Part shown: piece by piece, positions 1-34,006 of the stretch
Layout: each line of letters begins with the position of its first letter
Position numbering within the stretch: position 1 is the stretch's first letter
Assembly: GCA_947630975.1 (NCBI GenBank)
Contig: CANRJP010000019.1
Span: 1-34,006 of the forward strand
Length of the DNA: 34,006 nucleotides
From: an uncultured Clostridia bacterium
GTDB taxonomy: Bacteria; Bacillota; Clostridia; UMGS1883
Direction: 5' to 3'
Translations under genes and position numbers: made by a program
The notes under the pieces: model-generated
Told to the model about the DNA's origin: nothing
What the model saw: the letters and a program-made list of their open reading frames with translations, nothing else
Database searches by the model: none

Positions 1-18
1 AAAGGAGAGTGATTTCTC

Positions 19-2463
19 ATGATGGAGAACAACAGATACAATTTTACCGAAAAGGCCCAGACCGCCATCTCTCTCGCCCAGTCCGAGGCGGAAAAGATGG
101 GCTCGGGCTACGTGGGCACCGAGCATCTGCTCTGCGGTCTCATTATGGAGGGCAGCGGCCTGACTCAGCAGTTTTTCAAGAAGTGGGGCGTCACTCTTGA
201 GGCGGTGGAACACCGCATCGAGCAGTACGGCTCCACCTACTACAACCAGAGCCGGTTCGCGGGCTTCACGCCCCGAACCAAGCAGTGCCTGCAGCTCAGC
301 GCGGACATAGCCTACAGCTTCCGTTCGAGGCTCATCGGCACCGAGCACATTCTCTTAGCCATAGCCAAGAACAGCGACTGCTCCGCCAACCGTATTCTCC
401 GCTCACTGGGCGTAAACGCCGACAAGCTGTCCCAGATGGAGGAGGACATCGCCCGGGCATATCGGAGCGTCCGCGGTCAGGAGGGCGGCGGAGAAAGCAA
501 GACCCCCACTCTGGACAAGTATGGCCGCGACCTGACCGCCATGGCGCGGGAGGGCAAGTTCGACCCCGTTATCGGACGCGAGGAGGAGATCGCCCGCGTG
601 ACCCAGATACTTTCCCGCCGCACCAAGAACAATCCCGTGCTGCTCGGCGAGCCCGGCGTGGGCAAAACCGCCGTGGTAGAGGGTCTGGCGCAGGAGATAG
701 CCGCTGGCAACGTGCCGGAGCTTCTCCGCGACAAGCGGATAGTGTCCCTCGACATGGGCGGCCTTCTGGCGGGCAGCAAGTACCGGGGCGAATTTGAAGA
801 GCGCTTGGAAAAGGCCATGGACGAGGTCGTAAAGAGCGGCAACGTCATACTCTTCATCGACGAGCTCCACACCATAATCGGCGCGGGAGCCGCCGAAGGC
901 GCCGTGGACGCCGCCAATATACTTAAACCCAATCTGGCCCGTGGAGAAATGCAGATAATCGGCGCCACAACCCTCAACGAGTACCGCAAGTACGTGGAAA
1001 AGGACGCCGCCCTGGAGCGCCGCTTCCAGCCCGTGACCGTGGGCGAGCCATCGCAGGAGGACACCGAAAAGATACTCAGGGGCATCCGTGAGAAATACGA
1101 GGCCCATCACAGCGTAAAAATAACCGACGAGGCCATAAGCGCCGCAGTAAAGCTGAGCAGCCGCTACATCACCGACCGCTTCATGCCCGACAAGGCCATC
1201 GACCTCATCGACGAGGCCTGCAGCCGGGCGCGGCTGGGTTCCCTGACCATGCCCGAGGAGCTGAAGGAGCTGGAGGCCCGTGTTTCTGCCGCCTCGGCGG
1301 AAAAGGACGTGGCCATCAACAATCAGGAATTCGAGCGGGCCGCCGCCCTTCGCGACGCCGAACGGGCGCTGCGGGCCGAGCTGGAGGACAAAAAGGACGA
1401 CTGGAAGCACAGCGGCGACGGAAAGACCCTCTCCATAGGCCGGGCGGAGATAGAGGACATAATCTCCCAGTGGACGGGCATACCCGTTCGCAAGCTGGCC
1501 GAGGAGGAGAGCGAACGGCTCCGCAATCTGGAGGAAGTGCTCCACAGGCGGGTAGTGGGTCAGGACGAGGCCGTGACAGCCGTATCAAAGGCCGTGCGCC
1601 GAGGGCGCGTGGGCCTGAAAGACCCCAAGCGTCCCATAGGCTCCTTCATTTTCCTCGGCCCAACCGGCGTGGGCAAGACCGAGCTGTGCAAGGCTCTGGC
1701 CGAGGCTCTGTTCGGCGACGAAAACGCCATGATAAGGGTCGATATGAGCGAGTACATGGAGAAGCACTCCGTCTCCAAGCTCATCGGTTCGCCTCCGGGG
1801 TACGTGGGCTTTGAGGAGGGCGGCCAGCTCACCGAGCAGATCCGCCGCAAGCCTTACAGCGTGGTGCTCTTTGACGAAATCGAAAAGGCCCACCCCGACG
1901 TGTTCAACATGATGCTGCAAATCTTGGACGACGGCCGTCTCACCGACAGTCAGGGCCGGAAGGTGGACTTCAAGAACACGGTCATAATCATGACAAGCAA
2001 CATCGGCGGCAGAAACATCACCGAGCCCAAGAGCCTGGGATTCAGCACCGGCGAAAAGGCCGAGGATGTAAACAAAGACATAAGAAAGAGCGTCATGGAC
2101 GAGCTGAAAAAGGCTTTCCGTCCCGAGTTCCTGAACCGCGTGGACGACATAATCGTTTTCAACCGTCTCACCGACGAGGACATCAAGCGCATCGCCGCCA
2201 TCCTGCTGGAGGGCTTCAACAAGCGTCTGGCGGCCAACGGCATCACCTGCGAGTTCGAGGACTCCGCCCTCGAACTGCTGGCGAAGGAGGGCTTCGACCC
2301 CGTGTACGGCGCCCGTCCCCTTCGCCGGGCCATTCAGAGCCGGGTGGAGGATCTCTTCGCCGAGGAAATGCTGGACGGCAAGGTTAAGTCCGGCGACCGC
2401 GTCGCCGTGGCCGCCGAGGACGGGAAGATAGTTATCCGTTCCGCACAGACCGTCGGCGCGTAA
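19..2463 (+). CDS. clpC: ClpC AAA+ unfoldase (Clp/Hsp100 ATPase)
   Basis: Class I Hsp100 ATPase that unfolds substrates and feeds them to the ClpP peptidase in the cytoplasm. The 814-residue product has the usual ClpC order. Two Clp-N repeats lie at about residues 5-145. The D1 AAA module has Walker A GEPGVGKT at 210-217 and Walker [11 protein letters not shown] near 276. A UVR-like middle region follows at about 420-460. The D2 module has GPTGVGKT at 547-554 and a second Walker B near 614, with a C-terminal small domain. Length is typical for the family. A Shine-Dalgarno AAAGGAG at 1-7 precedes the ATG; an adjacent ATG at 22 is an alternative start. In Firmicutes clpC often follows ctsR-mcsA-mcsB, but the window opens at its RBS so this cannot be checked. 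It is followed by a strong terminator and so is the last gene of its unit. Confidence 0.97.
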
Positions 2464-2476
2464 AAAGCTCAATACC

Positions 2477-2506
2477 AAAATGGGGAACCGGCCGGTTCCC
2501 CATTTT
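2477..2506 (+). terminator. Rho-independent terminator after clpC
   Basis: A perfect 30-nt palindrome (15-bp arms, AAAATGGGGAACCGG and its complement) begins 13 nt after the clpC stop and ends in a T-rich run. The GC-rich core and flanking A/T tracts fit an intrinsic terminator, and the symmetry would let it work in both directions. Confidence 0.9.
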
Positions 2507-2552
2507 TTAAATTATTCTCATTTTAAAAAAATTTTAAAAAAGTTAAAAAAAC

Positions 2553-2590
2553 TTTACCCGTTTACCCCTTCCGAACCGTTATAATTAATA
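2553..2590 (+). promoter_or_regulatory. Candidate promoter of the sigma/anti-sigma operon
   Basis: The sequence contains TTTACC, a 21-nt gap, then TATAAT inside CGTTATAATTAATA, all within an A-tract-rich leader. The spacing is too long for a standard sigma-A promoter. The whole segment aligns without gaps to 3971-4008, upstream of the first stalk-protein gene, with 23 of 38 positions identical and 13 of 14 identical at the 3' end. I infer a shared, possibly ECF-sigma-dependent, promoter. A sigma-A promoter using only the TATAAT is the alternative. Confidence 0.45.
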
Positions 2591-2617
2591 GAAGCACGTG
2601 TTTTGGAGGCGAGATCA

Positions 2618-3190
2618 ATGAAAAGGAAGCCGGTGCTCCCCCCGATAGACCGCCGGCAGCGGAAAAAGGCCGAAGCGATATGCGAGGCCTGCGGAAATAC
2701 GGTGTACAACATAGCCGCGGGCATCCTGAAGGATCGTTTTCTTGCCGACGACGCCGTACAGGAGACCTTTGTCCGTATGTTGGAAAATATCGACAAGGTC
2801 AGCGGAGAGAACATCAACATGACAAAAAATTATCTTGCCGTAATTTGCAGGAGAGTATGCTTTGACATACTGAAAAAGAACGCCGCCGAGGCCGGTCGGG
2901 AGGTCGGCTCGGAGGATACTGCGGACGATTTCGCGGACATTCCGCCGCCCGAGGGAGACATTCTGCCCCTTGACGCCGTTCTCAACGGCGAAATGCGCGA
3001 AAAAATCATCGAGGCCGTCAAGGCTCTGCCGTCCCCTAACCGGGATGCGTTCCTGATGCACTTTGTTTACGGCCACACAGTAGCGGAGACAGCCGCCATC
3101 CTCGGCGTGGGCGCCGAGACCGTGAAGAAGCGTTACGCCCGGGCGAAGGCGCTGCTCCGTAAAAGATTGGAGGCGTATGTGTATGGATGA
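2618..3190 (+). CDS. ECF-type RNA polymerase sigma factor
   Basis: A 190-residue sigma-70 family protein. A region-2-like segment (DDAVQETFVRMLENI) lies around residues 45-60, where core RNA polymerase binding and -10 recognition are expected. The C-terminal part has a region-4 helix-turn-helix (GHTVAETAAILGVGAETVKKR). Regions 1 and 3 are absent, as in ECF sigmas. The ORF track starts at a TTG (2603), but the ATG at 2618 sits 8 nt after GGAGG (2605-2609) and is preferred. It overlaps the next gene by 8 nt, the classic layout of a sigma factor translationally coupled to its anti-sigma. The specific regulon is unknown; the matching sequence upstream of the 4041 gene is a candidate target. Confidence 0.88.
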   Translation: MKRKPVLPPIDRRQRKKAEAICEACGNTVYNIAAGILKDRFLADDAVQETFVRMLENIDKVSGENINMTKNYLAVICRRVCFDILKKNAAEAGREVGSEDTADDFADIPPPEGDILPLDAVLNGEMREKIIEAVKALPSPNRDAFLMHFVYGHTVAETAAILGVGAETVKKRYARAKALLRKRLEAYVYG

Positions 3191-3866
3191 GACAGACAAA
3201 ACAGAGGACATCCGTATGATTTTATTGACGGAAGCGGCAAAAGCCGCCGCCGAGGAGCTGGGGGCGGAGCTAACCGTGCCGGCCGACGCGCCGGGGATGT
3301 CGCCGAGGGCCCGCCGCAGGATACTGCGCACGATAAGACGCGCCCAAAGACGACCCCTGCCCGTAAGGATAATGAGAGCCGCCTGCTTTATGCTGGCCGC
3401 CGTTATCTGCCTCGGGGGGGGGATAGTCATGAGTGTTGAGGCGCTGAGGGAAAAATTTTTTGATTTTACGTTCAACAGTAATGCTCTTGGCTCAAAAGTT
3501 ACATTTAAATTAAATGACGAGCCGCATACATCTTATGCGGGAAAATTTGTTACTTTGAACTACATTCCGAATGATTTTGAATGCGTGAAAAGCAAAGCTA
3601 TGACCTACACCGAAATTTTATACTTTGAAAACAACGATTTATGGTTCTGTTTTTCAATACTTTCCGGAGGTACTACCATACTTGACACAGAGAACGCGAA
3701 ATATGAAGAAACCGAAGTAAACGGCTATGAGGCAATATATCTTGAAAAAGACACCCGCAACTCCCTCACTTGGACTGACGGTGAATTGCCATACAATATT
3801 TACGGCAATATCTCCAAAGATACAATGCTCAAAATCGCGGAAAATATTGCGGTTGCGGAACAATAA
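3183..3866 (+). CDS. Probable membrane anti-sigma factor with DUF4367-type sensor domain
   Basis: A 227-residue protein predicted to hold the upstream sigma factor at the membrane. The cytoplasmic N-terminus (about 1-60) is acidic then arginine-rich. One transmembrane segment (MRAACFMLAAVICLGGGIVMSV) follows. The extracytoplasmic C-terminal half resembles DUF4367 in its pattern: a VNGYEAIYLEK-like strand, then LTWTDGELPYNIYG, then a final helix DTMLKIAENI. The ATG at 3183 lies 9 nt from GGAGG (3169-3173), whereas the track ATG at 3177 is only 3 nt away. The N-terminal coding half is GC-rich and the external half is clearly AT-rich, a sharp internal composition change. Role is inferred from position and architecture; direct sigma binding is not shown by the sequence. 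Confidence 0.75.
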   Translation: MDETDKTEDIRMILLTEAAKAAAEELGAELTVPADAPGMSPRARRRILRTIRRAQRRPLPVRIMRAACFMLAAVICLGGGIVMSVEALREKFFDFTFNSNALGSKVTFKLNDEPHTSYAGKFVTLNYIPNDFECVKSKAMTYTEILYFENNDLWFCFSILSGGTTILDTENAKYEETEVNGYEAIYLEKDTRNSLTWTDGELPYNIYGNISKDTMLKIAENIAVAEQ

Positions 3867-3898
3867 AAAAAATAAATGACACCGCGCTTTTGCGGTAT

Positions 3899-3927
3899 TG
3901 CACAAAGGCCATCGCAAAATTTGTGCA
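3899..3927 (+). terminator. Candidate weak terminator after the anti-sigma gene
   Basis: An 8-bp inverted repeat (TGCACAAA...TTTGTGCA) with a 13-nt loop is followed by TTTTCT. The stem is AT-rich and the loop long, so termination would be partial. A smaller hairpin (ACCGC/GCGGT, 3881-3896) precedes it. Confidence 0.4.
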
Positions 3928-3970
3928 TTTTCTACAAAATTGCGAAATCGGGCAAAAATTTTAAAAAAAT

Positions 3971-4008
3971 TTGTCCGATTTTGGGAATTTAAAACGTTTT
4001 AATTAATA
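3971..4008 (+). promoter_or_regulatory. Candidate promoter of the first stalk-protein gene, matching the sigma operon promoter
   Basis: TTGTCC, a 21-nt gap and TTTAAT inside CGTTTTAATTAATA lie about 35 nt before the start at 4041. The ungapped match to 2553-2590 and the similar A-tract context suggest control by the same factor. This is inference from one pair of sites. Confidence 0.42.
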
Positions 4009-4040
4009 AGAGCGTACAAAAAAAGAAAGGAAGATTAACT

Positions 4041-5000
4041 TTGAAAAAATTTATTTGCGCCCTGACATCTGCGTCCGTTATTTTGTCCTGCGTGCCGGTT
4101 TTCGCCAGCAGCGGAATTATCACAGCGACAGACGAGGCGGCCGACGCCAAACTCGAACTTGCGAATGAACTTAAAGACCTATTCGTATACGGTGGCGAAA
4201 TGTCAGACGAGGAACTCGCCGCCAAGCTTGCACACACGGACGAGCTTCAAGCTATCATAAGCTGCGGAATTGCCACGGCGACAGACACCGAGACGGACGA
4301 AATGACCGCCGCCAAATTTGCACTTGTAAATAAACTTAAAGACTTTTTTGCAGATGATGACAAAACAGCCGCCCTCACGGCCTCGGCTCTCACCCTCGGC
4401 TCAGGCGCGGCTTTGGCCGCAGAGTATGACGTACGTGAGGAGATCGCGCCGAAGATCGAGGAGTTTTGCCGCCGTTACGACTTTAACGAGGGCGACCTTG
4501 AAAAGACCTTCGGGCTGTATGACTGCTCCCTCTACTCCAGCGGCATAGAGGAGCGGGGAGACGGCACATTCTACGAACAGCCGGCCTTTTATTTTGACGA
4601 CGAGGCGGGCTTTTACGGCGGCTATGAGCTGAACGGTCTCAAGCTTGGCCTTACGGTCAACGGAGCGGCCAGCGCATGGTCGGGAAAGTGCTACGCCTAC
4701 AACGGGCGGACGCTGGTGCCTCTCGACGTGTTCCGAGAGCTGGGGTACAGCGTGGACTGGGACGCGGAAAACTTCGTGGCCACAGTGACTGACGGCGAGA
4801 CCGTGCTGGAAATACTGCCAAATCTGGTGGGTATGCGCAAAAACAGGGACGAGGGCTACTACGTTCCCACGGTGCCCTGCGCCAGAATGATCAACGGTAC
4901 GCTCTATGTGCCCGTGCGGATAGTGGCCGAGGAGCTGGGCGCCAAGGTGGACTACATAGCCGAGACCGCTTCCGTCAGCCTTGTGTATCCTGTAAAATAA
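4041..5000 (+). CDS. Secreted copper-amine-oxidase-N (stalk) domain protein with internal duplication
   Basis: A 319-residue exported protein. The start is a TTG 7 nt after AAAGGAAG. A signal peptide (MKKFICALTSASVILSCVPVFA) should be cleaved before SSG. Two related segments follow: ATDEAADAKLELANELKDLF (about 29-48) and ATDTETDEMTAAKFALVNKLKDFF (about 78-101), an apparent internal duplication of an acidic helix. From about residue 205 the protein matches the copper amine oxidase N-terminal-like fold: VNGAASAW, then RTLVPLDVFRELGYSVDWD, then a second half with GTLYVPVRIVAEELGAKVDY. In Firmicutes this domain is common in cell-envelope proteins and does not imply amine oxidase activity. Downstream of the sigma/anti-sigma pair and sharing a candidate promoter, it may be an envelope-stress target. 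Molecular function is unknown. Confidence 0.8.
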   Translation: MKKFICALTSASVILSCVPVFASSGIITATDEAADAKLELANELKDLFVYGGEMSDEELAAKLAHTDELQAIISCGIATATDTETDEMTAAKFALVNKLKDFFADDDKTAALTASALTLGSGAALAAEYDVREEIAPKIEEFCRRYDFNEGDLEKTFGLYDCSLYSSGIEERGDGTFYEQPAFYFDDEAGFYGGYELNGLKLGLTVNGAASAWSGKCYAYNGRTLVPLDVFRELGYSVDWDAENFVATVTDGETVLEILPNLVGMRKNRDEGYYVPTVPCARMINGTLYVPVRIVAEELGAKVDYIAETASVSLVYPVK

Positions 5001-5111
5001 TCGGAGCACGCCTTGCACATATCAGCCAACGTTATTCTTTTAAATCAGCCGCAAGCCGGTCAACAGCTTCAACAAATTTGACAAAAGGTTTTAGCAGAAA
5101 GGATTTTTTAC

Positions 5112-6047
5112 ATGAAAAAATTAATGGCATTTTTCTCACTCGCAGTAATATGTATGATGTTTTCCGTGACGTCTTACGCCGCGGAAGAGGTGACGGTGAC
5201 AATACCCAATTTTGACATAACCTTAAACGGAGAAAAAATTGACAATGTCAACAGCGAATATCCCCTTATCGTGTATGACGGTATAACGTATATTCCCATG
5301 ACATACAATCTCACTCAATTTATGGGTCTGAAAACAAGATTTGGCGACAGGACGCCCCGGCTTGAGACTCCGAACATGACATTTTTCATCGGCAACAGCG
5401 GTACGCGGACGGACACCCTTGTGCCCGACGTCTCCGACAGCCCCAACAATAAGCCGAGCTACACGGCGTTGATAGCTGATTACGATATTGCCGTCAACGA
5501 GATAAGAGCGGCCCGTTTCCTCGACAACAATGCCGAGGAATATCCCATACTCAATTTCCGCGACATAACGTATTTCCCTCTCACATGGAAGTTTGCGCAT
5601 GAAAGCTTCGGCTGGGATTACTCATTCGACAACGACAGCGGTCTTGTTATCGACAGCCGCGACGCTTTCAGACCGGTGTGGAACGAAGACTATATATGGT
5701 CGTCCTTCCGTGCCTGGCAGACATATTATATATACAACGACGAATGTTATGTCGGCTATCACGCCAACACCTTTAACGGACAGACGGATTTTATCTGGGG
5801 CAAGCGCGGTCAGGAAGAAAAAAGCATAGACCTTATGGACGAGCTGTACTCCTTGAATATACTCGATCTGGATGCCGAGCGGGGCAGAAGCTTACCCTCC
5901 TCAGTCGCGCCGTCACTGGACGGGTCGGTTTTCTCGATACGGTGCGTAGCGTCCGGTGAAGGAGACGGAGATGACTATGTGACTTATGATTTAAAAATAG
6001 ATATGGAAAAAGGCGAAATCATCAGCGCCGAGGAGGTATCGTTTTAA
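5112..6047 (+). CDS. Secreted protein with two degenerate stalk-like domains
   Basis: A 311-residue exported protein. Its signal peptide is MKKLMAFFSLAVICMMFSVTSYA, cleaved before AEE. AGAAAGGA sits 8 nt before the ATG. Two related segments are visible: ITLNGEKIDNVNSEYPLIVYDGITYIPMTY (about 36-65), and IAVNEIRAARFLDNNAEEYPILNFRDITYFPLTW (about 128-161). Each has the VNG...YP...G/RDITYxPxT pattern of copper-amine-oxidase-N-like stalk domains. The C-terminal 120 residues (from about 190) are rich in Trp, Tyr and Asp and I do not recognise them. It follows the other stalk gene by 111 nt without a clear terminator, so the two may be co-transcribed. The TAA stop lies inside the terminal inverted repeat of the element that follows. 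Confidence 0.72.
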   Translation: MKKLMAFFSLAVICMMFSVTSYAAEEVTVTIPNFDITLNGEKIDNVNSEYPLIVYDGITYIPMTYNLTQFMGLKTRFGDRTPRLETPNMTFFIGNSGTRTDTLVPDVSDSPNNKPSYTALIADYDIAVNEIRAARFLDNNAEEYPILNFRDITYFPLTWKFAHESFGWDYSFDNDSGLVIDSRDAFRPVWNEDYIWSSFRAWQTYYIYNDECYVGYHANTFNGQTDFIWGKRGQEEKSIDLMDELYSLNILDLDAERGRSLPSSVAPSLDGSVFSIRCVASGEGDGDDYVTYDLKIDMEKGEIISAEEVSF

Positions 6048-6130
6048 TACTAATCCCAATTAAAAAAGCGTCTAATAAAGCCTTCTCCTTTGAGGGGACA
6101 GTCATAGTCTGGTGGTGAACCGCATTAAGT

Positions 6131-6426
6131 TAACAATGACAAGGACAAAGCCTTCTCCTTGAGGAGAAGGTGGCACGAAGTGCCGGATGAGGTGTAGCCG
6201 CCGTAGGCGGCGTTAGTTTTACCGAGTGTGTTTTACAACGGACGCTTCGCGTCCTACACCTCATCAGTCGGCTTCGCCGACAGCTTACGGGGCCCCACAA
6301 ACAACGAAGTTGTTTGTGGGGAGAGGAGGAGCAGCGTAATGAGTCCCGTTCCGGTTTGAAAAAACGGAACGGACGATATGGAGCTTGCGACGACGATGGG
6401 GAAGCCTTTTTTATCTGTCATTGTTA
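6131..6426 (+). repeat. Inner hairpin-rich MITE-like element nested in the outer one
   Basis: The termini are TAACAATGACA (6131-6141) and its complement (6416-6426), with imperfect similarity continuing inward (AAAGCC/GGCTT). Inside are at least six hairpins: CCTTCTCC-TTGA-GGAGAAGG (6151-6170); GGCAC-GAA-GTGCC (6172-6184); a 12-bp pair GATGAGGTGTAG/CTACACCTCATC (6186-6197 with 6254-6265) enclosing GCCGCC-GTA-GGCGGC and GGACGC-TTC-GCGTCC; GTCGGC-TTC-GCCGAC (6267-6281); a 13-bp stem at 6293-6321; and CCGTTCCG/CGGAACGG (6346-6372). There is no ORF. It appears to have inserted into the outer element. Confidence 0.65.
6293..6412 (+). ncRNA. Structured repeat element, copy A
   Basis: This part of the inner element resembles 20548-20674 in layout. 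Stem 1 (CCCCACAAACAAC-GAA-GTTGTTTGTGGGG) leads to a linker AGAGGAGGAGCAGC...TGAGTC. Stem 2 (CCGTTCCG/CGGAACGG) leads to a tail CGATATGGAGCTTGCGACGACG and then TTTTTT. The linker and tail are conserved with copy B, while both stems have different sequence but remain paired. Whether it is transcribed as an RNA is not known; it could be a DNA-level repeat. Confidence 0.45.
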
Positions 6427-6468
6427 CCATAATTAACTTGCATATTTATTTTTAACCTGGGATTAGTA

Positions 6469-7665
6469 TTATACCAGCCCGCACAGGTCGGGGAAGATTT
6501 CAAGGCTGCGCTTGAGTATGCCGTGCATATGGGCAATAGCCACGCCGTAGTTGGTAATGGGCACGTTTTGATCCACGGCGCACTTCATACGGTATTTGAC
6601 CTCCCGCTCGGTGAGCATACAGCCGCCGCAGTGTATCACAAGGGCGTAGGAGCTGAGATCCTCGGGGAACTCACGGCCGGAGGTGAAGCGCAGATCAAGC
6701 TCCTTGCCCGTGTGTTCACGGAGCCAGCGGGGAATTTTTACCGTGCCGATGTCGTCGCACTGGCGGTGATGGCTGCACCCCTCGGAGATCAGCACCCTGT
6801 CCCCGTCCTTCAGGCAGTCCATGGCGGCGGCTCCCCGGACGGCGGTGTCCAGAAGTCCCTTGTACCGGGCCATCAGGATGGAAAAGGAGGTCAGCTTTAT
6901 GCTGTCCGGCGTCTGGGCGGCGGCAAGGGCAAAGGCCTGGCTGTCGGTTATGACCAGAGCCGGTTTTTTCGCCAGCGAGCCCAGGACGTTTTTGTACTCG
7001 GTCTCGCGCACGACCACGGCGGCGGCTCCGGCCTCCAGCACGTCCCTTATGGTCTGCTGCTGGGGCAGGATAAGCCGTCCCTTGGGGGCGGCGGAATCTA
7101 TGGGCGTTATCAGCACCACAACATCGTCGCGGCTGATGAGGTCGCCCACTATGCGCAGCTTTTCCCCGTCCGTCCTGACCATCACCGACAGTCTTTCCTT
7201 AAGCTCATGTATGCCCTGACCGGTGAGGGCGCTGACGGCCATAACATTACTGCCCACCACAGCCGTGGGGCCGAGGTCGCTCTTGTTTACGGCGATGATG
7301 TAGGGCACGTCCTTTTTTTTGAAAGCGTCTATAAGTTCACGGTCGGTGTCGGCGAGGCCCTCGGCCGCGTCGACTGTCAAAACGGCGATGTCGACCTTGT
7401 TGAGGACCTGCACCGCCTTTTTCACCCGTAGGCGGCCAAGTTCGCCCTCGTCGTCTATGCCGGGTGTGTCAACTATCATCACCGGGCCAAGGGGCAAAAG
7501 CTCCATGGCCTTATACACGGGGTCGGTGGTGGTGCCCTTTATGTCGGACACCACGGCCAGCTCCTGACCGGTGACGGCGTTGACAAGGCTGGACTTGCCG
7601 GCGTTGCGGCGTCCGAAAAAGCCTATGTGTATTCTCTCGGCTGATGGCGTATCGTTAAGTCCCAT
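6469..7665 (-). CDS. hydF: [FeFe]-hydrogenase H-cluster maturation GTPase HydF
   Basis: HydF is the scaffold/GTPase that receives the 2Fe subcluster precursor made by HydE and HydG and loads it into apo-hydrogenase. The 398-residue product has G1 GRRNAGKS (18-25), a GTTTD switch, G3 DTPG and G4 NKSD. The C-terminal metal-binding domain has CSH near 297-299 and HCGGC at about 345-349, matching the family pattern C-x-H...H-C-x-x-C for its [4Fe-4S] cluster. The track start (7674) would place AAAAGG directly against the ATG. The ATG at 7665 (MGLNDTPSAERIHIGFFGRR) has about 9 nt spacing and fits family N-termini. It overlaps the upstream DUF6273-type gene by 11 nt, so the two are co-transcribed. 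hydE, hydG and the hydrogenase are not in the window. Confidence 0.95.
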   Translation of the reverse strand: MGLNDTPSAERIHIGFFGRRNAGKSSLVNAVTGQELAVVSDIKGTTTDPVYKAMELLPLGPVMIVDTPGIDDEGELGRLRVKKAVQVLNKVDIAVLTVDAAEGLADTDRELIDAFKKKDVPYIIAVNKSDLGPTAVVGSNVMAVSALTGQGIHELKERLSVMVRTDGEKLRIVGDLISRDDVVVLITPIDSAAPKGRLILPQQQTIRDVLEAGAAAVVVRETEYKNVLGSLAKKPALVITDSQAFALAAAQTPDSIKLTSFSILMARYKGLLDTAVRGAAAMDCLKDGDRVLISEGCSHHRQCDDIGTVKIPRWLREHTGKELDLRFTSGREFPEDLSSYALVIHCGGCMLTEREVKYRMKCAVDQNVPITNYGVAIAHMHGILKRSLEIFPDLCGLV

Positions 7666-9727
7666 CTGTATCATCCTTTTTTCGTTTTATTATCAGCCAC
7701 CCCGTTGCGGCCGCAAAAACGGCAAGTCCGGCCGGTATCGGCCAGAGGGCCGCTTTTTTTTCCGTGTATATCTCTCCGCAGTCTGCGCAGACAGCTTTCA
7801 GCACCGTGCCTCCAAGGCCCCGGCTCACAACGGTTTTTTCGCCGAAGCGGTGGCCGTGGGCGGGGATAGTGCTCTCCTCGCTGTCGCCGCAGGTCAGACA
7901 CCGGCGTATACGGAGGCCCGGCTCATCGCAGCCCGGCTCCGTCTCGGTACTCCACTCCCCGAAGGTGTGCCCCTCCACCCGGTAGGGCTCGTCGCGGCTG
8001 CCGTCGCCGGAAAGGAATTCCGCCGTGTCCATATTCAGGTAAAACGCCGGCCTGACCCCGCCAGACGGGCGGCAGGCGGGAATGGAGTGTATCCAGCCGT
8101 CCGGCGTCACGGCGCGGACGTTGCAGTCGACGCCCGCGTCCGCGTCCCTGAGCCACCACATGGCCGAAACGTCGGCGGAAAGACTGTCCTCGGCCGCCTC
8201 GTTCAGGTTTACGGCGGCGGCTGTGGGACTTGCCGTCAGAAAGTTGCCGAAGTCGGTCTTGACCCGACCGGCCTCCTCCAAGCTCAGGAGAAAGACTGTG
8301 TCCTCGGTATAGGCGGCGTAGGCACGGTCGTAATTCCCCCGATCGTTCACGTTGCGCAGAGACTCCATGGGTTCGGTTCCCACGGTGTTTTCGTCTATGT
8401 CCGCGGGGTTGACGACGGTTTTCAGCCTTACGGTGCGGAGCAGCCGCCTTTCCTCCGGTGTAAAGCACGTCAGGAAGCCCTTTTCGGCAGAATAGCCGTT
8501 ACTGCCTTCGCAGCGGTCGGAGGTGGGGGCGTTCCCGCAGGGCCATTCCTTGGCCCCCTGCCCCTCAAGGGAGTTGAGCCAGTGACGGATGTTGGACATT
8601 TCCCAGTTGTCGCTGCCGTATTTGTTACGGTTCGCGCCGCCGTGTTTGCCTACGGCGTCAAAGGATTTGAAGCTTATTATGCGCTCGCTGAGCATCAGCG
8701 GGCCGTTTTCGTTTACGTCCACACAGCGCCAGAGCATCTCTCCCCCATTGTAGCGGCCCATTATCAGATAGTCCCCCTCGGTGACCTCGGCCAGCGGGCC
8801 GGACGCGGAGACACGGCTGACGTCGTTCAGCGGGCTGCCCGCCGCCAAAGGCTGTGAAACTATGTCCCCGGTCACGGCGTAGGGCGTGTTTTTGAAGCCT
8901 GTGCCGCTGACAACAGATATCTCGGCGGAAATATAAAGGGCCGGACGGACGCCGACGGAGCTTTCAAAAGCGTCGGCAAAGAGCAGCCGCCCGTCGGGGT
9001 AAACACAGCGTACCGACTCGGTGAAATCGGCGTTGCCAAGGCTGTCCCGAAGCCAGTAATAGCTGTTGCTCAAGCTCTCGAAATTCTTTATGTTGCCGGT
9101 CTGAGCCAGAGCGGCGTCGGTGGGCGCGGCGATAAATTCGGTGGGGTAATTGGCCATTATCAGCTCCATTTGGATAATATTTGGGCAAAACACCAGATCC
9201 TCGGTGGTGACGCCGTAAGCCGCGTCATAGTTCTGGATGGATTTCCGCACCTGACCGGTGGAGTTATAGAGGTGGATCTCCTCCCCCACGTCGGCGGCGG
9301 CAATATCGGACTCGTTTAGCACGCTCTTATTTACCGCCGGCCTGATAACGGCCCTCTCCTCCGGAGTGAAGCCCGCGAGGAAGCCCGGCTCGGCGGCGTA
9401 AGCGTTGCCGTCGGAATGCTCCGCGTCGGGAGGATCGCCGCCCCAGTCGACGGCTCCGTCCCCGCTGTTAAGCCATGTTCTCAGCCATGACCTATCCCAG
9501 CGGGACGAGCCGGAGGAGTAGGCCTTGAAGCAAAGAATGCTCTCGCTGATAAGGAGAAGTCCGTTTTCGTCCTGTCCGACGCAGCGCCAGAGTATGGGTT
9601 CTCCCATGTAGCTGCCCAGCCTGACGTACCGGCCTGGCTGAATAAAGACCGTTTCGGCCCCGGCCGGCACGGAAAAAAGACCGGCCAGAAGCAAGACGGT
9701 CATCAGCACGGCGGCGGCCTTTTTCAC
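7655..9727 (-). CDS. Membrane-anchored surface protein with two DUF6273-like domains
   Basis: A 690-residue exported protein starting at GTG, about 8 nt after GGGAGGGG. The signal peptide is MKKAAAVLMTVLLLAGLFSVPAGA. Two large homologous halves follow, each opening with GxYVRLGSYMGEPILWRCV or YLIMGRYNGGEMLWRCV, then a LLLISE/LMLSER strand and an SxLRTWLNS or SNIRHWLNS motif. Each also has a GFL(A/T)xFTPEER segment and closes with SVGVRPALYIS or SGGVRPAFYLN. This is the pattern of DUF6273 domains in clostridial surface proteins. The C-terminal 110 residues carry CxxC pairs (RRCLTCGDSEES, AVCADCGEIY), a transmembrane helix (IPAGLAVFAAATGWLII) and a short Lys-rich tail. Substrate and function are unknown. 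A perfect sigma-A promoter precedes it, and its 3' end overlaps hydF. Confidence 0.8.
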   Translation of the reverse strand: MKKAAAVLMTVLLLAGLFSVPAGAETVFIQPGRYVRLGSYMGEPILWRCVGQDENGLLLISESILCFKAYSSGSSRWDRSWLRTWLNSGDGAVDWGGDPPDAEHSDGNAYAAEPGFLAGFTPEERAVIRPAVNKSVLNESDIAAADVGEEIHLYNSTGQVRKSIQNYDAAYGVTTEDLVFCPNIIQMELIMANYPTEFIAAPTDAALAQTGNIKNFESLSNSYYWLRDSLGNADFTESVRCVYPDGRLLFADAFESSVGVRPALYISAEISVVSGTGFKNTPYAVTGDIVSQPLAAGSPLNDVSRVSASGPLAEVTEGDYLIMGRYNGGEMLWRCVDVNENGPLMLSERIISFKSFDAVGKHGGANRNKYGSDNWEMSNIRHWLNSLEGQGAKEWPCGNAPTSDRCEGSNGYSAEKGFLTCFTPEERRLLRTVRLKTVVNPADIDENTVGTEPMESLRNVNDRGNYDRAYAAYTEDTVFLLSLEEAGRVKTDFGNFLTASPTAAAVNLNEAAEDSLSADVSAMWWLRDADAGVDCNVRAVTPDGWIHSIPACRPSGGVRPAFYLNMDTAEFLSGDGSRDEPYRVEGHTFGEWSTETEPGCDEPGLRIRRCLTCGDSEESTIPAHGHRFGEKTVVSRGLGGTVLKAVCADCGEIYTEKKAALWPIPAGLAVFAAATGWLIIKRKKDDTDGT

Positions 9728-9757
9728 GGACGTTCCCCTCCCTTACGGTTTTTTCTT

Positions 9758-9786
9758 ATTATACACCTTTTCGGCCCTCATGTCAA
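9758..9786 (-). promoter_or_regulatory. Sigma-A promoter of the DUF6273 protein-hydF operon
   Basis: On the minus strand TTGACA, a 17-nt spacer and TATAAT form a perfect housekeeping consensus, about 30 nt before the GTG start. The -35 box overlaps the last codons of the upstream ylmC-like gene. Confidence 0.85.
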
Positions 9787-10035
9787 GGTTTTTACGAGTA
9801 TAAGATCCTCCCCTATCTTATATATGTTCTCCCAGGGGACGCGCACATCCTCGCCCGAGCCGAAAAGTCCGAAAAAGCGGCTCGGCCCCGGAATGATTAT
9901 GGACTCTATGACGCCCCGCTCAAAATCTATCTCCACGTCGCTGACGAAGCCCAGCCTCCTGCCCTCCGTAATGCTTATGACCTCCTTCTGTCTGAAATCC
10001 GAACTGCGTTTCGCCACAGAACCGCCCCGTTTCAT
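9778..10035 (-). CDS. YlmC/YmxH family PRC-barrel sporulation protein
   Basis: A small protein of 85 residues from the ATG at 10035. An in-frame GTG at 10017 would give 79 residues (VAKRSSDFRQKEVISI), closer to family N-termini. Neither start has a convincing Shine-Dalgarno. The sequence reads as a PRC-barrel: EVISITEGRRLGFVSDVEIDFERGVIESIIIPG, then RFFGLFGSGEDVRVPWENIYKIGEDLILV, the hallmark YlmC/YmxH C-terminus. These proteins are widespread in spore-formers and linked to sporulation by annotation, with poorly defined mechanism. The gene diverges from the 10-kb operon at 10060. A weak minus-strand candidate promoter (TTGTAA then TATTAA, 15-nt gap) lies in the shared intergenic region. Confidence 0.85.
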   Translation of the reverse strand: MKRGGSVAKRSSDFRQKEVISITEGRRLGFVSDVEIDFERGVIESIIIPGPSRFFGLFGSGEDVRVPWENIYKIGEDLILVKTLT

Positions 10036-10059
10036 TAAATTAATATTTAAAGAAAAGTC

Positions 10060-10088
10060 TTTACAACCTTAAAAATTTATGTTATACT
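10060..10088 (+). promoter_or_regulatory. Sigma-A promoter of the yybS-gdpP-...-ftsH operon
   Basis: TTTACA (10060-10065), a 17-nt spacer and TATACT (10083-10088) match the housekeeping consensus at 10 of 12 positions. The next gene starts at GTG 10133, giving a leader of about 38 nt. The track start at 10079 falls inside this promoter and is therefore unlikely. Confidence 0.78.
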
Positions 10089-10132
10089 ATGATAATAATC
10101 ATGTATGCTCAATACCGGAAGGAGTGAGGACA

Positions 10133-11641
10133 GTGACGCGGACAGTGGCCGGCATTCTCGAGCTGGCGGCTCAAAATTTCCCGGGAAATACCGCCTTCAT
10201 TGAACGGGGTGGAGAAACCCGCACCTTTGACGATCTCCTGAGGGATTCCCGTACAGCCGCCTCCATAATAAAAAGGCTGGGGACGGAGGGCCGTCCCGCC
10301 GCCATCTGCGGCGAGGTCAGCTACGCCGGTTTGGCCGCCATGTTCGGCAGTCTTATGGCCGGCTGTCCCTTTATCCCTCTGGGTTCGGGCCTTTCGGAGG
10401 CCGAGCTCTGCGGTCTGACCGCAAAGTATGAGGCCGGGGTGCTTTTCCTTCCTACAAAATATGCCGACGCCGTTCCCTATATACGGGAGCATATGCCGGA
10501 GCTGAAGATAGTGACCGGGCTGGAGGTGCTGGCGGAGCCATCCGGCGGCGACGGCGGTTTCGACCCGGCGGATCCCTCGTCGCCGGCCTATCTGTTCCCC
10601 ACCCCCGACGGGGAGGCGGTTATGCTCTCTCATCAAAATATATGCTCGTCGCTGGCCTCAGTTTCCCATTCGGTCGAGGCAGGCTCATACACTTTTCTCT
10701 GCCCATCGGTTTGGGGCGACGCCTTCGACTGCGTCATGGGGCTGCTGCTCCCGCTGTCGGCGGGCTGCGGCCTTGTCCGCCGGGGAGAAAAGCGGGGCGT
10801 AACAAGAGTAATCGCCGAATCCGGCGCCACGGCCATCACCTGTACTCCCCAGCGGCTGAGAAATCTCGAGCGCTCCCTGCGGTTCCGTTCGGAGCAGAAG
10901 CTCAGCAAGACCGCCATAGCCATGTACAGCCTTTTTGACAGAGTGGGGCGGGTGCTGGGCATAGACCTTGGCAAGCGGATGCACCGCCGGGTGCGGCGGC
11001 TCATCGGCGACAGGCTGCGGCTCATAATCTGCGGCGGAGGCTATCCCGAGCGGGACAGCGCCCTGCGCTTCACGGACTGGGGCATGGAGGTAAGGAGCTA
11101 TTACTTCACCGCCGAATGCGGGCCGCTGGCCGTCAGCGACTCGGCGTGGAAAAAACTGCTCCCGCTGGCGGAGCTAAGCGTTCCCTCCCCCATTTCCGGC
11201 GGCATGGGCGAGCTGCGGGTCAGCGGCGAACGGGTGCCCATAGGCTATTTCAACGGAAAGACCGACTTCGCCGACGGCTTCCCCACCGGGGACGTGGGTT
11301 CTCTGTCCGAGGACGGCACTCTCGAGCTGCGGGGCAAAAAGAAAAATATGCTTTACGGCAAGGACGGCACGCCCATTTTTCCCGAGGAGCTGGCCGAGGT
11401 CATCCGCCGGAGCCGTTATGTGTCGGACTGCTCGATAACGGGCCGCTTCGACACCAAAACCGCCGACATAATCTTAACCGCCCACCTGATTCCGGACTTC
11501 AGAGAGGTAAACTCCGTTCTGGGCGAAAAATATTCCGACAACCGCTTGAAGCTGTTTTTCGACAGAGAAACGGCTAAACTGGCGCCCGAGCTGCCAAGGA
11601 AGATAGACGAGTTCCGGCTGCCAAAAGTGAACGCCGGATAA
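10133..11641 (+). CDS. Divergent AMP-binding (acyl-CoA synthetase-like) protein
   Basis: A 502-residue member of the adenylate-forming superfamily, which activates carboxylic acids through acyl-AMP. The GTG at 10133 lies 8 nt after AAGGAG. The fold is recognisable. The segment LGIDLGKRMHRRVRRLIGDRLRLIICGGG resembles long-chain acyl-CoA synthetases. An A5-like SYYFTAE sits near residue 323, the A7 TGD near 385, and the A8 region (RGKKKNMLYGKDGTPIFPEEL) is good. However, the nucleotide phosphate-binding A3 motif, normally like YTSGTTGNPKG, reads YLFPTPDGEAVMLSH near 155. It has lost the Ser/Thr/Gly run and the Lys. The A10 lysine region is also weak (ELPRKIDEF). Catalysis may be altered or lost. 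First gene of a long housekeeping operon, 18 nt before yybS; substrate unknown. Confidence 0.78.
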   Translation: MTRTVAGILELAAQNFPGNTAFIERGGETRTFDDLLRDSRTAASIIKRLGTEGRPAAICGEVSYAGLAAMFGSLMAGCPFIPLGSGLSEAELCGLTAKYEAGVLFLPTKYADAVPYIREHMPELKIVTGLEVLAEPSGGDGGFDPADPSSPAYLFPTPDGEAVMLSHQNICSSLASVSHSVEAGSYTFLCPSVWGDAFDCVMGLLLPLSAGCGLVRRGEKRGVTRVIAESGATAITCTPQRLRNLERSLRFRSEQKLSKTAIAMYSLFDRVGRVLGIDLGKRMHRRVRRLIGDRLRLIICGGGYPERDSALRFTDWGMEVRSYYFTAECGPLAVSDSAWKKLLPLAELSVPSPISGGMGELRVSGERVPIGYFNGKTDFADGFPTGDVGSLSEDGTLELRGKKKNMLYGKDGTPIFPEELAEVIRRSRYVSDCSITGRFDTKTADIILTAHLIPDFREVNSVLGEKYSDNRLKLFFDRETAKLAPELPRKIDEFRLPKVNAG

Positions 11642-11659
11642 ACAAACGAGGTTTTATTG

Positions 11660-12622
11660 ATGAACGACAACAACTACACGATGTTCACAGTCATGCGGAC
11701 GATGGTGTCCCTTCTGCCCCTATTGCTGGGTCTGCCCATGCTGTCCTTCTGCTTCTGTGTCCAGAACATGGTGATGAACACCGTGCTGAAAGGCGAAGTC
11801 TACGGCGGGGTATCCATCCTCGTGACCTCCGCATTGGGAGGGCTGATCTGCGCCTTCTGCGGCTACGGAGCGGCCTACGGCGGATTTTTCGCCTTACAGC
11901 TCGCCCTCGGGGCGGCCCTCTGCACCGTGTCGGCGGTAACCGGAAGGAGCTTTTCCACCGGTCTGCTGCTCACCGCGGTGGGCTACGGTCTGGGCAATAT
12001 ATTGCAGCTCGGCCACTCGGCAAACGAGGCCGGTCTAAGCGTGGCCGACTATATGTTTTCCGGCGTTCAGGAGGAGCTGGACCGTATGTCCGCCTCCTAC
12101 GAGGCTCAGTTAGCCGCGTCGGGAGTCGACATCGACGTGTCCCAATTTATGGATATGCTCAGCGACGGCCTGAAAAGCTGCGTCCCCGCATACATCGTCA
12201 TAAGCTGCATTTTGGCGGGCTACATCGCCATGTGGATGGTCTCCCGCGCACTGCGGCAGACGCCCCTGGACAACGGCCATTCATTCGCTTTCATTAGACT
12301 TAGCATTCCCTCCCTCTGCTTCGGGGGCGCTATGCTGGCGCTGCTGTTCGTTCCGTCGGACACGGTTAAGCTGGTGGGCGTCAACGGCTTCATCGTTTTC
12401 GGAGCGCTGGCCTTCGCCGCCGGAATGAGCCTGATAGAATTTCTCCTGCGGCGGAAGGTAAAGGGACTTTTTGCCAGAATAGCCTTACACGCCCTCATCA
12501 TATTCGGAGGTCTGGCCCTTTCGGCCTTTCTGCCCTTCGCCAACATTTTTATTCTTTACGCCCTGCTGGGCATTGTGGACTGCTTTGTTTCCGTCAGAAA
12601 GAAGGTGACCGCGGCGTCATGA
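11660..12622 (+). CDS. YybS-like DUF2232 polytopic membrane protein
   Basis: A 320-residue integral membrane protein with roughly eight hydrophobic segments, including LLPLLLGLPMLSFCF, VSILVTSALGGLICAF and FANIFILYALLGIVDC. Its position immediately before gdpP and rplI matches yybS-yybT-rplI of Bacillus subtilis, and the overall pattern fits DUF2232. A predicted soluble loop (about 130-165, VQEELDRMSASYEAQLAASG) looks coiled-coil-prone. The track begins at TTG 11657, but the adjacent ATG at 11660 is 8 nt from GAGG and is preferred. It overlaps gdpP by 4 nt (ATGA), implying translational coupling. Transport or signalling function is not established for the family. Confidence 0.82.
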   Translation: MNDNNYTMFTVMRTMVSLLPLLLGLPMLSFCFCVQNMVMNTVLKGEVYGGVSILVTSALGGLICAFCGYGAAYGGFFALQLALGAALCTVSAVTGRSFSTGLLLTAVGYGLGNILQLGHSANEAGLSVADYMFSGVQEELDRMSASYEAQLAASGVDIDVSQFMDMLSDGLKSCVPAYIVISCILAGYIAMWMVSRALRQTPLDNGHSFAFIRLSIPSLCFGGAMLALLFVPSDTVKLVGVNGFIVFGALAFAAGMSLIEFLLRRKVKGLFARIALHALIIFGGLALSAFLPFANIFILYALLGIVDCFVSVRKKVTAAS

Positions 12623-14604
12623 AAGGATCCGACAAGGTTCTGAGCCTGCTTGCAAAGATTTCCCCGTATATTTATATAGCGGTAGTGCTGATTTGCGCGG
12701 TCTTTACCGTGCGTGAAAGTCTGCTTTCGGGCTGCATACTCTTCGCCAGCTCCATCGCCATGCTGGTACACCATCTGCTGGAGCGTTACAGCATGGTTCA
12801 GAAAATGAAGCGCTACTTTGAGGGTTTTTCCGACGAGGCTCTGACAAAAAGCAGCCAGCTCATGTTCAATATTCCCGACCCTATCGCCGGAGTGAAGATA
12901 GACGGCAGCTTCGCCTGGTACAACACGCCCTTCAACGAGGCTTTTTACAGGGGGGATTTCGGCAAAAAGCTCAACGAGATCTTTCCCGAGGTCAGCGTGG
13001 AGAGCATAATGGCCGACAAGGGCGGCCACTCTCTCAGCGTCGCTCACAACGGCATGGAATACAAGATAATCCCCACCATCGTCAGCGAGACCGACCCCGA
13101 CAAGCCGGCCCTGATACTTTATTTCGAGAACGTCACCGACATGAACCGCCTCAAGCAGCTCTCCCGGGGCGTTCGGCCCGTTGTTATGAACATCACCATC
13201 GACAACTACGGCGAAACCGTGGCCGAAGCCGGCGAGAACGAGCAGCTCGAGCTCACCGCATCCATCGACCGCATCCTTGTGGGCTGGGTCAACGGCCACG
13301 GCGGCCTTATCCGCAAGCTGGAACGGGATCGCTATGTGACCGTCCTGTCCAACGACAGCCTGAAAAAAATCGAGGATGAGCGTTTTTCCGTACTGAACGA
13401 CCTTAAAAACTTAAATCTCGTAGCCATGGCGCCCCCCACTCTCAGCATAGGCGTGGGTCTCGGGGGCGATACGGTGGCCGAGTCCGACAATTACGCCCGT
13501 ATGGCGCTGGATATGGCTCTCGGCAGGGGCGGCGACCAGGCCGTTATCTGCGACGGAGGCAAGTTCTCCTACTTTGGCGGCACCGCCAAGGAGGTGGAAA
13601 AGCGCACCCGCGTCAAGGCCAGAGTAATGGCTACGGCCCTGAAGGAGCACATACACTCCTCCGAAAACGTGCTGATAATGGGCCATCAGGACGCAGACGC
13701 CGACGCCGTCGGCGCGGCGATAGGTCTTGCCGCGGCTGCCGCCCATCTGAACAGGGATTGCCGCATTCTGCTTAACACCGGCGATTCCGCCGTAAAGGCC
13801 ATCGTGGACACCATAGACCGCAACCACTATCACGACGGACTCTTTATCAACAGGAGCCAGGCCCGTGACTACATGACCGAAAACACTCTGCTGATAATCT
13901 GCGACACCCATCGGGCTTCACTGACAGAAATGCCCGATCTGGCGGACACGGCGAAGCACAAGGTGCTGCTGGATCACCACCGCAGAAGCGAAAGCTTCAT
14001 AGAGGGCTGCGAGCTGATTTATCACGAGCCGGCGGCCTCATCAACCTGCGAGATGGTGACGGAGATACTCATGTACATGGACGGCGGGCTCAACCTGTCC
14101 ACCATCGACGCCACGGCTCTCTACGCCGGTATTGTGCTGGACACCAAAAATTTTGTGCTTAAAACCAGCGCCCGAACCTTTGAGGCGGCGGCCTATCTGC
14201 GGAACGCGGGCGTGGACACCATGAAGGTAAAGCAGTTCTTCCGGGAAAGCCTTGACGACTACCGGTTGAGGACCGAGTTGATACAGGCGGCGAAAATCGA
14301 CGGTCGTGGCGTCTGCATCTCCGTCAGCTTCGAGGAGGTGCCCGCCAGCATCGTGGCCCAGGCAGCGGATTCCCTGCTGGACATTGAGGACGTAAAGGCC
14401 ACCTTTGTGGTGTGCAGAGACGGCGACGATGCCCGCATAAGCTGCCGCAGCCTTGGCGAGATAAACGTTCAGCTCATAGCCGAGGCTCTGGGCGGCGGCG
14501 GTCACGCTCTGGCGGCGGCAGCCAAAATGAAGCGTATGTTCGTGGGGAACGCCGTTTCCCGCCTGAACAGAGCCATAGACGAATACTTTGAAAAACATTC
14601 CTGA
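12619..14604 (+). CDS. gdpP: GdpP-type c-di-AMP phosphodiesterase (DHH-DHHA1)
   Basis: A membrane-bound phosphodiesterase that hydrolyses cyclic di-AMP to pApA, setting levels of this messenger in osmotic and cell-wall homeostasis. The 661-residue product has two N-terminal transmembrane helices (about 10-50), then a PAS-like segment and a degenerate GGDEF domain (roughly 170-310). The catalytic DHH domain follows: GHQDADADAVG at 355-365, CDTHR near 435, and DHH at 452-454. A DHHA1 domain ends with GGGHALAAA. The metal-binding motifs appear intact. ATG overlaps the yybS stop. The gene order is conserved across Firmicutes, supporting the assignment over other DHH proteins such as NrnA. Confidence 0.95.
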   Translation: MKGSDKVLSLLAKISPYIYIAVVLICAVFTVRESLLSGCILFASSIAMLVHHLLERYSMVQKMKRYFEGFSDEALTKSSQLMFNIPDPIAGVKIDGSFAWYNTPFNEAFYRGDFGKKLNEIFPEVSVESIMADKGGHSLSVAHNGMEYKIIPTIVSETDPDKPALILYFENVTDMNRLKQLSRGVRPVVMNITIDNYGETVAEAGENEQLELTASIDRILVGWVNGHGGLIRKLERDRYVTVLSNDSLKKIEDERFSVLNDLKNLNLVAMAPPTLSIGVGLGGDTVAESDNYARMALDMALGRGGDQAVICDGGKFSYFGGTAKEVEKRTRVKARVMATALKEHIHSSENVLIMGHQDADADAVGAAIGLAAAAAHLNRDCRILLNTGDSAVKAIVDTIDRNHYHDGLFINRSQARDYMTENTLLIICDTHRASLTEMPDLADTAKHKVLLDHHRRSESFIEGCELIYHEPAASSTCEMVTEILMYMDGGLNLSTIDATALYAGIVLDTKNFVLKTSARTFEAAAYLRNAGVDTMKVKQFFRESLDDYRLRTELIQAAKIDGRGVCISVSFEEVPASIVAQAADSLLDIEDVKATFVVCRDGDDARISCRSLGEINVQLIAEALGGGGHALAAAAKMKRMFVGNAVSRLNRAIDEYFEKHS

Positions 14605-14666
14605 TCCCAATCAGGCATACCGGCCACAGCGCCGTAAACGACAAAAATTGAAAGGATGATTTAAAT

Positions 14667-15113
14667 ATGAAGGTTGTACTTTTAGCCGACGTTAAGGGTC
14701 ACGGCAAAAAGGGCGAGCTTGTCAACGCCAGCGACGGCTACGCCCGTAACTTCCTGCTGCCGAGAGGGTTGGCAAAGGAGGCCACCAAGGGCGTTATCAA
14801 CGAGCTTAAGGGCAAGAACGACGCCGCGGCCTACCACAAGGAGCAGGAAAGACAGGCGGCGCTTGAGGCGAAATCCGCTCTGGAAAGCGGCAAGGTGGTT
14901 CTCACCGCCAAGGCCGGCGAGGGCGGCAAGCTCTTCGGCAAGATCACTTCACAGGACGTGGCTCTCGCCATAAAGATGCAGCTCCACCACGTGGTCGACA
15001 AGAAAAAAATCGTCCTCCCCGACGGCATAAAGACCATAGGCGACCGCACCGTGGAGGTAAAGCTCTATCCCGAGATCTCGGCCAAGGTCACCGTGACCGT
15101 TACTCCTGAATAA
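14667..15113 (+). CDS. rplI: Ribosomal protein bL9
   Basis: A 148-residue bL9 of the large subunit, which binds 23S rRNA through its N-terminal domain and extends away from the L1 stalk base. The N-terminal signature [32 protein letters not shown] is clear. A charged connecting helix (about 40-75) follows, then the C-terminal domain ([14 protein letters not shown]...[17 protein letters not shown]). Length is standard. AAAGGATGA precedes the ATG, 62 nt after gdpP. Confidence 0.98.
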
Positions 15114-15143
15114 TTTAACATATTCACATCGGAGGTGAGAGTA

Positions 15144-16469
15144 ATGGACTCTCCCATAGGCGTAAGTATGCCCTACAGCCTTGAGGCCGAGCAGGCCGTG
15201 CTGGCCAGCGCCATGCTCAATGAAAACGCGCTCGGTGCGGTGATGGAGGCTCTGACGGAGGACGACCTTTACGTCACGGCCCACAAAACGGTCTTTAACG
15301 TAATAGGCAAACTGTTTTCTACCGGAAGGCCGGTGGATCTGGTGACAGTCTCCGGCGAGCTGGGCGAAAAACTGGACAGCATCGGCGGAATAAGCTACCT
15401 CACCAAGATAATGGAGGGCGTATATACCACCGAAAACCTCAAGCACTATATAGATATAATCCAGTCAAAGACTCTTCTCCGCCGCCTGATAGAGGCCGGC
15501 AGCGCCATCGTGGACATGAGCTCGAAGGACGAGGAGGAGGCCGGCACCATACTGGATCGGAGCGAACAGCTCATCTTTGACATAGGCGAAAAGCGGAGTT
15601 CAAAAGGCTTTTACCACATAGGCGACGTGGTCAGGAGCGCCATGGCCATCCTCGAAGAGATGAAAAAACGCAACGGCAAGGTCACCGGCATACCCACAGG
15701 TTTTTCCGGACTGGACAACTACACCGCCGGGCTGCAAAACAGCGACCTGATAATCGTCGCGGCCCGTCCGGGCGTGGGCAAGACCAGTCTGGCCCTGAAC
15801 TTTGTGGAACACGCGGCCATAAGGCACAAGGCCACCGCCGCTATCTTCTCCATGGAAATGAGCAAGGAACAGCTCGTGAACCGAATTTTGTCCAGCGAGG
15901 CTCTTGTGGAACTGGGTAAGCTGCGCACCGGCAATGTGGAAGCCGAGGAGATGAGCCGCCTTTCTCACGTCCTTAAGGACATCGTCACCGCTCCCATATA
16001 CATCGACGACACCGCCGGCATCACGGTGGCCGAGATCAAGGCCAAGTGTCTCCGTCTGAAAATGGAAAAGGGGCTTGGGCTGGTAGTCATAGACTATTTG
16101 CAGCTCATGCACAGCGGCCGACGCGGCAGCAACCGCACCACCGAGGTGGGAGAGATCTCACGCTCGCTGAAAATCATGGCCAAGGAGCTGAACGTGCCGG
16201 TAGTCACCCTTTCTCAGTTGAACCGCGCGGCGGAAAGCGAAAAGCGCCGCCCGAAAATCAGCGATCTGCGTGAAAGCGGCTCTATCGAGCAGGACGCGGA
16301 CATAGTGCTGCTTTTGTACAACCCCGCCTCCGACAGCGACGCGGAGCCGGCCGAAGCCGCCAACATTTTGGAGTGCATCGTCGCGAAGAACCGCTCCGGC
16401 TCCGTCGGCACGGTCAAGCTGGCCTGGAGGGGCGAATATACCAAGTTTACCGACCTGGCTATGGAATAA
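15144..16469 (+). CDS. dnaB: Replicative DNA helicase DnaB
   Basis: Hexameric 5'-3' helicase that unwinds DNA at the replication fork (often called dnaC in Bacillus). 441 residues. The N-terminal helical domain (SLEAEQAVLASAMLNENALG) is followed by the RecA-like ATPase with Walker A RPGVGKTSL (GVGKT at 210-214). Walker B region LGLVVIDYLQLM and the DnaB motifs LSQLNRAAESE and SDLRESGSIEQDADIVLLL also match. No intein or insertion is visible. The track GTG (15135) overlaps GGAGG; the ATG at 15144, 8 nt beyond it, is the likely start. Lies 30 nt after rplI. Confidence 0.97.
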   Translation: MDSPIGVSMPYSLEAEQAVLASAMLNENALGAVMEALTEDDLYVTAHKTVFNVIGKLFSTGRPVDLVTVSGELGEKLDSIGGISYLTKIMEGVYTTENLKHYIDIIQSKTLLRRLIEAGSAIVDMSSKDEEEAGTILDRSEQLIFDIGEKRSSKGFYHIGDVVRSAMAILEEMKKRNGKVTGIPTGFSGLDNYTAGLQNSDLIIVAARPGVGKTSLALNFVEHAAIRHKATAAIFSMEMSKEQLVNRILSSEALVELGKLRTGNVEAEEMSRLSHVLKDIVTAPIYIDDTAGITVAEIKAKCLRLKMEKGLGLVVIDYLQLMHSGRRGSNRTTEVGEISRSLKIMAKELNVPVVTLSQLNRAAESEKRRPKISDLRESGSIEQDADIVLLLYNPASDSDAEPAEAANILECIVAKNRSGSVGTVKLAWRGEYTKFTDLAME

Positions 16470-16498
16470 CGGACAATTTTACTTAGCAGGAGACCGCC

Positions 16499-17866
16499 AT
16501 GCTGTACGAAAAATTCAAAAAAACAATAAAAGACCACGACCTCCTTCAAAAGGGCGACACGGTGATCTGCGCCGTCAGCGGCGGAGCCGACTCCATGTGC
16601 CTTTTGGCCCTGATGAACAGGCTGGCCGGCGAAATGGACCTGAAGGTTGCGGCGGCCAACCTCAACCACTGTCTGCGCGGCAGCGAGAGCGACGGAGACT
16701 CCCAATTTGTGGAGACCGTGTGCGAGATAAAGGGCATACCCTTTTACGGAAAAAGGGCGGATGTGGGACTCATCGCCAAGGCCCGGGGCCAGAGCCTCGA
16801 GGAAGCGGGGCGCGAGGAGCGTTACAAATTCTTCGACGAGCTTTCGGCCCGGCTGGGCGGAGCCAAGGTGGCCACGGGCCACAACCTCAGCGACAACGCC
16901 GAGACCATACTCTTCCGGCTGGCGAGGGGCAGCGGGGCAAGGGGGCTCTGCGGCATCCGCTATAAGCGGGGCGGCATAATCCGTCCCCTGCTGGACGCCA
17001 CAAGGAAGGAAATCGAGGAATATCTGGTGGACAACGCCGTCATGTGGCGGGAGGACAGCTCAAATTCTCAACTGTGCTACTCCCGTAACAAAATCCGCCA
17101 CACGGTAATCCCACGGCTTGAGGAGATACAGCCCTCCGCCGTGGAAAAAATCGTGAGCTGCGGCAGGAGCATTGCCGAGGACGAGGAATATCTGGCCTCT
17201 CTGGCGGAAAAGCTGCTGTCCTCGGCCTATGTGGACACGGACGAGTATTCCACCTCGGCCATACTGGGCGCTCCGGCCCCCATCGCCCGCCGCGCGGCGG
17301 CAAGGCTGCTGGAGGACTGGGGCGCGAAGGATATAACCCAGGAAAAAATACTCGCATTTTTGGAGCTATGCGCGAAGCCATCCGGAAAACGCATGGATCT
17401 GAACGGCGACGCCTATGTGCTGCGGAGCTTTTACACCGTCCTCCGCCAGAGCCACACCTCCGAGAGGGGCTTTTCATACACCGTGAGGATAGGCCAGACC
17501 CTGTGCCACGACAACTGGGAGCTGTCCATAAGTCTCTCCGACAAATATCCCCCGAGGACAAGCGGACGTATCGCGGTCTTTGACCCAAATCAGCTCTTCG
17601 GCACCTTTACCGTCCGCTCAAGGCTGGACGGCGACAAAATAAAGCTCCGAAGCGGCGGGAGCAAAAAGCTGCAGGATCTGTTCACCGAACAAAAGATACC
17701 TCTGTCACAGCGCGGCCGAATTCCGGTGGTAACCAGAGGCGAGGAGATAATCTTCGTCCCCCCATACCGCAAAAGTCCCCGCTATCAGGCTGACCCGGAA
17801 GCGAAAAGCTTCCTTGTCATAGAATACAAAGAGATAAAGGAGAATGAGAACAATGGAAGAATTTAA
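16499..17866 (+). CDS. tilS: tRNA(Ile)-lysidine synthase TilS
   Basis: Converts C34 of the tRNA-Ile CAU anticodon to lysidine using ATP and lysine, switching it to read AUA. 455 residues. The N-type ATP pyrophosphatase PP-loop VSGGADSMCLL is at 26-36, with LNHCLRGSESDGD and the GHNLSDNAETILFRL motif following. A central helical domain leads to the C-terminal TilS domain (LRSGGSKKLQDLFTEQKIP...VVTRGEEIIFVPPYRKS). This is the full-length bacterial form. AGGAG precedes the ATG. It overlaps hpt by 14 nt, and tilS-hpt-ftsH is a conserved Firmicutes order. Confidence 0.96.
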   Translation: MLYEKFKKTIKDHDLLQKGDTVICAVSGGADSMCLLALMNRLAGEMDLKVAAANLNHCLRGSESDGDSQFVETVCEIKGIPFYGKRADVGLIAKARGQSLEEAGREERYKFFDELSARLGGAKVATGHNLSDNAETILFRLARGSGARGLCGIRYKRGGIIRPLLDATRKEIEEYLVDNAVMWREDSSNSQLCYSRNKIRHTVIPRLEEIQPSAVEKIVSCGRSIAEDEEYLASLAEKLLSSAYVDTDEYSTSAILGAPAPIARRAAARLLEDWGAKDITQEKILAFLELCAKPSGKRMDLNGDAYVLRSFYTVLRQSHTSERGFSYTVRIGQTLCHDNWELSISLSDKYPPRTSGRIAVFDPNQLFGTFTVRSRLDGDKIKLRSGGSKKLQDLFTEQKIPLSQRGRIPVVTRGEEIIFVPPYRKSPRYQADPEAKSFLVIEYKEIKENENNGRI

Positions 17867-18413
17867 AAACGTCAACAGTGTCATCGAGCGGGTTCTCATA
17901 ACCGAGGACGAAATAAAGGCCAAAGTCACCGAGATCGGGGCTAAAATCAGCGACGAGTACCGTGGAAGGGAGCCGCTCATGCTCTGCATCCTCAGCGGCA
18001 GCTTCATGTTCGCCTCCGACCTGATGCGGGCCATAACCATTCCCGTGGGCATCAGCTTTATCTACGCCTCCAGCTACGGCGATTCCTCAATATCCAGCGG
18101 CGACGTGGACATCAGAACCGGCAAGGGCGGGCTGGACGTCAGGGATCGGGACGTGATAATCGTGGAGGACATAGTCGACACGGGGCGCACCCTCACCGCC
18201 GTTAAGAAGTATCTTGCGGACAAGGGCGCCAAGTCCGTGGAGATATGCAGCTTTCTCGACAAGCCGGAGCGGCGGGTCTTCCCGCTGGAGGTCAAATATA
18301 TGTGCTTCGACATACCCAACGAGTTTGTGGTGGGCTACGGCCTGGACTACGCCTACAAATACCGCCAGCTGCCCTTCGTGGGAGTACTTAAGCCCGAGAT
18401 CTACACCAAATAA
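17853..18413 (+). CDS. hpt: Hypoxanthine phosphoribosyltransferase
   Basis: Purine salvage enzyme that joins hypoxanthine or guanine to PRPP to make IMP or GMP. 186 residues. The PRPP-binding motif [14 protein letters not shown] is intact, and [17 protein letters not shown] and the C-terminal [21 protein letters not shown] match the family. The track start (17844) is 1 nt from AAAGGAG; the ATG at 17853 is 10 nt away and gives [16 protein letters not shown], a normal N-terminus. Its stop overlaps the ftsH Shine-Dalgarno. Confidence 0.96.
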
Positions 18414-18427
18414 GGAGGTTTTTACCT

Positions 18428-20254
18428 TTGAAGAAAACCGTCAGGAGCATCAGTCTCTATCTCATAATAACCCTGCTGCTCATCGGGGTATGCCTGTATA
18501 TGTTCCGCGCCCCCGAGCAGCCAAAAATGAAATTTTCCCAACTGGTGACCGAGATAAAGGCCGGTCGGGTCACCGAGCTCGAAGTCAACGACTCGAGCTG
18601 TGTGGCGACCATCGACGGCGTAAAGCACGAGGTCGAGGCCAAGCGGGATATGCTTTACTACACCTGCGGCGACGACATAACCGCCCAGATTGAAAACGGC
18701 CTTGTAGTCACCACTCCCGAGCCCGACAACTCCGGTTGGTGGCTGAGCTTGATCGGATACATCCTGATGGGAGTGCTGCCGCTGGCCTTTCTGTTCTACT
18801 TCATGCGCCAGATAAACGGCCGCAACGGCATCGGCGGCTTCGGCAAGAGCCACGCCAAGGTCGACGGGGACGGCAACTCCCCGAGAGTGACCTTCGCGGA
18901 CGTGGCCGGAGCCGACGAGGAGAAGCAGGAGCTTCAAGAAATAGTTGAATTTCTCAAAAACCCCCGAAAATTCATTGACCTCGGCGCCCGCATACCCAAG
19001 GGTGTGCTGCTGGTGGGCCCTCCCGGCACAGGCAAGACCCTGCTGGCCAAGGCCATTGCCGGAGAGGCGAAGGTGCCCTTCTTCTCCATTTCCGGTTCCG
19101 ACTTTGTGGAGATGTTTGTGGGCGTCGGCGCCAGCCGCGTCCGTGACCTGTTCGAGCAGGCCCGCAAGTCTCTGCCCGCCATAATCTTCATCGACGAGAT
19201 AGACGCCGTGGGCCGTCAGAGGGGCGCGGGTCTCGGCGGCGGCCACGACGAGCGGGAACAGACGCTGAACCAGCTTTTGGTGGAGATGGACGGCTTCGCT
19301 CCCAACGAGGGCATAATCATGATAGCCGCCACCAACCGCCCCGACATACTGGATCCCGCGCTGCTGCGGCCGGGACGCTTCGACCGTCAGGTCGTTGTCA
19401 ACTACCCCGACCAGAAGGGCCGCGAGGCCATTCTCAAGGTACACTCCAAAAACAAGCCCATAGACGAAAGCAGCGTTTCGCTGGAAAAAATAGCGAAAAC
19501 CACCTACGGCTTTACCGGCGCCGATCTGGAAAATCTGCTTAACGAGGCGGCGATTTTGGCCGCCCGGGCGGGAAAGACCAAAATCACCATGACCGAGATG
19601 GACGAGGCTATGCTCAAGACCGTCATTGGCCCGGAAAAGAAGTCCAGCAAGCACACGGAAAAGGACAAAAAACAGACCGCCTACCACGAGGCCGGCCACG
19701 CCGTCATCACCCGGCTGCTGCCAACTCAAGATCCGGTTCATCAGGTGTCCATTATCCCTCGCGGACGGGCCGGCGGCTTTACCCTGAACCTGCCCGACCA
19801 TGACAAGGCATATATAAATAAAGAAACCATGCTGGACAGCATAGTCGTGAGCCTTGCGGGACGGGCGGCGGAGAAAATAGTCTTTGGCGAGATCAACACC
19901 GGCGCTTCCAGCGACCTGACCCACGCCACAAACACCGCCCGCAAGATGGTGACCCAGTACGGCATGAGCGACGAGCTGGGCTATGTCAGCTTTGACGACG
20001 GAAACCACAACGTGTTCCTCGGTCGGGATTTCAGCGAGGGCCGGAGCTACAGCGAGGCGGTAGCCGCCCGGATAGACGCGGAGATAAAGCGTATCATCGA
20101 CGAGTGCTACAAGCGCTGTGAAGAGCTGCTCAACACCAATATGGCCAAGCTGGAAAACGTGGCTCAGGCTCTGTTGGACAACGAGAAGCTGGACGGCGAC
20201 GAGTTTGAAAAAGCCTTTATGAAGGACGAAACAGACGGAATTTTTGAATTCTGA
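18428..20254 (+). CDS. ftsH: ATP-dependent zinc metalloprotease FtsH
   Basis: Membrane-anchored hexameric AAA+ protease that degrades misfolded membrane proteins and regulatory substrates. 608 residues. TM1 lies at about 7-27 and TM2 at about 103-124, with an external domain between them. The AAA module has GPPGTGKT near 197-204, Walker B IIFIDEID and an intact second region of homology ([20 protein letters not shown]). The zinc site is HEAGH at 420-424, with a downstream Asp in [11 protein letters not shown]. Translation starts at TTG 18428, 9 nt from AAGGAGG, which overlaps the hpt stop. It ends the operon that begins at 10060. Confidence 0.97.
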
Positions 20255-20286
20255 CAGTATTTGAAGTAAAATCAAGGGGCCGGCCG

Positions 20287-20400
20287 AAAAAATCGTGCAG
20301 AACGGACGAAAATCAGCTCTCGCAGGCGGCGGGCGCAGCCCGACGCCGAGAAAGCCCTCCCGACGGCGTACATAGGTACGCCGAGGGTGATTTTCGTTCG
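20287..20400 (+). repeat. Intergenic inverted-repeat element, family 2, complete copy
   Basis: The left end AAAAAATCGTGCAGAACGGACGAAAATCAG (20287-20316) is repeated exactly at 33932-33961. CGGACGAAAATCA (20303-20315) pairs with TGATTTTCGTTCG (20388-20400) at 12 of 13 positions. Hairpins inside include GGGC-GCA-GCCC and GGCGTAC-ATAG-GTACGCC. No ORF; a MITE or REP-like element is the best description. Confidence 0.65.
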
Positions 20401-20420
20401 TAGTTCAAGGGCATAAAAAT

Positions 20421-20452
20421 AAGAAAATTCGCTCGTTAGGGCGAATTTTCTT
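20421..20452 (+). terminator. Terminator downstream of ftsH
   Basis: Perfect 12-bp arms (AAGAAAATTCGC/GCGAATTTTCTT) with an 8-nt loop form a hairpin with a T-rich 3' arm. It is a plausible intrinsic terminator for the long ftsH operon and may also act on minus-strand transcripts. The following 90 nt are AT-rich with no feature seen. Confidence 0.65.
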
Positions 20453-20547
20453 CATTATGAAATTAGCAATTATTTTATTTTATTTATTGATTGATTATAT
20501 AACTCTCAAATTTGCCTTAAATTAAGTCATTTAGCCGAAATAGGGGA

Positions 20548-20674
20548 CCCCGCAAAACGGCGAAGCCGATTTTGTGGGGAAAAGGAGTCACAGCAAGGTG
20601 AGCCACGTTTCGATTTTTCAAATCGAAACAAGCGATACCGAGCTTGTGACGACGCAGTTCTGCGCGACTTTTTT
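20548..20674 (+). ncRNA. Structured repeat element, copy B
   Basis: Stem 1 is CCCCGCAAAACGGC-GAA-GCCG-A-TTTTGTGGGG, with one bulge and one G-T pair. The linker AAAGGAGTCACAGC...TGAGCC follows, then stem 2 GTTTCGATTT-TTC-AAATCGAAAC. The tail CGATACCGAGCTTGTGACGACG leads into a small CGCAG-TT-CTGCG hairpin and TTTTTT. The linker and tail match 6293-6412 (19 of 22 in the tail), whereas the stems do not match in sequence but are paired in both. Expression is not demonstrated. Confidence 0.48.
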
Positions 20675-20685
20675 CCAGCCCCGCC

Positions 20686-21372
20686 CTATTTTTTCGGTAT
20701 CTGCCGCACTGAAAGGGAAATATTCAAGTTACCGTTGCGGACGCGGAGCTCGTTCAGGAATTCCCGCTCATTCTGTCCCGGCTCCATTGTAAGATGGTAG
20801 CACAGCTCAAGCAGCGAACCCAGATCGGTAGTCTTTATGCGGTAGAGGGAGTAGCTCTTGGAATAGCGTTTAAGTATCTCGTCAAAGGTCCCCTCGTAGT
20901 TCAGATCCTCGGGAACGGTTATCTTAAGGGTCTTTTGCACGGCCTTTTTCTCAAAGAGCCGAAGTCTTTCGGTGACGATAAGGCCAACGCAGAGAATTAT
21001 CACAAAAACGGCGCCGTAGCCGTACAGTCCCACGCCGCAGGAAAGGCCGGCCGCTATGTCAAAAAAGATAAAGCCTATATCCTTCGGGTCGCCGGGGGCG
21101 CTCCTGAACCGGATGATGGACAGGGTGCCCGCCATGCTGAAGGCACGGGCGATATTGCTGCCGATGAAGAGGATGATAACGGCCATTATCACGGGCAGCA
21201 TCATCAGCGTGACCGCAAAGCTCCGCTGGAACATGGCCTCGTCCTGGGTCATATAGTATGTAAAGGCGATGGCAAGGCCCATCAGCACCGCCACCAATAT
21301 GGTTATGAGCGCCGAGGGCAGCGTTATCTCCGAGGATACGTTAGTCAAAATTTCGTTAAACAATTCATTCAT
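20686..21372 (-). CDS. DUF4956 membrane protein
   Basis: A 228-residue protein with about four transmembrane helices in its first 140 residues. They include LPSALITILVAVLMGLAIAFTYYM, VTLMMLPVIMAVIILFIGSNIA and VGLYGYGAVFVIILCVGLIV. The conserved-looking SMAGTLSIIRFRSAPGDPKDIGFIF loop is typical of DUF4956. The cytoplasmic C-terminus is about 80 residues. DUF4956 genes are commonly beside VTC-domain polyphosphate polymerase-like genes, as here (19 nt after the VTC gene), suggesting a membrane partner. The biochemical role is not established. AAAGGAAA precedes the ATG. The stop (TAG) sits at the edge of repeat copy B. Confidence 0.85.
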   Translation of the reverse strand: MNELFNEILTNVSSEITLPSALITILVAVLMGLAIAFTYYMTQDEAMFQRSFAVTLMMLPVIMAVIILFIGSNIARAFSMAGTLSIIRFRSAPGDPKDIGFIFFDIAAGLSCGVGLYGYGAVFVIILCVGLIVTERLRLFEKKAVQKTLKITVPEDLNYEGTFDEILKRYSKSYSLYRIKTTDLGSLLELCYHLTMEPGQNEREFLNELRVRNGNLNISLSVRQIPKK

Positions 21373-21391
21373 CTGTCTTATTTCCTTTCTT

Positions 21392-22120
21392 TCAGCTCGC
21401 GGTCGAACCGGACTTAGTTATATACTGCCGGAACTCTGTTCCGTATTTGGAGAACCGAACCCGCTTTATGTCCAGTTCGTTGAGCATATGAGCCAGCCAA
21501 AGCGGCTTTGCCAGCGAGGTTTTTATCTCCATGAGATAAACGTCCCCCTCCAGCAGCCTTTCTCCGTGGTTGCCGGCCTCCAGCCGCACATCCTCGCGGC
21601 GGGTGCGGATGTTCATATCAAAGGATATCCTGAGGTCGGGATTGCCCCTTTCGTGATAGGCCACGCGGTCATAAGCCAGATATACCTTCGGTCTCAGCTT
21701 GTTCCTGCCGAGAAAGTAAGCTATCTCTTTCAAGACCTGGCCGTTCATATAATCCTTAATTTCCGGTATTTCGCCGGTCTCCACAAATTTGTAGGCTTCC
21801 CCCAGCCGCAGAACCGTCCGCCGCTTGTTGACCAGACCCTTGAACTTCTTCTTCATTTCGAGAAACACCTTTGAATTCCCGTCCGGCACGCCGTAAGCTC
21901 TGAGCCGGAGCTTTTCCTTATATACCGGCTTTGCGAGAGAATGTCTTATCAGGTGGTCGTCCTCGGTGTCGAAATAGATGTTGGCTATTGGATAGGGCTC
22001 GTGATTTTCATTGTGCGAGTCCAATTCCATATGCTCATCCATCACCGCCAGCACCTTTTCATAGGTGGCCCGGTCAAGAATATACTTATGCTCATATCTG
22101 TTGAAAACTTCAATCGCCAT
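21392..22120 (-). CDS. VTC-domain (polyphosphate polymerase-like) protein
   Basis: A 242-residue member of the VTC/CYTH-TTM tunnel-fold group; the yeast Vtc4 domain makes polyphosphate from ATP. Tunnel-strand motifs are visible in order: RYEHKYIL near the N-terminus, NIYFDT, EKLRLRAYG, VFLEMKKK, KRRTVLRL, YDRVAYHE, LRISFDMNIRTRRED and VYLMEIKT near the C-terminus. The basic and acidic residues of the tunnel appear present, so catalysis is plausible but not proven. It sits between a metallo-beta-lactamase lipoprotein gene and DUF4956 with short gaps (16 and 19 nt), so the three are one transcription unit. Confidence 0.87.
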   Translation of the reverse strand: MAIEVFNRYEHKYILDRATYEKVLAVMDEHMELDSHNENHEPYPIANIYFDTEDDHLIRHSLAKPVYKEKLRLRAYGVPDGNSKVFLEMKKKFKGLVNKRRTVLRLGEAYKFVETGEIPEIKDYMNGQVLKEIAYFLGRNKLRPKVYLAYDRVAYHERGNPDLRISFDMNIRTRREDVRLEAGNHGERLLEGDVYLMEIKTSLAKPLWLAHMLNELDIKRVRFSKYGTEFRQYITKSGSTAS

Positions 22121-22136
22121 GAAATATCTTCCTTAA

Positions 22137-22997
22137 TTACTGACTTACAGTTATTTCCTTTCCGTCGCTCTTCACGCTGATGTCGCCGCCGCTGGTGAGA
22201 TATACGTTCTCACATACGAGGCCGAGAGCGTCGAGGGTCTGGGACTCGGCGGGGTTCTTGTCGCTGCAGGTTATGACCGCATAATCGGGATCAACCGTCT
22301 CAAAGAATTTTTTTGAGTTGTGGTTGTACTTACCGTGGTGAGGCACCTTTAAGAAGTCGTGCTTCGTATAGCCCGTCTGTTCCATTATTTCAGACAGTCT
22401 CATTGACTCGGCATCCCCGGTGAAAAGGAAGGTGTTCTCGCCGTGAGTTACGTCCACCGCGATGGAAAAATCGTTGTCGTCCTCGGCATAGCTGCTCCTC
22501 TGCGGGGCAAAGACCTCGAACAGCACATCGTCGAGGGTAAAGCTGAAGTCCTTTGTTATGGCTTCCGGCTCAAAGCCGTTTTCCTCAACGTATTCGGCGT
22601 AATGCTCGTACTCGTCGCAGGTGCCCTCATACTTGGGCGTGATTATTCTCCCGACTTCCACGCCGCTGCCCAGCACCTCGGGCACGCCGCCCACATGGTC
22701 CTTGTCGAAGTGGGTTATAAACAGGTAATCCACCTTTCCGATACCGTTGTCGCTGAGATAATCCGCCACCTCGCCGCCGTCGTCGCTCTCTCCGCAGTCG
22801 ATTATGACGCTATGATTTTCGGTCTTAAGTATTATGGCGTCGGCCTGTCCCACCTTGAGGACGGAAAAATCAAACTCGCCCGTGACCTCCGGCACCGTGG
22901 GCCGTTCACTCTTTTTTTCGTCGCAGGCGCAGAGGGACAGCGCCGTCAAAGCCGCCGCCGCTGCCGCAAGGCCGCGCTTCATTAATTTCCTGTACAT
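22137..22997 (-). CDS. ComEC-like metallo-beta-lactamase-fold lipoprotein
   Basis: A 286-residue exported hydrolase-like protein. The start at 22997 (MYRKLMKRG) is 8 nt from AAGGGGG; the track start at 23021 is less likely. The N-terminus is a signal sequence ending LSLCAC, with Cys25 as probable lipidation site (LCA-C lipobox). The rest resembles the ComEC/Rec2-type MBL domain: VGQADAIILKTENHSVIIDCGE, the metal motif THFDKDHVGG, FLFTGDAE, LKVPHHGKYNHNS and YAVITCSDKNP. In these families the fold is often a nuclease or phosphoesterase, but the substrate here is unknown. It is first of the operon with the VTC and DUF4956 genes. Confidence 0.87.
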   Translation of the reverse strand: MYRKLMKRGLAAAAAALTALSLCACDEKKSERPTVPEVTGEFDFSVLKVGQADAIILKTENHSVIIDCGESDDGGEVADYLSDNGIGKVDYLFITHFDKDHVGGVPEVLGSGVEVGRIITPKYEGTCDEYEHYAEYVEENGFEPEAITKDFSFTLDDVLFEVFAPQRSSYAEDDNDFSIAVDVTHGENTFLFTGDAESMRLSEIMEQTGYTKHDFLKVPHHGKYNHNSKKFFETVDPDYAVITCSDKNPAESQTLDALGLVCENVYLTSGGDISVKSDGKEITVSQ

Positions 22998-23118
22998 ACG
23001 GAATTCCCCCTTACATTTCATAATTATAGTAAGGCAACATCAAAATTGCATTAAAAATAAATTAAATTTTCGTAAACTCTGATATTGCGGCATTGTCCAT
23101 CTGTCAGCAATATGTTTT

Positions 23119-23147
23119 ATTATAACACATTAATTTACAAATGTAAA
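23119..23147 (-). promoter_or_regulatory. Sigma-A promoter of the MBL-VTC-DUF4956 operon
   Basis: On the minus strand TTTACA, a 17-nt spacer and TATAAT lie about 120 nt before the MBL start. The -35 box is half of the inverted repeat TTTACA-AA-TGTAAA (23134-23147), a possible operator. A nearer TATAAT (23023-23028) has no good -35. Confidence 0.65.
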
Positions 23148-23232
23148 GTGCAGTTTATGCTAAAATAAAATATTTACAGGAAAAAATGATATGAGGTCGG
23201 ACACATAAGAGGTCTTTTTATGAAAAAGAATA

Positions 23233-23261
23233 TTGACAACAAAAGTGCGGTTTGATATAAT
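23233..23261 (+). promoter_or_regulatory. Sigma-A promoter of the transglutaminase gene
   Basis: TTGACA, a 17-nt spacer and TATAAT form a perfect consensus 37 nt before the ATG at 23299, with AAGGAGGG between. This places the track start (23233) inside the promoter. Confidence 0.88.
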
Positions 23262-23298
23262 ATTTTCATTAACACAATACATAAGGAGGGTACACATC

Positions 23299-26109
23299 AT
23301 GAATTTAAAGAAGCTTATTGCAATTATACTTTGCCTGACAGTGGCGCTGATTCCCGCAATGGGACTTACCGCCATGGCCGCCGGCGAGCAGGTATGCTAT
23401 ATTGAACTCACCTTTGACGGCCCCTATTACACCGGCGGCATTATGCCCGGTATTCAGGACGTTTCGCTTCAGGCCGACGACGCGGTGGAGGCCGCGGCGG
23501 CGACGCTGCGCGAGGCTATGAGGACACGCCAAACATATGTCGAGGTTTCCATTCCGGGACACAGCGTTTCGGAAAGAAGCGCTTTATGCAACGAGATATT
23601 CGACATGGCTCTGGCCCACACCGGAGTTCCGGACGAGGGCGATTATATCAGAACAGTATACGGCGGAAGGAGCGAGGGCTATATCAGCGGTGCGTCCGTT
23701 CTTACCCTGACATATAACATAAATTATTACACCACCGCCGAGCAGGAGAAGGAAGTTGACGATGCGGTGGACGCCCTGCTGGCACAGCTCGACGTGGACG
23801 AAATGGACGACTTCCACAAGGTATGGACCATATACAACTGGATGTGCGACAATATCGTATACGACTACGAAAATTTGGAGGACGATTCATATAAGCTGAA
23901 ATATACACCCTATGCCGCCCTCATAAACCGCACCGCCGTTTGTCAGGGCTACGCCGGTCTGCTCTACCGCCTGCTCCTTGAGGTTGGCGTGGACTGCCGG
24001 TACATATCTGGTAAAGGCGGCGGTGGCAACCACGGTTGGAACATCGTAAAGCTGGGCGAAAAATACTACAACGCCGACTCCACCTGGGATTACAATCATT
24101 GTAATTACCCTTATTTTCTCAAGTGCGGCGCGAACTTTCCCGATCATAAACGTAACGGCGAATATGAGACGGCTGAATTTAACGCCGCCTATCCCATGTC
24201 CGACACCGACTATGACATCACGCCGGAGTTGCCTGTTGAGCGGGTCGAGCTCGTTCCGAACACCATAGAGCTGACGGTCGGCGGGTCTAAAACCCTGCAA
24301 GCCAACGTCTATCCGGAAAATGCCAGCAATAAGCTGGTCTTGTGGGGTGCGGCAGCCGGCAGCCAATCTATAGTTCAGGTCGAAAATGGCGTTGTGACCG
24401 GTCTGAGCGAGGGAGTAGCCGATATTTACGTGCGGTCAAGAGAAAACGGCGATATAATAGACTGGGGCACGGTCATAGTGACCGACGGGCCTTATGTTCC
24501 CATCGAAAGCGTGAGCATCGATACGGAAGAACTGTATCTCACAGTAGGCGAAACAGCCGTCCTCACGGCCACGGTCTATCCCGAAAACGCCACTTTTAAA
24601 GACGATGTAGTTTGGGGCTCACTCCAAAAGGATGTGGCGACCCTTGAAAACGGCGTCGTGACCGGTCTGAGCGAGGGCACAGCCGACATTTACGTGTATG
24701 CAAAAGGAAACATCGATATAATAGACTGGTGCAGGGTCATAGTGACCGACGAGCCTTATGTTCCCATCGAAAGCGTGAGCATCGATACGAAAGAACTGTA
24801 TCTCACAGTGGGCGAAACAGCCGTCCTCACGGCCACGGTCTATCCCGAAAACGCCACTTTTAAGGATGATTTAGTTTGGGTCTCGCTCCAAGAGGATGTG
24901 GCGACCCTTGAAAACGGCGTCGTGACCGGTCTGAGCGAGGGCACAGCCGACATTTACGTGTATGCAAGAGATAGCGACAAAATAAGCTGGGGAAAGGTCA
25001 TAGTGACCGATATGCCTTATGTTCCAATCGAAAGCGTGAGCCTCGATACGGAAGAGCTGTACCTTAATGTGGGCGAAACAGCCGTCCTCACGGCCACGGT
25101 CTATCCCGAGAACGCCACTTTTAAAGACGATATCGTTTGGGGTTCGCTCCAAGAGGATGTGGCGACCCTTGAAAACGGCGTCGTTACAGCCGTTTCTCCC
25201 GGTACGGCCGATGTTTATGTGTATCCGACAGGAATGATTGACAGGCCAGCTTGGTGTACCGTACACGTATCGGAACCGGTATCGGACGTTCCCATCGAAA
25301 GTGTGAGCCTCGATACAGAAGAGCTGTATCTTAACGTGGGCGAAACAGCCGTTCTAACGGCCACGGTTTATCCCGAAAACGCCACTTTTAAAGACGATAT
25401 CGTTTGGGGTTCGCTCCAAGAGGATGTGGCCACCGTTGAAAACGGCGTCGTTACAGCCGTTTCTCCCGGTACAGCCGATGTTTACGTGCATCCGACAGGG
25501 CAGGCAGACAAGGCAGCCCGGTGTACCGTACACGTATCGGAGCCGGTATCGGACGTTCCCATCGAAAGTGTGAGCCTCGATACAGAAGAGCTGTATCTTA
25601 ACGTGGGCGAAACAGCCGTCCTCACGGCCACGGTCTATCCCGAAAACGCCACTTTTAAAAACGATATCGTTTGGGGTTCGCTCCAAGAGGATGTGGCCAC
25701 CGTTGAAAAAGGCGTCGTTACAGCCGTTTCTCCCGGTACAGCCGTTGTTTACGTGCATCCGACAGGGCAGACAGACAAGGTAGCCCGGTGTACCGTACAC
25801 GTATCGGAACCGGTATCGGAGCCGAACGAATACACCGTCTTGAGCCTTAACCCCGGCGCTAACGAAGACGGCAGGGTCAGCGTCAGCGTGGAGCTGGCCG
25901 GTAATTCCGACCGCGGCGAAGCCGTCACATTGGTGATCGCCGTATATAAAGACGGCGCACTGGTGGACATTAAGCATACGGAAGTTCAGCTTTCAAAGGG
26001 GCAGAGCGACACCTTCAGCGAATTGCTGACCGCCGATGAGGACTGTACCTTCAAGGCATTTGTCTGGGACAGCCTCAACGGTATGAAAAGCCTGAGCAAT
26101 TCAAAATAA
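23299..26109 (+). CDS. Secreted transglutaminase-like protein with six Big2-type Ig repeats
   Basis: A 936-residue exported protein. A signal peptide (MNLKKLIAIILCLTVALIPAMGLTAMA) leads to an N-terminal region of about 140 residues. A transglutaminase/papain-like domain follows with a complete apparent triad: Cys215 in TAVCQGYAG, His245 in NHGWN, Asp260 in NADSTWD. It may act as a protease, peptidoglycan-related enzyme or cross-linker; the substrate is unknown. Six bacterial Ig-like (Big2) repeats run from about residue 312 to 841, followed by a 95-residue C-terminal domain ending VWDSLNGMKSLSNSK. No LPxTG motif or terminal membrane helix is seen, so attachment is non-covalent or absent. AAGGAGGG precedes the ATG by 8 nt. 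It is monocistronic between its own promoter and terminator. Confidence 0.88.
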   Translation: MNLKKLIAIILCLTVALIPAMGLTAMAAGEQVCYIELTFDGPYYTGGIMPGIQDVSLQADDAVEAAAATLREAMRTRQTYVEVSIPGHSVSERSALCNEIFDMALAHTGVPDEGDYIRTVYGGRSEGYISGASVLTLTYNINYYTTAEQEKEVDDAVDALLAQLDVDEMDDFHKVWTIYNWMCDNIVYDYENLEDDSYKLKYTPYAALINRTAVCQGYAGLLYRLLLEVGVDCRYISGKGGGGNHGWNIVKLGEKYYNADSTWDYNHCNYPYFLKCGANFPDHKRNGEYETAEFNAAYPMSDTDYDITPELPVERVELVPNTIELTVGGSKTLQANVYPENASNKLVLWGAAAGSQSIVQVENGVVTGLSEGVADIYVRSRENGDIIDWGTVIVTDGPYVPIESVSIDTEELYLTVGETAVLTATVYPENATFKDDVVWGSLQKDVATLENGVVTGLSEGTADIYVYAKGNIDIIDWCRVIVTDEPYVPIESVSIDTKELYLTVGETAVLTATVYPENATFKDDLVWVSLQEDVATLENGVVTGLSEGTADIYVYARDSDKISWGKVIVTDMPYVPIESVSLDTEELYLNVGETAVLTATVYPENATFKDDIVWGSLQEDVATLENGVVTAVSPGTADVYVYPTGMIDRPAWCTVHVSEPVSDVPIESVSLDTEELYLNVGETAVLTATVYPENATFKDDIVWGSLQEDVATVENGVVTAVSPGTADVYVHPTGQADKAARCTVHVSEPVSDVPIESVSLDTEELYLNVGETAVLTATVYPENATFKNDIVWGSLQEDVATVEKGVVTAVSPGTAVVYVHPTGQTDKVARCTVHVSEPVSEPNEYTVLSLNPGANEDGRVSVSVELAGNSDRGEAVTLVIAVYKDGALVDIKHTEVQLSKGQSDTFSELLTADEDCTFKAFVWDSLNGMKSLSNSK
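24496..25821 (+). repeat. Five close tandem copies of a 261-267-nt Big2 repeat unit
   Basis: Units begin at 24496, 24760, 25021, 25288 and 25555, each encoding VPIESVSxDTxELYLxVGETAV. A more divergent first unit precedes them at about 24230. The last two units are nearly identical even at synonymous sites, indicating recent duplication or gene conversion. Copy number may vary between strains. Confidence 0.9.
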
Positions 26110-26124
26110 CGGGCATAACGGCAA

Positions 26125-26158
26125 AAAACGGCTTGAAACTTACGTTTCAAGCCGTTTT
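26125..26158. terminator. Bidirectional terminator between the transglutaminase gene and tRNA-Ala
   Basis: Perfect 15-bp arms (AAAACGGCTTGAAAC and complement) with a 4-nt loop. On the minus strand the stem is followed by a six-T run, serving the tRNA; on the plus strand by four T, serving the transglutaminase gene. Confidence 0.88.
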
Positions 26159-26162
26159 CCTG

Positions 26163-26238
<76 letters not shown>

Positions 26239-26251
26239 GACTGACTTGTCT

Positions 26252-26304
26252 ATTATAGCACAGCGTCCGCCGTTTGTCAAGACTTTTTTCAAAAATATTT
26301 TCCG
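26252..26304 (-). promoter_or_regulatory. Strong promoter of tRNA-Ala with UP-like element
   Basis: On the minus strand TTGACA, a 17-nt spacer and TATAAT are perfect consensus. A TGC immediately before the -10 forms an extended -10. Just upstream of the -35, GGAAAATATTTTTGAAAAAAG closely resembles an UP element. Transcription would start about 7 nt before the tRNA. Confidence 0.88.
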
Positions 26305-26422
26305 TTTTTTATTTTTTGTTTTTTCGGGCAAGGCACGGCGGAACAACATACACCCAAATTACCCGCCGCGACGCTTTCAATAAAATTTTTATCTTTTATA
26401 AAGAAGAAAACAAAAAAAACCC

Positions 26423-26451
26423 TTGATTTTCAGGTTATTTTGTGATAAAAT
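26423..26451 (+). promoter_or_regulatory. Sigma-A promoter of the rnf operon
   Basis: TTGATT, a 17-nt spacer and TAAAAT, with TGTGA before the -10 giving a TGn extension. It lies about 57 nt before the rnfC ATG. The preceding 120 nt are AT-rich without genes. Confidence 0.72.
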
Positions 26452-26507
26452 ATATTGAGTGAATTTGTACTAATATTTATCGAATATCTATCGAAAGGAA
26501 GATGGAA

Positions 26508-27848
26508 ATGCCTAAACTGACATTTAAGGGCGGCGTCCATCCCCGGGACAACAAGGAGTACACCTGCATGAAGGAGATCCGGGAGCTGGAACAGCCGGAA
26601 TTTCTGGTTTTTCCCGTGTCCCAGCATATCGGCGCCCCCTGCGAACCGCTGGTAAAAAAGGGCGACCGGGTGTACCGGGGCACTAAAATCGCCGACAGTC
26701 CGGCTTTTGTTTCCGCCCCAATACACTCCTCCGTCTCGGGCACCGTGACGGCCATCGAGCCACGCCCCGTCCCCAGCGGACAAACGGTAAACTCCATTGT
26801 CGTTCAAAACGACTTCACCGACGAGCTGGATCCCTCCATCAAGCCCCTTGACTACACGACCGTCAAGCCCGACGATATACCTGCTCTGGTGCGGGAGGCC
26901 GGCGTGGTGGGCATGGGAGGAGCTACCTTCCCCACTCATGTGAAGCTGAGTCCCGCGCCGGACAAGAAGATCGACACCGTTATCGTCAACGGAGCCGAGT
27001 GCGAGCCTTATCTTTCCAGCGACCACCGGGTAATGCTGGAAACGCCGGAGGAACTCATTTTGGGCCTGAAAATCATACTCTACCGCTTCGGCATAACCAA
27101 CGGCCACATCGCCATCGAGGAAAACAAGGCCGACGCCATCGCCCTGCTGGAGGGGCAGTGTGCGCGGGAAGGGATAACCGTGGACACCCTTAAGAAAAAA
27201 TACCCCCAGGGCGGTGAAAAACAGCTCATATACGCGGTGACAAAGCGGAAGGTGCCCTTGGGCGGCCTGCCCGCCGACGTGGGAGTCGTGGTGGTGAACG
27301 TGGACACCTGCACCGCCATCGCCCGACGCTTCATGTACGGCCTTCCCCTCACCAGACGAATCGTAACTCTCGTGGGCGGAGCCATAGCCGACCCCTGCAA
27401 CTACCGTGTACGCATAGGCACGCAGGTGGACTATATAATAGAAAAGACCGGCGGCTTCGCCGTGGAGCCCAAAAAGGTCATCATGGGCGGCCCCATGATG
27501 GGCCAGGCCCAGTTCCGGCTGGACGTGCCCATAATCAAGGGCAGCAGCGCCATCCTCTGCCTCACCGAAAAGGAGGCGGAGCTCCCCGAGGAGGGGCCTT
27601 GCATCCGCTGCGGAAGGTGCGTGGATCACTGTCCCATGGGGCTAATGCCGCTGTACATCTCCCAGTTCAGCCGGATGGAGGACTATGAAAGCTGTGAAAA
27701 GTACAACATCACCGCCTGTATCGAGTGCGGCTGCTGCAGCTTCGAGTGCCCGGCCAAGCGTCACCTCGTTCAGGACATACGCCGGGGCAAGCAGGAGGTT
27801 ATGGGCATAATCCGTGCCCGCCAAGCCGCGCAAAAGGAGGGTAAATAA
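26508..27848 (+). CDS. rnfC: Rnf complex subunit RnfC
   Basis: Peripheral subunit of the Rnf complex that oxidises reduced ferredoxin, reduces NAD+ and pumps Na+ or H+; RnfC carries the NADH/FMN site. 446 residues. The N-terminal FKGGVHP motif and the Nqo1-like region (VGMGGATFPTHVKL, NGAECEPYLSSDHR) are present. The C-terminal part has two [4Fe-4S] motifs, CIRCGRCVDHCP and CIECGCCSFECP. The track ATG (26502) is only 1 nt from AAAGGAA; the ATG at 26508 (MPKLTFKGG) has normal spacing and matches family starts. First gene of the order rnfCDGEAB, usual in Clostridia. Confidence 0.97.
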   Translation: MPKLTFKGGVHPRDNKEYTCMKEIRELEQPEFLVFPVSQHIGAPCEPLVKKGDRVYRGTKIADSPAFVSAPIHSSVSGTVTAIEPRPVPSGQTVNSIVVQNDFTDELDPSIKPLDYTTVKPDDIPALVREAGVVGMGGATFPTHVKLSPAPDKKIDTVIVNGAECEPYLSSDHRVMLETPEELILGLKIILYRFGITNGHIAIEENKADAIALLEGQCAREGITVDTLKKKYPQGGEKQLIYAVTKRKVPLGGLPADVGVVVVNVDTCTAIARRFMYGLPLTRRIVTLVGGAIADPCNYRVRIGTQVDYIIEKTGGFAVEPKKVIMGGPMMGQAQFRLDVPIIKGSSAILCLTEKEAELPEEGPCIRCGRCVDHCPMGLMPLYISQFSRMEDYESCEKYNITACIECGCCSFECPAKRHLVQDIRRGKQEVMGIIRARQAAQKEGK

Positions 27849-28829
27849 ATGGAGAACCGTCTGACAGTATCCTCATCGCCCCACATTCGGGGCCGTGAGA
27901 CAGTGAGCGACACCATGCTGGACGTTATTCTGGCCCTGATGCCGGCGGCTTTTGCCTCCGTGTTCTTCTTCGGCCAGAGGGCGCTGGCGGTGATCCTCGT
28001 CTCGGTGGCGAGCTGCGTTGGCTTCGAAGCCCTGTATGAGCTAATCGCCAAAAAGAAGCTGACTATAAAGGATTATAGCGCCGTTGTGACGGGAATGCTG
28101 CTGGCCTACACCCTGCCCGTCACCATTCCCTATCCCATGATAATCATAGGGGCCTTTGTGGCTATCGTCATAGCAAAGCAGCTCTTCGGCGGTCTGGGAC
28201 AGAACTTCATGAACCCCGCTCTCATAGGCCGGGCCTTTCTGATGGCGGCCTTCTTGCCGAAGATGACTACCTGGGCCACCGGCCGTGTGGGTATATTCGA
28301 GGCCGACGCCGTGACCTCGGCCACTCCCCTTTCCACCGAGTTTAACGGCGAAATGCCCACCGTCCTCAATGCCTTTTTGGGCAGAATGAACGACGGCGGC
28401 GCCCTGGGCGGCTGCCTGGGCGAAACCTGCGCCGCGGCCCTTATTCTGGGCGGCGTCTATCTGCTGATACGCAGAGTGATAAATCTCCGCATACCTCTGG
28501 CCTACATAGCGACCGTGGCGCTGATGAGCTATATTCCCGGCAAAAATCCCGCCCTTCAGGGACATCCCCTTTTGGCGGTATGCACCGGCGGCGTAATGCT
28601 GGGCGCGATCTTTATGGCCACCGACTACGCCACCTCCCCCACCACACGCTGGGGACAGCTCATATACGGCGTGGGCTGCGGCGTTATAACAAGCGTTATC
28701 CGGCTCTACGGCGGCTATCCCGAGGGCGTTACCTACGCCATACTGCTGATGAACGTGCTGACGCCCCTCCTCGACAGATGGACGAGGCCGAGAGTGTTCG
28801 GCGCGGTAAAGGAGGCAAAAGCGAAATGA
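27849..28829 (+). CDS. rnfD: Rnf complex subunit RnfD
   Basis: Integral membrane subunit with covalently bound FMN. 326 residues with about eight to nine hydrophobic helices. The NqrB/RnfD signature GGLGQNFMNPALIGRAF is present. The flavinylation motif reads DAVTSATPL (an ApbE-type Dxx[ST][GS]AT site, with the second Thr expected to carry FMN). AAGGAGGG precedes the ATG and overlaps the end of rnfC. It overlaps rnfG by 4 nt. No ApbE flavin transferase gene is in the window. Confidence 0.97.
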   Translation: MENRLTVSSSPHIRGRETVSDTMLDVILALMPAAFASVFFFGQRALAVILVSVASCVGFEALYELIAKKKLTIKDYSAVVTGMLLAYTLPVTIPYPMIIIGAFVAIVIAKQLFGGLGQNFMNPALIGRAFLMAAFLPKMTTWATGRVGIFEADAVTSATPLSTEFNGEMPTVLNAFLGRMNDGGALGGCLGETCAAALILGGVYLLIRRVINLRIPLAYIATVALMSYIPGKNPALQGHPLLAVCTGGVMLGAIFMATDYATSPTTRWGQLIYGVGCGVITSVIRLYGGYPEGVTYAILLMNVLTPLLDRWTRPRVFGAVKEAKAK

Positions 28830-29395
28830 AAGACTTTATAAGACTGGCCGGCACACTCTGCGCCATAACCTTCATCGCGGCGGCCCTGCTGGGCGGCGTA
28901 AACGCCCTCACCGAGGACCGCATCGCGGCGGCCAAGGAAGAAAAGCGCCAGAGCGCCATGAAGGCCCTCATTCCCGAGGCGGAGAGCTTCGAGGTCTTTG
29001 AAGGGCACGAGGACATATTCATGGGCCTTGACGCACAGGGTCAGGCCGTGGGCTTCTGCCTGAACACCGCCTCCGCCGGTTACGGCGGCGACATCGAAAT
29101 GATGGTTGGCATCAATGACGAGCTGAAGCTGGCCGGAATAGAAATTCTCAGCAACAGCGAGACTCCAGGCCTTGGCGCCAACTGCACCAAGCCCGAGTTC
29201 AAGGAGCAGTTCGCCGGCCTGACGGTACCGATCACCGTCGTCAAGGGCGGCGGAGCCAACGGAGAGAACGAGGTGAACGCCATCACCGGCGCCACCATTA
29301 CCTCCCGGGCCGTTGTGAAGGGCGTCGACGACGCCTGCGAGTACCTCAATCAGGTTCTTACCGAATATATCAAATCACAGGGAGGTGCGGAGTGA
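28826..29395 (+). CDS. rnfG: Rnf complex subunit RnfG
   Basis: Membrane-anchored, extracytoplasmic flavoprotein of the Rnf complex. The true start is ATG 28826 inside an ATGA overlap with rnfD, after AAAGGAGG. The track ORF from 28580 is an upstream extension in another reading of rnfD. 189 residues: one N-terminal helix (LAGTLCAITFIAAALLGGVNAL) then an FMN-binding domain with SETPGLGANC. The flavinylation site reads NAITGATITS. The family normally has Asp at the first position (DxxTGAT); here it is Asn, while the acceptor Thr is kept. Overlaps rnfE by 1 nt. Confidence 0.96.
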   Translation: MKDFIRLAGTLCAITFIAAALLGGVNALTEDRIAAAKEEKRQSAMKALIPEAESFEVFEGHEDIFMGLDAQGQAVGFCLNTASAGYGGDIEMMVGINDELKLAGIEILSNSETPGLGANCTKPEFKEQFAGLTVPITVVKGGGANGENEVNAITGATITSRAVVKGVDDACEYLNQVLTEYIKSQGGAE

Positions 29396-29997
29396 TGAGC
29401 GATCTGCTGAAAACCGTAAAAAACGGAATAGTCGATGAAAACCCCACTTTTGTCCAGCTCATCGGTATGTGTCCCACTCTGGCGGTGACGACATCCCTCG
29501 CCAACGGCATAGGCATGGGTCTGAGCGCCACGGTGGTGCTTGTTCTGAGCAATGTGGTGATCTCTCTGCTGCGCAAGCTCATTCCCTCGAAGGTGCGCAT
29601 TGCCGCCTATGTGGCTATAATCGCCACCTTTGTAACGGTCATCGACCTGATGCTTCAGGCCTTTGTACCCTCCCTCAGTGAGTCGCTGGGCATCTTCATT
29701 CCCCTTATAGTCGTGAACTGCATCATCCTTGCACGGGCGGAGGCCTTCGCCTCCAAAAACGGCGTGATAAAGAGCGCCGCCGACGGCCTCGGCATGGGAC
29801 TGGGCTTTACTATCGCTCTCAGCCTTATTTCCGCCATCCGCGAGATACTGGGCGCCGGTACCATACTTGGCTTCTCCGTGGGCATATCCACTCCCGCCAC
29901 GGTGATGATACTTCCCCCCGGCGGATTTTTGACATTGGGTCTTATACTGGGCATAATGAACGTGATAAAGAACAGAAAAGGGGGTAAGAAGTCATGA
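29395..29997 (+). CDS. rnfE: Rnf complex subunit RnfE
   Basis: Integral membrane subunit homologous to NqrD; RnfA and RnfE form the inverted membrane pair that holds an Fe-S centre and the ion path. 200 residues with six predicted helices. Conserved stretches include [29 protein letters not shown] and [18 protein letters not shown], each with a Cys placed as in the family. GGAGG is 9 nt before the ATG at 29395; the track GTG (29392) is less likely. The ATG overlaps the rnfG stop. Confidence 0.96.
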
Positions 29998-30587
29998 TCG
30001 GCAAGCTTTTAGCCATATCGCTGACGGCTATCTTCGTCCAGAACTTCGTACTCGTGAAGTTTTTGGGCATCTGTCCCTTCCTCGGCGTGTCAAAAAAGGT
30101 GGACACCGCTCTCGGTATGGGCATGGCCGTTACCTTCGTAATGACTTTGGCCTCCATGATGACCTGGCTCTGCCAGAACTACATTCTTGTGCCCCTCCGC
30201 ATCGAGTATATGCAGACCATAGCCTTTATCGTAATAATCGCGGCTCTGGTTCAGTTTGTGGAGATGTTCCTGCAAAAGTACATTCCCTCCCTTTACAGCG
30301 CTCTGGGCATATATCTGCCCCTCATCACCACCAACTGCGCGGTGCTGGGCGTGGCTCTGCTGAACATACAGCAAAATCCCCCATACAACCTGCTGGAAAG
30401 CATGGTAAACGGCTTTGCCTCCGGTCTGGGCTTCCTGCTGGCGATAGTGCTTTTCGCCGGCGTGCGGGAGCGGTTGGAGTTCAGCGACATACCCAAGTCC
30501 TTTCAGGGCTTCCCCATCGCCCTTGTGAGCGCGTCCCTGCTGGCGCTGGCTTTCATGGGCTTCAACGGAATGACTTTCAATTTCTGA
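29994..30587 (+). CDS. rnfA: Rnf complex subunit RnfA
   Basis: Integral membrane subunit homologous to NqrE and partner of RnfE. 197 residues, six helices. Diagnostic segments are [33 protein letters not shown] and [18 protein letters not shown], containing the two family cysteines. The ATG overlaps the rnfE stop by 4 nt (ATGA), implying coupling. The C-terminus ends FMGFNGMTF, as is typical. Confidence 0.97.
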
Positions 30588-30600
30588 TGGAGGTAGAAAA

Positions 30601-31434
30601 ATGACTGCGATTTTAATACCCGCTCTTGCCATAGGCGCGGTGGGTCTGGTGCTGGGCGCCCTGTTGGCGGTGGCGGCACGGGCCTTCCACGTTGAGGTGG
30701 ACGAGCGAATTGAAAAGATAACCGGCTGTCTTTCCGGAGCCAACTGCGGCGGCTGCGGCTACGCGGGCTGCTCCGCCTACGCCTCCGCCATAGTCAACGA
30801 CGGTGCGCCCATCGACAGGTGCAGCGCCGGCGGTCAGGCCGCCGTAAATTCCATCGCCGAGATAATGGGCGTGGAGGCCACCGCCGTGGAGCCGGTTCGG
30901 GCCGTGGTAATGTGCTCCGGCACTCACGAAAACGCTCCCGACAGCTATGACTATTACGGCATCGCCGACTGCCTTGCCGCGTCCAAACTTCAGGGCGGCG
31001 GCCACAAGAGCTGCTCCTACGGCTGTCTGGGCTACGGAAAATGCATCGACGCCTGCAGCGAGGGCGGCATCTCCATCGTGGACGGCGTGGCGACCATCGA
31101 CGGCAGCGCCTGCATAGGCTGCGGAAGCTGCAAAAACGTGTGCCCCAAGCACATAATCGAGCTGGTGCCCAAGAAGTACAAGATATATGTGAAGTGCAAG
31201 TCCTGCGACAAAGGCCCCGCCATGAAGAACAAGTGCTCCGTGGGCTGCATAGGCTGCAAGCTCTGCGAAAAGGCCTGCCCCTCCGGCGCAATTACGGTAA
31301 ATAACTTCCTTGCGTCCATCCACTACTCCAAGTGTACCCAGTGCGGACTCTGCGCCGAAAAGTGCCCCCGCCGCATAATCGTCAACGAAAACGCCCCCGC
31401 CGCCGGTACCGAAGGCCCGGCCGAGGCCGTATAA
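30601..31434 (+). CDS. rnfB: Rnf complex subunit RnfB
   Basis: Fe-S subunit that accepts electrons from reduced ferredoxin. 277 residues. An N-terminal membrane helix (ILIPALAIGAVGLVLGALLAVAA) is followed by the Fe-S domain CLSGANCGGCGYAGC...DRC. Ferredoxin-like motifs follow: CIGCGSCKNVCPKH, CIGCKLCEKACPSG and CTQCGLCAEKCPRR, plus KCIDACSEGG as part of one cluster set. GGAGG lies before the ATG, 13 nt after rnfA. Last gene of the rnf operon proper; the CPBP gene follows within 16 nt. Confidence 0.97.
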   Translation: MTAILIPALAIGAVGLVLGALLAVAARAFHVEVDERIEKITGCLSGANCGGCGYAGCSAYASAIVNDGAPIDRCSAGGQAAVNSIAEIMGVEATAVEPVRAVVMCSGTHENAPDSYDYYGIADCLAASKLQGGGHKSCSYGCLGYGKCIDACSEGGISIVDGVATIDGSACIGCGSCKNVCPKHIIELVPKKYKIYVKCKSCDKGPAMKNKCSVGCIGCKLCEKACPSGAITVNNFLASIHYSKCTQCGLCAEKCPRRIIVNENAPAAGTEGPAEAV

Positions 31435-31450
31435 CGAAGAAGGTGATAAA

Positions 31451-32275
31451 ATGGCCACCACCTTTGGGAAGGCCATCCGGGTTCTGTTCGTAAGCCTCGT
31501 GTACATAACCCTCTACTCTTTTATGCAGGTGGCCGTGGAATTAGCGGCGGGGCTGCTGGCCATATACCGGGATCCTCCGGGAAGGGACGGATTTATGTAC
31601 GGCTTCGAGGACGCGGTGCTGTCCAACCTCTTTCTCTGCTCCGCCGTCGCCATGGCCCTCTCTCTTGTCCTGTTCTGGGCCATGGGCATACTCCGTGAGC
31701 GGAAGCTTAAGGACGAGCTGAAATTCGACGGGCCGACCAAAGCCTCGGCGCTGCCGGCGGTGCTCATCGCCTTTGGCTGCCGTCTGGGGGTCAGCGTTTA
31801 CGCGGCATTCGCCGACAACGTGGACATACTGCGGGAGTCTGTGGAAAACAGCGTAGACACAAGCTCGTATATGGTTTCGCCGGGGAAGCTGATAATGTAC
31901 CTCGCCGCCACGGTCATTTTGGCGCCGGTGTTTGAGGAGATACTTTTCCGAGGAATAGTGCAGACCGAGCTGCTCAGAGGCTTTCCCGTTCCCATGGCGA
32001 TATTTGTCGGGGCGCTGTTCTTCTCGGCGGCACACGGTATGCTGTACCAGGCCATGTTCACATTCTTTGTGGGACTTGTGCTGGGCTGGAGCTATTACAT
32101 CACAAGGAACCTGTTCACAAGCATCATCATACACATGATTTTTAACGGCACCGCCATTGTCACCGGAGTGCTGAACCTGACGGGGCCGCTGTGTTTCATA
32201 GCGGCGGCCGGAGCGGCGGCGCTGGTGACAGCGGGCTGTCTGTGGATGTGGGAAAGGCGTCCCCAAAACAAATAA
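31451..32275 (+). CDS. CPBP (CAAX-like) intramembrane metalloprotease
   Basis: A 274-residue polytopic protein with about seven to eight hydrophobic helices. The three CPBP/Abi active-site motifs are intact: FEEILFRG (Glu162, Glu163, Arg167), FFSAAHG (His195) and HMIFN (His228, Asn232). Bacterial members act in protein processing, bacteriocin immunity or membrane signalling; the substrate here is unknown. AAGGTGATAAA precedes the ATG 16 nt after rnfB, so it is probably read with the rnf operon. A hairpin and T-run follow its stop and likely end the transcript. Confidence 0.88.
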   Translation: MATTFGKAIRVLFVSLVYITLYSFMQVAVELAAGLLAIYRDPPGRDGFMYGFEDAVLSNLFLCSAVAMALSLVLFWAMGILRERKLKDELKFDGPTKASALPAVLIAFGCRLGVSVYAAFADNVDILRESVENSVDTSSYMVSPGKLIMYLAATVILAPVFEEILFRGIVQTELLRGFPVPMAIFVGALFFSAAHGMLYQAMFTFFVGLVLGWSYYITRNLFTSIIIHMIFNGTAIVTGVLNLTGPLCFIAAAGAAALVTAGCLWMWERRPQNK

Positions 32276-32282
32276 AATATTA

Positions 32283-32311
32283 GTATAAACTCCCCTCCTT
32301 TTGCATAAATA
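32283..32311 (+). promoter_or_regulatory. Candidate sporulation (SigE/SigK-like) promoter of sipL
   Basis: GTATAAA, a 14-nt spacer and CATAAATA resemble mother-cell sigma-E/K promoters (-35 ATA core; -10 CATAnnnT-like). The last -10 position differs from consensus. Transcription would start near 32318, in the loop of the hairpin at 32294-32335. No sigma-A promoter is evident here. Confidence 0.4.
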
Positions 32312-32335
32312 TCTTATGAGATATGCAAAAGGAGG
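32294..32335 (+). promoter_or_regulatory. Terminator-like hairpin overlapping the sipL ribosome-binding site
   Basis: Perfect 14-nt arms, CCTCCTTTTGCATA (32294-32307) and TATGCAAAAGGAGG (32322-32335), with four further pairs possible in the loop (ATCT/AGAT, competing with the innermost base pairs). The 3' arm is the sipL Shine-Dalgarno GGAGG, and ATTTTTTT follows directly. A transcript entering from upstream would form either an intrinsic terminator or an RBS-blocking stem. Confidence 0.75.
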
Positions 32336-32343
32336 ATTTTTTT

Positions 32344-33867
32344 ATGGAACTGAATGTCACCTCGGCCGCCCTTGAGATAAGCGGCGAGATCTGCCGCAGC
32401 GAGAACAGCTTCGGCGCGGAGAGCGACCTCATAGTGCCGGACAATATGCCGGACATACTCAGTATTCTGCAAATTTCCGCCAACGCCGCCACATCGGCCT
32501 GCGACCCCCAGACCGACCGGGTGCTGCTGACGGGGAACGTGTTCTTCAACATTCTTTATGTGGCCGACACGCCAAAACGGGAGGTCAGAGCCATCAACAC
32601 CGGGGCGGTGTTCTCCAACATTTTTTCCGCGCCCGGAGTACGCGACTCCATGCCGGTACAGTCGGAAGTGACCGTAAGCTCTATCAGCTACGACCTTACC
32701 AACTGCCGAAAGCTGTCGGTTCACGGCGAGCTGACCGGCAAAATCGCCGTATACAGCAACACCGGCCTCTCCCTCCCCACCGCCATCGAAGGGGCGGAAA
32801 CCCAGACCGCCCAGATCCTCTGTCCTGTCATCAAGGCCCGCGGCTCCGCTCAGGAGACCGTCACCGACAGCTTCGAGCTTCCGCCGGAAAAACGGGCGGC
32901 TGAAATTCTCCGGGACGAGGTGAAGGTCACCGACCGGGCGGTGAAGATAATACGCAACAAGGCCATAGTCAAGGGCGCTCTCGGCGTGACCGTCCTCTAC
33001 TGCGGCGAGGCGGGGATACAGCAGTTCAAGGGCGAGATACCCTTCACCAAGGTTGTCAACGTGGACGGCCTTGAGGAGGACATGACGGTGGACTGCTCCA
33101 TCGACGTACAGGGCTGGGAGACCGCTCTCAGCGCCGGCGAAAACGGGGAGATAAAGGGCATCGATGTGGAGACCATGCTCTACTTCAACGTGCTGGGACG
33201 GCGGGATCAAAGCTGCTGCGCCATAACCGACGCCTACTATCCCGGCGGACAGCTCGTCTGTGAAAAGCAGACTCTTTCACTCAGCGCCTCCGCTGCGGAG
33301 GAAACCGAGGAGTGCGCCGTTAAGGGCTCCATACGACTGCCCGCTTCGGTGGGAGAGATAGAGCTGGTCTACGACATCAGCGGCAGCCCAAGGATAAACA
33401 GGGTCTACCGTGACGACGGGAACATAGTGGCGGAGGGTTCGGCGGCTGTCAGCGTTCTCTACCGCACCGCAAATCCGGAATTTCCCACCGCCAGCCACAG
33501 CGCCCAACTGGAGTTCCGCCACATATTCGGCGGCGAAAAGTACGACCGCGTCCCGGAGGTGACCGCTCGGCTCAGAAACATGAGCTGTTCCCTTTCCGGC
33601 GGCAACTCCATCGAGGTCAGGGGCATAGCCGTGCTCAGCGTCCGTACCGTGGGCAGCCGTGAAGTGACCCTCGTCACCTCCGTCCGTCTGGAGGAGGAGC
33701 CGCCAAAGGAGGTTCCCTCCATCCTCATCAGCTATATCACCGGGGAAAGATCCCTCTGGGAAATAGCCAAGAGCTACAATATCAGCCGGGAAAAGCTGAT
33801 GTCCGCCAACGACATTAAGAGCGAGGATGAACTCAGGAGCAAGCGTGCTCTTGTAATACCGAGATAA
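32344..33867 (+). CDS. sipL: SipL-type spore morphogenesis protein (SPOCS/DUF3794 plus LysM)
   Basis: A 507-residue protein matching SipL of Clostridioides difficile, which binds SpoIVA through its LysM domain and is needed for coat assembly around the forespore. The bulk contains repeated DUF3794/SPOCS-type segments with motifs such as ENSFGAESDLIVPDNMPDI, ILRDEVKVTDRAVKIIRNKAIVKG and VLYC. The C-terminus (about 455-507) is a LysM domain: YITGERSLWEIAKSYNISREKLMSANDI...LVIPR. The track ATG (32323) lies inside the hairpin; the ATG at 32344 is 8 nt from GGAGG and is chosen. The TAA at 33865-33867 ends it. Presence implies an endospore-former. Confidence 0.92.
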   Translation: MELNVTSAALEISGEICRSENSFGAESDLIVPDNMPDILSILQISANAATSACDPQTDRVLLTGNVFFNILYVADTPKREVRAINTGAVFSNIFSAPGVRDSMPVQSEVTVSSISYDLTNCRKLSVHGELTGKIAVYSNTGLSLPTAIEGAETQTAQILCPVIKARGSAQETVTDSFELPPEKRAAEILRDEVKVTDRAVKIIRNKAIVKGALGVTVLYCGEAGIQQFKGEIPFTKVVNVDGLEEDMTVDCSIDVQGWETALSAGENGEIKGIDVETMLYFNVLGRRDQSCCAITDAYYPGGQLVCEKQTLSLSASAAEETEECAVKGSIRLPASVGEIELVYDISGSPRINRVYRDDGNIVAEGSAAVSVLYRTANPEFPTASHSAQLEFRHIFGGEKYDRVPEVTARLRNMSCSLSGGNSIEVRGIAVLSVRTVGSREVTLVTSVRLEEEPPKEVPSILISYITGERSLWEIAKSYNISREKLMSANDIKSEDELRSKRALVIPR

Positions 33868-33931
33868 TAATTTCCTACAGTAGTGCTGTAAAAAAATGGC
33901 GCTATGTAATCTGGAGGCACGGGGGCTGTCA

Positions 33932-34006
33932 AAAAAATCGTGCAGAACGGACGAAAATCAGTCCGCGCAGGCGGCGCCGCGAAGCGGCGTGTAAACAGGC
34001 GAATGC
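33932..34006 (+). repeat. Intergenic repeat family 2, copy truncated by the window end
   Basis: AAAAAATCGTGCAGAACGGACGAAAATCAG is identical to 20287-20316. After four differing bases, CGCAGGCGGCG also matches. The following hairpin (GGCGCCGC-GAA-GCGGCG) differs in sequence from the GGGC-GCA-GCCC hairpin of the first copy but occupies the same place. The preceding 65 nt after sipL hold no gene that I can see. Confidence 0.7.

Follow-up and report, generated by a model that had tools for sequence, protein, structure and literature searches.

A predicted Shine-Dalgarno-blocking hairpin with a probable nested sigma-E-type promoter in the sipL leader of an uncultured Clostridia bacterium

Introduction

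Terminators and sigma factor specificity are the usual explanation for the silence of developmental genes that lie behind housekeeping operons. The sipL gene of an uncultured Clostridia bacterium, which follows a run of rnf genes in the same orientation, raises the question of whether its short leader could itself contribute to this silence. The DNA analysed here, termed the window, is a stretch of 34,006 nt (GCA_947630975.1, contig CANRJP010000019.1, positions 1 to 34,006, forward strand). Its host is apparently a gut organism. A first-pass annotation of the window, which assumed that the upstream operon was highly expressed, had proposed that a hairpin over the sipL ribosome-binding site (RBS) and a sporulation promoter nested within it keep the gene silent in vegetative cells.

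Results

Domain searches agreed with the gene assignments of the first-pass annotation. RnfC, an Rnf-Nqr subunit, RnfB and an Rce1-like CPBP protease are encoded 5' of sipL, and the sipL product carries SPOCS and LysM domains. The leader is flanked by the following genes:

31451-32275, forward strand: CPBP/Rce1-like membrane protease gene, the last of the upstream rnf run, stop codon at 32273-32275 (Pfam PF02517, E=3e-20)
32344-33867, forward strand: sipL coding sequence, SPOCS domain and C-terminal LysM (Pfam PF12673, E=9e-34; PF01476, E=2e-6)

The leader between the CPBP stop codon and the sipL ATG is 68 nt long, and each of the six congeners whose sipL leader could be read has the gene order rnfB-CPBP-sipL. 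The genome contains a single copy of the leader, which ruled out a repeat or mobile element, and a search for an Rfam family or riboswitch gave no match at the gathering score and none near threshold. A further in-frame ATG, at 32323-32325 within the 3' arm of the hairpin described below, would lengthen sipL by 7 codons; this codon is without a Shine-Dalgarno sequence (SD) of its own and is missing from the leader of one congener (G003).

The leader was found to contain the following elements of a hairpin:

32294-32307, forward strand: 5' arm of an RBS-sequestering, terminator-like hairpin, CCTCCTTTTGCATA, located by inverted-repeat search; rewritten with complementary changes in G001 and lost in G002
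32322-32335, forward strand: 3' arm, TATGCAAAAGGAGG, located by the same search
32329-32335, forward strand: sipL SD, AAGGAGG, within the 3' arm, read from the sequence; pairing predicted
32337-32343, forward strand: T7 run, both terminator-like tail and SD-to-ATG spacer, read from the sequence; T-rich in 6/6 congeners
32344-32346, forward strand: sipL ATG, read from the sequence

The arms form a perfect inverted repeat of 14 bp and are separated by 14 nt, bearing out the earlier description of a stem that uses the sipL SD as its 3' arm, and the seven-T run that was said to follow is indeed present, with one A between arm and T7 and the ATG directly thereafter. The leader folds with a predicted energy of -24.4 kcal/mol compared with a shuffle mean of -11.4 (z = -4.8; 0/200 shuffles as good). 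In 2,000 dinucleotide shuffles of the leader that left SD and T run in place, no stem exceeded 11 bp, a length reached in 2 cases, and stems at eight further SD-like sites of the window were only 0-6 bp long.

The hairpin has the anatomy of an intrinsic terminator, namely a GC-rich CCTCC/GGAGG stem base, an A and then T7, and was missed by a simple terminator scanner with a loop limit of 8 nt. It could thus be a mere intrinsic terminator of the rnf-CPBP transcript, with the overlap of SD and promoter reflecting compaction of the 68-nt gap and no translational role. The T7 run right behind the stem fits this reading, which is nevertheless considered unlikely, as the predicted block of the SD is near complete. 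The probability that the SD is unpaired was calculated, as a purely thermodynamic prediction, to be 0.001 in read-through RNA and 0.45-0.49 (about 0.46) in RNA starting at 32315-32318. The latter value is in line with the earlier claim that a transcript started within the hairpin would have a free RBS.

Overlapping the 5' arm are the elements of a candidate sporulation promoter:

32283-32290, forward strand: sigma-E-type -35 element, GTATAAAC, ATA at 32285-32287; ATA column invariant in six congeners
32303-32311, forward strand: -10 element, GCATAAATA, CATA at 32304-32307, overlapping the end of the 5' arm; GCATA invariant in six congeners
32316-32319, forward strand: predicted sporulation transcript start, in the loop past the 5' arm, placed ~12 nt downstream of the C of CATA, with A at 32316 and G at 32318 as purines

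The distance from ATA to CATA is 19 nt in all six sipL leaders (counted by eye for G003), and both columns are invariant in the alignment. This conservation supports the view that the nested promoter is real. The leaders of spoIIID, a classical sigma-E target, have the same 19 nt spacing in five of the six readable cases from the genus and 20 nt in the sixth, which is that of the window's own genome; in several species the spoIIID SD also pairs with the promoter region. In Clostridium difficile a sigma-E promoter has been mapped upstream of sipL, and the -35 elements of the two mother-cell sigma factors are ATA for sigma-E and AC for sigma-K; loss of sipL expression in a sigE mutant has been shown for C. 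difficile only (PMC3789822). The -35 ATA, the genus-typical spoIIID spacing and the C. difficile mapping together make sigma-E the better reading. The candidate at 32283-32311, first described as SigE/K-like, was therefore retained as a promoter with its sigma-K half dropped, and the transcript start first put at about 32318 was refined to a predicted 32316-32319.

The first-pass annotation had proposed that orthologous leaders be compared, and six were readable, from the window's own genome (G000) and from G001, G002, G003, G004 and G007. CATA and a T-rich tract were present in 6/6 and an SD-blocking stem in 5/6, so that the proposed reading was not refuted. The hairpin arm is identical in G000, G004, G003 and G007, and the loop ranges from 14 nt to >50 nt among congeners while pairing and promoter persist. 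In G001 the stem is rewritten (CCTTTCCG/CGGAAAGG), with five pairs altered on both sides and pairing retained: C-G to T-A twice, T-A to C-G twice and T-A to G-C once. The register of this G001 pair table was fixed by hand, MAFFT having misplaced the 3' arm. With only six congeners, the compensatory set counts as one evolutionary event; note also that the T run of G001 is interrupted, which makes the termination half weaker there.

These comparisons bear on whether the inverted repeat might act in the DNA, as an operator bound by a protein such as a sporulation regulator, and not as an RNA hairpin. A perfect palindrome overlapping a promoter is what such an operator would look like. However, a protein site would be expected to keep its sequence and its spacing, and here the G001 arm has a new sequence that still pairs, the distance between the arms differs widely from congener to congener, and G002 retains just half a palindrome. 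An operator is accordingly judged highly unlikely.

The G002 leader has lost the 5' arm and kept promoter and SD. Upstream of the promoter it contains a separate hairpin terminator (-22 kcal/mol, with T5), so that in this one case one insulator has been naturally replaced by another. This swap is the best single argument, from that one case, that insulation is the selected function. That G002 uses an ordinary terminator unable to touch the SD can equally be counted in favour of a terminator-only role. In G005, a genome of the same genus that is 97% complete, spoIVA and spoIIID are present and sipL was not matched; the gene may be lost, divergent or in an assembly gap.

The idea that an SD-pairing hairpin is limited to the window's genus proved wrong, as in five outgroup sipL leaders (L020-L024, from g5, another genus of the family) different stems can pair with the SD. 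In a further sipL leader (L026) the stem search found an SD-pairing stem, yet the SD was predicted to be open, and in the g4 sipL leaders, which lie behind a divergent gene, the SD was predicted to be half-open. The five g5 leaders also carry, ~60-140 nt upstream of sipL, a conserved promoter-like and terminator unit (TACCGAAAAGGTACTTAAACTTTTTTCATTTTCCCTCCTTTT...GTCTGTCATATTTTTTT, variant in L024), possibly a small RNA; two of them (L020, L021) were searched against Rfam and the unit gave no match.

A hairpin with a T run also covers the SD of mgtE in the window's genus (L039:912-1130, from the window's own genome, contig C32, and L033, L034 and L035). Ahead of it lies a short ORF that is conserved (MDGGSNGVGRRGMAVRETALT and relatives), and upstream of this ORF 3/4 leaders share a conserved GGGCTGTTCG...GAATGGTCCTTTT stretch. 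The arrangement looks like a leader-peptide attenuator, and the two leaders searched (L039, L034) had no Rfam match. Given that terminator-type hairpins over the SD serve attenuators, and that mgtE has one behind a leader ORF in this very genus, sipL might likewise be under ligand- or peptide-controlled attenuation of the riboswitch type. This is the least probable of the alternatives, because the stop-to-ATG gap of only 68 nt holds no aptamer and no leader ORF, gave no Rfam match near threshold, and has a loop whose sequence is not conserved.

A scan of GTDB contigs with the pattern CCTCCT-N4-CATA-N8..38-AGGAGG-N0..3-TTTT returned at least 118 stretches. About half of the matches listed (59) had a start codon directly past the SD, and the families among the matches listed were dpaA, pdaA and pdaB (all three below NCBIfam's curated cut-off), yabP, spoIVA, ylxY, yqfC, YlmC/YmxH, SipL, SpoVS and CotJA. 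Spore genes thus appeared strikingly often.

Controls were run in 399 Bacillota genomes. The pattern CCTCCTT-N0..8-CATA-N8..38-AAGGAGG was found at 100 distinct places in 80 genomes, while a scrambled arm matched in composition (CTCTTCC) gave 10 places in 10 genomes, and at 3 of these places there was an ORF start. Given CATA and SD, there is therefore a roughly tenfold excess of the complementary arm. Replacing CATA with ATAC gave matches in 60 genomes, and 40 places once those also matching with CATA were dropped. A gene start lay directly past the SD at 68/100 CATA places, with a co-directional ORF upstream in 59/68, and at 15/40 ATAC-only places, 10 of them co-directional; ORFs and orientations were assigned mechanically, and cases from close relatives are partly dependent on one another. 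The ATAC control is imperfect but conservative, since it also catches CATAC and holds more spore genes (spoVT, gerA, spoIID, cotF) with other sporulation-type promoters. How far the arm extended past the seed of the search did not tell gene matches from non-gene ones; this measure was uninformative because ordinary terminators match too, and pattern controls were used instead.

Only 28/68 gene-linked CATA cases have four or more consecutive T within the 10 nt that follow, which suggests that RBS blocking is the more general part; that many related spore-gene leaders have an SD hairpin without a T run also argues against a purely terminating role. Release of the SD on a nested start was predicted in 44/53 CATA cases, and the median predicted SD openness was 0.00 in read-through RNA and 0.54 in nested RNA, the former value being partly by design because the pattern searches select for pairing. 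A search without the promoter tetramer (CCTCCTTT-N12..42-AAAGGAGG) matched 180 genomes and gave 53 gene-linked cases, 45 of them co-directional.

After removal of near-duplicates 55 proteins were scanned, 50 from the CATA set and 5 from the ATAC set. Sporulation families comprised SafA-type (4), SleB (3), GerM/Germane (3), LonB (2), CwlD (2) and YabP (2), with single matches to YunB, GerA, SpoVT, SpoIIID, SipL, SpoIID, Coat F and DUF1256, the last taken to be YyaC. Because some of these matches are to cell-wall families of broad scope, their sporulation role is in part presumed. The 46 proteins scanned from the tetramer-free search included Germane (4), SipL (2), SpoIIQ (2) and YabP (1). Spore genes make up a few per cent of such genomes. 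Their share among the matches might reflect stronger SDs of spore genes; the excess of complementary over scrambled arms is free of this problem.

In three spoVT leaders (L319, L320, L322) and one gerA leader (L321), SD hairpins lie over sporulation-type promoters (GTATA ... AATACTA). Both genes are usually forespore-expressed, and the design may therefore extend past the mother cell. A protein family conserved in one genus (g251; L284-L290) carries the hairpin CCTCCTTCATATACTG...GAAGGAGG with species-specific changes. Inspection by eye of spoIVA leaders across Clostridia showed most to be without the design, which makes it sporadic per gene and lineage and not fixed to a gene.

Discussion

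With a probability of roughly three in four, the sipL leader is an insulator and a nested sigma-E promoter combined in one element. Polymerase entering from the rnf-CPBP genes would produce RNA with both arms, in which the hairpin would lock the sipL SD and, with the T7 run, probably end the transcript ahead of the ATG. In the mother cell, sigma-E polymerase would use the promoter whose -10 box lies in the 5'-arm DNA. Its transcript would start in the loop and, lacking the 5' arm, could not form the hairpin, leaving a usable ribosome-binding site. In this way sipL would be tied to sigma-E, and kept silent in vegetative cells, despite its co-directional neighbour. The insulator interpretation of the first-pass annotation gains sequence-level support from the stem (5/6), the promoter (6/6), the G001 compensation and the dedicated terminator of G002, and from the recurrence of the design ahead of sporulation genes in other genomes. 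Its claim that read-through RNA is terminated or at least untranslatable agrees in the second half with the predicted closure of the SD.

It seems slightly better than an even bet that SD hairpins with nested promoters are a general insulation device of the Bacillota sporulation programme, with sigma-E, sigma-K and forespore-sigma promoters repeatedly embedded behind co-directional neighbours, arising anew gene by gene and swappable with an ordinary terminator. A promoter within a silencing hairpin would tie expression to the position at which RNA starts, not to the amount of RNA. If the device is general, sequence alone predicts shielded spore genes together with their transcript starts, and operon and start-site annotation of spore genes would be affected.

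Several known systems can be compared with sipL. An intrinsic terminator or attenuator over the SD, as in mgtE of the same genus, shares the stem and T run on the SD, but is controlled by leader signals and does not need a nested alternative promoter. In the fold-back inhibition of Tn10/IS10, incoming transcripts hide the transposase RBS and an internal promoter starts inside the 5' arm; this is a mobile element, guarding against chance insertion beside promoters.

In phage T4 gene e, longer early RNAs form an inhibitory helix, the late promoters lie in the DNA that encodes its 5' strand, and the long RNA gives 100-fold less lysozyme synthesis (PMC3014915). The pattern recurs in I-TevI/segB-type leaders (PMC2988022). 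Going by the available parts of these two reports, logic and layout are the same as in sipL, with an SD helix in the longer early RNA and a promoter of the gene's own in the 5'-strand DNA. The phage systems differ in being viral, in exerting temporal and not cell-type control and in using a phage late promoter in place of sigma-E, and those parts describe no terminator-type T run like that of the sipL leader. Three features of the gene e type were found for sipL, namely an SD predicted to be paired in RNA started upstream, a conserved promoter candidate of its own over the 5' strand with a predicted start, and a co-directional upstream unit.

In Bacillus subtilis, spoIIG read-through RNA has been proposed to fold into a hairpin of 20+ bp that keeps sigG from being translated, and transcripts started at the sigG promoter cannot fold in this way (PMC5942855). 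Like sipL, sigG is a sporulation gene behind a co-directional operon (spoIIGA-sigE); unlike sipL, it is a forespore gene with a sigma-F/G promoter, and the operon in front of it also belongs to sporulation (PMC5942855). In the available part of that report, the hairpin concerns a single gene and is not presented as a general architecture.

The principle is thus known from T4 gene e, I-TevI and B. subtilis sigG. No description of recurrent nested-promoter SD hairpins in spore genes was found in the open-access literature; this recurrence appears to be undescribed, and is the part that specialists would want to test. The sipL leader itself is, on well-supported grounds, a further case of the known regulatory logic, to which a terminator-like T run and a predicted nested sigma-E start have been added.
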